A stretch of DNA of 64,000 nucleotides from Sphingomonas sp. Lineage in GTDB: Bacteria; Pseudomonadota; Alphaproteobacteria; Sphingomonadales; Sphingomonadaceae. Numbering within the stretch: the first letter of the stretch is position 1; every line of letters starts with the position of its first letter. The stretch lies in assembly GCF_004799495.1 (NCBI RefSeq), contig NZ_SSMY01000010.1, forward strand, positions 62,001-126,000, read 5' to 3'. The position numbers and the translations under genes were made by a program. The notes under the pieces are model-generated. The model ran no database searches, was not told where the DNA came from, and saw only the letters and a program-made list of their open reading frames with translations. Of this stretch, positions 1 to 64,000 are shown piece after piece.

Positions 1-1319
1 GCGGAGCAGACATACTGCGGCAGGAAGATAGCGCTGACTGTCGAGATGATCCCGCCAGCGGCCGTCGAGCCGGTGAAGCCCTGCGGACCCGCGTTGTTGC
101 CCTTCGTCGACGTGTTGTAATAATTGGCCATCAAATAGGCTTCGCCGAACGACCCGAGCTTGAAGGTCGCGCGAGCGTTCAGGCCCTTGCGCGTGATGTT
201 CGAGTTGTACGCGCGATATTCGTTGACCAGGTCCTCCTGACAAACCGTTGCGGGAGCGACGAACTGCCCGCCAGCGGTAGTGCCGGAAACGGCGCGCTGC
301 GCAGCCGTGAGCGTGTAGCTCGGGAGCGTCTGACAACCCTGCGCCGGGTTCAGCAGCTGATAGCCGCCGAGCGAGGTCAGGCCAGGGCTGTACGGCCGAA
401 CGAACGGAACGCGCGTCGACGCGAAGCCGAGGTAGGTGCCGTCCGCCTGGATACCGTTGCGGATGCCGTTGGTGAGACAGCCCTGCGCGGTGGTGCCGCA
501 GATCTTGCTCAGGTCGGCGGTGTTGAACGGATAGCCGCGGTCGCGAACGAGCAGCGGGTCGTTCCTCTGATATTCGCCGTTGATGTAGACGTTGAAGCCC
601 TGGCGGTCGAGATCGCCATAGCCCGCCGTCGCCGAAAGGCGGCGCTCGCCGTTGTCGCCGAGCTGCGAGATGCCTGCCGAACCGTTGAGGTGCAGACCGG
701 TGATCTGACGCTTGACGATGACGTTGACCACGCCCGCGATCGCGTCCGAACCGTAGGTCGCCGACGCGCCGTCGAGCAGCGTGTCGATGCGGTCGACGAT
801 CGAGATCGGAATGGTGTTGATGTCGACGAAGTTGCGATAGCCGTCGTCACCCAGCGGGTAGAAGGCGGTGCGCATGCCATTGAACAGCGTCAGCGTATAG
901 GCGTCGTTGAGGCCGCGCAGCGACGGCGCCGAGGCACCGGTGGCGAAACCGAACGACGACCAGCTCGGCGGCGCGGTGCCGGCGTTGTTGGCGGTCAGCA
1001 GCTGGAGCGCGTCGGCAACGGTCGTGACGCCGCGGTTCTGCAGGTCGGCCGCGGTCGTGGTCACGACGGGCGACGCGGTTGCGGCCGCCGGGTTGCGCGA
1101 AATCGAACCCGTGATGATGATGTCGTTGCTCTTGTCCGCCTGGGCATCGGCCTGGTCGGGGGTCGGCGTGGTCGCCGGAGTCGGCGTCGCCGTGGTCGCC
1201 TGCGCCAGAGCCGGCGTCGCGTACATCGCCGAGGCGATGAAGCCGGCGCCGAGCAGCGTCAGCGCGCGGGTCGCGGTGCTGTCACGCAGCGAGCGCGAAA
1301 AATTCGAAGTCTTGGTCAC
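1..1319 (-). CDS. TonB-dependent receptor, N-terminal part (C-terminus lies beyond the window edge)
   Basis: Minus-strand reading from GTG at 1319: MTKTSNFSRSLRDSTATRALTLLGAGFIASAMYATPALAQ... then ..DIIITGS.. plug motif and plug-domain sequence. Open to the window edge. Confidence 0.85.
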   Translation of the reverse strand, partial: MTKTSNFSRSLRDSTATRALTLLGAGFIASAMYATPALAQATTATPTPATTPTPDQADAQADKSNDIIITGSISRNPAAATASPVVTTTAADLQNRGVTTVADALQLLTANNAGTAPPSWSSFGFATGASAPSLRGLNDAYTLTLFNGMRTAFYPLGDDGYRNFVDINTIPISIVDRIDTLLDGASATYGSDAIAGVVNVIVKRQITGLHLNGSAGISQLGDNGERRLSATAGYGDLDRQGFNVYINGEYQRNDPLLVRDRGYPFNTADLSKICGTTAQGCLTNGIRNGIQADGTYLGFASTRVPFVRPYSPGLTSLGGYQLLNPAQGCQTLPSYTLTAAQRAVSGTTAGGQFVAPATVCQEDLVNEYRAYNSNITRKGLNARATFKLGSFGEAYLMANYYNTSTKGNNAGPQGFTGSTAAGGIISTVSAIFLPQYVCS

Positions 1320-1591
1320 GTAGCGGTTTCCCTCGCTTAACCCGCCGCCGCTGTTTCGCGGTCGTAGCAGGCGGTTGCCAAGCCCCTTAAGACGCAAAGC
1401 GCCCCAAGAGCCATGGCGCCGGGGATTGGAACGAAGGGCTTGCGCTGTAAAGGCGGCTTCGCGAGTGCCCGCCTAGATTTCAAACCGCCTGTAGCCAAAA
1501 TGCCACAGAAGTCCGAGGCGCCGAAAACGGCCGACATGTCCTTCGACACATCGCCCGCGATCGGCTGGTAGCGTTCTGATTATCGGGTCGA

Positions 1592-1620
1592 AACCGGGGG
1601 CGGCGGGACCGCCCCCGGCC
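1592..1620 (-). terminator. GC-rich hairpin downstream of the second TonB receptor
   Basis: ccgggggcgg-cgggac-ccgcccccgg inverted repeat just past the stop at 1628; no clear U-tract. Confidence 0.4.
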
Positions 1621-1627
1621 CGATCGA

Positions 1628-4600
1628 TCAGAACTTGAAGTTCGCGCCCGCCTTGAACGTACGGCCGATCAGGCCGGCCGAGTGCCACGACGCGAGGTAG
1701 TTGGTCTGGGTCGTGTACGCCGTGTTGGCGAACAGCGGGGCGCGCGCGCCGAACACGTTGCCCACGGTGAACGAGAACTGGAACCGGTCGCTCACCTTCG
1801 TCGCCAGGTTCACGTCGGTGTAGATGAAGCTGTGGACGTAGCAGAACTGGTTCTTCTGGGCCGTCGTCGTGCCATAAACCGCGGCGTTGCACGAAATGTC
1901 GTTCATTGCCGGCGTGGTAGGTGTCGCCGCAATGGCTGAAGTTGCCTGGTCGGCGGCGACCGCCTTGATGCGACCGACATAATAGGTCGTCGCGGTCAAC
2001 GCGAACGGGCCAGCCACCAGCGTGTTCTGCCAGTTGCCGCGCCAGCGCGGCGTGCCGCCGCCCGACGACAGATCCTCCGGCCCGACGGTCCCGGCATAGT
2101 GCTGGACCGGTCCGGTCGCGGGATGCAGGTCGTACTTCAGCGTTTCCTGCAGGTCGAGCCGGCTCTCGAACCGGGCGCCGCCGCCGAGCGGGATTCGCGC
2201 GTCGAGGCTGAACTCGAGGCCCGAGCTGATCAGATACGCCGAGTTCACGTACGGCGCGTTGAGCACGAGCAAGCGCGGCAGCGAATTGAGGTTGGACGGA
2301 TCGGCGCCGTCGATCACGTTGCACGAATAGCCCGCATAGGCGGCAACCTTGGCGCAGCCCGCCGCGGCAGCGGCCGCGGCCGATGCGAAGGTCTGGTTGG
2401 CAACCGAGTAATAGTCGGTGATCGCGTTGCCCACGTCTGGACCGGTGACGATCAGGTTCGACTTCTTCACCTGGTAATAGTCGGCGGTGAAGGTCAGCCA
2501 CCGCACCGGATCAATGATCGCGCCGAGCGTGAAGCTGCGCGAAACCTCGGGCTTGATGTTGGGGTTGCCGACAAAGCCGCGACCCAGGCTATAGGTTGCG
2601 GTGTAACCCGCATTGCCCGGGTGCGCCGCGATGAACGCCGCGTTCGGAGTGTAGCCGACGAAACCCGAAAAGGAGCTGGCGGGGTTCGATTCGGCGAAGG
2701 TCGGCGCGCGGAAGCCCTCCGAATAGGTACCGCGCAGCGCAATCCCCTTGACCGGCTCGAACTTGATCGTCGCCTTGGGCGAGAAGCGGCCAATCCCCGT
2801 GGAGTAATGGTCATACCGGCCCGACAGGTTGACATCGAGCATGTCGAGGATCGGCGCGTCGAGCTCGAAATAGCCCGCCCAGACCGAACGCTTGCCATAC
2901 GCTTGCGCGGTCGACACGCCCGGCAGATCGAGGTTCGGGTTGAGGCTGCGGTTGGTCAGCTCCTCGCGGCGGAACTGTCCGCCCACGGCGAGCTGCAGAT
3001 CGCCTCCGGGCAGCGTGACCAGCTTGCCGCTGACCGTCGCGTCGACCGTGAACTCCATCGAATTCGACTTGGCGTTGATCGGCGGCGCCACCGAGTTGCG
3101 CACCGCTTCGCTGTTCAGGCTCGGATTGACGAAATTGTACGAGCCGGTGTTGATCGCCTTGATCAGTCCGTTGAGGTTGAAGTTGCCGTAAACGGTATAA
3201 TCCAGGTTATCGCGCGAATAGGCCGACGCGACGTTCCACTTCCAGTTGGCGCCGATGTCGCCCTTCAGGCCCCCCGAGACACGGTACACCTGGTTGATCC
3301 GCTTGCTGCCCGACTTGATGTCGCCGAACAGATAATAGAGCCGCGCCGCGCCATGCGTCGGATCAGCCGCGTAGGCCGCGGCATAGGGGTTGTTCGGATT
3401 CAGCTGGCGGTCCGCCGCGGTCGCGCAGTTCACGCCCGACGAGCAGATGTAGACCGGCAGAACGATGCCCGGCGTGCTGGTCGAGGTCGCTGGGCTGCCG
3501 CCGAACGCCTGGGTCTGGCGGTCGGAGACTGGCGCGCGGCTGATCTCGACGCGGTTGCGTGCATAGCTGCCCGACACATAGCCTTCGACATTGGTGCCGA
3601 GGCGGAAGCTAACGCGGCCGACGATGTCGTAGCGCTCCTGCTTGGGCAGGAAGATGGCAAATTCCTTCTGGAGATCGTGCGCGCACGCCGTGCCGATGCG
3701 CGAGGACGTGTTCTCGGAGAAGGTGCCGTACGGGCAATTGCCGATCGGCGTCAGCGAGTTGAAGATCGCCGGCGTGGTGGCATTCGCGATCGTGCCCGCC
3801 AGCGGGTTGTTGAGGTCCGTCTGCGTGGTCCGCGTGACGACCGCGTTGGGCGTCGGCGTGGTCAGCGTATCGTCGGCGCGATTATTGTCGTTGCCGCCGA
3901 CCGCGCGGAGGTCGAGCGTGTTGAACGGGAAGCCGAGCGAGTTATTGGTGACCATCCCGCTATAGTCGTAGTCGCCACCGATATAGACGTTGAACCCCTG
4001 GCGGTCATAGTCGCCGAACCCGGCTAGTAGGTGCGCGCGATATCGCGGATAGTCGCCCCGCTCCGAAACGCCGCCCTCGGCGCCCGCCTCGAGCCCCTTC
4101 ATGGTCTTGCGGGTGATGAGGTTGACCACGCCGCCGATCGCGTCCGCGCCATAGAGCGACGACGCGCCGTCCTTCAGCACCTGAATGCTCTGGACGTTCA
4201 CCATCGGGATGCTGTTGAGATCGACGTAATTGTTGTGACCGTCGTCGTTCAGCGGGAAGTTGGCCGAGCGCAGGCCATCGATCAGCGTGATCGTCGACGA
4301 AACGCCCAGGTTGCGCAACGACACGGCGGAGCCGCCGGCCGAGAAGCCGCTGCTGAAGCCGTTACCGATCGAACCGGCGCCGTCCGCCGAAACTGAGCGA
4401 ATCGCGTCGGACACGTTGCTGATGCCGGCGCGAGTAAGCGTCTCTGCCGTCACGACGGTGACCGGGGACGCGGTCGTGGTGGCCGCCTTGGTGCTGAACA
4501 GCGTGCCGGTGATGACGATGTCCTTCTGATCGTCGGTCGACTGGTCGGCAGCTGCCGGCGTCGGTGTGGGGGCCGGCGTGGATTGCGCGAAGGCGGGTGT

Positions 4601-4681
4601 CGCGGCGACCATCGCCAGCAGGCCGAGCGGCGCGGCGGTGGTCAGCAGACGCTGCTTCGGCGTCGAACGAAGAAAAGCCAT
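1628..4681 (-). CDS. TonB-dependent receptor
   Basis: MAFLRSTPKQRLLTTAAPLGLLAMVAATPAFAQ signal peptide, DIVITGTLF plug motif, NVFGARAPLFANTAY...GANFKF beta-barrel C-terminus. Confidence 0.93.
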   Translation of the reverse strand: MAFLRSTPKQRLLTTAAPLGLLAMVAATPAFAQSTPAPTPTPAAADQSTDDQKDIVITGTLFSTKAATTTASPVTVVTAETLTRAGISNVSDAIRSVSADGAGSIGNGFSSGFSAGGSAVSLRNLGVSSTITLIDGLRSANFPLNDDGHNNYVDLNSIPMVNVQSIQVLKDGASSLYGADAIGGVVNLITRKTMKGLEAGAEGGVSERGDYPRYRAHLLAGFGDYDRQGFNVYIGGDYDYSGMVTNNSLGFPFNTLDLRAVGGNDNNRADDTLTTPTPNAVVTRTTQTDLNNPLAGTIANATTPAIFNSLTPIGNCPYGTFSENTSSRIGTACAHDLQKEFAIFLPKQERYDIVGRVSFRLGTNVEGYVSGSYARNRVEISRAPVSDRQTQAFGGSPATSTSTPGIVLPVYICSSGVNCATAADRQLNPNNPYAAAYAADPTHGAARLYYLFGDIKSGSKRINQVYRVSGGLKGDIGANWKWNVASAYSRDNLDYTVYGNFNLNGLIKAINTGSYNFVNPSLNSEAVRNSVAPPINAKSNSMEFTVDATVSGKLVTLPGGDLQLAVGGQFRREELTNRSLNPNLDLPGVSTAQAYGKRSVWAGYFELDAPILDMLDVNLSGRYDHYSTGIGRFSPKATIKFEPVKGIALRGTYSEGFRAPTFAESNPASSFSGFVGYTPNAAFIAAHPGNAGYTATYSLGRGFVGNPNIKPEVSRSFTLGAIIDPVRWLTFTADYYQVKKSNLIVTGPDVGNAITDYYSVANQTFASAAAAAAAGCAKVAAYAGYSCNVIDGADPSNLNSLPRLLVLNAPYVNSAYLISSGLEFSLDARIPLGGGARFESRLDLQETLKYDLHPATGPVQHYAGTVGPEDLSSGGGTPRWRGNWQNTLVAGPFALTATTYYVGRIKAVAADQATSAIAATPTTPAMNDISCNAAVYGTTTAQKNQFCYVHSFIYTDVNLATKVSDRFQFSFTVGNVFGARAPLFANTAYTTQTNYLASWHSAGLIGRTFKAGANFKF

Positions 4682-4934
4682 GTGGTGCACATCCCCAAAA
4701 CGGGACCGACCGGCGCGCAGACCCCCTGCGCGCCGTCCGAATCCCCCCTGACACCGGTCGCAAAGCCCTCCAGCCCGACCGGATGCCAATTCGTTACGGG
4801 TGCGCGGCGCGGTGTAAAGCGCGCGATGGATTCGCGCGGACGATTTGCGACAATTCGTTACATTTTGTTACACATTTGCCACAAATGGTCAGAATAGGTG
4901 TCTTATCCGACTATGGCAGTCGGTCGAGGCCCGT

Positions 4935-5846
4935 TCAGCGCGCTTCCGGCATCGGTCCGGCCACCAGCAACGGATCGATCTTCGCGTTGCGCCAGCGCAG
5001 ACCCCAGTGAAGATGCGGCCCGGTGACGCGGCCGGTCATGCCCGAATAGGCCACGACTTCCCCACGCGCGACGCGCTGTCCCGCCGTCACGACGATCCGC
5101 GACAAATGCATCAGCGCGCTATTGAGCCCCATGCCATGGTCGATCATCAGCAGATTGCCCTCGAGCAGGAAGGCATGGTCGGAGGCGAGGATGACGACGC
5201 CGTCAGCGGGCGCAAGGACCGGCGTTCCCTGCGGTACGGCGATGTCGATCCCCGAATGGTACGACCCGGCCTCGCCGTTCTTGTAGAGGCGTTGCGACCC
5301 GAACAGCGTCGAGATCCGCCCGGTGGCCGGCCACTGGAACGGCTGGCGCCACCCTGCCGACCCGCTGTCGATCCGCCGCGCCGCGTTGATCTGCACGAGT
5401 TCGGGCGGGCGCAACCGGTCGAAATCGGCCGGCGGCACGGGATATTTGGGCAAGGTCGCGAGCCGCGAGATGTTCCACGCGCGCGGCGCGATCGCCAGGA
5501 CCTGCGACACCAGCGAGCCGTCGCGGCGCGTCGCGGCGAGCGTGGCGCTCGGCCCGGCATCGCGGTCGAACGCGATCAGGAACGCGCCGTCGGGCGCGAT
5601 CGGGACGGCCGCGCCATCGAGCGTTAGCGCGACGGTGCCGGCCGGCACGATGCCGATCGCCATTCCGCCCTGGCTCAAGCGTCCCTTGAGGGCGAAGTTG
5701 CCGGGCAGCATGGCCTCCGCAAGTTGCGCCGGCGCGACGGCTACCGGCCGCGCAATGGCGGCAACGACCATCGGCCGCGGCTCGATACAGCTGCCCGTGG
5801 CGACGAGGACGGCGATCCCCGCCACCCAGCGCCGCGCGCGTCTCAT
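4935..5846 (-). CDS. M23 family metallopeptidase (LytM-like)
   Basis: YHSGIDIAVPQGTPVLAPADGVV...LMIDHGMGLNS...GPHLHWGLRW. Start chosen at MRRARRWVAG. Confidence 0.9.
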   Translation of the reverse strand: MRRARRWVAGIAVLVATGSCIEPRPMVVAAIARPVAVAPAQLAEAMLPGNFALKGRLSQGGMAIGIVPAGTVALTLDGAAVPIAPDGAFLIAFDRDAGPSATLAATRRDGSLVSQVLAIAPRAWNISRLATLPKYPVPPADFDRLRPPELVQINAARRIDSGSAGWRQPFQWPATGRISTLFGSQRLYKNGEAGSYHSGIDIAVPQGTPVLAPADGVVILASDHAFLLEGNLLMIDHGMGLNSALMHLSRIVVTAGQRVARGEVVAYSGMTGRVTGPHLHWGLRWRNAKIDPLLVAGPMPEAR

Positions 5847-6043
5847 CCGCGCGTTTCGGCCTCGAGCGCGAAGGCGGCGTCGGCATAGGCTTCCTGCCGC
5901 GCGACGCTCCAGTAGCGCAGATCGTCGAGGTCGATCGCCGCGCCCGATATCGCGCACGTCACGTGGCTGCCCGGGGTCAGCACGCGAAACCCGTTGGCCA
6001 TGTAGTGGAGCCGCGCCGGCCGGTCGGTGTTGGACATCAGCAT
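5843..6043 (-). CDS. DUF2093 domain protein
   Basis: Short ORF MLMSNTDRPARLHYMANGFRVLTPGSHVTCAISGAAIDLDDLRYWSVARQEAYADA matches the DUF2093 pattern. Confidence 0.75.
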   Translation of the reverse strand: MLMSNTDRPARLHYMANGFRVLTPGSHVTCAISGAAIDLDDLRYWSVARQEAYADAAFALEAETRG

Positions 6044-6060
6044 GAACAGGGCTTCTTCAT

Positions 6061-7434
6061 CTACAGCAGGGTTGGTTGATCGGGTGCGGGCGTAGCATAT
6101 GCCTTGGCCGCCTTTCCCTCAACCCGCGCGGGCACCTCGCCATCCCCGAACCGGACGGTCAGCGCCCCGGCCTTTCGCGCTTCGGCCGCCGACGTCAGCA
6201 CGCCGCCGGCGCGATCCGTCACCAGCGCGTAGCCGCGGTCGAGCACATGGCTCGGATTGAGCGCCTCGATCAGCTTGAAGGTCTGGTCGAGCCGTTGGCG
6301 CGCGGCGGCGATGCGCTGGGTCAGCAGCACGGGCCGCAAGGCACCGGCCGTTCGGTCGAGTTGCCCTCGCGCCGCCATCAGGCGGCGTTCGAGCGCGCGG
6401 TCGAGGCGCTGGCCCGCATCGTCGGCGCGCTGGCGCTGCGGGCCGAGCAGCGCATCGCGTTTGGGGAGCAGCCGCGCCTGCGCCTCGACCCGCTCGCGCC
6501 CGCGCTCGACATAGCGCCGCGCGCACCGTTCGCTCCGCTGGGCATACGCATCGAGGCTCAGCCGGAGGTCGGCGAGCACCGGCACCGCGATCTCCGCCGC
6601 CGCGGTCGGGGTCGGTGCGCGAACATCGGCGGCATGGTCGCACAGCGACGTGTCGGTCTCGTGCCCGACCGCCGAGATGATCGGGATCGAGCATGCGGCG
6701 ACCGCGCGGACGACGGCCTCCTCGTTGAACGCCCACAGATCCTCGATCGACCCGCCGCCGCGCGCGACGATGACCAGATCGGGGCGCGGCACTGGGCCAC
6801 CCGGCTGGATCGCGTCGAACCCGCGCACGGCGGCGGCGACTTCCTGCGCCGCGCCTGCGCCCTGCACCTTGACCGGCCAGACGATCACGCGGGTCGGGCA
6901 GCGATCCGCCAGCCGATGGAGGATGTCGCGGATCACCGCCCCGGTCGGTGAGGTCACCACGCCGATCGTGCGCGGCATGAACGGCAGCGGCTGCTTGCGC
7001 GCCGGGTCGAACAACCCCTCCGCGCCCAATTGCGCCTTGAGCTTTTCGAACAGCGCCATCAGCGCGCCCTCGCCGGCCAGCTCCATCCGATCGATCACGA
7101 TCTGGTATTTGGAGCGGCCGGGGTAGGTGGTGAGCTTGCCGCTGGCGATCACCTCGATCCCGTCCTGCGCGGCGAAGGGCAGCATCGCCGCCTGCCCCTT
7201 CCACATCACGCCGTCGATCACCGCGGCGTCATCCTTCAGGCACAGATAGACGTGCCCTGACGCCGCGCGCTTGTACCCCGAAATCTCGCCGCGCAGCCGC
7301 ACGCGCCCGAACTCGCCCTCGACCATCCGCTTGAGCCGGTTCGACAGCTCGCCGACGCTTTCGGGCGCGGAATTGTCGCCGGGCAAGGCCTCGGCTACCA
7401 GCCGCGGCGAATCTTCGGAGAATGGGTCGCTCAT
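6061..7434 (-). CDS. xseA: Exodeoxyribonuclease VII large subunit
   Basis: [44 protein letters not shown]...[19 protein letters not shown]...[19 protein letters not shown]. Start [10 protein letters not shown]. Confidence 0.95.
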
Positions 7435-8695
7435 GAACGTCCTGCTGATCGGATCGGGTGGACGCGAACATGGCCTCGCGTGGAAGCTCGCGCAATCGCC
7501 CGTCCTCACGAAACTGTATGCCGCCCCGGGCAATCCGGGGATTGGCGAGGAGGCCGAATTGGTCGCGCTCGACGGGAGCGACCATGCGGCGGTGATCGAT
7601 TTCTGCCGGTCGCACGATATCGGCCTGGTCGTGGTCGGCCCCGAAGCGCCGCTCGTCGCGGGGATCGCTGACGACCTGCGCGCCGCCGGGTTCGCGGTGT
7701 TCGGGCCCAGTAAAGCCGCGGCCCAGCTCGAGGGATCGAAGGCGTTCACCAAGGCGCTCTGCGACCGCGCCGGCATCCCCACGGCTCGCTATCGCGCGGT
7801 CCATTCGCTCGAGGAAGCGCGCGCCGCGCTCGATGAATTCGGCGCGCCGGTAGTGGTAAAGGCGGATGGACTCGCCGCGGGAAAGGGCGTTACCGTGGCA
7901 ATGACGATGGCCGAAGCCGTTGGGGCGATCGAACAGCTGTTTTCCGAAAGCGGCGCGAGCGCGGTGATCGAGGAGTTCCTCCAGGGCGAGGAAGTCAGCC
8001 TGTTCGTGCTGACCGACGGCACGACGATGGTCCCGTTCGGCACGGCGCAGGACCACAAGCGCGTCGGCGACGACGACACCGGACCCAACACCGGCGGGAT
8101 GGGCGCGTACAGCCCGGCGCGGGTACTGACGCCCGAACTGGAAACGCGCGCGCTGGCCGAGATCGTCGCGCCGACCATCGCGACGCTCAGCAGCGAGGGC
8201 ATGCCCTATTCCGGCGTGCTCTATGCCGGACTGATGCTGACCGCCGACGGGCCCAAGCTGATCGAGTACAACGCGCGCTTCGGCGACCCCGAATGCCAGG
8301 TGCTGATGATGCGGCTGGAGAGCGACTTGCTCCCGCTCATGCTCGCGGTGGCAGAGGGTCGCCTGGCCGATACCCCCGCGCCCGTGTTTCGCAACGACGT
8401 GGCGCTGACGGTGGTGATGGCGGCGAACGGCTATCCCGGTACCCCCGAAACCGGTGGGGCGATCGGTCTGTCGAAGGTCGAAAATGCGAGAGTCTTCCAG
8501 GCCGGCACAAAAATTGTCGATGGCGCGCTCGTCGCATCCGGCGGCCGGGTGCTCGCGGTGACCGCAACTGGCCGAACCGTCGAAGCCGCCCGGGCGGCGG
8601 CATATCGCGCGGTAGATTCTATCGACTTCCCCACCGGTTTCTGCCGCCGCGACATCGGCTGGCGCGAGGTCGCGCGCGCTGCTTTAGCGAAATGA
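7433..8695 (+). CDS. purD: Phosphoribosylamine--glycine ligase
   Basis: [23 protein letters not shown]...[13 protein letters not shown]...[12 protein letters not shown]. Confidence 0.97.
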
Positions 8696-8790
8696 TACAC
8701 TGTAACATTCTATTCATCTAAGGGTCATCACGGCCCCGCAATATTCTCCCCGCCGGGCCTGTACCGCCCGGTCTCAAGGGGAGATTTCAG

Positions 8791-10596
8791 ATGACGCGTA
8801 CCGCTCTGATGCTCGGCTGTTCCGCTTTGTTGTTCACCTCCGCCGCGCCAGCGCCGCTCGTCGCGCAGCAGAATATTCGCGCGCCCGGCCGGCCGTCGCC
8901 CGTGCGCTGCCGCGGCGAGGATCGGCCGACCTATTCCAACTACCAGACCAGCCCGTCGCCGGTGACCGTCGTCACGGGCAAGCAACCCAAGGCGAAGCGC
9001 GACAAGTCCGCGCAGGACTTGGTCGTCACCGGGTCGCGGGTGCGGTCGAGCGACGCGCGCGGCATGGCAGAAGCCTATGCGCCCCCACCCCCACCGCCTG
9101 CACCACCGCCAATGGCCATGCCCGCGCCGCCCGCGCCCGTTATTACCGGCAGCCTGTACAACGCCGCTCCCTACGGCAGCCGCCAGAACACCGAGCGCTA
9201 TGACGGCAAGGCGGTCGCCTCGATCATGTCGGTCGCCGCCGCGCCCGTCTCGACCTTCTCGGTCGATGTCGACACCGGTTCCTATTCCAACGTCCGCCGC
9301 TTCCTGACCGAAGGCAATACGCCGCCGCCCGAAGCGGTGCGGACCGAAGAGATGATCAATTATTTCCGCTACGATTATCCGCGTCCCGCCGACCGTGCGC
9401 AGCCGTTCAGCGTGACCACCGATGTCGCGCGGACACCGTGGAACCCCGACACGCGGCTGCTCCGCATCGGGCTGCGCGGGTACGACGTCGCGACAAGCGA
9501 CCGGCCGCGCGCGAACCTGGTGTTCCTCGTCGATGTCTCGGGGTCGATGAACGAGCCGGATAAGCTACCACTGGTGAAGTCCGCGCTCACCGCGCTTGCC
9601 GACCGCCTCCGCCCCGACGACCGCGTGTCGATCGTGGTCTATGCGGGGAACGCCGGGATCGTGCTCGAGCCAACCGCCGACAAGCAATACGTCAAGGCCG
9701 CGCTCGATTGCCTCCAGGCGGGCGGATCGACCGCGGGCGGCGCGGGGATCAAGCTCGCCTACGACACCGCGCGCGCGAACTTCGTGCCGGGCGGGATCAA
9801 CCGCATCTTCCTCGCCACCGACGGCGATTTCAACGTCGGGGTCAGCGACAACAAGACGCTGGAGGAAATGATCAAGCACGAGCGCGACGACGGCATCACG
9901 CTGACCACGCTCGGGTTCGGCCAGGGCAATTACAACGAAGCGATGATGGAGCGGATCGCCGACGTCGGGAACGGCAATTACGCCTATATCGACAGCGAGC
10001 GCGAGGCGGAGAAGGTGCTCGACGACGAGCTTTCCGCGACGATGGTGACGATCGCGAGGGACGTGAAGGTGCAGGTCGAGTTCAACCCGGCGGCGGTCAA
10101 GGAATACCGCCTGATCGGGTACGAAAACCGCGCGCTGGCAGAGGAGGACTTCAACAACGACGCGGTCGATGCCGGCGACATGGGCGCGGGACATCAGGTG
10201 ACCGCGCTGTACGAAGTCGTCCCCGCGAACGGTGCGGGTTGGCTGCCCAACCGGCGGTATCCCGCCAATGCGGCGACACCCCAACCGGCGCCGGTCGGCG
10301 CGAACGAGCTATGCTTCGTCAAGCTGCGCTACAAGCTGCCCGAGGGTGGCGCGTCGCTGCTGATCACGCGGCCCGTGCCCGCGATGAGCTTGCGCACCGC
10401 CGCCTGGCCGACCGGCGATATGGCGTTCGTGACCGCGGTCGCGGCGTTCGGCCAGAAGCTGCGCGGCGACAAATATCTCGGGAGCTACCGCTTTGCCGAT
10501 ATCCAGCGGCTGGCGGGATCGCCCGACGGTTACTGGCGGCAGGAGTTCGTCCGGCTGGCCGGAATGGCCGACCGGCGCAATCCCGTGCGCGACTGA
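8791..10596 (+). CDS. von Willebrand factor type A domain protein (YfbK-like), secreted
   Basis: VSTFSVDVDTGSYSNVRRFL...LVFLVDVSGSMNEPDKLPLVKSAL...FLATDGDFNVG. N-terminal signal peptide. Confidence 0.88.
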   Translation: MTRTALMLGCSALLFTSAAPAPLVAQQNIRAPGRPSPVRCRGEDRPTYSNYQTSPSPVTVVTGKQPKAKRDKSAQDLVVTGSRVRSSDARGMAEAYAPPPPPPAPPPMAMPAPPAPVITGSLYNAAPYGSRQNTERYDGKAVASIMSVAAAPVSTFSVDVDTGSYSNVRRFLTEGNTPPPEAVRTEEMINYFRYDYPRPADRAQPFSVTTDVARTPWNPDTRLLRIGLRGYDVATSDRPRANLVFLVDVSGSMNEPDKLPLVKSALTALADRLRPDDRVSIVVYAGNAGIVLEPTADKQYVKAALDCLQAGGSTAGGAGIKLAYDTARANFVPGGINRIFLATDGDFNVGVSDNKTLEEMIKHERDDGITLTTLGFGQGNYNEAMMERIADVGNGNYAYIDSEREAEKVLDDELSATMVTIARDVKVQVEFNPAAVKEYRLIGYENRALAEEDFNNDAVDAGDMGAGHQVTALYEVVPANGAGWLPNRRYPANAATPQPAPVGANELCFVKLRYKLPEGGASLLITRPVPAMSLRTAAWPTGDMAFVTAVAAFGQKLRGDKYLGSYRFADIQRLAGSPDGYWRQEFVRLAGMADRRNPVRD

Positions 10597-10662
10597 TCTA
10601 CCTTACTGGCGTATCGCCCGCCCTCCGCATAGGATGGCGGGCGATATGCTTTTGAGGATGAC

Positions 10663-11400
10663 ATGCAAACGACACCGATGAGCCCGGGCGGGGCGGCCGA
10701 CGCCTTCTTCAGCTGGACGGTGATCTCGCTGATCGCGATCGGGGTGATCGCCGCGCTCGTGATCGCCGGCATTATCTACGGGCGCCGCCTGTCCTACCAG
10801 CGCCACCGCGCCGAAGAAGCCGCCGAGGAACGCGCCGACGAAGCAGGCATCCCGCTGCCCGAGGAAGAAGATCCGATCGCGGCGGCGACAAGCACCGAGC
10901 CGGTCGCCAAGGAACCCGATTCCGATCTGCCGGTGAAGGTGCCGGAACCCAGGCCGAAACCGGCGCCAGCGCCCAAATCGACGCCCGCGCCAAAGCCGAA
11001 ACCCGCGCCCAAGCCTGCGCCAAAGCCGGCCCCGAAACCAGTACCCGCGCCAGCACCGGTACCGGCACCCGTCGAGGAAGCGGCGTCACCCCCGCCGCCT
11101 GCTCCGCCAGCCGCGCCGGAGCCTGCCCCCGAACCGGCTGTCGCGCCAGACCTCGCCGGCGCGCTCTCGCTCACGACGATCAAGGGACTCGGGCCGAAGG
11201 TCGCGGCGATGCTCGCCGAGCGCGGCATCACGCGGGTCGACCAGGTCGCGGCGCTGAGCGACGCCGAGGCGAGCGACCTCGACGCGCAACTTGGCGTGTT
11301 CACCGGCCGCATGGCGCGCGACCGCTGGATCGACCAGGCCAAGCTCCTCGCGAGCGGCGACACCGCGGCGTACGAGGCGGAGTTCGGGAAGCTCGGCTAG
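10663..11400 (+). CDS. Membrane-anchored protein with Pro/Lys-rich linker and C-terminal helix-hairpin-helix-like domain
   Basis: N-terminal TM (WTVISLIAIGVIAALVIAGIIYG), PKPAPKPAPKP tract, then LTTIKGLGPKVAAMLAERGITRVDQVAAL. Confidence 0.7.
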   Translation: MQTTPMSPGGAADAFFSWTVISLIAIGVIAALVIAGIIYGRRLSYQRHRAEEAAEERADEAGIPLPEEEDPIAAATSTEPVAKEPDSDLPVKVPEPRPKPAPAPKSTPAPKPKPAPKPAPKPAPKPVPAPAPVPAPVEEAASPPPPAPPAAPEPAPEPAVAPDLAGALSLTTIKGLGPKVAAMLAERGITRVDQVAALSDAEASDLDAQLGVFTGRMARDRWIDQAKLLASGDTAAYEAEFGKLG

Positions 11401-12692
11401 GCCGCGCGGCTGACCAGCAGCTTGTCGATCCGGCGCCCGTCGAGGTCGACGACCTCGAACGTCCAACCCTGTTCGGTGACGCTTTCCCCTTCCGCGGGCA
11501 AGCGCCGGAACGCGGCGAGCGCGAAGCCCGCAGCGGTCGCGTAATCGCGGTCGTCGGGCAAATCCAAGTCGAGCTTTTCGGCGAGCAGATCGGCCGAGGC
11601 CGACCCTGCGACCAAGTACGATCCGTCGTCGCGATGGACGAAATCGGGGGCTTCGTGCGGGTCGGTGTCGGAGGCGAAGTCGCCGGCGATCGCGGCGAGC
11701 AAGTCGGCGGGCGTGACGATCCCTTCGAAATGCCCATATTCGTCGTGGATCAGCGCCATCGGCACGTCGGCGCGGCGGAGGCGGACGAGCGCGTCCATCG
11801 CATCGAGCTGGTCGATCACCACCGGCGCGGCGCGCATCAGCACCTTGAGGTCGAGCACGTCGCCGCGGATCGCCGCCGCGACGATGTCGCGCGCCTGCAC
11901 CACGCCCACGACCGCATCGACCGATCCTTCGGCAACCGGCAACCGCGTGTGCGGCGACGCGGCGAGCTTCTCGCGAATCCCCGCCGGATCGAGCCCGATA
12001 TCGAGCCATTCGACCTCGGTGCGCGGCGTCATCACCTCGCGCACGGGGCGGTCGGCGAGCCGCACCACGCCCGAGATGATCGAACGCTCATGCTCCTCGA
12101 TCACGCCCGACTTCGACGCCTCGGCGACGATCAGGTGAAGCTCCTCGGCGGTGACCTGATCCTCGCTCTCGCGGCTCAGCCCGATCGCCCAGAACAGCGC
12201 CTTGCTGGTCGAATCGAGCAGCCACACGATCGGCGCGGCGACCTTCGACAGCCACACCATCGGGATCGCGACGATCGCGGCTATCGGCTCGGGCGAGCGC
12301 AAGGCGATCTGCTTGGGCACGAGTTCGCCGACGATCAGCGAGACGAAGGTCGTGACGCCGATCACCAGCACGAACCCGACGGTGCTCGCGCTCTCCGCGC
12401 TCAACCCCAGCGCCTGGAGCCGTACCGCGGTCGGCCCGCCCAGCGCTTCGCCCGAATAGGCGCCTGACAGGATTGCGATCAGCGTGATCCCGACCTGCGC
12501 GGTCGACAGGAACTTCCCCGGATCGGCGGAGAGATCGAGCGCGGCGCGCGCGCCCCGGCTCCCGGTCCGCGCCATCGCCTCCAGCCGCGCTTTCCGCGAC
12601 GAAGCGATCGACAGCTCGCTCATCGCGAACACGCCGTTCACCGCGACGAGCACGAGGATGATGACGACGTCGATCCAGGGATAGGGTGCCAT
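11397..12692 (-). CDS. Hemolysin-family (TlyC/CorC-like) CNNM-CBS transporter-associated protein
   Basis: WIDVVIILVLVAVNGVFAMSELSIASSRKARLE...VREVMTPRTEVEWLD...FEVVDLDGRRIDKLLV. Confidence 0.9.
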   Translation of the reverse strand: MAPYPWIDVVIILVLVAVNGVFAMSELSIASSRKARLEAMARTGSRGARAALDLSADPGKFLSTAQVGITLIAILSGAYSGEALGGPTAVRLQALGLSAESASTVGFVLVIGVTTFVSLIVGELVPKQIALRSPEPIAAIVAIPMVWLSKVAAPIVWLLDSTSKALFWAIGLSRESEDQVTAEELHLIVAEASKSGVIEEHERSIISGVVRLADRPVREVMTPRTEVEWLDIGLDPAGIREKLAASPHTRLPVAEGSVDAVVGVVQARDIVAAAIRGDVLDLKVLMRAAPVVIDQLDAMDALVRLRRADVPMALIHDEYGHFEGIVTPADLLAAIAGDFASDTDPHEAPDFVHRDDGSYLVAGSASADLLAEKLDLDLPDDRDYATAAGFALAAFRRLPAEGESVTEQGWTFEVVDLDGRRIDKLLVSRAA

Positions 12693-12808
12693 GATGCGGG
12701 GTCAGCCTATAGGGCGGAGAGCGACCTAAGCAACTCATCAAAAAATTGCTGTTGATTGACCGTCTTACTCCGGGGTGCCAGCATTCGAAATCGGGGGGGC
12801 AAGTCGTA

Positions 12809-13945
12809 ATGCCATTCTATTTTCGTAAGTCAGTGTCAGCGGGGCCTTTTCGTTTCAACCTTTCATCAGGCGGCATTGGCATGTCGGTTGGTGTTAACGG
12901 CTTACGCTTCGGGACCGGTCCTCGAGGCCACTATGTCCATGCCGGACGGGGCGGCCTTTACTATCACGCATCCTTGGGCGAAAACTCGTCAAGACGGATA
13001 TATGCGGAACCTTCTCGGAGTCACTTTGCTCCGCCACGTCGCCACCCTGCGCACATTGTAGAGCCTAACGTTGACATGGTGCCTGTGTCTTCCGGCGACG
13101 TGATGTCGATGTCAGATGAGCGGTTTTCCGACCTTTTGGATGAGTTTAATTCAAAGCAGGGAAAGTTATCCCTTGCTTGGACGCTCGCCGGAACCGCCCT
13201 CGTTCTCGGTCTCATCAGCGCAGCTGGTTTAGGTGTCGGAGCGATAATCGCAGCATTCGTCCTAACGGTGATCGCAGCGATAGTGGGCGCTCACATAGAC
13301 GCGACCCGGCGTTCCGTAGTTGTCATGTACAATCTCGAACAGGACGCTTCGGCAGCTTATCAATCACTCACTGATGCGTTCGATCATCTCGCCGCATCGT
13401 CGCGCAAATGGCATGTAGATGCAGGCGGTAAGGTGCGTGACATTCACACATGGAAACGCAATGCTGGCGCAAGCACCCTGGTCGATAAGCGTCCAACCCA
13501 ATTTGGTTACGGACTGCCTAGAGTCTTGAAGAGCAATGTCACGCCGCCGACTATGCAGGTCGGAAAAGAGACGCTGTATTTTTTACCGGACCTAACATTA
13601 GTGGTCGAAAACGGTCGCGTTGGTGCCGTTGCTTACGATGCACTTCGGGTCACATGGCAAGATAGCCGCTTCATAGAGGAGGACAGCGTCCCAAGCGACG
13701 CGCAGATTGTTGGCGAAACTTGGAAATACCCGAACAAAAACGGTGGGCCCGATCGACGTTTCGCGAACAACCGCCGTCTGCCCATTTGCCTGTACGAATC
13801 CTTTCATCTGGGAAGCGCCAACGGATTGAACGAATTGTTACAGGTTTCGACGAACGGTCGCACTCGGGCTTTTGCATCTGCGGTGCAGGCGCTAGCGGCT
13901 GTTCTAGGCAGGAGCAGTGCCGTCCTCGCGCTTCCAAATCTCTAA
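12809..13945 (+). CDS. DUF4236 domain membrane protein, function unknown
   Basis: MPFYFRKSVSAGPFRFNLSSGGIGMSVGVNGLRFGTGPRGHYVHAGRGGLYYHASLG is the DUF4236 signature; two TMs follow. Visibly lower GC than neighbours. Confidence 0.8.
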   Translation: MPFYFRKSVSAGPFRFNLSSGGIGMSVGVNGLRFGTGPRGHYVHAGRGGLYYHASLGENSSRRIYAEPSRSHFAPPRRHPAHIVEPNVDMVPVSSGDVMSMSDERFSDLLDEFNSKQGKLSLAWTLAGTALVLGLISAAGLGVGAIIAAFVLTVIAAIVGAHIDATRRSVVVMYNLEQDASAAYQSLTDAFDHLAASSRKWHVDAGGKVRDIHTWKRNAGASTLVDKRPTQFGYGLPRVLKSNVTPPTMQVGKETLYFLPDLTLVVENGRVGAVAYDALRVTWQDSRFIEEDSVPSDAQIVGETWKYPNKNGGPDRRFANNRRLPICLYESFHLGSANGLNELLQVSTNGRTRAFASAVQALAAVLGRSSAVLALPNL

Positions 13946-13987
13946 ACGCGCTCAATCATTGGTGAAGGTTGCGGTGAAATACGCAAC

Positions 13988-14416
13988 TTATCGGCGGCTG
14001 GCGAAAAAATCGCGCAGCAGCGCCGCCGCCTCCCCCTCGCCGATCCCGCCATAGATTTCGGGCCGATGGTGCACCGTCGGCTGCGCGAACAGGCGTGGGC
14101 CGTGTTCGACCGCGCCGCCCTTGGGGTCGCTCGCGCCGTAATAGAGCCGCTTGATCCGCGCGTGGGCGATTGCGCCGGCGCACATCGCGCACGGCTCGAG
14201 CGTCACCCACAGGTCGCAATCGCTCAGCCGATCGTCGCCGATCGCCTCCGCTGCTGCACGGATCGCGAGCATCTCGGCATGCGCGGTTGGATCGTGCCGC
14301 GCGCGCGGCGCGTTGGCGGCGGTCGCGACGATTCGGTCGCCCAGCACCACCACCGCGCCGACGGGGACTTCCCCCTCAGCGGCGGCGGCGGCGGCCGCGC
14401 CGAGCGCGGCGCGCAT
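13988..14416 (-). CDS. tadA: tRNA adenosine(34) deaminase / nucleoside deaminase
   Basis: HAEMLAIRAAAEAIGDDRL..LWVTLEPCAMCAGAIAHARIKRLYYGASDPKGGAVEHG. Confidence 0.92.
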   Translation of the reverse strand: MRAALGAAAAAAAEGEVPVGAVVVLGDRIVATAANAPRARHDPTAHAEMLAIRAAAEAIGDDRLSDCDLWVTLEPCAMCAGAIAHARIKRLYYGASDPKGGAVEHGPRLFAQPTVHHRPEIYGGIGEGEAAALLRDFFASRR

Positions 14417-14439
14417 TGGCGGCGGTAGCTGGAACGCGC

Positions 14440-14688
14440 TTATTTGGGCGCCACGCTATTGGCCGGCGGCGCTTCGCCGGGCTTGTTGATCTGGACGGTC
14501 GGTACCGTCACGTTGGTCGTGCCGGTCGTCACCGTCGCGACGTTCGCCGTCACCTCGGGCGCCTTGCCGCCCTCGACCTTGACCGTCGGCAGCGTGCCGG
14601 CGGTGCCGTGCAGCGTCACCATGCCGGTCGCCAGCAGGATGATCAGGACCACGGCCGCCAGGCCGATCAGCGCGAGCAGGAACCGCAT
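14440..14688 (-). CDS. Small membrane-anchored hypothetical protein
   Basis: 82-aa ORF, MRFLLALIGLAAVVLIILLATGMVTLHG TM plus Thr/Val-rich tail. Confidence 0.6.
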   Translation of the reverse strand: MRFLLALIGLAAVVLIILLATGMVTLHGTAGTLPTVKVEGGKAPEVTANVATVTTGTTNVTVPTVQINKPGEAPPANSVAPK

Positions 14689-14848
14689 CGTCTCTCTCCC
14701 GTTAAATTCGAATCGTTGTCGTAATAACCATCGTCGGCCAGCGCGGTTGCAGGGTAAAGCCCGAATCTGTTGACCACGGGCGCGCTTGCCGCTATCCGCG
14801 CCCCCTTTCCGGGGCCAGGTTCGCCTGCCCGATACTCAGGATCTGATC

Positions 14849-15145
14849 ATGTCGCGCATTTGCGAGCTGACCGGCAAGGGCCGGCTGGTGGGTAACAATG
14901 TTTCCCATGCCAACAACAAGACCAAGCGGACGTTCCTGCCCAACCTGCAGAACGTGACGCTGATGTCGGACGCGCTGGGCACCAGCGTGAAGCTGCGCGT
15001 GTCGACGCACGGGCTGCGCTCGGTCGAGCATGTCGGCGGTCTCGACAATTGGCTGGTGAAGACGAGCGACGACGATTTGTCGCTGCGCGCGCGCCGCCTG
15101 AAGCGCGACGTCAAGAAGAAGCTGAGCACGCCCGCCGCGGCGTAA
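14849..15145 (+). CDS. rpmB: 50S ribosomal protein L28
   Basis: [38 protein letters not shown]. Confidence 0.97.
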
Positions 15146-15217
15146 AAGCCGATTCGGCCAAGGCTGTTCGAAAGCCCGCTCTCCCACATGGGGAGGGCGG
15201 GCTTTTCGCGTTGGAGC

Positions 15218-16207
15218 TCAGAAATCGAGGCGGAATTTCATCAACAGCGTGCGCTGGAACACGAACAGATTGTCGTCGCTGACCATCCACAGGATCGTCG
15301 CCGGCCCCTCGCGCGTCACCGCCAGTCCTTCGAAATTGTCGACCGTCAGCGGTGCCGCGAATCGGGCGATTTCGGTCCCTGCCACGATCGCGCCGGGCTT
15401 GAGCGCGCGCGGGTGGATCAGCGTCAGTACGGCGCTCCAGGCGAACGGCAATGCCAGCTTGCGGTTGAGCACCAGTATGCGCCCGTCGGGCAATTGGGTG
15501 GCATCGCTCGGGTCGTAGCCGTCGGGCGGGAGGTAGCCGAAGCGGAACCCGTTGTTCGGATGCACGACCGGGTCTCCGTCGAACAGCAAAGCCTGGCGCG
15601 CGTGGCTCCCCGGCCGGTTCGTCGTTTCGGCGACCACCAGAAAGCGCCCATCGCGGAGCCGCACCATCGATTCGGCGCCGCCATTGTCGTCCCAGCCGGC
15701 CATCGCGCGCGGGGCCGCCATCGCCGCGGGAAGCGTCAGCCCGGGAGCATAGCGCCAGATCTGGTTGTAGCGTTCGAACCCGACCCAGACCTGCCCCGAT
15801 CCCGGATCGACCGTCATCGATTCGCTGTCGCGGTCGCTCTTGTCCCAGCCGAGGCCGGGCCCCGCGGGCAAGTCGCCGAACCATGGCTCGCTAATCCGGA
15901 ATTTCGCGTCCATCCGGAACCGCGCGATCGTCCCGCCGTCGCTCAGCAAGGTGAAGCGGTCGCCCGCGATGCTCATCGAGGAAAACCCGCCGAACGCCCC
16001 GTCATGGCTCCACAGCGCCACGCCGCCGAGATACGTCAGCGCGCCGACCCGTGTCCGCTTTGGATCGCCTGGATCGAGTGCCACAGGCGTCGCCTCGATA
16101 TCGGCGCGCGTCCCCAGGATCGGCCGCCGCTCGGGCCCGCTCCAGCTTGTCGCCAGCGCGAGCACCGTCATCAGGATCAATCGCTTGGCCCGCATCGCGC
16201 CCCTCAT
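15218..16207 (-). CDS. Esterase-like activity of phytase family protein
   Basis: FGGFSSMSIAGDRFTLLSDGGTIARFRMD...DSESMTVDPGSGQVWVGFERYNQIWRY...FEGLAVTREGPATILWMVSDDN. Start placed at MRGAMRAKRLI (longer ORF reaches 16264). Confidence 0.8.
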   Translation of the reverse strand: MRGAMRAKRLILMTVLALATSWSGPERRPILGTRADIEATPVALDPGDPKRTRVGALTYLGGVALWSHDGAFGGFSSMSIAGDRFTLLSDGGTIARFRMDAKFRISEPWFGDLPAGPGLGWDKSDRDSESMTVDPGSGQVWVGFERYNQIWRYAPGLTLPAAMAAPRAMAGWDDNGGAESMVRLRDGRFLVVAETTNRPGSHARQALLFDGDPVVHPNNGFRFGYLPPDGYDPSDATQLPDGRILVLNRKLALPFAWSAVLTLIHPRALKPGAIVAGTEIARFAAPLTVDNFEGLAVTREGPATILWMVSDDNLFVFQRTLLMKFRLDF

Positions 16208-16355
16208 AGCGGCACGGGCTCCGCTGGCGAGAGGCGTTCGCTGAACGGTGGATAACGGACGCATTCAGCATCCACTCAACGCGAATCGGACATAACGCCT
16301 TCATCGAGAGCAACCGCGCTCGTGTGATTTTGAGAGACGGACAAGGAGACGACCC

Positions 16356-16742
16356 ATGTTGAAGAAACTGAGCCTCGCCGGTGCCGCGCTCGTGATGACC
16401 GCTACCGCCGTCATTCCCGCCGCGCCCGCCATGGCGCAAAGCCGCGCGTACCGCGACGCCTACAGCCAAGGCTACAACCGCGGCGGCTACGACAACCGCT
16501 ATTACGACAACGGCCGCACCTATCGCGGGTACGACCAGCGCTATCGCAACAACTACCGCACCCCGCGCGAGTGCAAGACCGACCGCGGCACGATCATCGG
16601 CGCGATCGCCGGGGGCCTGCTCGGCAACGTCATCGCCGGGCGCGGCGACCGCTTGCTCGGCACCGTGATCGGCGGTGCGGGCGGCGCGCTGGCCGGCCGC
16701 GAAGTCGCGAAGTCGGGGCAGCCGAATTACTGCCGGAGATAA
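16356..16742 (+). CDS. Glycine-zipper 2TM domain outer-surface protein
   Basis: Signal peptide; Tyr/Arg/Asn-rich middle; GTIIGAIAGGLLGNVIAGRGDRLLGTVIGGAGGALAGREVA. Confidence 0.82.
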   Translation: MLKKLSLAGAALVMTATAVIPAAPAMAQSRAYRDAYSQGYNRGGYDNRYYDNGRTYRGYDQRYRNNYRTPRECKTDRGTIIGAIAGGLLGNVIAGRGDRLLGTVIGGAGGALAGREVAKSGQPNYCRR

Positions 16743-16801
16743 GAGTTTCTCCCGAGTTGCTTATCGGGAGAGATAGTCCCTCGCGTAGCGTTTGAGGGCG
16801 G

Positions 16802-16831
16802 GGGCCGGCCTCTGAAAAGAGGCCGGCCCTT
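16802..16831. terminator. Intrinsic terminator hairpin
   Basis: gggccggcctct-gaaa-agaggccggccc followed by ttt; 12-bp perfect stem with GAAA loop. Confidence 0.75.
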
Positions 16832-16845
16832 TGTATGTCTTTCGT

Positions 16846-17043
16846 TTACGAGATCACAATTTTCGCCTTGGAATCCCGTAACGCGTCCCGAAGACGCTTG
16901 GCGTCGTCGATATCAGTCCCTTCAGGGAGATGCAGTGCGATAGTCCGTCCGTTCAAGCCGAGGTCCTCGCTGGGATTCAAGAACAAAAAGCAGGGTTCGC
17001 CAGCTTGCCGTTCTTTCACCTCGGGTACGAAATTCTGATGCAT
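16846..17043 (-). CDS. Small hypothetical protein (65 aa) downstream of phaB
   Basis: MHQNFVPEVKERQAGEPCFLFLNPSEDLGLNGRTIALHLPEGTDIDDAKRLRDALRDSKAKIVIS; ATG about 8 nt after the phaB stop. Supplied track shows it only inside a longer out-of-frame ORF. Confidence 0.6.
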   Translation of the reverse strand: MHQNFVPEVKERQAGEPCFLFLNPSEDLGLNGRTIALHLPEGTDIDDAKRLRDALRDSKAKIVIS

Positions 17044-17051
17044 ACGGGCCC

Positions 17052-17774
17052 TCAATACATGTGTTGGCCACCATTGATCGACAGCGTCGACCCGGTCACG
17101 AACCCGGCTTCCTCGGCCACCAAGAACCCGACCGCGCGCGCGATTTCGGACGCCTGGCCCAACCGCCCGACCGGGATCTTCGCGACGATCTTCGCCAGCA
17201 CGTCCGCCGGCACCGCGGCCACCATGTCCGTATCGATATAACCCGGTGCGATCGCGTTCACGGTGATGCCGAACCGCGCGCCTTCCTGCGCCAGCGCCTT
17301 GGTGAAGCCGTGGATGCCGCTCTTCGCCGCGGCGTAATTGACCTGGCCGTACTGCCCGGCCTGGCCGTTGATCGACCCGATATTGACGATCCGGCCCCAG
17401 CCGCGCTCCTTCATCCCCGGGAACACTGCCTTCGCCATCGTGAAGCAGCCGCCGAGGTTGGTGTCGATCACTTCGTTCCACGATTCCTTGCTCATCTTGA
17501 GCAACGTGCCGTCGCGCGTGATGCCGGCATTGTTGACCAGCACGTCGACCGGGCCGACCTCGTCCGCGACCTTCTGCACGCCCGCCTGCGCGTCGTCGTA
17601 ATTGCCGACGTCGAACTTGACCGTCTTGATGCCAGTGCGGTCGGTGAATTCCTGCGCACGCTGGTCGTTGCCCGCGTAATTGGCGACGACGGTCATACCC
17701 ATGTCCTTGAGCGCCAGGCTGATCGCCTCGCCGATGCCGCGGGTGCCGCCGGTCACGATCGCTACGCGGGCCAT
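17052..17774 (-). CDS. phaB: Acetoacetyl-CoA reductase (SDR family)
   Basis: MARVAIVTGGTRGIGEAISLALKDMGMTVVANYAGND...NNAGITRDGTLLKMSKESWNEVIDTNLGGCF...STLSINGGQHMY. Confidence 0.93.
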   Translation of the reverse strand: MARVAIVTGGTRGIGEAISLALKDMGMTVVANYAGNDQRAQEFTDRTGIKTVKFDVGNYDDAQAGVQKVADEVGPVDVLVNNAGITRDGTLLKMSKESWNEVIDTNLGGCFTMAKAVFPGMKERGWGRIVNIGSINGQAGQYGQVNYAAAKSGIHGFTKALAQEGARFGITVNAIAPGYIDTDMVAAVPADVLAKIVAKIPVGRLGQASEIARAVGFLVAEEAGFVTGSTLSINGGQHMY

Positions 17775-17822
17775 ATCTCTCTCCATGTTTGCGCTCGCAA
17801 TTCGCGAGTCGTTCGGTTCACG

Positions 17823-18830
17823 CTATTGAGCGCTGGTCCACCCGGCAAGTTCCCGCGACAAGATGCTGCGCAGCATGGCGATCCCGACATCGCTGTCGTT
17901 GAGACACGGGAGGTAGGCGAAATCCTTGCCGCCCGCCGATAGGAAGCTTTCGCGCCCGCGGATCGCGAGTTCCTCGAGCGTCTCGAGGCAATCGGCGGAA
18001 AAACCCGGCGCGACGATCGCGACGCGCGTGACCCCCTGCCCCGGTAATGCGGCGAGCGTCGCGTCGGTCGCCGGGCCGAGCCATTTGGCGCGGCCGAACC
18101 GCGACTGGAACGCGACGATCAGGTCCTGCCCCAGCGCCTCGCCAAGCAAGCGCGCGGTCTTCTGGCAATGGCAATGATAGGGATCGCCCAGCTCCAGCGT
18201 GCGCTGCGGCATGCCGTGGAAGCTCGCGACGAGTGCCTGCGGTTCGAAGTCGAGGCTCGCGAGCGATTGCCGCACCGACGCCGCGAGCGCGGCGATATAG
18301 GCTGGGTCGTCGTGATACGGCGGCAGCGTCCGCACCGCGGGCTGCCAGCGCATTGCGGCCAGCGCGGCGAACGCCTTGTCGTTCGCGGTCGCGGTCGTCG
18401 CGGCGCAATATTGCGGGTAGAGCGGCGCGATCAGGATGCGATCGCATCCAGCGTCCTTCATCGCCGCCAGCCGGTCGGCGATCGCCGGATTGCCGTAGCG
18501 CATCGCCCAATCGACCAGCACGCCCGGCCCGAATGCGTCGTTGAGCGCCGCCGCCTGCGCGCGCGTGATCGCGGCGAGTGGCGAGCCGTCGTCTCGCCAC
18601 ACCAGGCCATAGGCGTGCGCCGATTTCCTGGGCCGCGTATTGAGCACGATCCCGCGCAGGATCGGCTGCCACAGCAGCGCGGGGATTTCGACGACGCGCT
18701 TGTCCGACAGGAATTCGGCGAGGTAGCGCTTGACCGCCTTGGGGTTCGCCTCGTCGGGCGTGCCGAGATTGACCAGCAGTACGCCGATCTTGGGCGGCGC
18801 GATCGGGGGATGGTTTAGGGGCGTCGTCAT
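17823..18830 (-). CDS. hemH: Ferrochelatase
   Basis: [62 protein letters not shown]...[27 protein letters not shown]. Confidence 0.95.
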
Positions 18831-18834
18831 AAGT

Positions 18835-18958
18835 CCTCCCCGTTCACGGGGAGGTGGCGCGCGTAGCGCGACGGAGGGGGTGGGCCGCAATCGCATCGAG
18901 TGAGGTGAACCCCCTCCACCATTTGCTGCGCAAATGGTCCCCCTCCCAATTCCGGGGA
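18835..18958. repeat. Palindromic repeat (family B) upstream of hemH
   Basis: cctccccgttcacggggaggtggcgcgcgtagcgcgacggagggggtgggccgca...; first 55 nt match 25100-25154 with 3 differences. Confidence 0.8.
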
Positions 18959-18978
18959 GAAATTTGAAACACGCAAAC

Positions 18979-21234
18979 TCACTGCTCTCCGACCCTGAGC
19001 GGCAAGCTACGGATGCGGAATCCCGTCGCGGATTGCAGCGCGTTGGCGATCGCCGGCGCGACCGGCGGCACCGCAAGTTCGCTGACGCCGCCCGGGTCGG
19101 CCTCGCTCGGGATCAGCTCGACCGTGATGTCGGGCACGTCGGCGAGCTTTGGCAAATCGAGTCCACTGAGTCCCAGGCTCTCCGCCCAGCCGCCCCCGTA
19201 CCGCGTGCTCGCGCCGAGCGCGGCGGCCATGCCGAACACCAGCCCGCCCTCGATATTCTGGCGCACCACGTCGGGGTTGATCGCCCGTCCGCAATCGGCG
19301 ACCGCGACCAGCCGGTCGACGCCGATCGACTGGTCCTCGTCGATATGCGCCTCCGCGAACACCGCGATGTGGCTGCCGCGGAGCGAGTGACACGCGATGC
19401 CCTGCCCGCTGCCCGGCACCCCGCCTTCCCAGCCACCGAGCGCCGCGACCGTCGTCAGGCACCGCGCCAGCCGCGCGTCGCCGCCGAGCATGCCGATGCG
19501 GAACGACATCGCTTCGGTCTTCGCGACATGCGCGAGTTCGTCGATGAAGCATTCGGTGAAGAAGCAATTGTAGCTGTGTGCGCCCGAGCGCCAATGCCCG
19601 GTCGGCAGCCCGACATCGGCCTCATGATGGTCGATCGCATAGGACGGGATCTGGTAGAAGGGCGTCGCGCCCGCCATCGCGTAACCGTCGCTGCTGCCCG
19701 CCACGGCCAACGCCGCCGAGGCGGTGCTGTCGTCGGCGAGCAGGCGATGGGCCAGTTCGCGGCCCGTCGCGGGCGCAGCGATCTTGGCCTGCCAGCCGAT
19801 GATCCGCCCCTGATTGTCGAGCCGCCCGGCCATTTTCGCGACGGCGGGCGCGCGGACGCGGTCCTGCTGGATGTCCTCGGCGCGGCTCCACATCACCTGC
19901 ACCGGGCGCTTGAGGTCGCGCGCGAGCAGCGCCGCCTGCACCGCGGCGTCAGGCTCCAGGTTGATCCCGAACCCGCCGCCGATCGGCATCGGGTGGATCA
20001 CGACCGATGCTTCCGAAACGCCCGTCGCCGCGGCCACCGCCGCACGAATAAGGCCGGGAGCGAGCGTCGGCGCCCAGACTTCGACCGCACCATCGCTCCA
20101 CGCCGCAGTCGCCGCGCGCGTTTCGACGGGCGCGTGCAGTGCGGGGTCGACGCGATATTCGGCCGTGACGATTGTCGCGCCCTTGAACGCGGCACCGACG
20201 TCGCCCGTCGACGCGACGCGCACCCCCGGCCCAGTGAGCGCAGTAGCGAGCGCGCGGCGGATCGTTGTGGTCGAGATGGGAGGCCCCGGCATGCGGAAAC
20301 GAGGCTTGATCGCCGCCAGCGCCTGGTTCGCCGCCCACCAGTTGCTCGCGATCGTCGCCACCCAGCGATCGTGCCGGACCACCTCCAGCACGCCACGGAT
20401 CCCGTTCGCGGCCGCCGTGTCGCACCCGATCAGCGTGCTGTCGGGGGTCGGCCCGCTGCGCACCGCGGCGAACACCATGTCGGGCAAACGAACATCGCCG
20501 GCGAAGTTGACCGATCCGTCGATCTTGGCCGGGCTGTCGAGCCGCGCGAGCGACTGGCCGCTCATCCGCCCGGTCTCGCCGCCGCGCCACGGAATCGGGT
20601 CGGGCACGCTGCCGCCCACCGCTTCCGCCGCGAGCTCGCCGAAGCGCAGCCGATCCTTGCCGTGCACCACGAACCCCTGCGCGGTGCCGCACGCTTGCCA
20701 CCCGACGCCCCAGCGCTTTGCCGCTGCTTTCTGCAACAACACCCGCGCCGCCGCGCCCGCGTCGCGCAAGTCGCTTTCGAACCGGCGGACCGACGTCGAT
20801 CCGGCGGTCAGCATCAGCCCGCTCGACGTGACATGGCCGTCGCGCAACCCTTTGGGCAAATGCCCGAACGCCCCTTCGAACAGTTCGTCGGCGGCCAGCG
20901 GGTTGGCGTAGAGCGGGTTGAGCGGCGCCGGCTCGACCGCGATCGTCCGCCAGTCCGCGCCAAGCTCGTCGGCGACGATCTGCGGCAGCGTGGTCCACAC
21001 CCCCTGCCCATGCTCGGCCTGCGGCACCGCGACCGCGATATGCCCGTCCTCACCGATCTTGAGATACGCGCCGAAGACGTGCTCGCCCTTCGCCGCGGTG
21101 AGGTTGGGCGCGTAGTGCCGCGGCCACACGCTCCACGCGACCAGGAGCCCGACGCCCGCCCCGCCGCCGATCAGCAGGTTGCGGCGTGTGAGCAGGGGTT
21201 TGGAGTCAGGCGGTGGAACGGTTGCCATTGCCAT
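18979..21234 (-). CDS. Xanthine dehydrogenase/aldehyde oxidase-family molybdopterin-binding subunit (IorB-like), Tat-exported
   Basis: [20 protein letters not shown] Tat signal; [76 protein letters not shown]. Confidence 0.88.
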
Positions 21235-21273
21235 GGCTGTATCGTGACATGCGCGCACGCGCCACACTCTGTT

Positions 21274-21402
21274 CCCCTCCCGGCCTTCCGGGAGGGGCTA
21301 GGGGTGGGTGCGAGCGATAGCGAGGCTCTGCGTGCAAGCATCGGAGCGCGATCCAAAAGGGTCGCGCGCCCACCCCGACCCCTCCCGGAAGGCCAGGAGG
21401 GG
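21274..21402. repeat. Palindromic repeat (family C), inverted ends
   Basis: cccctcccggccttccgggaggggctaggggtgggtg ... cgcccaccccgacccctcccggaaggccaggagggg; left end resembles 63232 in uvrA. Confidence 0.8.
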
Positions 21403-21409
21403 AGTAGCG

Positions 21410-23092
21410 TCACGCCATCGCCCGGTACTTCGCCCGCAACCCCACCTTGTCGATCTTCTCGGTCCCCAATCGCGGCAGTGGGTCGGCGGCGATCCAGATG
21501 CGGTCGGGCACCTTGAACGCGGCGATATGCTCGCGGAGGAACGCTTGCAGCTCGGCCTCGCTTACCGCGTCGCCCGCATGGAAATGCACCACCGCGCCGG
21601 GGACTTCGCCGAGCCGTTCGTCGGCCAGCCCGAACACCGCCGTCTCGGCCACCGCGGGATGCTCATAGATCGCCGCTTCGACTTCCTGGCAGCTGATATT
21701 CTCGCCGCCGCGGATGATGATGTCCTTCTTGCGGTCGACGATGAACAGATAGCCGTCGGGATCGAGATACCCGATGTCGCCGGTCAGGAAGTAACCGTCG
21801 GGGCTGAACGCCGCCGCGGTCGCATCGGGGCGGTGCCAATATTCGCGGAAGTTGCAGATCGACCGGATCGCGATCTCGCCGCGCTCGCCCTGCGCGACCT
21901 TCGCACCGGCATTGTCGAGGATCGCGAGGTCGACCAGCGGCAGCGATGCGCGCCCGGTCGAATTGGGTTTGGCCAGATAATTGTCGCGCCAATTGCCGCA
22001 GCCGACGCCGTTGGTCTCGGTCAGGCCGTACCCGATCAACGGCGCGCCGCCGCCCATTTCCTCGTTGATCCTTCGCACGTGATCGACCGGGCGCGGCGCG
22101 CCGCCCGCCGCGAAATCGGTGACGGTCGAGAGGTCGTACTTGGCGCGGTCGGGGTGCGTCAGGATCTCGAAGCTCATCAGCGGGACGCCGACGAAATAGC
22201 TGATCTTTTCCGCCTCGATCAGCCGCATCGCCTCGGTCGCGTCCCATTTGGGCATCAGGACGAGCTTCCTGCCCATCGCGAACGACTGGAGCATCACCGG
22301 CACTTCGGCGGTGACGTGGAACAGCGGGACGTTGAGCAGCGTCGAGGGCTGCCCCTCGGGCGGCTTACCGTCCTCGGTCGCAAGCCCGAGCATCACCAGC
22401 GCCTGTGCCAGATAGTTGAGCACCGCCTGCATCACCGCGCGGTGATCGCTGAGCGCGCCCTTAGACTGGCCGGTGGAGCCCGAGGTGAACAGGATCGTCG
22501 CGAGATCGTCGGGGCCAAGTTCGGGCAAGGCGGCATCCGCATCCGATGCGATCGGTGTCAGCGCCTCGGCCAGCGGCTGCAAGTCGTCGATCACCACCAC
22601 CCGCGCGGTCAGCCCCGCCACCTCGGCGAGCCGCTTGCCGCGCGGCGGATCGGCGAACACGATGCTGCACTCGACCTCGGTCAACGCGCCGGCGAACTCC
22701 TCGGTCTGCCACCAGCCGTTGAGCAAGACCGCGACCCCGCCCGCCATCAGCACGCCCATGTAGAGCGCGATCCACGACGGCGAGTTGCGCATCGCGATCC
22801 CGACCCGGTCGCCGCGCGCCAGCCCGCCCGCGACCAGCGTCCGCGCCACGCGCTCGGCCTCGGCGTACACCGCGCCGAAGGTCAGCCGCTCGTCGCCCGA
22901 CACGAGGAAGGTCGTGTCGCGATGCTCGGCACAATAATGCGCGAAATAGTGCGACAGGCTCGGTGGTGCCGCGGCGATCATCGGATAGGTGCGCCCGCCG
23001 ACCGTCACCTCGGTCAGTGCCATCGGGCCGTCGGCCGCGATCAGCTTGCCGATCCCGCCATCCATCCGCACATCGAGCGCGCTCGGCATCAT
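21410..23092 (-). CDS. AMP-binding acyl-CoA synthetase
   Basis: [26 protein letters not shown]...[10 protein letters not shown]...[43 protein letters not shown]. Confidence 0.92.
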
Positions 23093-23154
23093 TCTCTCCG
23101 CTTGGGTTTGTCCCTTTCCGCCCTTATGGAGGCGCGAAACCCCGGGGAAAAGCC

Positions 23155-24036
23155 TTGATCCTGCACGCACTCACGTCGATCGATTTCAACGACCTGCACC
23201 TGTCGAAGGTACTGCTCCATATCCATTTGTTCGGGCGCGATTTGTTCGACATCAAATGGTATTCGATCGCGTACATCGCCGGGATCGTCGTCGGGTGGAT
23301 GTACCTGATGCGGCTATTGAAGGCGCCGGGCGCGCCGATGGCGAGCCGCCATGCCGAGGATTTGGTGTTCTATGCGACGCTCGGCATCATCCTCGGCGGG
23401 CGGCTCGGGTACGCGCTGTTCTACGCGCCGCAGCTGCTGATCTCGCTCGGTATCTTCAAATTGTGGGACGGCGGCATGTCGTTCCATGGCGGGGTAATCG
23501 GCACGACGATCGGGATCATCCTGTTCGCGCGGCGGCACAAGCTCGATTGGCTGCGGATCCACGATTACGTCGCATGCTGCGCGCCGTTCGGGCTGTTCTT
23601 CGGGCGGATCGCCAATTTCGTGAACGGCGAACTCTGGGGCAAGCCGTCGGGCGACAGCCTGCCTTGGGGAATCATCTTCCACCAGACGGGCAACGACGTC
23701 GCACGCCACCCGAGCCAGCTTTACGAGGCGGGACTCGAGGGGATCGTGCTGTTCGCGATCCTGTGGTTCGCGTTCTGGCGCACCAAGTCGCGCTACGACC
23801 CGGGCAAGCTCGTTGGGCTGTTCATCCTGTTCTACGGCCTGTTCCGCTACGTCGTCGAATTCTTCCGCGAGCCCGACAGCCAGTATGCCGACAGCCCGAT
23901 CCTCGGCGTCGCTGGCCTGCACATGGGCCAGTTGCTGTGCGTGCCGATGGTGCTGGGCGGCGCGTATCTGATCGCGACCGCCAAGCGCCGCCGCCAGCGA
24001 GTCACCCCGATCGCGGGCGACGACGCGGTCGCGTGA
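23155..24036 (+). CDS. lgt: Prolipoprotein diacylglyceryl transferase
   Basis: [26 protein letters not shown]...[13 protein letters not shown]...[16 protein letters not shown]...[12 protein letters not shown]...FREPD. TTG start inferred. Confidence 0.95.
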
Positions 24037-24037
24037 C

Positions 24038-25084
24038 GTGAGCGACGGCTCGCTGCCCGACCGGCTGGCGCGCGCGATCACGATGGCGGGGCCGATCCCG
24101 CTGTCGCAATATATCGCCGCCGCCAACGCCGAATATTATGCACACCGTGATCCGCTGGGGTCGGCGGGCGACTTCACCACCGCGCCCGAGATCAGCCAGA
24201 TGTTCGGTGAGCTGATCGGGCTGTGGGCCGCCGATCTGTGGCAGCGCGCCGGTTCACCCGATATCACGTGGGTCGAGCTCGGCCCCGGGCGCGGCACGCT
24301 GACCGCCGATGCGTTGCGTGCCATGGCACAGGTCGGGCTGACGCCGCCGGTGCACTTCGTCGAAACCAGCCCGACGCTGCGCGCGGCGCAGAAGGCGGCG
24401 GTGCCCGACGCGACATGGCACGACGATGTCGCGACGCTGCCTGACGACCGCGCGTTAATTGTTGTGGCCAACGAATTCTTCGACGCGCTGCCGATCCGCC
24501 AGCTCGTCCGCGCGGGCGATGCGTGGCGCGAGCGGATGGTGGCGTGCCAGGACCTGCTGTTCCTGCCGATCGCGGGGAAGGACGTGCCCGACAGCATCGT
24601 CCCCGAGCATTTGCGCGACGCCGCGCCTGGGTCGGTGATCGAGACATCACCCGCTAACGTCGGCATAGCGCGCGCGGTCGCCGGGCGCCTGGTGCGCCAG
24701 GGCGGCGCGGCCTTGGTGATCGACTATGGCTACGAAGGCCCGGCGATCGGCGACACGCTCCAGGCAGTCAGCGGGCACCGATTCGCCAACCCGTTCGAAG
24801 AACCGGGCAGCCGCGACCTAACCGCGCATGTCGATTTCGCGACGCTCGGCGCAGCGGCGGGGATGGAGGGCGTGCGCGTCGAGGGACCAGTCGGGCAGGG
24901 CGCGTTCCTGACCGCGCTGGGGATCGAGCCGCGCGCGGAGGCGTTGGCCAGGACATCGCCGGAGCGCGCCGAACAACTCGCCGCGGACCGCGCGCGGCTG
25001 ACCGATGCCGATCAGATGGGCGAGCTGTTCAAGGCGATGGCGTGGACCGCACCCGACTGGCCCGAGCCAGCGGGGTTCGCGTGA
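24038..25084 (+). CDS. Class I SAM-dependent methyltransferase (NDUFAF7/MidA-like)
   Basis: GDFTTAPEISQMFGELIGLWAADLW...WVELGPGRGTLTADALRA...VVANEFFDALPIRQLV; GTG start. Confidence 0.9.
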   Translation: MSDGSLPDRLARAITMAGPIPLSQYIAAANAEYYAHRDPLGSAGDFTTAPEISQMFGELIGLWAADLWQRAGSPDITWVELGPGRGTLTADALRAMAQVGLTPPVHFVETSPTLRAAQKAAVPDATWHDDVATLPDDRALIVVANEFFDALPIRQLVRAGDAWRERMVACQDLLFLPIAGKDVPDSIVPEHLRDAAPGSVIETSPANVGIARAVAGRLVRQGGAALVIDYGYEGPAIGDTLQAVSGHRFANPFEEPGSRDLTAHVDFATLGAAAGMEGVRVEGPVGQGAFLTALGIEPRAEALARTSPERAEQLAADRARLTDADQMGELFKAMAWTAPDWPEPAGFA

Positions 25085-25099
25085 TAATCGGTGTACGAT

Positions 25100-25223
25100 C
25101 CTCCCCGTTTACGGGGAGGTGGCGCGCGCAGCGCGACGGAGGGGGCGGGCCGCAGACGGATCGCTTATGGCCCGCCCCCTCCACCGGCTTCGCCGGTCCC
25201 GCTCCCCGTGAACGGGGAGGATT
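25100..25223. repeat. Palindromic repeat (family B), inverted ends
   Basis: cctccccgtttacggggagg ... ctccccgtgaacggggagga with internal hairpins (ggcgcgcgcagcgcg; accggcttcgccggt). Confidence 0.8.
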
Positions 25224-25227
25224 TTAA

Positions 25228-25743
25228 GTGAACGTCACGATCCAATACCGCGACGCCACGCCCGCCGACGGCGACCAGCTCGCGCAGGTCGCACGGCGCA
25301 TCTTCACCGAGACGTTCGGGACGCTCTACCGCCAGGAAGATCTCAAGGCCTATCTCGACTCGGCCTATGGCGAGAACGGACTGGTCGGCGTGCTGCGCGA
25401 TGCCGATTACCAAGTGCGGCTGGCGACCGACGGCGACGCGATCATCGGTTATTGCACGATCGGCCCGGTCGCGTTTCCCGGCGAGTGGCCGGGCGCGATC
25501 GAGCTGCACAACCTCTACGTCCTTGGGCCGTGGCAGGGCGAAGGCGTCGCGCGCGTGCTGATGGACTGGGCGATCGGCGAGGCGCGGGCGCGACAGGCGA
25601 CCGAGATCGTGCTGTCGGTCTATGTCGACAACGCCCGTGCCAAGGCGTTCTACCAGCGTTACGGCTTCGTCGAGTTCGGCAAATACACCTTCATGGTCGG
25701 CAGTCATCCCGACGACGACCGGCTGATGCGGCTCAAGCTATGA
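25228..25743 (+). CDS. GNAT family N-acetyltransferase
   Basis: IELHNLYVLGPWQGEGVARVLMDWAIGEARARQATEIVLSVYVDNARAKAFYQRYGFVEFGKYTFMVG. Confidence 0.9.
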   Translation: MNVTIQYRDATPADGDQLAQVARRIFTETFGTLYRQEDLKAYLDSAYGENGLVGVLRDADYQVRLATDGDAIIGYCTIGPVAFPGEWPGAIELHNLYVLGPWQGEGVARVLMDWAIGEARARQATEIVLSVYVDNARAKAFYQRYGFVEFGKYTFMVGSHPDDDRLMRLKL

Positions 25744-26504
25744 CGGTCGAGGTCAACCGCGCCCGCGCGCTGAGCGACGTGCCGCACGGCTTTCTCGGCC
25801 GGCGCGGCGGGGTGTCGACCGGGCTCTATGCCGGGCTCAACGTCGGGACGGGATCGGACGACGATCCCGCGATCATCGCCGAGAACCGGCGGCTCGCGGC
25901 CGAGACAGTGCTGCCCGGCGCGATCCTGCTCAACCCGTATCAGGTCCATTCGGCCGATTGCTTCACCGTGGCCGCGCCGTGGGACGCGAGTCTACGCCCG
26001 CACGCCGACGCGGTGGTGACCGCCCGGCCGGGGATCGCGCTCGGCATCCTGACCGCCGATTGCGCGCCGGTGCTGCTCGCCGATCCGCAAGCGGGCGTGG
26101 TCGGCGCGGCGCATGCCGGGTGGAAGGGCGCGCTGGGCGGGGTGACCGATGCGACGCTGCTGGCGATGGAAGCACTCGGCGCCCGGCGCGACCGCATCCG
26201 CGCCGCGATCGGCCCCTGCGTCGCGCGGGCGAGTTATGAGGTCGATGCCGCCTTCCAGCGCCGGTTCGAGGCCGACGACCCCGCCAACGAACGCTTCTTC
26301 GCATCGGGGCGCGACGGCCATGCGCAGTTCGACCTCGAAGCCTATGTCGCGCACCGCCTCGCCGCCGCTGGGGTCCGCACGGTCGAGGCGATGGGGTTGG
26401 ATACTTACGCTGACGAAGATCGTTTCTACAGCTTCCGCCGCGCCACGCACCGCGGCGAGCCGGGATATGGACGCCAGATCAGCATCATTGGCTTGCCGAT
26501 TTAG
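25740..26504 (+). CDS. pgeF: Peptidoglycan editing factor PgeF / multicopper (laccase-like) domain protein
   Basis: GFLGRRGGVSTGLYAGLNVGTGSDDDP...NPYQVHSADC...LTADCAPVLLADPQAGVVGAAHAGWKGALGGV. Confidence 0.92.
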   Translation: MTVEVNRARALSDVPHGFLGRRGGVSTGLYAGLNVGTGSDDDPAIIAENRRLAAETVLPGAILLNPYQVHSADCFTVAAPWDASLRPHADAVVTARPGIALGILTADCAPVLLADPQAGVVGAAHAGWKGALGGVTDATLLAMEALGARRDRIRAAIGPCVARASYEVDAAFQRRFEADDPANERFFASGRDGHAQFDLEAYVAHRLAAAGVRTVEAMGLDTYADEDRFYSFRRATHRGEPGYGRQISIIGLPI

Positions 26505-26557
26505 TTTCCCCTGAAACCACCCGGCGCTATGGGGGCGGCAATCCCAAGGAGTTTCCC

Positions 26558-27886
26558 ATGCCCGATCAGCCGACCGAAACCGAAGCCGACATCACCGGCG
26601 TCGACGCCAAGGCCCTCAAGCCCCATGCGAGTTCGATCGGCGGGCGCAACCTCAAGCCCTCAACGCTGATGATGGGCCATGGCTTCGACCCCGCACTGTC
26701 CGAAGGATCGCTCAAGCCACCGATCTTCCTGACCTCGACCTTCGTCTTCCCCAACGCCGCCGCCGGTAAGCGTCATTTTGAGGGCGTGACGGGCAAGCGG
26801 CCGGGCGGCGCCGACGGGCTCGTCTATTCGCGTTTCAACGGGCCGAACCAGGAAATCCTCGAGGATCGGCTCGGCATCTGGGAGAATGCCGAAGATGCGC
26901 TGGCCTTCTCCAGCGGCATGTCGGCGATCGCCACGCTGTTCCTCGCGATGGTCAAGCCGGGCGACACGATCGTCCATTCGGGCCCGCTCTATGCCGCGAC
27001 CGAGACGCTGATCGCGCGCATCCTCGGCAAGTTCGGGGTCAAGTGGGTCGACTTCCCCGCGGGTGCGACGCGTGAAGAGATCGACGCGGCGATGAAGAAG
27101 GGCGCGGAGACTGGCAACGTCGCGCTGATCTACCTCGAAAGTCCCGCCAATCCGACCAACGCGCTGGTCGATGTCGAAGCGGTCGCCGCGAGCCGCGACG
27201 CGATCTTCGCCGACCGCGCGGAAAAACCCCCGATCGCGATCGACAACACGTTCCTCGGCCCGTTGTGGCACAAGCCGCTCGACCATGGTGCCGACATCGT
27301 CGTCTATTCGCTGACCAAATACGCCGGCGGGCACAGCGACCTCGTCGCCGGCGGCGTGCTGGGGTCGAAGGCGCACATCAACACGATCCGCCTGATGCGC
27401 AACACGATCGGGACGATCTGCGACCCCAACACCGCGTGGATGCTGCTGCGCAGCCTCGAGACGCTCGAACTGCGGATGAGCCGCGCTGGCGAGAATGCGG
27501 TCAAGGTGTGCGCCTTCCTCAACAAGCATCCCAAGGTCGAGAAGGTCGGCTATCTCGGCTTCCTCGAACAGCAGGGCGAAACGCGCCAGGCCGACATCTA
27601 TCGCCGCCATTGCGCGGGTGCGGGCAGCACCTTCTCGCTCTATCTCAAGGGCGGCGAGAAGGAGGCGTTCAAGTTCCTCGACACGCTCAAGATCGCCAAG
27701 CTCGCGGTGTCGCTGGGCGGCACCGAAACGCTGGCGAGCGCCCCGGCGGCGATGACGCATTTGTCGGTGCCCGACGAGCGCAAGCAGGCGCTCGGCATCA
27801 CCGACAACCTCGTGCGCATCTCGATCGGGGTCGAGGACGCCGACGATTTGATCGCCGACTTCGCCGCGGCGCTCGACGCGATCTAG
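26558..27886 (+). CDS. Cystathionine gamma-synthase/methionine gamma-lyase family PLP enzyme
   Basis: YSRFNGPNQEILEDRLGIWENAEDALAFSSGMSAI...YLESPANPTN...DNTFLGPLWHKPLDHGADIVVYSLTKYAGGHSDLVAGGV. Confidence 0.93.
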   Translation: MPDQPTETEADITGVDAKALKPHASSIGGRNLKPSTLMMGHGFDPALSEGSLKPPIFLTSTFVFPNAAAGKRHFEGVTGKRPGGADGLVYSRFNGPNQEILEDRLGIWENAEDALAFSSGMSAIATLFLAMVKPGDTIVHSGPLYAATETLIARILGKFGVKWVDFPAGATREEIDAAMKKGAETGNVALIYLESPANPTNALVDVEAVAASRDAIFADRAEKPPIAIDNTFLGPLWHKPLDHGADIVVYSLTKYAGGHSDLVAGGVLGSKAHINTIRLMRNTIGTICDPNTAWMLLRSLETLELRMSRAGENAVKVCAFLNKHPKVEKVGYLGFLEQQGETRQADIYRRHCAGAGSTFSLYLKGGEKEAFKFLDTLKIAKLAVSLGGTETLASAPAAMTHLSVPDERKQALGITDNLVRISIGVEDADDLIADFAAALDAI

Positions 27887-29451
27887 CCCGCCACCGCTTC
27901 GTCGAGCAGCCGCAAGTCGCGCCCGCGCGTCTCGCGGCCGAACCAGGCGCACAGGCCGAGCGCGAGGAGCGTCGGAATCATGATCAGACCGGCGGCGACG
28001 CCCATCGCCGGCACGAGCGCCGCGATGCTCAGCGCCTGCGCTGCGACCCCGCCCGCCTTGGTGCACGCCGCCACCCAGCCGGTCGCCCGACCGCGCACGC
28101 GCAGGGGGAAGCTTTCGGCGGCGTAGGGAAGCAGGATCGCGATGATCCCGTTCGACCCGACGATCAGCAGCGCGATCGGCAATACCGGGCCGCCCCCGCC
28201 GCCAAGCTCGAGCCGCAACACGCCGATCAGTCCGAGCAGGGTCACCCCGATCATGGTGACGAGCGACCATTTGGTGCTCCACCGGCTGTACATCGCGGCG
28301 GCGACGAACACCGTCGGGAAGGCGATCAGCGCGGATTCGGCGAGCAGCCGGCTCGACACTTCCATCGAATAGCCCTTCGCGACGAGATCGGCGGGGAGCC
28401 ACAGCAGCAGCCCGAAATTGACCAGCCCCCAGCCGACCGCCGCAACCGACAGCGCGACGAGCTTGCCGGCCAGTTTCGCGCCGATCAGCGCGTGACCGAT
28501 CGTCCCGGCGGGGAGCGGGGGCAGCGCATCCCGTCGCGTCGCGGTCGCGCCAAACCGCGCCATCACCTCGCGCGCTTCGGCATCTCGACCGCGCGCGAGC
28601 AGGAACTTGGCGGACTCGGGGATGAACCCGCCGAGCAACACCAGCATCAGCCCGGTGGGCAGGTTGAGCAGCCACAGGATCCGCCATCCGAAGATCGGCT
28701 GTAGCAACGCCGAAAACCCGCTCGCGGCGAAATACCCCCCGACCGCGCCGAGCCCGCCGACGAGCACCAGGCTCCACCCGCGGTGCCGGTTGGGCATCAT
28801 CTCCGCCAGCAACGCATAGGTCACCGGCAGCATGCCCCCCGCCGCCGCGCCCATCATGAAGCACATGCCGACGTTCCACGCGAGGCTGGGCATCGCCCCG
28901 CAGATCGAGGTTCCGACGAACATCACCGCCGACAGAAGGATCGACGCCTTACGCCCGTAGATATCGGCGATCACACCCCACAGCACCGACCCCGTGACGG
29001 TACCGATCAGCGCGGCGAACGGAACGAGCGAGGCGGTCGCCTTGGGCACGGCATATTCGCTCACCATACCGGGAATGGTGAAGCCGAGCGCGGCGGGCTT
29101 CATCACGTCGATCACCAGCGCGATCACCAACACCAGCATCAACCGCCAGTGCGGCCAGCCGAGCGCGGCATCCTCCGGCGCAGAGATCTCGATCGTTCCC
29201 GCGATCGCGCGCTGCGCCGCGACGTTGCGCGGGAGCAGGCCATAGGCGGCGACCGCGACCCCGCCGACGATCAGCGCCATGCCGAGCACCATGTCCCAGC
29301 CGACCGCCATCCCGGCGAGGCGATAGTGCATCGCCCGGCCCATCAGGAACATCGGGATGTGCATCAGCACGCCGGCGGTCACCGCGACGCAGCCTAGCAC
29401 GAACGCCCAGAGCGCCTGGCGGTCGCTGAGCGTGGTGCCGACCCCCCGCAT
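27883..29451 (-). CDS. MFS transporter
   Basis: Multiple TM helices; GVIADIYGRKASILLSA; ALLAEMMPNRHRGWSLVLVGG. Confidence 0.9.
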   Translation of the reverse strand: MRGVGTTLSDRQALWAFVLGCVAVTAGVLMHIPMFLMGRAMHYRLAGMAVGWDMVLGMALIVGGVAVAAYGLLPRNVAAQRAIAGTIEISAPEDAALGWPHWRLMLVLVIALVIDVMKPAALGFTIPGMVSEYAVPKATASLVPFAALIGTVTGSVLWGVIADIYGRKASILLSAVMFVGTSICGAMPSLAWNVGMCFMMGAAAGGMLPVTYALLAEMMPNRHRGWSLVLVGGLGAVGGYFAASGFSALLQPIFGWRILWLLNLPTGLMLVLLGGFIPESAKFLLARGRDAEAREVMARFGATATRRDALPPLPAGTIGHALIGAKLAGKLVALSVAAVGWGLVNFGLLLWLPADLVAKGYSMEVSSRLLAESALIAFPTVFVAAAMYSRWSTKWSLVTMIGVTLLGLIGVLRLELGGGGGPVLPIALLIVGSNGIIAILLPYAAESFPLRVRGRATGWVAACTKAGGVAAQALSIAALVPAMGVAAGLIMIPTLLALGLCAWFGRETRGRDLRLLDEAVAG

Positions 29452-29456
29452 CGAAA

Positions 29457-30740
29457 TCAGCCGTCGCCGACGCGCTCGATATCGGCGCCGACCGCCGAGA
29501 GTTTTTCCTCGAGCCGCTCATACCCGCGGTCGAGGTGATAGACGCGGCTGACCTGGGTCTCGCCCTCGGCGACGAGGCCCGCGATGATCAGGCTCATCGA
29601 CGCGCGGAGATCGGTCGCCATCACCGGCGCGCCGACCATGTGGTCGACCCCGCGCACCACCGCGGTGCGGCCGCGCACCTGGATATCGGCACCCATCCGC
29701 GCGAGCTCGGGCACGTGCATGTAGCGGTTCTCGAAGATCGTCTCGGTCAGCACGCTCGCGCCGTCGGCCTTGCACAGCATCGCCATGAACTGCGCCTGCA
29801 TGTCGGTCGCGAAGCCGGGAAACGGCGCGGTCGACAGCGTCAATGGCTTCAATTTACCGTCGGACGAGATGTGCAGCGACTGGCCCTTCTCCTCGACCCC
29901 GACCCCGGCATCGATCAACGCGGCGACGGTCGCGCGCATGTCGTCCAGCTTGACCCCGGCGAGCTCGACCTTGCCCCCCGCGATCCCGACCGCGCAGGCA
30001 TAGCTGCCCGCTTCGATCCGATCGGGCATCACGCGATAGGTCGCGCCGTGGAGCCGGTCGACACCCTCGATCTCCAGCGTCTCGGTCCCGACCCCGGAAA
30101 TCGACGCGCCCATCGCGAGCAGCAAATTGCACAGGTCGACGATCTCGGGCTCGCGCGCCGCGTTCTCGATGACCGTCGGCCCTTTGGCGAGCACGGCGGC
30201 CATCACCGCATTTTCGGTTGCGCCGACCGACACGATCGGGAAGGTCACGCGCCCGCCCGGCAAGCGCCCGCCCGGTGCCTTCGCCCGGACGTACCCCGCC
30301 GCGATCTCGATCTCGGCGCCCATCGCCTCGAGCGCCTTCAGGTGCAGGTCGATCGGGCGGTTGCCGATCGAGCAGCCGCCGGGGAGCGACACCGTCGCCT
30401 CACCGCCACGCGCGACCAAAGGCCCGAGCACCAGGATCGATGCGCGCATCTTGCGCACGATGTCGTAAGGCGCCTCGCTCGACGTCAGCTTGCCCGCGCG
30501 CATCGTCATCACGCGCCCGAAATCCTCGGGCCGCGATCCCTCGATCTGGGTCGACGCGCCGAGCTGATTGAGCAGATGCCCGAAGCTGTCGACATCGGCG
30601 AGCCGCGGCAGGTTCCTGAGCGTCACCGGCTCTTCGGTCAGCAGCGCGCACGGCATCAACGTCAGCGCCGAATTCTTCGCGCCCGAAATAGGCAATTTGC
30701 CGGCCAGGCGGTTGCCGCCGCGGATGAGGATACGGTCCAT
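29457..30740 (-). CDS. murA: UDP-N-acetylglucosamine 1-carboxyvinyltransferase
   Basis: [49 protein letters not shown]...[25 protein letters not shown]. Confidence 0.96.
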
Positions 30741-30880
30741 GAGCGAGCTTCTATCGCCCCCACGCGCCCACGCAAGCGATTGCCTATTGCAACGGGTTCG
30801 CAACGACCATTGATCGACTTTAATGCACGTCCCCGCGCGCGCTGCTTTGTGACGCTCGAAGGTCCGGGGGAAAGCGTATC

Positions 30881-31615
30881 GTGTCAGGGAGTTGCTTCGC
30901 CGAGCGTTTGGGTGATCTCGTATCGATCACCCCGGCGGAACAGGACGCGCTGGCTAGGCTCGAGGAGCGCGAGCGCCCGGTACGCCGCGGCGCCGCGATT
31001 CAGCGCGAGAACGACCGCGTCGGCGAACTGTTCATCCTCAGGAAGGGCGTCATGATGACGTCGATGCTGCTCGACGACGGCAGCCGCCAGATCCTGCGCT
31101 TCCTGTTTCCGGGCGACATGATGGGACTGTCGAGTCTCGCCTATCGCGAGGCGCCGGAGACGATCACCGCGCTGTCCGACAGCATCGTATGCCCGTTCGA
31201 CCGATCGACGCTGAGCGGGATCCTGGCGGCGCATCCCCGGCTCGGCGCGTTGATGATGGTCTACAGCCAGATCGAGCGCGCGGCGCTGACCGACCGGCTC
31301 GCCGCGCTTGGCCGCACCTCGGCCAAGGCGCGCGTCGCCGCGGTGCTGATCGAGATGCGCAATCGGCTGCGGATGCTCGACAAGTCGATCAACGCGACGT
31401 TCACACTCGGGCTGACGCAGGAAGAGATCGGCGACGCGACCGGGCTGACCGCGGTCCACGTCAACCGCATGCTGCGCCAGATCGAGGAAGACGGGCTGAT
31501 CGCGCGCGCCAACGGCCACATCACCTTCACCAACGAACGCGCGTTGATGCGGGCGGCCAACTACGTCGACCGATACGAAGGGCTCGACCTGAGCTGGCTG
31601 CCGGCGGCGCGATGA
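30881..31615 (+). CDS. Crp/Fnr family transcriptional regulator
   Basis: [31 protein letters not shown]...[37 protein letters not shown] start. Confidence 0.9.
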
Positions 31616-31657
31616 TGCTCCTTAGCCCCTCCCCTTCAGGAGAGGGGCAAGAACGGC

Positions 31658-34501
31658 TTACTTCAGCGTCGGGCTATCCAGGTTCAGCTTGTCCGCCGCG
31701 ATCACCTCGACGTTCGGATATTTCTTGCGCAGGTCGTCGACGAACAGCTTGGCGTCGCCGACCACGATGACGCTCGCGTCGGTCGGGTCGAACAGCCGCT
31801 GCGAGATGCGCTGGACCGCCGCCGCGTCGATCCCGTCGATCCTGGGGGTGAACGCCTTGAGCTCCGACAGCGGCACATTCTCGATCACGTAATCGCCGAG
31901 CACGCTCGCGATCCCGCTCGTGGTCTCGGTATCGCGGCCAAAATCGCCGATCAGCACCGCCTTGCGCGACGCGAGCTCGCCCGGCGGCACGGGGGCCGCA
32001 CCCATCCCGCGCATCGTGTCGACGATCAGCCCGACGACTTCGGGGGCCGAGGGGTTCTTGGTCTGGGTGTTGGCCGAGACGTAGCCGGGTGCGCGCCGCG
32101 CCGCGATCCCGCTGCCCGCGCCGTACGCTAGCCCGCGCTTGATGCGGATTTCCTGGTTGAGCCGCGACGAGAATCCGATGCCGAGCGTCGCGTTGGCGAC
32201 CGCCGCGCCGTAGAAATCGGGGTCGCGGCGCGCGATCCCCGGTCGCGCGATGACGACGCCCGCCTGCCCGGCATTGGGCATGTCGACCACGACGATGCGC
32301 GGCTGGTACGGACTGTCGAAGGTCACGGTCGACCGCTCGGGCACCGGCTTGGCGAGCCAGCTACCGAAGCTGGTCTCGGCCAGCGCGCGTGCCGCGGCGG
32401 GCGTGATATCGCCGACCATGACGAGCGTGGCGTGCGCGGGCCCCCAGGTGCGCGCATAGGCGTCCTGCACGTCGGCACGCGTGATCGCCTTGAGCGAGGC
32501 CGGCGTGCCGGCGAGCGGATGGCCGTAGGCACCACCGCGCATCACGACCTTGGTCGCGACATAGCTCGCCAGCCGCCCCGGGTCCTTGAGTTGGACCTGC
32601 ACCCCGTCGATCGTCTGCGCGCGGTCGCGTTCGAGCTCGGCCGCCGCGAAGGTCGGGTTGCGCACGACATCGGCGAGCACCGCGATGGCCGGCGCGACCT
32701 GGTCGGACTTCACCTCGAGCGACACCTGCCCCGAATCCCAACCCGCGCCCGATGCAATCGACCCGCCGAGATTCTCGACCGCGTTGGCGATCTGCGTCGC
32801 GGAGCGCGAGCGCGTGCCCTTGGTCATTAGGTCGGCCATCAGGTTGTTGAGCCCCGCCCGCCCCTGCGGATCCGCCGCGCCGCCGCCATTGGCGACGATC
32901 ACCGAAGTGACGATCGGCAGATCGTGCTTTTCGACCACGATCAGCGTCATGCCGTTGGCGAGCTTCATCGTCACCGGCGCGGGGAGCGCCGCGACCACCG
33001 GCCTGGCCGGGTCGGGCGGCAGGATGCGGTCGGCGTCGCTGGCCGGCTTGATCACCTCGACGTTGCCGGGGGTCTTGAGGTCGGCGACTTCGACGGTGTC
33101 GGCGACTGCGACCTTGTCCGCCTTGGGCCCGGCCTTCGCCATTTCAGCGGGCATGTAGCGGATCGCCGCCGATCGGTTGTCGGTCAGGTAGCGCCGCGCG
33201 ACGCGCTGGATGTCGGTGGGGGTCACGCGCTGGATCGCCGCGAGCTGCTTGTCGGCGGCCGCGGGGTCGCCGTCGATGATCACCGATCGTGCGATCGTCG
33301 ACGCCTTGCCGTCGGCGGTCTCGCGGCTCTGGATCGTCGCGGTGATCAGCTGGTTCTTGGCGCGCGCGAGTTCCGCTGGCGTCACCAGCCCGTCGCGCAC
33401 GCGCGCAAGCTCCGCGCGCAACGCTGCCTCGCCCGCCGCCACGTCCTTGCCATCGGCCATCGTCGCGGTCACGACGAACGACCCCGTCCCCTGCTTGGTG
33501 TCGAGGAAGGTGTTGGCCGACTGCGCCAGCTGATCGCGATAGACCATGTCCTGATACAGCCGCGACGAATCGCCGCGCGACAGGATCGCGTCGAGCACGG
33601 TCAGCGCGGGGATGTCGCCGTTGTTGTCCGACGGCACCGGATAGCTGATCAGCACCGCGGGGAGCGGCGTGTTGGGCTCGTACACAGTATAGTTGGTCGC
33701 CACCGTCCGCTCGGGCTCATTCACCGTCACGCGCGGGATCGGGCGGTCGGGGCGCTTGATCCCGCCGAAATACCGGTCGACCCACGCATCGAGCTGCGCC
33801 GGGTCGAAATTGCCCGCGACCACCAGCACCGCATTGTCGGGGCGATAATAGGTCGCGTGGAACGCGCGCACGTCGTCGATCGTCGCGGCCTCCAGATTGT
33901 CGAGGCTGCCGATGCCGGGGCGCGCATAGGGATGCACGCGGTAACTGATCTCCGGGTAATAAATCGAGTAGAGCTTGCCGTACGGCGTCGCGAGCGTGCG
34001 CAGCCGCAGCTCCTCCTTCACCACATCGCGTTCGGACGCGTAGCTCACCGGCTCGACGACGAGGCTCGCCATGCGGTCGGCTTCCGCGAACAACAGCCGC
34101 TGGAGGTGATTGGCCGGAACCACCTCGTAATAATTGGTGAAATCGTCGTTGGTCGAGGCATTGTTGTACCCGCCGACATCCTCGGTCAGCCGGTCGAAAT
34201 TCTCCGATTTCAGGTTGCGCGTCGCCTTGAACATCAAATGCTCGAACATGTGCGCGAAGCCGGACTTGCCCTTGGGATCGTCCTTCGACCCGACGTTGTA
34301 CCAGACCTGCACCGACACGTTCGCGGTCTTGGTGTCGCGGATCGCATAGACGCGCAGGCCATTGGCGAGCGTGCGCGCGGTGTAGGCGATCGGCTTGACG
34401 CTGACGGCCGGCGCGCGAGCGGGCGCCTTCTTCGGAGCAGCGGCGGCGGCGAGGGGGAGCGAGGCAACGCCCAGCAACAAAGCGGCACGGAACAGGCGCA
34501 T
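31658..34501 (-). CDS. M16 family metallopeptidase (two tandem peptidase units)
   Basis: KSGFAHMFEHLMFKATRNL (HxxEH) in the N-terminal unit; GLNNLMADLMTKGTRSRSATQIANAVENLGG in the second, inactive-type unit. Confidence 0.93.
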   Translation of the reverse strand: MRLFRAALLLGVASLPLAAAAAPKKAPARAPAVSVKPIAYTARTLANGLRVYAIRDTKTANVSVQVWYNVGSKDDPKGKSGFAHMFEHLMFKATRNLKSENFDRLTEDVGGYNNASTNDDFTNYYEVVPANHLQRLLFAEADRMASLVVEPVSYASERDVVKEELRLRTLATPYGKLYSIYYPEISYRVHPYARPGIGSLDNLEAATIDDVRAFHATYYRPDNAVLVVAGNFDPAQLDAWVDRYFGGIKRPDRPIPRVTVNEPERTVATNYTVYEPNTPLPAVLISYPVPSDNNGDIPALTVLDAILSRGDSSRLYQDMVYRDQLAQSANTFLDTKQGTGSFVVTATMADGKDVAAGEAALRAELARVRDGLVTPAELARAKNQLITATIQSRETADGKASTIARSVIIDGDPAAADKQLAAIQRVTPTDIQRVARRYLTDNRSAAIRYMPAEMAKAGPKADKVAVADTVEVADLKTPGNVEVIKPASDADRILPPDPARPVVAALPAPVTMKLANGMTLIVVEKHDLPIVTSVIVANGGGAADPQGRAGLNNLMADLMTKGTRSRSATQIANAVENLGGSIASGAGWDSGQVSLEVKSDQVAPAIAVLADVVRNPTFAAAELERDRAQTIDGVQVQLKDPGRLASYVATKVVMRGGAYGHPLAGTPASLKAITRADVQDAYARTWGPAHATLVMVGDITPAAARALAETSFGSWLAKPVPERSTVTFDSPYQPRIVVVDMPNAGQAGVVIARPGIARRDPDFYGAAVANATLGIGFSSRLNQEIRIKRGLAYGAGSGIAARRAPGYVSANTQTKNPSAPEVVGLIVDTMRGMGAAPVPPGELASRKAVLIGDFGRDTETTSGIASVLGDYVIENVPLSELKAFTPRIDGIDAAAVQRISQRLFDPTDASVIVVGDAKLFVDDLRKKYPNVEVIAADKLNLDSPTLK

Positions 34502-34625
34502 TGAGGTCTCCGGCTAGGAGTAAGGATGGGATGTTGTGTCGCGCCAGGACGGTCCAAGTCAATGCGAACACGCCCGCTGTTTCGCCGTTGCAGGCGGAGG
34601 GGCTGCGCGGCATGGTCAGATCATG

Positions 34626-35222
34626 ATGCGTCTGGCCGTGCTGCTCGGACTGATCACGGCGGCGGCAAGCGCCACAGCCTCTCCGGCCGAAAAACTTCCG
34701 GCGGCCGTCTCACGCGAACTGCCGGCGGGATATACCGTGCTCGCCTTTGCGTCTGCCCGACCGGACCCGCGCCACCTGTTCTACGTCGTGGCACTTGCCG
34801 CGCACGGCGAGACGATACCGGACAACGGGCGGGCGCCCGATCGGCCGCTCCTGATCTTTCAACAACGCAGCGGTGGCGGTTACGCAGTGGTCGGACGCAA
34901 CGACGGCGTCGTGCTGCGCGCCGACCAAGGTGGCCAGTGCGATCCATTCGAGGACGGAAGCATCACCGCGAACGGCGCATACGTCACGGTCGAAAATGGC
35001 GTCGCGTGCGGATCGCATTGGACCGACTATATAACGTTCCGGTTCGACCCGCGCGCCGGCTATGTGTTCAGCACCGAGCGATTGCAGTCCTGGTCTTCCA
35101 ATCCAGACACGGGGCCCAATGCGGCGGCGCTGGTCCCGGACGGCGAAAGGGTCATCCGGCCAGTCAAAGGACGGCGCGTCCCGTTTTCCGCGTGGCGACG
35201 AAAAGCGGACCCTTGGCGGTAG
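34626..35222 (+). CDS. Secreted hypothetical protein
   Basis: MRLAVLLGLITAAASATASPAEKLPAA signal peptide; no family recognised. Confidence 0.65.
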   Translation: MRLAVLLGLITAAASATASPAEKLPAAVSRELPAGYTVLAFASARPDPRHLFYVVALAAHGETIPDNGRAPDRPLLIFQQRSGGGYAVVGRNDGVVLRADQGGQCDPFEDGSITANGAYVTVENGVACGSHWTDYITFRFDPRAGYVFSTERLQSWSSNPDTGPNAAALVPDGERVIRPVKGRRVPFSAWRRKADPWR

Positions 35223-35226
35223 GCGA

Positions 35227-35436
35227 TCAGCCCTTGCGCTTGTTCCGGTTGGCATAGATCACCGCCGCCGCCACCGCGGCCGACCCGACCCCGGCGCCGA
35301 TCGCGGCGATCCCCCATTTGCTCAGCCTGGCCGGCTCGGGGGTGCTTTCCGCCGCGAGCTGCCGCGCCTTCGCCTCGCGCGCGGCCGCCATGATCTCGTT
35401 CTCTTCAGGCCCGAAAGTCTTGGTTTCGTCGGTCAC
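35227..35436 (-). CDS. Small single-TM hypothetical protein
   Basis: 69 aa, WGIAAIGAGVGSAAVAAAVIYANRNKRKG C-terminal TM; GTG start just after the tgt stop. Confidence 0.65.
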   Translation of the reverse strand: MTDETKTFGPEENEIMAAAREAKARQLAAESTPEPARLSKWGIAAIGAGVGSAAVAAAVIYANRNKRKG

Positions 35437-35439
35437 GCG

Positions 35440-36576
35440 TCACTCTCCTCGGCCCTTCACGTAGCGCGCCCGGAATCGCGCCGCAAATGCGTTGAGCTCA
35501 CCCGCGGCGATCGCCGCGCGCAAGTCGGCCATCAACGCCTGATAGAAATAAAGGTTGTGCTCGGTCATGAGCATAGCGCCGAGGATTTCGCCCGCGCGGA
35601 CGAGGTGGTGGAGATACGCGCGCTCCCACGTCGCGCAGACCGGGCAGCCGCACTCGGGATCGACGGGCAAGCGATCCTCGGCGAACTTGGCGTTGCGGAT
35701 GTTGATCGGGCCGGTGCGCGTGAAGGCTTGGCCCGTGCGCCCACTGCGCGTCGGCAGCACGCAGTCGAACATGTCGACGCCCCGTTGGACCGCGCCAACG
35801 ATGTCGTCGGGCTTGCCCACCCCCATCAGATACCGCGGCTTGTCGGCGGGGAGTTGCCCCGGCGCGAAGTCGAGGCAGCCGAACATCGCCGCCTGTCCCT
35901 CGCCCACCGCGAGGCCCCCGATGGCATAGCCGTCGAAGCCTATTTCGGTGAGCGCCGCCGCGCTTTCACCGCGCAATGACTCGTCGAGCGCCCCCTGCTG
36001 GATGCCGAATTGCGCGGCATTGTCGGCGTGCTCGCCACCGCCGAGAAACGCCTCGCGCGACCGCTGCGCCCAGCGCATCGACCGCACCATTGCGGCGGCC
36101 TGCACCTCTCTGGTTGAGGTGGTCGGCACGAGTTCGTCGAACGCCATCACGATGTCGGACCCGAGCAGCCGCTGGATCTCCATCGATCGTTCGGGGCTCA
36201 TCAGATGCCGCGTGCCGTCGAGGTGGCTCTTGAACTCGACCCCCTGCTCGTCGCGCTTCGTCAGTTCGGACAGGCTCATCACCTGATACCCACCGCTGTC
36301 CGTCAGGATCGGCCGGTCCCAGCCCATGAACGCGTGTAAGCCCCCAAGCCGCGCGACGCGCTCGGCGGTCGGGCGGAGCATAAGGTGATAGGTGTTGCCC
36401 AAGATGATATCCGCCCCCGACGCGCGCACATCGGCGGGCTTCATCGCCTTGACGGTAGCGGCGGTGCCAACCGGCATGAACGCGGGGGTGCGGATGACCC
36501 CGCGCCGCATCGAGAGCTCGCCAGTGCGCGCGGCGCCGTCGGTGGCGTGTATGGCGAAGTGGAAACGCGGGAGCAT
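35440..36576 (-). CDS. tgt: tRNA-guanine (queuine) transglycosylase
   Basis: [61 protein letters not shown]...[35 protein letters not shown]. Confidence 0.97.
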
Positions 36577-37208
36577 CAAGTCAGGTACGCCACGATTTCG
36601 GCCGGGTTGGCGAACGTCATATCCGGTTTCATTGCGATCAGCGTTTCGGGATTGGCATAGCCCCATAGCACCGCGGCCGCCGCCAGCCCGACCTCGCGCG
36701 CGGCGTCGATGTCGCGCGTCTCATCCCCGATCGACAGGATGGCGGCGGGCGGCAGGCCACTCGCCTTCACCGCGCGGCGAAACTTGGCGACCTTACCGAA
36801 CAGCCCGGAGCCGCAGAAATATGCTTCGAACCGCGCGGCGTCCTTCCCGAGCACGGCGCGCACATTCGCCTCGCCGTTCGACGAGCACAACATCATCCGG
36901 ACGTCCGCATCGCCCAGCGCGCTCAGCATCGCGCGAACGCCGTCGAACAAGTGAATACCGGCGGCATCCGCCGCGAACCGCGCGCGAACGTGCCGCGCGA
37001 TCAGCGGGAGTTTCCAGCGTGCGATGCCGAGATGCCGGATCACCTCGCGCGTCGGGCGGCGGCGCAGCGCCTCCACTTCGTCGGGACCGACGCGGCGGAA
37101 ACGGAAGCGTTCGGCCAAATCGTCGATGATCGACAGGAACCACTCGCCGCTGTCACTCAGCGTGCCGTCGAAATCGAAGATGACCAGCTTGTAGCAGGGC
37201 GCCGTCAC
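36576..37208 (-). CDS. HAD-family hydrolase
   Basis: [26 protein letters not shown]...[15 protein letters not shown]...[39 protein letters not shown] start inferred. Confidence 0.85.
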
Positions 37209-37720
37209 GGCCGCCCCTTCTTGCCCCGCCGCTCGAAATCGGGCGCGATGTTGGCGCGGATCGTCAGCAGTTCGGCGCGGGTCAGCACGCCGTCCTTGTC
37301 CTTGTCGAGCCGCGCGAAGATCTGGTCGAACTTGGCGTCGAGCTCGGCGAGCGTGATCTTGTTGTCGCCGTCGGCGTCGGTCTCGAACGGGCTGGGGAGC
37401 GCGGTGCGGTCGCCCAGCCAGCGCTCCGCCCAATCGGCGAACGCGATATAGCCGAGCGCGCCGGTCCTGGCGGTATCGATGAGGGCGAAGCTGTGCGCGA
37501 GGCAGCGGTGCAGTTCGTCGCGCGTCACGCGGCCATCGCCGTCGGCATCGCACGCCGCGATCATCATCGCCGCCGGCTCGACCACCAGGCTCGGCGCGAC
37601 CGGCCCGACCGGCGGCGCATCCTTGGTGCCGAGCGGAATCGGCGTGCGCCCAAGGTTCTGCGCAAATGCAGGTGTGGCGATCAGCGCGAGGACAAGCAAG
37701 GAAGCGGCGCGCATCATCAT
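37205..37720 (-). CDS. EF-hand calcium-binding domain protein, secreted
   Basis: Signal peptide [60 protein letters not shown] loops. Confidence 0.85.
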
Positions 37721-38751
37721 CCTTTCGACGGCAGCAGCAGCGACGCGTCGCCATAGCTGTAGAAGCGATAGCCGCTTTCGATCGCGTGCGCGTAGGCTTT
37801 TTGCATCACGTCCAGCCCCATCAGCGCCGATACCAGCATGAACAAGGTCGAGCGCGGCAGGTGGAAGTTGGTCATGAGCCCGTCGATGCCGCGGATCGGC
37901 ACCCCCGGCGTAATGAAGATCGCGGTGTCGCCCTCGAACGGCCGGACGCGGCCTGCGGCGTCGCACGCGCTCTCGATCAGGCGCAGGCTGGTCGTGCCGA
38001 CCGCGATCACCCGCCCACCGGCATCGCGCGCGGCGTTGATGCGCGCGGCGGTGGCGGCGTCGATCCGGCCCCATTCGGCGTGCATCTTGTGGTCTTCGGT
38101 GTCGTCGGCCTTGACCGGGAGGAAAGTACCCGCGCCGACGTGCAGCGTAAGCGTCGTATGTCCGATTCCGCCCGCGTCGAGCGCCGCCATCAGCGCGGGG
38201 GTGAAATGGAGCGCGGCGGTGGGCGCCGCGACCGCGCCGGGCTCGTCGGCGAACATCGTCTGATAATCGTCGGCGTCGCGCGCGTCGGTCGGGCGCTTCG
38301 AGGCGATGTACGGCGGTAGCGGCATCCGGCCGCAGCGCTCGAGCAGCAACTCGATCGGCTGGTCCCCGCCGAAGTCGAGCACGAAGCTGCCGTCGTCGCG
38401 CCGATCGGACGCGATCGCGGCGACGCCATTCCCGAAGTCGATCGTGTCGCCGTCACGCAGACGTTTGGCGTTGCGGATGAAGGCGCGCCAGCGGCGCGGG
38501 CCTTCGCGCTTGTGCAGCGTCGCGCCGATGGCGGCGTCGCCGCGCTTCCCTTCGAGCTGCGCCGGGATCACGCGCGTGTCGTTGAACACGAGCAGGTCGC
38601 CGGCGCGCAATTCGCTCGGCAAGTCGCCGACCGAGCGGTCGCGCATCGTGGCGCCGTCGACGACCAGCATCCGCGCCGCGTCGCGCGGGGACGCTGGACG
38701 CAACGCGATGCGGTCAGTCGGCAAATCGAAGTCGAACAGATCGACGTTCAT
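37717..38751 (-). CDS. queA: S-adenosylmethionine:tRNA ribosyltransferase-isomerase
   Basis: [32 protein letters not shown]...[26 protein letters not shown]...[23 protein letters not shown]. Confidence 0.97.
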
Positions 38752-38772
38752 GGCCTGATCACGTCCAGACTG

Positions 38773-38839
38773 CCGTTCGCCCTGAGCTTGTCGAAGGGCG
38801 TGTTTCCCAACCGGGCTTCGACAAGCTCAGCCCGAACGG
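38773..38839. repeat. Inverted palindromic repeat pair (family D, cttcgacaagctcag type)
   Basis: ccgttcgccctgagcttgtcgaagggc ... gggcttcgacaagctcagcccgaacgg; arms match at 23/27 in inverted orientation. Confidence 0.85.
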
Positions 38840-38840
38840 G

Positions 38841-39599
38841 TTATTTCGCTTTCCTCGCGGCCGGCTTCTTCGGCGCTGGCTTGGCGGCAGGTTTCGGTAT
38901 CGTCGCGGGAACGATCGTCGGCGCAGGCGCTACGACCGGCGGCGGCGGCGGGGGCGGCGGCGTATAGGCCGGGGGATTGTCGGCCGCGATGTACGCGTGG
39001 AGGATTGTCGACGGGTTCGCCGGCGGCTCGCCGCGCTCGACCGCGTCGACGAACTCCATACCCGAAATCACACGGCCGAAATTGGTGTATTTCTTGTCTA
39101 GCGCGAGCTTGGGATCGAGTACGATGAAGAACTGGCTGTTGGCGCTGTCCTCGGCCTTCTTCTTGGTCGCGGCATCGGCGTCGGGCGCCGCGCCTTCGCG
39201 CGCGGCCGAGACCGCGCCGCGCACGTGCGGCATCCAGTTGAACTCGGCGGGCAGGTCGGGCAGCGTCGATCCGCCGGTGCCGTCGCCCTTGGGGTCGCCG
39301 GTCTGCGCCATGAAGCCTTCGATCACCCGGTGGAACTTGAGTCCGTCATAGAAATGCTGACGAGTCAGGGTCTTCACGCGCTCGACCATCTTCGGCGCGA
39401 CGTTGGGATAGAGTCGGATCACCACCCGCCCGCCGGTCGACAGGTCGAGATAGAGCAGGTTTTCCTTGTCTGTCAGTGCCGGCGGCGCGATCCGGTCCGC
39501 GGCGGGTGCGGCCGCGACCGGCTTCTTCTTCGCCGCCATCGCCGGGGTGCCGGTGACCGCGAGGCACATCGTCGCGATCAGGCCGAGAATGAAACGCAT
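38841..39599 (-). CDS. Cyclophilin-type peptidylprolyl isomerase
   Basis: VERVKTLTRQHFYDGLKFHRVIEGFMAQTGDPKGDGTGGSTLPDLPAEFN...NSQFFIVLDPKLALDKKYTNFGRVISGMEFVD. Confidence 0.92.
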   Translation of the reverse strand: MRFILGLIATMCLAVTGTPAMAAKKKPVAAAPAADRIAPPALTDKENLLYLDLSTGGRVVIRLYPNVAPKMVERVKTLTRQHFYDGLKFHRVIEGFMAQTGDPKGDGTGGSTLPDLPAEFNWMPHVRGAVSAAREGAAPDADAATKKKAEDSANSQFFIVLDPKLALDKKYTNFGRVISGMEFVDAVERGEPPANPSTILHAYIAADNPPAYTPPPPPPPPVVAPAPTIVPATIPKPAAKPAPKKPAARKAK

Positions 39600-39702
39600 G
39601 GGGACTCCGGGGAAATAAGGTTCGGGTTCGCGCTTAAAGCAAATCGGGCGGCGCGCCAATGCGGAGATAATCGGGCGGAATTGCGACAGGATGAACGGGT
39701 GT

Positions 39703-40206
39703 CTAGCTATCCTTGCGCGCGGATTGCGCGACCCTCGCGGCAACCTCGTCGCGCACGCGGGGCGGCACGAACTTGGCGATGTCACCGCCGTACAGCGCGA
39801 TCTCCTTGACCAGCTTGCTGGCGATCGGCTGGAGTTCGACCGCGGCCATCAGGAAGACGGTTTCGATCCGCGGGTTGAGCGCGCGGTTCATGCCGGTCAG
39901 CTGATATTCGTACTCGAAGTCGGTCACGCCGCGCACGCCCCGGATGATCATGCTCGCGCCGAGCCCTTGCGCGAAATCGACCAGCAGCGAATCGAAGCTC
40001 ACCACCTCGACGCCGTCGATCCCGGCGACCTCGCGGGTCACCATCGCGATCCGTTCCTCGGTCGTGAACATCGGCGACTTGGACGCATTGGTCGTGACGC
40101 CGACGACCAGCCGGTCGACCAAGGTCGCCCCGCGCCGGATGACATCCATATGCCCCAGCGTGATCGGGTCGAAGGTGCCGGGATAGACGCCGGTGCGCGT
40201 GGTCAT
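39703..40206 (-). CDS. coaD: Phosphopantetheine adenylyltransferase
   Basis: RTGVYPGTFDPITLGHMDVIRRGATLVDRLVVGV...SLLVDFAQGLGASMIIRGVRGVTDFEYEYQLTGMNR. Confidence 0.97.
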   Translation of the reverse strand: MTTRTGVYPGTFDPITLGHMDVIRRGATLVDRLVVGVTTNASKSPMFTTEERIAMVTREVAGIDGVEVVSFDSLLVDFAQGLGASMIIRGVRGVTDFEYEYQLTGMNRALNPRIETVFLMAAVELQPIASKLVKEIALYGGDIAKFVPPRVRDEVAARVAQSARKDS

Positions 40207-40223
40207 GCCAAGTCCCTCATGAT

Positions 40224-41135
40224 CTAGCGATCCCGTTCCAGCACGAAACGCGCGACGGAGCGGAGCAGGTCGGCTTCGGGGCCGAACCCGCGCAGGTGAT
40301 CGACCGCCTGGCCGACCAGCATTCTTGCCTGTTCGCGCGCGCGCTCCGCGCCGAGCAGCGAGACGAAGGTTTCCTTCCCCGCCCCCGCGTCCTTGCGCAG
40401 TTTCTTGCCCGCCTTGTCCTCGTCGCCCTCGACGTCGAGCAGATCGTCGGCGATCTGGAACGCGAGCCCGATGTCGCGGGCATAGCCGCGCAGCCCCGTC
40501 CGACCGTCGGGCGCAACGCGGCCGAGGATCGCGCCGGCCTCGACCGAGCACGCGATCAGCGCGCCGGTCTTCATCGCCTGGAGCCGCGTGACGGTGGCGA
40601 GGTCGAAGCGGGATTTCTCCGCCTCCAGGTCCATCATCTGCCCGCCCGCCATCCCGCCCGGGCCCGAGGCGCGCGCGACCTCCAGTACCAGCTCGGACCG
40701 CACGAAGGGGTCGGGATGCGTCGCCGGATCGGCGAGCCATTCGAACGCCAGCGCGTGGAGGCAATCACCCGCCAGCACCGCGGTCGCCTCGCCATACGCC
40801 TTGTGCACCGTCGGCTTGCCGCGGCGCACGTCGTCGTCGTCCATCGCGGGGAGGTCGTCGTGGATCAGCGAGTAGACATGGATCGCCTCGATCGCAGCCG
40901 CGGCGCGCGCGAGGCAATCGCGGTCAACCCCGAACAGATTGCCGGTCGCGAATACCAGCAACGGGCGGAGTCGTTTTCCCCCGCCGATCGCGGCGTGGCG
41001 CATCGCACGGTAGAGATCGGCGCGCGGGTCGTCGGGAATCGCGAGGAGCGCATCGAAGCGGCGATCGATCTCCGCCCCGATCTCGGTCAGCGCGGCCTGG
41101 AGCGGGAGCGAAGCCACCATGGCCGCGGATCTCAT
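40224..41135 (-). CDS. ispA: Polyprenyl (farnesyl) diphosphate synthase
   Basis: [19 protein letters not shown]...[53 protein letters not shown]...[22 protein letters not shown]. Confidence 0.95.
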
Positions 41136-41371
41136 CCGCCGTCGAACGGCGCAACGCCGGCGGGACGGCCGTCCGAATCGAGCCGGATCGCCTCGATCCG
41201 CGCCTGCGCCGCATCGAGCCGCGCGCTGCACTGCTGACGCAGCCGCGTCCCTTCTTCGTAGAGCTTGATCGCGTCGTCGAGCTTGGCGTCGCCGCTTTCG
41301 AGACTTCGCACGATCTCTTCGAGCCGCTTCAGCGCGTCCTCGAACGACAAGTCATCGGGGGGCGTATCCAT
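41132..41371 (-). CDS. xseB: Exodeoxyribonuclease VII small subunit
   Basis: [55 protein letters not shown]. Confidence 0.95.
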
Positions 41372-41434
41372 TGCGGTACGCTATGCGGCAGCGGACCGGC
41401 GGGAGCAACCGCCGATCCGCCGCATGAGCTCAGC

Positions 41435-41695
41435 TCAGTGGCCGAGCAGGTGGAAATGAACGCAGACAAAGATCACGACCATGCCGCCGAGGATCGAGGC
41501 GATCAGGCCGGCCGGATGGAGCGGCTGGTTGCGCGACGCGGGGTTCATCATCTGGACGACGAAACCGGCGAGGAACGACCCGACGATGCCGAGGACCACG
41601 GTCAGGATGAAACCGAGCGGCACCGCGCCCGGATAGAAGAAACGCGCGAGCACGCCGACGATGAAGCCGACGACGATCATGCGAACGATACCCAT
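41435..41695 (-). CDS. GlsB/YeaQ/YmgE-family stress-response membrane protein
   Basis: MIVVGFIVGVLARFFYPGAVPLGFILTVVLGIVGSFLAGFVVQMM...LIASILGGMVVIFV. Confidence 0.85.
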   Translation of the reverse strand: MGIVRMIVVGFIVGVLARFFYPGAVPLGFILTVVLGIVGSFLAGFVVQMMNPASRNQPLHPAGLIASILGGMVVIFVCVHFHLLGH

Positions 41696-41718
41696 TTTCC
41701 CTCTCCCACTGTGTAGGT

Positions 41719-41742
41719 GGAACCGACGTTCGCACGCTTGTT
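41719..41742 (+). promoter_or_regulatory. Candidate EcfG-type general stress promoter
   Basis: GGAAC (41719-41723) - N16 - GTT (41740-41742), upstream of the ClpP-like gene. Confidence 0.4.
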
Positions 41743-41815
41743 GCGGATACACAATGATTGTTGCGCGCGCTGGCGGGACAAGGGAACGGAACGGGCGATC
41801 GGCGGTTGGCGCGCG

Positions 41816-42385
41816 ATGACCAACGATGCCGCGCAAAAATACCCACTTCTCGCGATGCCGCACGTCCGGCTGCACGGGACGGTCGACAATGCGATGTACG
41901 ACCGCTTCTGCGATCAGCTTTCGGCCAGTCCCGACGAGGGCATGCTGGTCGTCACGATCACCACGCTCGGCGGTGATCCCGAAGTCGCGCGCGCGATGGG
42001 CGACGACGTCCGCCTGCTCCGCGAGTTTCACGGCCGCGACATCCTGTTCCTCGGCAAGGTCGCGGTCTATTCGGCGGGCGCGACGTTTATGGCGCATTTC
42101 CCGGTCGAGCATCGTTTCCTGACCAAGGGCACGCGCCTGCTGATCCACGAGCGCCAGATCGATTCGACCGTGACGCTGTCGGGCCCGCTCAAGATGCAGG
42201 TCGCCAACCTGAAGGCCAAGCTCCACGAAATCGAGACATCGGTCGATATCGAAGAGGAAGGCTTCCGCGACCTGGTCCGCGGATCGAGCGTCGCGTTCGA
42301 GGAAGTGCGCAAACGCGCGCCCGACAATTGGTATATCGGCGCCGACGAGGCGCGCGACCTGGGGCTGGTGCTCGACGTGATTTGA
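41816..42385 (+). CDS. ClpP-like (S14/SDH-type) peptidase
   Basis: VRLHGTVDNAMYDRFCDQL...ITTLGGDPEVARAMGDDVR...GKVAVYSAGATFMAHFP...LTKGTRLLIHERQ: plausible Ser and His catalytic positions. Confidence 0.8.
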   Translation: MTNDAAQKYPLLAMPHVRLHGTVDNAMYDRFCDQLSASPDEGMLVVTITTLGGDPEVARAMGDDVRLLREFHGRDILFLGKVAVYSAGATFMAHFPVEHRFLTKGTRLLIHERQIDSTVTLSGPLKMQVANLKAKLHEIETSVDIEEEGFRDLVRGSSVAFEEVRKRAPDNWYIGADEARDLGLVLDVI

Positions 42386-42391
42386 CCGCGG

Positions 42392-44050
42392 CTACTTGAA
42401 CAGATTGACCGCGATCTGCTTCTCCGGCGAATCGTAGGCGCCGTAGCGCACGATATCGACCAGCCGCTGCGCGACGTCGCTCTTCCCCTGGCGCTGCAAT
42501 TCCTCCGCCAGATAGAGCCGCGGCGCGGGGGCCGCGGGAACCGCGCGGATCACCTTGGCCATCCCCGCCATCGCGGCGTCGGGTACGGGCTCGCCGGCCC
42601 TGGCATAGCTTTCAAACCAGGCGATCAGCGGCAGCGGCGCATCGTCGTCGAGCGCGATCGCGCGCTCGATCGCCGCGCGCGCCAGAATCAGCCGCGCGGC
42701 ACGGTCGGCGGGCGCGCCGGTCAGCGCGCGGTCGGTCAACGCGACTCCCTTCCACGCCAGCGCGCGCACGTTGTCGGGGGACGCGGCGAGCACGCGCTGG
42801 GCATCGGCCTGGCATTCGACCGCGTGGCCCGCGCGGCACTCGGCCTCGGTGAGCACCAGTTCCGCCTCGGTGTCGTACGGGAGCTTGGCGACGGTATCGC
42901 GCAACTGCGCGATCCAGCCGTCGCGGCGCAGCACGGCTTGCGGGTCGTCCGCCGCCAGCCGCGCGCCGAGTTCGAGCCGCACTGGGACCATCGCCGCGGC
43001 GGCAGGTGACAGTACGCTAATCAGCGGTTCCTCGGTCGCGGTCTCGCGCTCGGTCCGCGCGAACAGCTTGTTGCGGCCGATATAGCTGAACACGTCGCGC
43101 TGCAGCGCGCCCATGTCGCCGAACGCCTTGGCCGCCTCGGCCATCGGCTCACCCCGGGAGATCGCGGTCATGTACGCCTGGAATTGCCGCGCACGGTCGG
43201 GCTTCAGAGGCGACATCACGAAATAATGCGTCAGCAGCCAGGCGTGGTACGGCGTCCAGCCGCGCTTGTCGGGGGCGGCATCGAGATAGCGCCCGGTCAG
43301 GATGTTGCGGACATCGAGGTTACCATAGGCGCGGAACACCGGGCCGTAATTCTCCGGCGGCTGGGCATAGTCGAGCGACCCGTTGGCGCGCACCGTCAGC
43401 GTCGAGAACAGCACGCCGACGCCGTCGAGATACCAGCGCGGATAGGCGGCGGGCGCGTAGGTCTGCAGGAAATGCCGCGCATAGGCGGCGTACAGCCGTT
43501 GCTGCCACGTCTGCAACGCGGGATAGCGATAGGTCACGATGCAATCGGGCACGCCCTCGGCCATCTGGTCGTCGCAGTCGAGGTTGTAGGCGCGGTTGGT
43601 GTTGAGATCGACGATCTGGCTCGCGCGCGACACCGCAATCACCGCGCCGTCCTCGCGCGGATCGTAATAGGCCGCGTCGGTGAAGGCGTTGATGTACGGC
43701 CCCTCGCGCGACCGCAGGTTGTCGAGCCCCATCGCGCGGAAATCGGCTCCCGAATCGATCAGCGTGACCTGCACCTTCGCCGTCGCGTCGCTCTGATCGC
43801 CGCGGCGATAGATGCGCGACATCAAATGGTAGAGCCGCTCGAGGTTGCGCGAGACCCGGACGAGCTCCTCGTCGCTGCCCTGACTGAACACGACGACATG
43901 CTCGGACTCGGCGCGTTTCCAGGTGATCGACTGCTTCTTCTTGCCGATCTGGCTGGAGACGACGATGTCGGGGCCACGCGCCTGTTGCGAGGCGGCAGGC
44001 ACCGCGAGACCGAGACACAGTACCGCGACGCACCAGCGACCAAGCGACAT
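42392..44050 (-). CDS. Secreted hypothetical protein (DUF1570-like)
   Basis: Signal peptide; SEHVVVFSQGSDEELVRVSRNLERLYHLMSRIYRRG...YPRWYLDGVGVLFSTLTVRANGSLDYAQPPENYG. Confidence 0.65.
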   Translation of the reverse strand: MSLGRWCVAVLCLGLAVPAASQQARGPDIVVSSQIGKKKQSITWKRAESEHVVVFSQGSDEELVRVSRNLERLYHLMSRIYRRGDQSDATAKVQVTLIDSGADFRAMGLDNLRSREGPYINAFTDAAYYDPREDGAVIAVSRASQIVDLNTNRAYNLDCDDQMAEGVPDCIVTYRYPALQTWQQRLYAAYARHFLQTYAPAAYPRWYLDGVGVLFSTLTVRANGSLDYAQPPENYGPVFRAYGNLDVRNILTGRYLDAAPDKRGWTPYHAWLLTHYFVMSPLKPDRARQFQAYMTAISRGEPMAEAAKAFGDMGALQRDVFSYIGRNKLFARTERETATEEPLISVLSPAAAAMVPVRLELGARLAADDPQAVLRRDGWIAQLRDTVAKLPYDTEAELVLTEAECRAGHAVECQADAQRVLAASPDNVRALAWKGVALTDRALTGAPADRAARLILARAAIERAIALDDDAPLPLIAWFESYARAGEPVPDAAMAGMAKVIRAVPAAPAPRLYLAEELQRQGKSDVAQRLVDIVRYGAYDSPEKQIAVNLFK

Positions 44051-44184
44051 GAAGATACCCTTTTACAATCGACGGTTGGTGGCACTGGACTAGCGGTGCC
44101 GATGCACGAGCGCCAGTGCCCGCAAGGACTTGCACCGCACGGGCGAAAGGCATAGCCGGACCCGCGACGCATCACGAGGTACCC

Positions 44185-44970
44185 ATGGCCGAGTTCCGCC
44201 TGCCCAAGAACAGCCGCATCAAGAACAATGGCAAGGTGCACAAGGCGGGCGCCGGGGCGACGAACGTCAAGCGCTTCAAGGTCTATCGCTACGACCCCGA
44301 CACCGGGGACAACCCGCGCTACGACACGTTCGAAGTCGATCTCGACAGCTGCGGCCCGATGGTGCTCGACGCGCTGATCAAGATGAAGTCGGAACAGGAT
44401 GCCTCGCTCACCTTCCGCCGCTCGTGTCGCGAAGGCATATGCGGATCATGTTCGATGAACATGGACGGAAAGAACGGCCTCGCCTGCACCACCGCGATCG
44501 AGGACTGCAAAAGCGAGGTGACGATCACCCCGTTGCCGCACATGGAAGTGATCAAGGACCTCGTCCCCGATTTCACCCATTTCTACGCGCAATATGCCTC
44601 GATCAAGCCGTGGCTGCAGACCGTCACTCCGGCGCCGGCGGGCAAGGAGCGGCTGCAATCGCCCAAGGATCGCGAAAAGCTCGACGGCCTCTACGAATGC
44701 ATCCTGTGCGCGTGCTGCTCGACCAGCTGCCCGAGCTATTGGTGGAACTCGGACAAGTTCCTCGGCCCGGCGATCCTGCTCCAGGCGTATCGCTGGCTCG
44801 CCGACAGCCGCGACGAGATGACCGGCGAGCGGCTCGACCAGCTCGAGGACCCGTTCCGGCTCTATCGCTGCCACACGATCATGAACTGCGCCAACGCCTG
44901 TCCCAAGGGCCTCAACCCCGCCAAGGCGATTGCCGAGATCAAGAAGATGGAAGCCGAGCGGGTTGTCTGA
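44185..44970 (+). CDS. sdhB: Succinate dehydrogenase iron-sulfur subunit
   Basis: [30 protein letters not shown]...[35 protein letters not shown]...[21 protein letters not shown]. Confidence 0.97.
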
Positions 44971-45439
44971 AGCGCCACCCGAATCGCCGTTTTTCTCTTA
45001 TGACGACGACCCCGAAGCCCCGGGGTGGAAGACCTGGGCGTTTCGCGACCCCACCCGCTTCAATTCGTTCCTCGAACCGCTCCAGGTCCGTCTCGAAGGC
45101 GACATAGCGCGCGTGCGGATGATGCCGCGGCACGAGCATTCGAACATGCGCGACAATGTCCATGGCGGGGCACTGCTCGGGTTCATGGACGTGTCGCTGT
45201 TCGCCGCCAGCCGCGCGTTCGGGTGCCTGCAAGCCGGCGGCGCGGTGACGCTCGACCTGTCGGCGCAATTCATCGGCGGCGGGGTGATCGGCGAACCGCT
45301 CGAGGCGCGGATCGAACTGCTGCGCGAGACCAGCCGGATGCTTTTCCTGCGCGGGCTGATCGTCCAGGAAGACACCCCGACGATCGCGAGCTTCACGGGG
45401 ACGTTGCGCAAGTCCTCGCCGCCGCCGAGCCTCAGATGA
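44963..45439 (+). CDS. PaaI-family thioesterase
   Basis: [73 protein letters not shown]. Start uncertain (TTG). Confidence 0.85.
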
Positions 45440-45445
45440 TATGCC

Positions 45446-45549
45446 GTTCCCCGGCGCAGGCCGGGGCCCAACCCATACGAAATCGCGCGCGGCAGCGCGC
45501 TCCCGCGCGCGAGATTCACAGGACTGGACCCCGGCCTGCGCCGGGGAAC
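45446..45549. repeat. Nuclease-less inverted repeat pair of the same family as the 49.36-49.73 kb unit (family A)
   Basis: gttccccggcgcaggccggggccca ... actggaccccggcctgcgccggggaac, with an internal gcgcgcg hairpin. Confidence 0.85.
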
Positions 45550-45554
45550 GCAGA

Positions 45555-46667
45555 GTGACGAGCGCCCTTCAGCGATACAATGCGCTGGTCACAGCGGGCG
45601 AGCTTCGCGCCGATCCCGACCAGGCCGCCGCCGCCGCGCGGCTCGACCGGTTGCAGCGCGAGCTGGAGGCCGTCCCCAAGCGCGGATCGCTCCTGTGGCG
45701 CGCGCTCGGCAAGCGGCCCGATAGCCCGCGCGGCGTCTATCTGTGGGGCGATGTCGGGCGCGGCAAGTCGATGCTGATGGACTTGTTCTTCGAGTGTCTG
45801 ACGATCGGCCACAAGCGCCGCGTCCATTTCAGCGAATTCATGCTGGAGGTTCACCAGCGCATCGCGGAGGAGCGCAAGAAGGAAGCGGGCGACCCGATCC
45901 AGCCCGTCGCCGAAGCCTTGGCGGACGAAGCGCGCTGCCTCGCCTTCGACGAGATGATGGTGACCAACTCGCCCGACGCGATGATCCTGTCGCGGCTGTT
46001 CACCGCGCTGATCGAGGCCGGCGTGACGGTGGTGACGACGAGCAACCGTGCTCCCAGTGAGCTCTACAAGAACGGCCTCAACCGCGAACATTTCCTGCCG
46101 TTCATCGACCTGATCGAGCAGCGCCTCGACGTGCTGCCCTTGAACGGCCCGGTCGATTACCGCCGCGACCGGCTCGGCCAGCAGGAGACATGGCTCGTGC
46201 CCAATGGGCCGGAAGCGACCGCGCAACTTTCCGCCGCGTTCTTCCGCCTGACCGACTATCCCCCCGAGGATGCCGAGCACGTGCCGAGCGAGGATATCCC
46301 GGTGCAAGGCGGCCGCACGCTCCACGTCCCCAAGGCGCTGAAGGGCGTCGCGGTGTTCAGCTTCAGGCGGCTCTGCGCCGAAGCACGGGGCGCGGCGGAT
46401 TATCTCGCGATCGCACGGCGCTATCACACGGTGATCCTGGTCGGCGTGCCCAAGCTCGGCCCCGAAAACCGCAACGAGGCGGCGCGGTTCGTCGCGCTGA
46501 TCGACGCGCTCTACGAGCATAAGGTCAAGCTCCTCGCCGCCGCCGACGCCGAGCCCGCGCAGCTCTACCAAAAGGGCAACGGCGCGTTCGAGTTCGAGCG
46601 CACCGTCAGCCGGCTCGAGGAAATGCGCTCCGACGAGTATCTCGACCAAGGGCACGGCCAAGGCTAA
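45555..46667 (+). CDS. zapE: Cell division protein ZapE (AFG1-family ATPase)
   Basis: RGVYLWGDVGRGKSMLMDLFFECLTIGHKRRVHFSEFMLEVHQRI...LAFDEMMVTNSPDAMILSRLFTALIEAGVTVVTTSNRAPSELYKNGLNREHFLPFI. GTG start. Confidence 0.93.
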   Translation: MTSALQRYNALVTAGELRADPDQAAAAARLDRLQRELEAVPKRGSLLWRALGKRPDSPRGVYLWGDVGRGKSMLMDLFFECLTIGHKRRVHFSEFMLEVHQRIAEERKKEAGDPIQPVAEALADEARCLAFDEMMVTNSPDAMILSRLFTALIEAGVTVVTTSNRAPSELYKNGLNREHFLPFIDLIEQRLDVLPLNGPVDYRRDRLGQQETWLVPNGPEATAQLSAAFFRLTDYPPEDAEHVPSEDIPVQGGRTLHVPKALKGVAVFSFRRLCAEARGAADYLAIARRYHTVILVGVPKLGPENRNEAARFVALIDALYEHKVKLLAAADAEPAQLYQKGNGAFEFERTVSRLEEMRSDEYLDQGHGQG

Positions 46668-46692
46668 GCCTTAGACCGAGGGAGAACCCGCG

Positions 46693-47517
46693 ATGACGCT
46701 GACCGCCGAGGATCGCGCCGTGTTGAGCAAGGTGCCGGCGGTCACGCTCGGCTTCTGGATCATCAAGATCCTCGCCACCACGCTGGGCGAGACCGGCGGC
46801 GATGCGGTAACGATGACGTGGCTGGGCGAGACCGGGCCGAACGCCGGCGCATCGGGGGTCAGCGGCTACCTGATCGGCACCGCGATCTTCCTGGTGCCGC
46901 TCATCGTGCTGGCGATCGCGCAGATCGCCGCGAAGCGCTTCCACCCGCTCCTCTATTGGGCGACGATCATCGCCTCGACCACCGCGGGCACGACGATGGC
47001 GGACTTCGCCGACCGGTCGCTCGGGATCGGGTACACGGGGGGCAGCGCGCTGCTGCTCGCGTGCGTGCTCGCGTCGCTCGGCGCGTGGCGCGCGACGCTC
47101 GGCAGCGTCGACGTCAACCGCATCGCGACGCCGCGCGCAGAAAGCTTCTACTGGCTGACGATCACCTTCTCGCAGACGCTCGGCACCGCGCTCGGCGACT
47201 GGGCGGCGGACGATGGCGGGCTGGGGTATCTCGGCGGGGCGGCGGTGTTCGGCGGCGCGCTCGCGGTGCTGGCGTTGCTCTATTACGGCACGCGGATCAG
47301 CCGCGTCGCCTTGTTCTGGGTGGCGTTCATCCTGACGCGGCCCTTGGGCGCGACGGTCGGCGATTTCCTCGACAAGCCGCTCGCCAAGGGCGGGCTCGAC
47401 CTCAGCCGGCCGATTGCGTCGCTCGCCTTGACCGCGGCGATCCTGATCCTGATCCTCGTCCTTCCCCAGCGCGCCGGCGGGCATCCCGGCGCCCAACCCG
47501 CAGGAGTACCGGCATGA
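46693..47517 (+). CDS. COG4705-type multi-TM membrane protein
   Basis: [34 protein letters not shown]; repeated TM/SxTxGTxxxD units. Confidence 0.8.
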
Positions 47518-47837
47518 TCGTCACCACCACCGAAAACATCCCCGGGCACACGGTCCGCGAGACGCTGGGCCAAGTGTTCGGCGTGGTCGTCCGGAGCCGC
47601 GGGCTCGGCGGCAACATCACTGCGGGGCTGCGCTCGATCGTCGGCGGCGAGATCCCCGAATATACCAAGCTGGTCGAGGACGCGCGGCGCCATGCGATCG
47701 ACCGGATGATCCAGAACGCGACGGTGATGGGCGCCAACGCGGTCGTGATGATGCGGTTCGATTCGGGCGAGATCGCGCAGTCGATGAACGAGGTGGTCGC
47801 GTACGGCACCGCCGTCGTGATCGATCCCGCGCCATGA
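47514..47837 (+). CDS. YbjQ/UPF0145-family protein
   Basis: [81 protein letters not shown]. Confidence 0.92.
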
Positions 47838-48112
47838 TGCTCCGCAACGTCCTCCTCGTCATCACGCTCGCCTGGCTCGCGATCGGCGCGTGGGCGGCGC
47901 TGATGTTCGGGGCGTGGCCGATGCTGGTGTTCCCGGCGATCGTCGCCGCGGGGATCGTGTTCGAACGGTTCCGTTATCAGGGCAATGCGAGCGATGCCGC
48001 GCCAGGCGACTGGCGCCCGACCAACGAGCGTTTCCTCGACGAGGAAACCGGGCGGCCGGTGGTGGTATGGTTCAATCCGACCACCGGCGAACGCAAATAT
48101 GTCGACGACTGA
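47834..48112 (+). CDS. Small membrane hypothetical protein
   Basis: Two TMs then [30 protein letters not shown] overlap with the upstream gene. Confidence 0.75.
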
Positions 48113-48144
48113 GCGTTTTTTGGTTCAGCTCGCGCTGAACATTC

Positions 48145-48222
48145 GGTGCCGGCCCGCTCCCCCACCCGGCCGCCCACACGGTATCCTGTAATGGGCGGCC
48201 GGGTGGGGAGCGGGCCGGCACC
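48145..48222. repeat. Long near-perfect inverted repeat (about 31-bp arms)
   Basis: ggtgccggcccgctcccccacccggccgccca - cacggtatcctgtaa - tgggcggccgggtggggagcgggccggcacc; one extra C in the left arm. Confidence 0.9.
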
Positions 48223-48324
48223 GCGACAACAAACAAGCTTCACTATTGCACTTGCGAATGAATTGCAGTAAGAGATGTTAACTATCGCCCTTTAGCAGTT
48301 GCGCCGCGCAGACGAACGGCCTAA

Positions 48325-49353
<1,029 letters not shown>

Positions 49354-49356
49354 GCT

Positions 49357-49732
49357 GTTCCCCGGCGAAGGCCGGGGTCCAGTCGGGAGAACCGTCGAGT
49401 GGAGAAAGCCGGCTTCGTCTACATCATGGCGAGCCAGAAGAACGGCACGATCTACATCGGTGTCACGAGCGATCTGCCCAAACGGATCTGGGAGCATCGC
49501 AACGACACCGTCGAAGGGTTCACGAAGAAATACCGCTGTCATCTGCTCGTCTGGTACGAGGAGCATGACGGCATCGAGTCAGCAAGGCAGCGAGAGCTGC
49601 AAATGAAGGAGTGGAAGCGGGCCTGGAAGTTGCGGGAAATCGAAGGACTGAATCCCGATTGGGACGACCTTTACGATCGTATCGCGCTGCCTTGAGCGTT
49701 TCGTAACTGGACCCCGGCCTTCGCCGGGGAAC
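49357..49732. mobile_element. Candidate GIY-YIG nuclease unit bounded by perfect 27-bp terminal inverted repeats (family A)
   Basis: Left gttccccggcgaaggccggggtccagt (49357-49383) is the exact reverse complement of right actggaccccggccttcgccggggaac (49706-49732). Confidence 0.75.
49399..49695 (+). CDS. GIY-YIG nuclease family protein (UPF0213-like)
   Basis: GFVYIMASQKNGTIYIGVTSDLPKRIWEHRNDTVEGFTKKYRCHLLVWYEEHDGIESARQRELQMKEWKRAWKLREIEGLNPDWDDLYD; GTG start. Confidence 0.93.
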   Translation: MEKAGFVYIMASQKNGTIYIGVTSDLPKRIWEHRNDTVEGFTKKYRCHLLVWYEEHDGIESARQRELQMKEWKRAWKLREIEGLNPDWDDLYDRIALP

Positions 49733-49743
49733 TAGGAGCCAGA

Positions 49744-50628
49744 ATGAGCATCCTCGTCGACAAGAACACCAGGGTCATCACGCAAGGGATGACCGGCGAG
49801 ACCGGCAGTTTCCACACCCAGGCCGCGCTCGATTACGGGACGCAGATGGTCGGCGGCGTGACCCCGGGCAAGGGCGGGACCGAGCATCTCGGGCTGCCGG
49901 TGTACGACACGGTCGAGGAAGCCGTCGCCGCGACCGGCGCGACCGCGAGCGTGATCTACGTCCCGCCGCCCTTCGCCGCGGATTCGATCCTCGAGGCGAT
50001 CGATGCCGAAGTGCCGCTGATCGTGACGATCACCGAGGGCATTCCAGTGCTCGACATGGTCAAGGTCAAGCGTGCGCTTACGGGCTCCAAGTCGCGGCTG
50101 ATCGGGCCGAACTGCCCCGGCGTGCTGACCCCGGGCGAGTGCAAGATCGGCATCATGCCGGGCAGCATCTTCTCGAAGGGCTCGGTCGGCGTCGTGTCGC
50201 GGTCCGGCACGCTGACCTATGAAGCGGTGTTCCAGACGACCAATGCCGGCCTGGGCCAGACCACCGCGGTCGGGATCGGCGGCGATCCGGTCAACGGCAC
50301 CAATTTCATCGACGTGCTCGAACTGTTCCTGGCCGACGAGGCAACCCAGTCGATCATCATGATCGGCGAGATCGGCGGCGATGCCGAGGAGCAGGCCGCG
50401 CAATTCCTGAAGGACGAGGCGAAGCGCGGGCGCAAGAAGCCGATGGCGGGCTTCATCGCCGGCCGCACCGCCCCCCCGGGCCGCCGCATGGGCCATGCCG
50501 GCGCGATCGTGTCGGGCGGCAAGGGCGATGCCGAAAGCAAGATCGCCGCGATGGAAAGCGCCGGGATCAAAGTGTCGGCGAGCCCGAGCTTGCTGGGCGA
50601 GACGCTGGTCGAAGTATTGAAGGGTTAA
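49744..50628 (+). CDS. sucD: Succinate--CoA ligase subunit alpha
   Basis: [53 protein letters not shown]...[21 protein letters not shown]...[12 protein letters not shown]. Confidence 0.97.
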
Positions 50629-50629
50629 A

Positions 50630-50792
50630 CCTTCTCCAGAGGGAGAAGGATACCGCAGCTTGGCAGCTTGCTGCCTAGCGGAGGTTGGATGAGGGGAAAT
50701 GCTCTCGATAGGGTGATCCCCTCACCCAGCTACGACTAAGGCCTTGCTACGCAAGACCTAAGTCTTCGCAACCCTCTCCCGATGGGAGAGGG
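50630..50792. repeat. Complex palindromic repeat (family E) between sucD and sucA
   Basis: ccttctccagagggagaagg at the left, ccctctcccgatgggagaggg at the right; internal ggcagcttgctgcc and taaggccttgctacgcaagaccta hairpins. Confidence 0.75.
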
Positions 50793-50805
50793 AAAAGAGG
50801 TGCTT

Positions 50806-53766
50806 ATGGGCTACGAAGGTCAGGATTTCAGCGAGATCGCCGGCGGCGTGAGCCCGGCGTTCGTCGAGACGCTCTACCGGCGCTTCCAGGAATCGCCCGA
50901 CAGCGTCGAGCCGTCGTGGCGCGGCTGGTTCGAGGGGCTGGAGAACGGCCCGTCGGGCGCGAGCTGGGCCAACCCGGCCTGGCCGCCGAGCACGACCGAC
51001 GACCTGACCGCCGCGCTCGACCCGACGCAGATGGAGCCCATGGCCAAGCCCGCCAAAGGCCCCGCCCCCGCCGCGCCCGCGAAGCCCGCGTCGCAGGACG
51101 ACATCCTGAAGGCCGCGAGCGATTCGATCCGCGCGATGATGCTGATCCGCACCTATCGCGTGCGCGGGCACCTCGCCGCCAACCTCGATCCGCTCGGCCT
51201 CTCGAAATACGAGATGCCGGCCGACCTCAAGACCGAATATCACGGCTTCTCCGACGCCGACATCGACCGCCCGGTCTATCTCGGCGGGCAGCTCGGGCTC
51301 GACTGGGCGACGATCCGCGAACTCGTCGACATCCTGCGCGCGAACTACTGCGGCAATGTCGGCCTCGAATATATGCACATCGCCGACGTCGAGGAGCGCC
51401 GCTTCCTGCAAGAGCGAATGGAGGGCAAGGACAAGGCGATCAGCTTCACGCCCGACGGCAAGAAGGCCATCCTCACGAAAGTCATCGAGGGCGAGCAGTG
51501 GGAACGCTTCCTCGGCAAGAAATATGTCGGCACGAAGCGCTTCGGGCTCGACGGCGGCGAGGCGATGATCCCCGCGCTCGAAAGCGTGATCAAGTATGGC
51601 GGCGCGATGGGCGTCACCGAGATCGTCTATGGCATGGCGCACCGCGGGCGGTTGAACGTGCTCGCCAACGTGATGGCGAAGCCACTGCGCGTGATCTTCC
51701 ACGAATTCGGCGGCGGATCGGCTAATCCCGAGGATGTCGGCGGGTCGGGCGACGTGAAGTATCACCTCGGCACCTCGACCGACCGCGAATTCGACGGGAT
51801 CAAGGTGCACATGAGTCTGGTGGCCAACCCCAGCCACCTCGAAGCCGCCGATCCGGTCGTGCTCGGCAAGACTCGTGCGATCCAGACGCTGGCCAACGAC
51901 CTGGAGGAGCATAGCCACTCGCTCCCCGTGCTGATCCATGGCGACGCCGCGTTCGCCGGCCAGGGCATCGTGTGGGAATGCCTCGGCTTCTCGGGCATCC
52001 GCGGTTACAATACCGGCGGCTGCCTGCACTTCATCATCAACAACCAGATCGGCTTCACCACCAGCCCGCAATTCGCGCGCTCGTCGCCCTATCCGTCGGA
52101 TGTCGCCAAGGGCGTCCAGGCGCCGATCTTCCACGTCAACGGCGACGATCCCGAAGCGGTGACCTTCGCGTGCAAGATGGCGATCGAGTTCCGCCAGAAA
52201 TTCCACCGCGACATCGTGATCGACATGTGGTGCTATCGCCGCTTCGGCCACAACGAGGGCGACGAACCGAGCTTCACCCAGCCGCTGATGTACAAGGCGA
52301 TCCGCGGGCATGCGCCGGTCAGCCAAATCTACGGCCAACGGCTGATCGCCGAGGGCGTGGTCGACCAGGGCTGGATCGACAGGACCACGCAGCAATTCGA
52401 TACGCTGTTGGAGGGCGAGTTCGAGGCCGGCGCGGCGTACAAGCCCAACAAGGCGGACTGGTTCTCTGGCCGCTGGTCGGGGCTCCACGCCCCCGCCGAC
52501 GAGGAAAGCGCGCGGCGCAATGTCGAGACCGGGATCGACAAGAAACTGTTCGACGGGCTCGGCCGCACGCTCACCACCGTCCCCGCCGATCTTACGATCC
52601 ACAAGGCGCTCGCGCGCGTGATCGACGCCAAGCGCAACATGTTCGCGAGCGGCGAGAATTTCGACTGGGCGACCGGCGAGGCGCTCGCGTTCGGGTCGCT
52701 GCTGTCCGAAGGCTATGGCGTCCGCCTGTCGGGGCAGGACTCCGGCCGCGGCACGTTCAGCCAGCGCCACGCGGTCTGGGTCGACCAGAACGACGAGCAC
52801 AAATACGTCCCGCTGTGGAACGTCGAGCACGGCGATTTCGAGGTGCTCGACAGCCCGCTGTCAGAATACGGCGTGCTCGGCTTCGAATATGGCTATGCGC
52901 TCGCCGACCCCAAGACGCTCGTGATCTGGGAAGCGCAGTTCGGCGACTTCATGAACGGCGCACAGATCATGATCGACCAGTTCATCGCGTCGGGCGAGGC
53001 CAAGTGGCTGCGCGCCAACGGGCTGGTGATGATGCTGCCGCACGGCTACGAGGGCCAGGGACCGGAGCATAGCTCGGCGCGGGTCGAGCGCTTCCTGCAA
53101 CTGTGCGCGGGCGACAATCTTCAGGTCGCCAATTGCACGACGCCGGCGAACATCTTCCACCTGCTGCGCCGCCAGATGCACCGCACGTTCCGCAAACCCC
53201 TGGTGATATTTACGCCCAAGTCGCTGCTCCGCCACAAGCGCGCGGTGTCGAAGGCGGCGGATTTCCAGGGCGACAGCCATTTCCGGCGCTTGCTGAGCGA
53301 TCCCGATGCCGCGGCGGACGCCAAGACCAAACGTCTCGTCCTGTGCACCGGCAAGGTCGCGTACGATTTGTTCGACGCGCGCGACGCGGCAGGCGACACC
53401 GACGTGCAGATCGTCCGGGTCGAACAGCTCTACCCGTTCCCGACCGAGGCTTTGGCCAAACGCGTCGAGCGTATGACCGCGCTCGAAGACGTGGTGTGGG
53501 CGCAGGAAGAGCCGAAGAACAACGGCGCGTGGTTCTTCGTCGAGCCGCTGATCGAGGAAGCGCTCCACGCCGCGAAGGCCAAGGCGAAGCGCGCGCGCTA
53601 CGCTGGCCGCGCGGCGGCGGCGAGCCCCGCGACGGGCCTCGCTAAGCGCCACCAGCTCGAACAAGGCGCGTTGGTGGCGGATGCGCTCGGCCATAGCGTG
53701 CGCGAGGAAGTGCGCCGCGCGCGGACGAGCGAGACGACCAAGAAAGCCGGCAAGGCCGGCGCATGA
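50806..53766 (+). CDS. sucA: 2-oxoglutarate dehydrogenase E1 component
   Basis: GYEGQDFSEIAGGVSPAFVETLYRRFQESPDSVEPSWRGWFEGLE...GMAHRGRLNVLANVM...FGHNEGDEPSFTQPLMY...LPHGYEGQGPEHSSARVERFLQL. Confidence 0.97.
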   Translation: MGYEGQDFSEIAGGVSPAFVETLYRRFQESPDSVEPSWRGWFEGLENGPSGASWANPAWPPSTTDDLTAALDPTQMEPMAKPAKGPAPAAPAKPASQDDILKAASDSIRAMMLIRTYRVRGHLAANLDPLGLSKYEMPADLKTEYHGFSDADIDRPVYLGGQLGLDWATIRELVDILRANYCGNVGLEYMHIADVEERRFLQERMEGKDKAISFTPDGKKAILTKVIEGEQWERFLGKKYVGTKRFGLDGGEAMIPALESVIKYGGAMGVTEIVYGMAHRGRLNVLANVMAKPLRVIFHEFGGGSANPEDVGGSGDVKYHLGTSTDREFDGIKVHMSLVANPSHLEAADPVVLGKTRAIQTLANDLEEHSHSLPVLIHGDAAFAGQGIVWECLGFSGIRGYNTGGCLHFIINNQIGFTTSPQFARSSPYPSDVAKGVQAPIFHVNGDDPEAVTFACKMAIEFRQKFHRDIVIDMWCYRRFGHNEGDEPSFTQPLMYKAIRGHAPVSQIYGQRLIAEGVVDQGWIDRTTQQFDTLLEGEFEAGAAYKPNKADWFSGRWSGLHAPADEESARRNVETGIDKKLFDGLGRTLTTVPADLTIHKALARVIDAKRNMFASGENFDWATGEALAFGSLLSEGYGVRLSGQDSGRGTFSQRHAVWVDQNDEHKYVPLWNVEHGDFEVLDSPLSEYGVLGFEYGYALADPKTLVIWEAQFGDFMNGAQIMIDQFIASGEAKWLRANGLVMMLPHGYEGQGPEHSSARVERFLQLCAGDNLQVANCTTPANIFHLLRRQMHRTFRKPLVIFTPKSLLRHKRAVSKAADFQGDSHFRRLLSDPDAAADAKTKRLVLCTGKVAYDLFDARDAAGDTDVQIVRVEQLYPFPTEALAKRVERMTALEDVVWAQEEPKNNGAWFFVEPLIEEALHAAKAKAKRARYAGRAAAASPATGLAKRHQLEQGALVADALGHSVREEVRRARTSETTKKAGKAGA

Positions 53767-53787
53767 TGCACGCTTCGAGGACACATT

Positions 53788-55014
53788 ATGGCGACTGAAG
53801 TGACCGTACCCACGCTGGGCGAATCGATCGTCGAGGCGACGGTGGGCGAATGGCTCAAGCAGCCGGGCGACCCGGTGAAGCAGGACGAGCCGATCGTCAG
53901 CCTCGAAACCGACAAGGTCGCGGTCGAGGTGCCCTCGCCCGTCGCGGGCGTGATGGGCCAGCCCGCTGTGAAGGTCGGCGACACCGTCGCGGTCGGCGCG
54001 TTGCTCGCGACGGTTGAGGCCGGCGGCGCGGCGGCGGCTCCTGTGCCCGCGCCTGCCCCTGCCGCTGCGCCAGCCCCTGCCCCGGCCGAAACCGCTGGAC
54101 AGCAAGCGCCGGCGTCGGGCGATGCGCCCGCGGCACTGTCGCCATCGGTGCGCCGCGCAGTGCTCGAAACCGGGGTCGACCCGGGCACCGTCAAGGGCAC
54201 CGGCAGGGACGGCCGGATCACCAAGGACGACGTGATGGCCGCGGCCAGCGCGCCTGTGCCTGCTCCCGCGCCGGCCGCCGCGCCGCAGACTCCCTCGGTC
54301 GCCGCTTCCACGGGCCGCAAGGAAGAACGCGTCCGCATGACGCGGCTGCGCCAGACCGTCGCCAAGCGCCTCAAGGAAGCGCAGAACACCGCGGCGATGC
54401 TGACGACGTTCAACGACGTCGACATGTCGGCGGTCATCGAAGCGCGGACCAAGTACAAGGATCTGTTCGAGAAGAAGCACGGCGTGCGGCTCGGCTTCAT
54501 GGGCTTCTTCGTGAAGGCCGCGTGCATGGCGCTGAAGGACGTGCCGAGCGTCAACGCGCAGATCGACGGCGAGGAAATCGTCTATCACGATTTCGCCGAC
54601 ATCTCGGTCGCGGTGAGTGCGCCGCAGGGCCTCGTGGTGCCGGTGATCCGAGACGCGGACCAGCTGTCGGTCGCAGGTATCGAAAAGGCGATCGGCGATT
54701 TCGGCAAGCGCGCCAAGGACGGCAGCCTCAAGATGGAAGAGATGAAGGGCGGCACCTTTACCATCTCCAACGGCGGCGTGTTCGGGAGCCTGATGTCGAC
54801 CCCGATCATCAACCCGCCGCAGAGCGCCGTGCTCGGCCTGCACCGCATCGAAGACCGCCCGGTGGTGGTCGACGGCCAAGTCGTGGTGCGCCCGATGATG
54901 TACCTCGCCTTGAGCTACGACCACCGCCTGATCGACGGCCGCGAGGCGGTGACCTTCCTCGTCGCGCTCAAGAATGCGATCGAGGACCCCACCCGTATTC
55001 TGATCGACCTGTAA
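53788..55014 (+). CDS. sucB: Dihydrolipoamide succinyltransferase (E2)
   Basis: [51 protein letters not shown]...[33 protein letters not shown]. Confidence 0.96.
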
Positions 55015-55042
55015 GCTTCCTACATAGGAAGCGGAGACCAAC

Positions 55043-56437
55043 ATGGCTGACTATGATTTCGACGTCCTGGTGATCGGTGCCGGCCCCGGCGGCTATGTCG
55101 CGGCGATCCGCGCGGCGCAGCTTGGGCTCAAGACAGGGTGCGTCGAAAGCCGCGAGACGCTCGGCGGGACGTGCCTCAACGTCGGGTGCATTCCGTCCAA
55201 GGCGATGCTCCACGCGTCCGAGTTCTACGATCATGCGGCGAACGGCGCGATGGCGAAGATGGGGGTCAAGATCGACAAGATGTCGCTCGACCTCGACACG
55301 ATGCACGGCCAGCGCCGCGACGCGGTCAAGCAGCTGACCGGCGGGATCGAGTTCCTGTTCAAGAAGAACAAGGTCGAGTGGCTCAAGGGCCATGCCGCAT
55401 TCACCGGCAAGGACACGGTGAAAGTCGGCGACCGCGAGGTGCGCGCGAAGAATATCGTCATCGCGACCGGTTCCTCGGTCACACCGCTGCCGGGCGTCGA
55501 GATCGACGAGAAGATCGTCGTGTCCTCGACCGGCGCGCTCGAACTGGCGAAGGTGCCGGGGCACCTGGTCGTGATCGGCGGCGGCGTGATCGGGCTCGAG
55601 CTCGGCAGCGTGTGGCGGCGGCTCGGCGCGAAGGTGACGGTGGTCGAGTTCCTCGACCAGATCCTGCCGGGCTTTGACGGCGAAGTGCGCAAGGAATCGA
55701 ACAAGATTCTCAAGAAGCAGGGGCTAGAGTTCAAGCTGTCGACCAAGGTCACCGGCGTCGCCGTCAGGGGCAAGACCGCGACGCTGACGGTCGAGCCGGC
55801 CAAGGGCGGCGATGCCGAGACGATCGAGGCGGACACCGTGCTCGTGTCGATCGGGCGCAAGCCCAACACCGACGGCCTGTTGCTCGACGCCGCGGGGCTC
55901 GCCACCAACCAGCGCGGCCAGATCGAGATCGACCATGATTTCCGCACCGCCGTCCCCGGCATCTGGGCGATCGGCGACGTCGTTCCGGGCCCCATGCTGG
56001 CGCACAAGGCCGAGGACGAGGGCATCGCGGTGGCGGAAAATATCGCCGGCCAGCACGGCATCGTGAACCACGACGTGATCCCGTCGGTGGTCTACACCTG
56101 GCCCGAAATCGCGGGTGTCGGGCTGACCGAGGAAGCGGCGAAGGAGCGCGGCGAGGTCAAGGTCGGCAAGTTCCCGATGCTCGCCAACAGCCGCGCCAAG
56201 ACCAACCATGAGCCCGACGGTTTCGTGAAGGTGATCGCCGATGCGAATACCGACCGCGTGCTCGGGGTGTGGTGCATCGCGTCAGTCGCGGGCACGATGA
56301 TCGCGCAAGCCGCGCAAGCGATGGAGTTCGGCGCGACGAGCGAGGACATCGCCTACACCTGCCATGCGCATCCGACGCATAGCGAGGCGATCAAGGAAGC
56401 GGCGATGGGGGTAACGGGCAAGCCGATCCACATCTAG
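55043..56437 (+). CDS. lpdA: Dihydrolipoyl dehydrogenase (E3)
   Basis: YDFDVLVIGAGPGGYVAAIRAAQLGLKTGCVESRETLGGTCLNVGCIPSKAMLHASEFY...CHAHPTHSEAIKEAAMGV. Confidence 0.97.
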   Translation: MADYDFDVLVIGAGPGGYVAAIRAAQLGLKTGCVESRETLGGTCLNVGCIPSKAMLHASEFYDHAANGAMAKMGVKIDKMSLDLDTMHGQRRDAVKQLTGGIEFLFKKNKVEWLKGHAAFTGKDTVKVGDREVRAKNIVIATGSSVTPLPGVEIDEKIVVSSTGALELAKVPGHLVVIGGGVIGLELGSVWRRLGAKVTVVEFLDQILPGFDGEVRKESNKILKKQGLEFKLSTKVTGVAVRGKTATLTVEPAKGGDAETIEADTVLVSIGRKPNTDGLLLDAAGLATNQRGQIEIDHDFRTAVPGIWAIGDVVPGPMLAHKAEDEGIAVAENIAGQHGIVNHDVIPSVVYTWPEIAGVGLTEEAAKERGEVKVGKFPMLANSRAKTNHEPDGFVKVIADANTDRVLGVWCIASVAGTMIAQAAQAMEFGATSEDIAYTCHAHPTHSEAIKEAAMGVTGKPIHI

Positions 56438-56555
56438 CCAAGCCGGCGACGCGATCAGCCACTGCTAATCGCGAGCGAACTAGGCTCGGCCGGCCAGCGC
56501 CGCCTATGGCGGCGACCGACGGCGCGGATTTACTCCGCGCCGCCGTCCTCAGGCT

Positions 56556-56828
56556 TCAGCGATAGCGCCAGCCGCCATGCCAGCGATAGCGGTTCTGCCA
56601 GTAGCGGTGGCCATCCCAATAGCCTTGGCCACGATAATAATTGCCGATCACCAGGCGTACGCCGGGCGCGCCCACCGGGGCTACAACGACGCGGTCGCCG
56701 CGGTTGGGCACGCAGCGGTTATGCCAGCCACGGTGATAGCCGCGGCCACAGCCGTCGGCGGCGAGCGCGGGGGCGGCGGTCGCCAGCACCGTGCCGGCGG
56801 CGAGCATCGAAAGCATGATTTTACGCAT
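56556..56828 (-). CDS. Small secreted Arg/Tyr/Trp/Gly-rich hypothetical protein
   Basis: MRKIMLSMLAAGTVLATAAPALAADGCGRGYHRGWHNRCVPNRGDRVVVAPVGAPGVRLVIGNYYRGQGYWDGHRYWQNRYRWHGGWRYR. Confidence 0.75.
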   Translation of the reverse strand: MRKIMLSMLAAGTVLATAAPALAADGCGRGYHRGWHNRCVPNRGDRVVVAPVGAPGVRLVIGNYYRGQGYWDGHRYWQNRYRWHGGWRYR

Positions 56829-56991
56829 GGATGAAGACCTTTCATCTGACTGGCCCGGCCGACGAAACCGGCCGGACGGAGGTTAACGGCCAAACCGCGC
56901 AAACCCTTCGATCGCGATCGAGGAAGCGGGGCCGATGGCAGGGATAACGTTTCACCTGCGATTTCTTTCCCGCCCATTTTCGGCCTAACTT

Positions 56992-57459
56992 CTAGGCCGC
57001 CAGCAACGCCTTCCACCGCGTGCGGCCCACGTCCGACCAGATGCCTTCACTCGTCGGGTAGAAGATCTCGAACGCCGGTACGCCTTCGGGCAGGGTGACC
57101 CAGGGCAGCTTCGACCGCGTGAAGATGTGCACGTCGGGCGGCATCGCCCCCGGATCGTCGAGCGTGCCGACGCGGACGAACGACGATTTGCGCCCCGAAT
57201 TGGCGTAGTGGCTCCATAAGGCGACGCGGCAGCACGGGCAGCGCGCGATCTCCTGCCCCTTGCCGCTCGCCGACGGCGTCATGACGTAATCGGGCGTCCC
57301 GGCGAGCACGGTGACCCGGTCGCTTTCGATCACCGCGTTGATCACGAACGCGCTGCCGGTTTCGGTCTGGCAATCGGTGCAGTGGCAGCAATGCACCACC
57401 ATCGGTTCGCTGGTCAGCGCGTAGCGCACCGCGCCGCAGGTGCAGCCGCCCTCAGCCAT
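56992..57459 (-). CDS. GFA family (glutathione-dependent formaldehyde-activating-like) protein
   Basis: GGCTCGAVRYALTSEPMVVHCCHCTDCQTETGSAFVINAVIESDRVTVLAGTPDYVMTPSASGKGQEIARCPCCRVALWSHY. Confidence 0.92.
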   Translation of the reverse strand: MAEGGCTCGAVRYALTSEPMVVHCCHCTDCQTETGSAFVINAVIESDRVTVLAGTPDYVMTPSASGKGQEIARCPCCRVALWSHYANSGRKSSFVRVGTLDDPGAMPPDVHIFTRSKLPWVTLPEGVPAFEIFYPTSEGIWSDVGRTRWKALLAA

Positions 57460-59071
57460 CGGTCTTCAAATGACCGGTGGATTGCAGCGGCTCGGGATCC
57501 GGCGGCGGCGGCGGCGGCGGGGGTGGCGGCGGAGGTGGCGGTGGTGGAGGAGGAGGAGGAGGTGGTGGTGGTGGTGGTGGTGGTGCAACATACACCGGCG
57601 CGGGCGGCGGTGGCGGCGGTGCCGCTTCCACGAACGGGGGTGGCGGAGCGGGCGGCGCGATCTCGACCGGGGCGGGCGGCGGCGGTGCGACATAGCGCGG
57701 CTCCGGCGCCGGAGTAGGCGCGGCAACGCGCGGCAACGGGGAAACCTCGGGCACTGTATCGGGCCGGCCGCTTCCCAGTATATCGCGCTTGCCCGAGGGG
57801 TCGTAGCGCAGGCGCGGGGGCGCCGGCGGCGCGACGTAGACGGGCGGCGGCAACGGCTCGCTGGCAGCGGGCGGTGGCGAGGGCGGCGCGGGCGGCACAG
57901 TGCCCGTGCCACCGCGCGGCGGGCGGCTTGGCGATCCCGCGCCCGGCGTCGGAGCTGGGACGCCCGGCGGCGTGACATCACGCCCCGGCCGGCGGCCGGC
58001 TCCGCTGCCCGGTCTTGCGTCGTCCGGCCGATCGGCGCGCGGCGGCGCTGGCGGCGTTCCCGGCGTGCCTGGCGTGGCTCGCGCGCCCGGTCGTGGCCGG
58101 CCGTTCCAGCCGCCCTGCCCCGATCCGGGGCGCCGGCCCGGGATAGCTCCCGGCTGCGCACCTGGCGTTGTGTTCCAGCCGCCACCGTTGGGCGGCGGCG
58201 CCCCGCGATAGCCGCCGCGGCGCCAGCGGTCGAACCGCTCGGCGCGCGCGCGGCGGCGGCTTCCCTCGTCGCCCAGCCGCGCGCGCCAGTCGCCGTGGTG
58301 GCGAGCGCCCGCCCCAGTGCGGTAGCGCGACCAGCCCGGCGCCCCGCGCCAGCTGTCGAAGCGCAGCGTGATCCCGCCGAAATAATACAGGCTGTCGGCC
58401 CAGTCTGACGCGACCACCGGCGCGCGCGTGCGGATCGACGCGCGCATCGCGCGGCCGCGCTCCGCCAGCCACAGCGCACCGTCGGCGATCGCATCGCCGG
58501 GCTGCCACGCCACCAATTGCGCATCGGCGCCATAGACCGCGGCCAGTGCGCGGCCGGCAAAACCGTACGAATAGGCATCGTCGCCGACGAAGAACGGATA
58601 CGCGTCGTCTCCGGCGAAGGCGTAGAAGCGATAATGGTCACCGACCGGCTCGGCCAGCATCAGCGCGCCGCCGCTCAGCTCCCACGCCCAGCAATCGATC
58701 CCATCGTAGCGAAAGCCGTAGTCGGGCGGCGACGCGCCCACCGTGTCGAGCAAGACATCGGCATCGTCGATGTAGCGATAGAGCGCCGGATCGGCGGCAG
58801 GCGGCGGTGGAGCGGGAGGCAGATAGGCCGGCGCCGGCGGTGCGGGCGGGGCATAGACGATCCCGGACCCGGGGATCGGCACCAGGACCACTTTCTTCGC
58901 GGCTTTCTTCTTTACCGCTTTCCGCACGACCTTCTTCTTGACGGCCTTCTTCGCGACGACCTTCTTGGCCGCGGGCTGCGCAGCGGCGGCGGGCGCGCCC
59001 GCCATGCCGGTCAGCGCCAGCAACGCCGCGATCGCGCTGCCGGTCGCCAGTTTCCGCTTACGCTCGCTCAT
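57452..59071 (-). CDS. Secreted Pro-rich hypothetical protein with Lys/Ala/Val-rich N-terminal tract and 27-residue C-terminal polyproline
   Basis: MSERKRKLATGSAIAALLALTGMAGAPAAAAQPAAKKVVAKKAVKKKVVRKAVKKKAAKKVV...; proline run encoded at 57500-57580. Confidence 0.75.
   Translation of the reverse strand: MSERKRKLATGSAIAALLALTGMAGAPAAAAQPAAKKVVAKKAVKKKVVRKAVKKKAAKKVVLVPIPGSGIVYAPPAPPAPAYLPPAPPPPAADPALYRYIDDADVLLDTVGASPPDYGFRYDGIDCWAWELSGGALMLAEPVGDHYRFYAFAGDDAYPFFVGDDAYSYGFAGRALAAVYGADAQLVAWQPGDAIADGALWLAERGRAMRASIRTRAPVVASDWADSLYYFGGITLRFDSWRGAPGWSRYRTGAGARHHGDWRARLGDEGSRRRARAERFDRWRRGGYRGAPPPNGGGWNTTPGAQPGAIPGRRPGSGQGGWNGRPRPGARATPGTPGTPPAPPRADRPDDARPGSGAGRRPGRDVTPPGVPAPTPGAGSPSRPPRGGTGTVPPAPPSPPPAASEPLPPPVYVAPPAPPRLRYDPSGKRDILGSGRPDTVPEVSPLPRVAAPTPAPEPRYVAPPPPAPVEIAPPAPPPPFVEAAPPPPPPAPVYVAPPPPPPPPPPPPPPPPPPPPPPPPPPPPDPEPLQSTGHLKTDG
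57500..57580 (-). repeat. CCN microsatellite encoding 27 consecutive prolines
   Basis: Minus strand reads (CCA)7(CCT)5(CCA)2 then mixed CCN, then (CCG)6. Confidence 0.9.
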
Positions 59072-59184
59072 CCCCGTCCCTTTCGTCGGCCCGCCAATCC
59101 GCGCGATCATTTCATCCTCGAGATGAACCTGGCCTGTCGTGCGTAACGAATCGGCACGCCCGGCCGATCGCGACGGGCAAGGTG

Positions 59185-59964
59185 TTACTTGGCGAGCACG
59201 ACGAGCTCGACCCCGGATCCGCCTTTCACCGGCACCCGCGACGCGCCGGTCGCGATGCGATAGTCCGCGACGCCGTAACCGAGCAGCGCGCGCTTGATCG
59301 CTGCCGCGCGGCGCAAGCCGAGCCCGCCGCTCACCGCCAGCTTGATCTGGGTGTTGAGGTGCGTCGTCATCACGCCCGCGATGCCGCGGATGCTCGCGAG
59401 CCCCGCCGTATTGGGCGTCGCCGACCCCGCGGCGAACGCCGTGTCGAGCGCGAAGCGTTGCGCGGGCGGCGCGTCGGAGCGCAGATATGCACCTAGGCTT
59501 GCCGGGTTCGCCTCGACCGGGCCGGACGGGCTTGGCGTCGCGTCGGGCGCCGGCGTGCGGGACGGAGCGCGCGCGGCGGGCGCGGTCTTCCCCGGCGTCG
59601 CGAGCGGGGTCGGCGTCGCCGGCACCTTGGGCGCGGCCGGCCCGCGCAAAATCAGGCTCGTCGCACTATAGACCAGGGCAACCCCGAGCACGCCGACGCC
59701 GAGCCATACGAACGGCGCGTACGATCGCCTGGCGTCCGCTCCGCCCGCACGCTCGGGCCCCGCCTCGGCGGCGGGACAGTCGAGCGTGACCCGGTCGGTC
59801 ACCTCGGCGACGCGCGCCAGCGGGATGGCATGCTGGTCGGCCTCGCTCGCGCCGATATGGTTGACGATGATCCGCACGCCCGACACGCGATGCACCGTGC
59901 CCACCAGCGCGCCGTCCGACCCGAAGATCGGCATGTCGGGAATGATCGCCGCGCGCTCGCTCAT
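59185..59964 (-). CDS. DUF2171/PRC-like N-terminal domain, TM, C-terminal OmpA/BON-like domain protein
   Basis: IPDMPIFGSDGALVGTVHRVSGVRIIVNHIGASEADQHAIPLARVAEVTDRVTLD; TM FVWLGVGVLGVALVYSATSLIL; C-terminal LGLRRAAAIKRALLGYGVADYRIATGASR. Confidence 0.65.
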   Translation of the reverse strand: MSERAAIIPDMPIFGSDGALVGTVHRVSGVRIIVNHIGASEADQHAIPLARVAEVTDRVTLDCPAAEAGPERAGGADARRSYAPFVWLGVGVLGVALVYSATSLILRGPAAPKVPATPTPLATPGKTAPAARAPSRTPAPDATPSPSGPVEANPASLGAYLRSDAPPAQRFALDTAFAAGSATPNTAGLASIRGIAGVMTTHLNTQIKLAVSGGLGLRRAAAIKRALLGYGVADYRIATGASRVPVKGGSGVELVVLAK

Positions 59965-60143
59965 CGTCGCTCTCCCGAGGGGTCCGGCATACCCTAGCGT
60001 CGCCGGCGTTGTTGCACCAGCGCAACGGTTGAGCACCATGAAGGAGGCGATCGCGCCCCCTCCCCCAAAACACTGCGCCACAATCAATCAATTGACATTG
60101 TAGCGGGGACGAGCGCGCGTCATATTGTGGACTTGGGGGGTCT

Positions 60144-62243
60144 ATGGCGTTGGAACATCAACCGAAAAGCTACCGGGCCATCATGGTATCCAGCACCTTC
60201 ACCGACCTGGAGGCGCATCGGCAGGAAGTCATCGACGCGATACATGGCTTCGACTTCAAGGCGAACGTGATGGAAGACGATGGTGCGCGCGCTGACGCCG
60301 ACGTCATCGAATCGAGTTTGGATTTCGTCCGTAATTCGGCCGCTTATGTCGCAGTGATCGGCCATAAATACGGTCAGACGCCGGCCGATGCGACGCGCAA
60401 TCCCGACGGATTATCAATCACGGAACTGGAGTTCAACGAAGCGCAGAAGCTGGGCCTGCCGACATTGTTGTTCGTGATGGGCGAAGACCACGATGTGAAG
60501 CAAGCCGATGTCGAGCCGAGTTCGACGAAGCGCAAAAAACTAAAGGCATTTATCGATCGCGCCAAAAAAACGCGCGCCGGTTCGGGAGTCGAGCGCGTCT
60601 ATGCGGTTTTCTCGAGCAAGGAGGATTTTACCAAGAAAGCTACGACGGCAATAGGCCGGTTGGCGATCTATTTCCTTAAGCGCGAGCACGTCGAAGCGCT
60701 GGCGATGACGGGCGGTAGCGACGGAGCGGCAACGCCCATTTCAACCGCCGCGCTTCATGCCGAGTTCGACCGCATCGTCGCGGTTGACCCAGACGCTAGC
60801 GCCGAACAGATTTTTGAGATCGTCCGCCAGAACATCGCAACCCGCGATCGTCAGATCGCGGAGCTGCACGACATAGCTGCCGAAGACAATCGGATTCGCG
60901 CGCTTCAGGCCGCCGTCGAGGAGGCCCTGCGGTCGAACGACGATACAGCAACTGTGGCTGCTCTCATAGAAGCTGAGGCGGCGATCAACGAGCGCCGCGA
61001 ATCAGATGCCCGCTCTGCGGCAGGTCTGGCCAATATTCGAGCGGAGGCATTGCTGCGGTTGCTCGACTGGCAAGGTGCCGGACGCGCCTGGCGCGAAGCG
61101 TCAGCACTATTGGCACCGTTCGATACGGATGCCGCCGAGCTCATGCTGTGGCATTACACTGAAGCAATTACGGTTCACGGCCAAGTTTTTGGTCGGCCCG
61201 AGGTTATCGACGCAGCAATAGAGCAGTGGAAAAACTTGGTCGATGCGGCGCTTCCCGACCAGCACAAGGCGGCCGGATTGCAAAACAACCTTGCCATAGC
61301 CCTGACGATACAGGGCCAAGGCACTGGTGGCTCAGCGGGAGTCCGCTTGCTGGCTGACGCCGTGCAAGCCTATCGGAGCGCACTGACCGTATTTACCAAG
61401 CAAACAGTGCCCGAGGGATGGGCGAGTATCCAAAACAACTTGGGGAACGCGCTTAAGACGCAAGGGGAACGAACAAATGGCGAAGCGGGGCTGGCTGTCC
61501 TTAACGACGCGGTGAACGCTCATCGCGCAGCGCTAACTGTGCGCACCGAGCGAGCGATGCCCACCGAATGGGCGATGAGCCAGAACAACTTGGGCATCGC
61601 CCTTAAGAAGCTGGGCGACCGCACGGGCGGAGAAGCCGGGCTAGCGCTTCTGGCCGAGGCAGCCGATGCCTATCGCGCGGCGCTGACTATTCGCACCGAG
61701 CAAGTGATGCCAATAGAATGGGCGATGACACAGAACAGTCTCGGCAACGCACTAAAGGCGCAGAGCGTTCGTACTGACGATCAGACTACATCGGCTCTAC
61801 TCGCCGGCGCGATCGATGCCTATCGCGCGGCGCTGACCGTGCGTACCAGATCCGCGATGCCCGCCCAGTGGGCGATGACCCAGAACAATCTCGGCAACGC
61901 ACTCGCAATGCAAGCCGAACATGAGGTAGGTGCGGCGAAAGGTGTGCTCTTCGAAAAAGCCGTTGACGCTTTTCGGGCTGCGCTGACCATTCGTACGGAG
62001 CAGGCCATGCCTGCCAAGTGGGCCCAGACCATGGGAAATCTCGGACGAGCCCTGGAAAACATGGCCGACGCGCAACTCGATCCGCTGTCAAATCTGCAGA
62101 CCGCGAAAGCGGCGATATGCGATTCGCTTCGGATCTTTACGTCAGAACACATGCCTAACGATCATGACAGCGCCACGCGTTGCCTGACCCGTATCCGCGC
62201 CAAGATCGTCGCGCTCGACAATGGATTGCCGACCGACACTTAG
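60144..62243 (+). CDS. DUF4062 domain protein with C-terminal tetratricopeptide-like repeats
   Basis: YRAIMVSSTFTDLEAHRQEVIDAIHGFDFKANVMEDDGARADADVIESSLDFVRNSAAYVAVIGHKYG (DUF4062); repeated WAMTQNNLGNAL...DAYRAALTVRTE..MP units. Confidence 0.88.
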   Translation: MALEHQPKSYRAIMVSSTFTDLEAHRQEVIDAIHGFDFKANVMEDDGARADADVIESSLDFVRNSAAYVAVIGHKYGQTPADATRNPDGLSITELEFNEAQKLGLPTLLFVMGEDHDVKQADVEPSSTKRKKLKAFIDRAKKTRAGSGVERVYAVFSSKEDFTKKATTAIGRLAIYFLKREHVEALAMTGGSDGAATPISTAALHAEFDRIVAVDPDASAEQIFEIVRQNIATRDRQIAELHDIAAEDNRIRALQAAVEEALRSNDDTATVAALIEAEAAINERRESDARSAAGLANIRAEALLRLLDWQGAGRAWREASALLAPFDTDAAELMLWHYTEAITVHGQVFGRPEVIDAAIEQWKNLVDAALPDQHKAAGLQNNLAIALTIQGQGTGGSAGVRLLADAVQAYRSALTVFTKQTVPEGWASIQNNLGNALKTQGERTNGEAGLAVLNDAVNAHRAALTVRTERAMPTEWAMSQNNLGIALKKLGDRTGGEAGLALLAEAADAYRAALTIRTEQVMPIEWAMTQNSLGNALKAQSVRTDDQTTSALLAGAIDAYRAALTVRTRSAMPAQWAMTQNNLGNALAMQAEHEVGAAKGVLFEKAVDAFRAALTIRTEQAMPAKWAQTMGNLGRALENMADAQLDPLSNLQTAKAAICDSLRIFTSEHMPNDHDSATRCLTRIRAKIVALDNGLPTDT
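61269..62168 (+). repeat. Internal tandem repeat, 150-bp (50-codon) period, about six units
   Basis: TGG codons opening the units fall at 61419, 61569, 61719, 61869 and 62019; the QNNL codons of the preceding unit are also offset by 150 bp. Confidence 0.9.
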
Positions 62244-62505
62244 CCTGCGCTCACACATCCGATATCCGCATTGCAGCCCGAGGTTACGAGCGCGCCAGAG
62301 GAGGAGATAGTCGCTGCAGTCAACCAGCGGCCCGCACCTGTTCCCTGTCGGTCCAGGCCATGTTCACGACTTGACTGCACACGCGACCGTGACCGTGACA
62401 CCATAGCCACGATCTGCGCGTTGAACCGCAGCGTCCGACACCCCATTTCGCCCCTTCGCCGCGGCATACTTGCCAGCGGAACATTACTGGAACATATTCA
62501 ATCTC

Positions 62506-64000
62506 ATGCTGACCCACATTTCCGTCCGCGGTGCGCGCGAGCACAACCTCAAGGATGTCTCGATCGACATCCCGCGCGACACGCTGACGGTGATCACCGG
62601 GCTGTCGGGGTCGGGCAAGTCGAGCCTCGCGTTCGACACGATCTACGCAGAAGGCCAGCGGCGCTACGTCGAGAGCCTGTCGGCCTATGCGCGGCAGTTT
62701 CTCGAGCTGATGCAGAAGCCCGACGTCGATCACATCGAGGGCCTCAGCCCCGCGATCTCGATCGAGCAGAAAACCACCAGCCGCAACCCGCGCTCGACCG
62801 TCGCGACGGTCACCGAGATCTACGATTACATGCGCCTGCTGTGGGCGCGCGTCGGCATCCCCTATTCGCCCGAAACCGGGCTGCCGATCGAGGCGCAGCA
62901 GGTCAGCCAGATGGTCGACCGCGTGATGGCGCTACCCGAGGGCACGCGGCTGTACCTGCTCGCGCCGGTCGTGCGCGGGCGCAAGGGCGAGTATCGCAAG
63001 GAGCTCGCCGAGTGGCAGAAGGCGGGGTTCACGCGCGTCCGCATCGACGGGCAGCTCTACGAGATCGACGAGGCCCCCGCGCTCGACAAGAAATACAAGC
63101 ACGACATCGAGGTGGTGGTCGACCGGCTGGTGGTCGGCCCCGACCTGGCGACCCGCCTCGCCGACAGTTTCGAGACCGCGCTCAAGCTCGCCGAGGGATT
63201 GGCGTATGTGGATCTGGTCGACGGCCCTGCTCCCCTCCCGCTTGCGGGAGGGGCTGGGGGTGGGCCTGCGTCGAGCGTCCACGAAGCCCCGCAATCATTC
63301 CAGGTGGACATGCCCTCCCAGCATTCGGTGAAACAGCCCCCGGCTGTTTCAGCTCGTCCGGGGGACGAGCGGCCGAATGCTCCCTCCCGCGAGCGGGAGG
63401 GGAACATGAAGGGCGCGGGCGTGCCCGCCAACCGTATCGTGTTCAGCGAGAAGTTCGCCTGCCCCGTCTCAGGCTTCACCATCGCCGAGATCGAGCCGCG
63501 GCTGTTCAGCTTCAATGCGCCGCAGGGCGCGTGCCCGGCGTGCGACGGCCTGGGCGAAAAGATGATCTTCGACGAGGACCTCGTCGTCCCCAACCACGAC
63601 CTGACGATCAAGAAGGGCGCGATCGTCCCCTGGGCGAAATCGAACCCGCCCAGTCCCTATTACATGCAAGTGCTTGGCTCCTTGGCGCGCGAGTTCGGGT
63701 TCAGCCTCGATACGCGCTGGGAGGACGTGCCGCAGGAGATCCGCGACGTCATCCTCCACGGCACCAAGGGCCGCCCGGTCACGCTGACCTTCGTCGACGG
63801 CCGCAAGTCGTACGATGTGCGCAAACCCTTCGAGGGCGTGATCGGCAACCTCAACCGCCGCCTGCTCCAGACCGAGAGCGCGTGGATGCGCGAGGAGCTG
63901 TCGAAGTACCAGAGCTCGCAACCCTGCGAGGTGTGCCACGGCGCCCGCCTCAAGCCCGAAGCGCTGGCGGTCAAGGTCGCGATGAAGGACATCAGCTACG
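62506..64000 (+). CDS. uvrA: UvrABC system protein A (truncated by the window edge), with an in-frame insertion
   Basis: [117 protein letters not shown]; absent from the track because it runs off the window. Confidence 0.96.
63232..63402. repeat. Palindromic element (family C-like) inserted in frame in uvrA
   Basis: cccctcccgcttgcgggaggggctgggggtggg ... cctcccgcgagcgggagggg; internal gaaacagcc/ggctgtttc and gctcgtcc/ggacgagc hairpins inside a cattcgg/ccgaatg stem; 171 nt, 57 codons, no stop. Confidence 0.88.

Follow-up and report, generated by a model that had tools for sequence, protein, structure and literature searches.

A probable nuclease-less, REPIN-like copy of a GIY-YIG-framing repeat in the gap before zapE of Sphingomonas sp.

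The 104-nt hairpin-forming element that lies between the thioesterase and zapE genes is probably a nuclease-less, REPIN-like copy of a repeat family whose full unit consists of an arm, a GIY-YIG nuclease gene, and an inverted arm, and it would be mobilised in trans by that nuclease. The anatomy of the element, its membership of the family, the occurrence of further doublets in the same genome, the presence or absence of an insertion at the gap between species, and the co-diversification of arms and nuclease are directly supported. A broader proposal is that the CGTC-type REP superfamily, in proteobacteria and other phyla, has its own dedicated mobilisers, equivalent to RAYTs and invented independently, in the form of single-domain GIY-YIG nucleases, and that the zapE leader holds a passenger of this system; it is evenly balanced between true and false. 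If true, the problem solved by REPIN-RAYT pairs would have a second, unrelated solution, reached through a type of nuclease that, to our knowledge, is not known to join DNA. The features involved are given below, with positions counted along the window, i.e., the whole 64,000-nt stretch of DNA that was analysed.

44930-45439, plus strand: thioesterase gene (hotdog-fold), upstream of the element; start codon uncertain
45441-45554, plus strand: possible in-frame zapE extension of 38 codons, running through the element; most relatives that have an element at this gap show a far shorter upstream frame
45446-45470, plus strand: left REP arm, GTTCCCCGGCGCAGGCCGGGGCCCA; 8-nt-class stem, loop GCAG, CCA tail facing inward, outer tag GTT
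45471-45524, unstranded: spacer of 54 nt, self-complementary, without a nuclease ORF
45525-45549, minus strand: right REP arm, TGGACCCCGGCCTGCGCCGGGGAAC; inverted copy of the left arm over 24/25 nt
45543-45548, plus strand: GGGGAA, the sole SD-like stretch before zapE, predicted to be buried in the stem
45555-46667, plus strand: zapE (AFG1-like ATPase); GTG start backed by orthologs
49357-49383, plus strand: left arm of the GIY-YIG unit, 27 nt
49399-49695, plus strand: gene of the GIY-YIG nuclease (98 aa), the proposed cognate enzyme
49706-49732, minus strand: right arm of the GIY-YIG unit, 27 nt, perfect inverted copy of its left arm

The element occupies positions 45446-45549 and contains no nuclease ORF, in agreement with an earlier sequence-only reading, which had described it as a nuclease-less copy filling the thioesterase-zapE gap. 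The same reading had placed about 50 nt of hairpin-forming sequence between the arms; the hairpin-forming character holds, and the length is corrected to 54 nt. Its proposal of outer arms common to the element and to the GIY-YIG unit is borne out by the match between the 25-nt arms at the gap and the 27-nt arms at 49357-49732. Specifically, the arms at the gap have a stem of 7-8 bp (CCCCGGC) and a CCA tail, and both carry the loop GCAG, in contrast to GAAG in the arms of the unit. Such loop changes had been read as compensatory, which does not extend to a general pattern, as the loop bases of the left arm show no significant correlation with those of the right arm among 39 doublets (p = 0.14). 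The symmetry of the outer tags between arms, found in 37/39 doublets, was discarded as evidence because most copies had been chosen by matching tags. Chance fails to account for the four arm sites in 64 kb: the 21-mer GTTCCCCGGCGNNGGCCGGGG has four sites in the window (both arms at the gap and both arms of the unit) versus 0.18 expected, and no shuffled sequence gave four. An inverted-repeat search returns a single repeat at the gap (45445-45497/45498-45550), and the RNA of 45440-45557 has a predicted folding energy of -87.6 kcal/mol (z = -11). An Rfam scan of the element returned microRNA models only, all under their gathering scores, and this identity was dropped, considering also that such models react to any long hairpin.

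The pair recurs as an inverted doublet elsewhere in the 3.03-Mb genome, as had been anticipated. Besides the element and the nuclease unit, there are about six further doublets, roughly 63-70 nt in length and in some cases with decay of the right arm, which brings the short doublets, zapE-gap copy included, to about seven. In a search of 121 genomes, which comprised this genome plus 120 relatives, the 18-mer core is present in 59/121, with a maximum of 348 copies per genome among congeners, and the reversed control pattern is found 0 times in the 121. The copies are mostly inverted dimers and are dispersed, lying between genes at the few loci that were read. Measured from core to core, the doublets fall into classes of 63-64, 83-86, and 93-100 nt (n=40, mostly a convenience sample), and the zapE-gap copy measures 98 nt; the search for short-spacer doublets missed the high-copy genomes because the spacers there are longer. 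Many larger copies have the inner ends CCAGTTGGG ... TTCCCAACTGG in common with nuclease units of the genus, which suggests that these copies are internally deleted nuclease units. The spacer of the zapE-gap copy lacks this sign, and its comparison with the GIY-YIG unit gave no clear derivation, which weighs against the model. A 347-nt doublet in genome G058, taken up as a candidate for non-GIY cargo, turned out to be a tandem REP cluster; composite REP repeats in tandem clusters were seen in G058, G009, and G066 (L335, L336, L337).

Comparison with relatives, which had been proposed as a check, reveals both empty and filled sites. The gap is empty in the closest sampled relative, G012, whose ZapE is 88% identical, and holds doublets of the same family in G018 and G024 and doublets from other families in G001, G021, G008, and G006; about ten genomes have no element there, and in several of these the stop and start codons overlap. 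The thioesterase-zapE gap is a recurrent insertion site. Similarly, the site between mdh and sucD holds a nuclease unit in 12/29 congeners, a nuclease-less doublet in G007, and a bare 29-nt gap in G013 and G014; among the 12 is G012 (L266), whose GIY-YIG ORF appears frameshifted, possibly through a sequencing error in this draft genome. The alternation of empty and filled states at the two sites fits mobile or easily lost elements. Empty and filled sites were also compared for target-site duplication, and the exact target is not readable because the flanks are too diverged.

The 98-aa protein encoded within the unit matches the Pfam GIY-YIG family (PF01541, E = 6.9e-16), and its invariant residues Y8, Y19, R29, H33, E66, and N85 are of the catalytic type. 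Its AlphaFold model (pLDDT 93) has UPF0213 proteins and Slx1 as the nearest structures, and recognition of hairpins or cruciforms by the nuclease is plausible from this modelled likeness, because Slx1 acts on branched DNA, judging from PDB titles. The protein resembles GIY-YIG homing endonucleases and the Slx1/UPF0213 nucleases in catalytic-type residues and predicted fold, and differs from them in being single-domain, without intron or intein, and REP-framed at most loci examined. A second GIY-YIG gene of the same genome (L028, G000:C13:432204-432494) is framed by a different, 5-nt-loop CGTC REP, CCGTCATCCCGGCCTTGAGCCGGGACCCA.

The association of such genes with palindromic arms extends well beyond the window. 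Matching inverted arms frame 77.5% of 80 GIY-YIG loci obtained by a profile search over 84,980 species, compared with 0/335 displaced windows within the same 80-locus set and 0/30 zapE genes. Sphingomonadal genomes often encode several single-domain GIY-YIG homologs each, and 77% of these (n=90) have inverted palindromic arms near the ORF; the remaining 23%, approximately, have no detectable arms, which runs counter to the model. Classic CGTC/TGTC arms, e.g., CGTCATTCCCGCGNNNGCGGGAATCCAG, occur at distant loci in Nitrospira, Deltaproteobacteria, Gammaproteobacteria, and Methylotenera. Allowing for variants, CGTC-type arms also accompany 5/6 matches in a plasmid collection, in Sinorhizobium meliloti pSymB, Azospirillum lipoferum, Novosphingobium aromaticivorans, Rhizobium, and Neisseria gonorrhoeae. 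The loops of nuclease arms are GNAN or CTTGN, and paralogs within a genome may differ in their arms, as do the two of the genome analysed here and those of G033, which has three types. Moreover, with shared ancestry uncorrected in all three comparisons, nucleases that share an arm stem type group together on the nuclease tree (19 changes versus 47.9 after shuffling), core copies per congener have a median of 54 with a close nuclease homolog versus 5 without, and copies carry the same 3-nt outer tags as the nuclease arms of their own genome (permutation p = 0.0002). Two genomes run counter to the model: G054 holds 77 copies and a single weak GIY-YIG match, and in G018 the commonest copy tag is CCA versus GTT on its mdh-sucD nuclease arms. 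It also counts against the model that no DNA-joining activity is known for GIY-YIG enzymes. At L247 (Azospirillum lipoferum NC_016623.1), the GIY-YIG gene is inserted between sufB and sufC and has a complete REP doublet on either flank. The 2.17-Mb "Neisseria gonorrhoeae plasmid" record (L245, NZ_CP119140.1) looks like a mislabelled chromosome, and dRS3-like repeats flank its GIY-YIG gene.

Membership of the same family and the statistical tie to the nuclease agree with the earlier description of the element as a non-autonomous partner of the GIY-YIG unit. In the proposed mechanism, the single-domain nuclease would recognise the arms, either as extruded hairpins and cruciforms or in single-stranded form during replication, and would cut them; host repair or replication would then copy the element into another intergenic site, and nuclease-less copies would be carried in trans, as REPINs are by RAYT transposases. 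The zapE copy would have entered a junction at which the thioesterase and zapE genes formerly abutted or overlapped, and would now separate the two cistrons by a highly stable hairpin. Alternatively, the GIY-YIG gene could be a free-standing homing-type endonuclease that targets and invades REPINs, with the repeat as prey and the nuclease as parasite; the zapE copy would then be a REPIN that has escaped invasion and was moved by another agent. The GIY-YIG domain is one typical of homing enzymes (PMC1564403), the nuclease ORF stands where a doublet has its spacer, and at some loci (L247; L137, L138) it lies between two whole doublets. However, such invasion should convert many REPINs, whereas a genome has a few nuclease genes and as many as hundreds of copies, and the arms co-diversify with the nuclease, whose presence is accompanied by higher copy number, so that this origin is unlikely.

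Mobilisation by the framed nuclease recalls the REPIN/RAYT system (PMC3116915, PMC8049555), in which two inverted REPs likewise surround a variable spacer, form hairpins, and are dispersed between genes, one enzyme gene is framed by the same REPs, and enzyme-bearing genomes hold more copies. The enzyme here is a GIY-YIG nuclease, unlike the Y1 tyrosine transposase of that system, and the tags are not GTAG; the element is classed as working like a REPIN and not as a confirmed one, because the framed gene is no RAYT and the movement of the element is what we infer. The CGTC-type REPs, which include neisserial dRS3 and some rickettsial palindromes, had no dedicated transposase according to a 2013 survey (PMC3733652). 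They have a stem of 8-9 bp, a 4- or 5-nt loop, and a CCA tail and are predominantly inverted dimers (PMC3733652), features that the zapE copy fits, and the CGTC/TGTC head itself is present at many GIY-YIG loci outside the subfamily of the window. Conversely, the head of these REPs is CGTC, TGTC, or CCTC, whereas the copies in the window have GTT and lack the A-T first pair, and the element is not strictly classed as a CGTC REP because of this outer tag. As in MITEs, the short copies keep the ends of a longer enzyme-bearing unit; unlike in MITEs, no target-site duplication is seen between the diverged flanks, the enzyme is no known transposase, and the arms themselves are hairpins. Because matching palindromes frame such genes in many bacteria, the GIY-YIG nuclease is a good candidate for spreading them, and a natural candidate for the missing partner of the CGTC-type REPs. 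With a small candidate enzyme encoded between matching REP arms in sphingomonads, rhizobia, azospirilla, neisseriae, Nitrospira, and others, the question of a CGTC-REP transposase becomes directly testable. Literature searches, with preprints and most subscription journals outside their reach, found none that links GIY-YIG proteins to REPs.

At the zapE gene, the GTG at 45555 aligns with the ATG/GTG starts of zapE orthologs, as first assumed. Copies of palindromic repeats inside genes are known in rickettsiae. A comparable possibility here is that the REP is read through: ribosomes leaving the thioesterase gene would restart at ATG 45441, 1 nt past its stop codon and in frame with zapE, and produce a ZapE lengthened at its N-terminus by 38 residues that the REP encodes. 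The frame is open across the whole element (408-aa ORF), CGTC-type palindromic repeats exist in rickettsiae (PMC3733652), and re-initiating ribosomes could pass from this ATG through the element. A similarly open frame is rare among the other species that have an element at the gap; it is short in G018, G024, G001, and G021, which indicates that the extension lacks conservation and, the DNA being GC-rich, may have arisen by chance. Such read-through is improbable.

It is quite unlikely that the element acts solely at the RNA level, as a stabiliser, RNase site, translational block, or terminator retained for its effect on the thioesterase-zapE transcript, with no current link to mobility. The extreme hairpin and the recurrence of unrelated palindromic doublets in this gap among other species would suit such a role, and against it stand the absence of a hairpin at the gap in many relatives, the scattering of the family over many unrelated sites, a coding strand that lacks a terminator T-run, and the lack of a predicted promoter within the element.

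The claim that the element supplies the ribosome-binding site of zapE is very unlikely to be right: GGGGA of the right arm does lie 7 nt before the GTG (45543-45547), GGGGAA is suitably spaced and pairs modestly with the anti-SD (-5.7 kcal/mol), and a different REP arm in G008 also puts AGGAG just before zapE, but positions -14 to -4 are predicted to be 1% unpaired and the GGGGA stretch about 99% paired, the least accessible among 24 zapE orthologs, and G018 and G024 have a better SD outside the arm. The element is now part of the zapE leader insofar as it fills the gap up to the correct start codon, whereas a useful supply of a ribosome-binding site does not follow. Because the SD-like GGGGAA is inside the stem and predicted to be almost never unpaired, the element more likely hampers or uncouples zapE translation, or creates an RNA-processing site, than supplies an accessible ribosome-binding site. 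Lastly, another near-perfect long hairpin, with nested perfect arms of 19 and 17 bp, is found upstream of mdh at 48144-48223, outside the CCCCGGC family.
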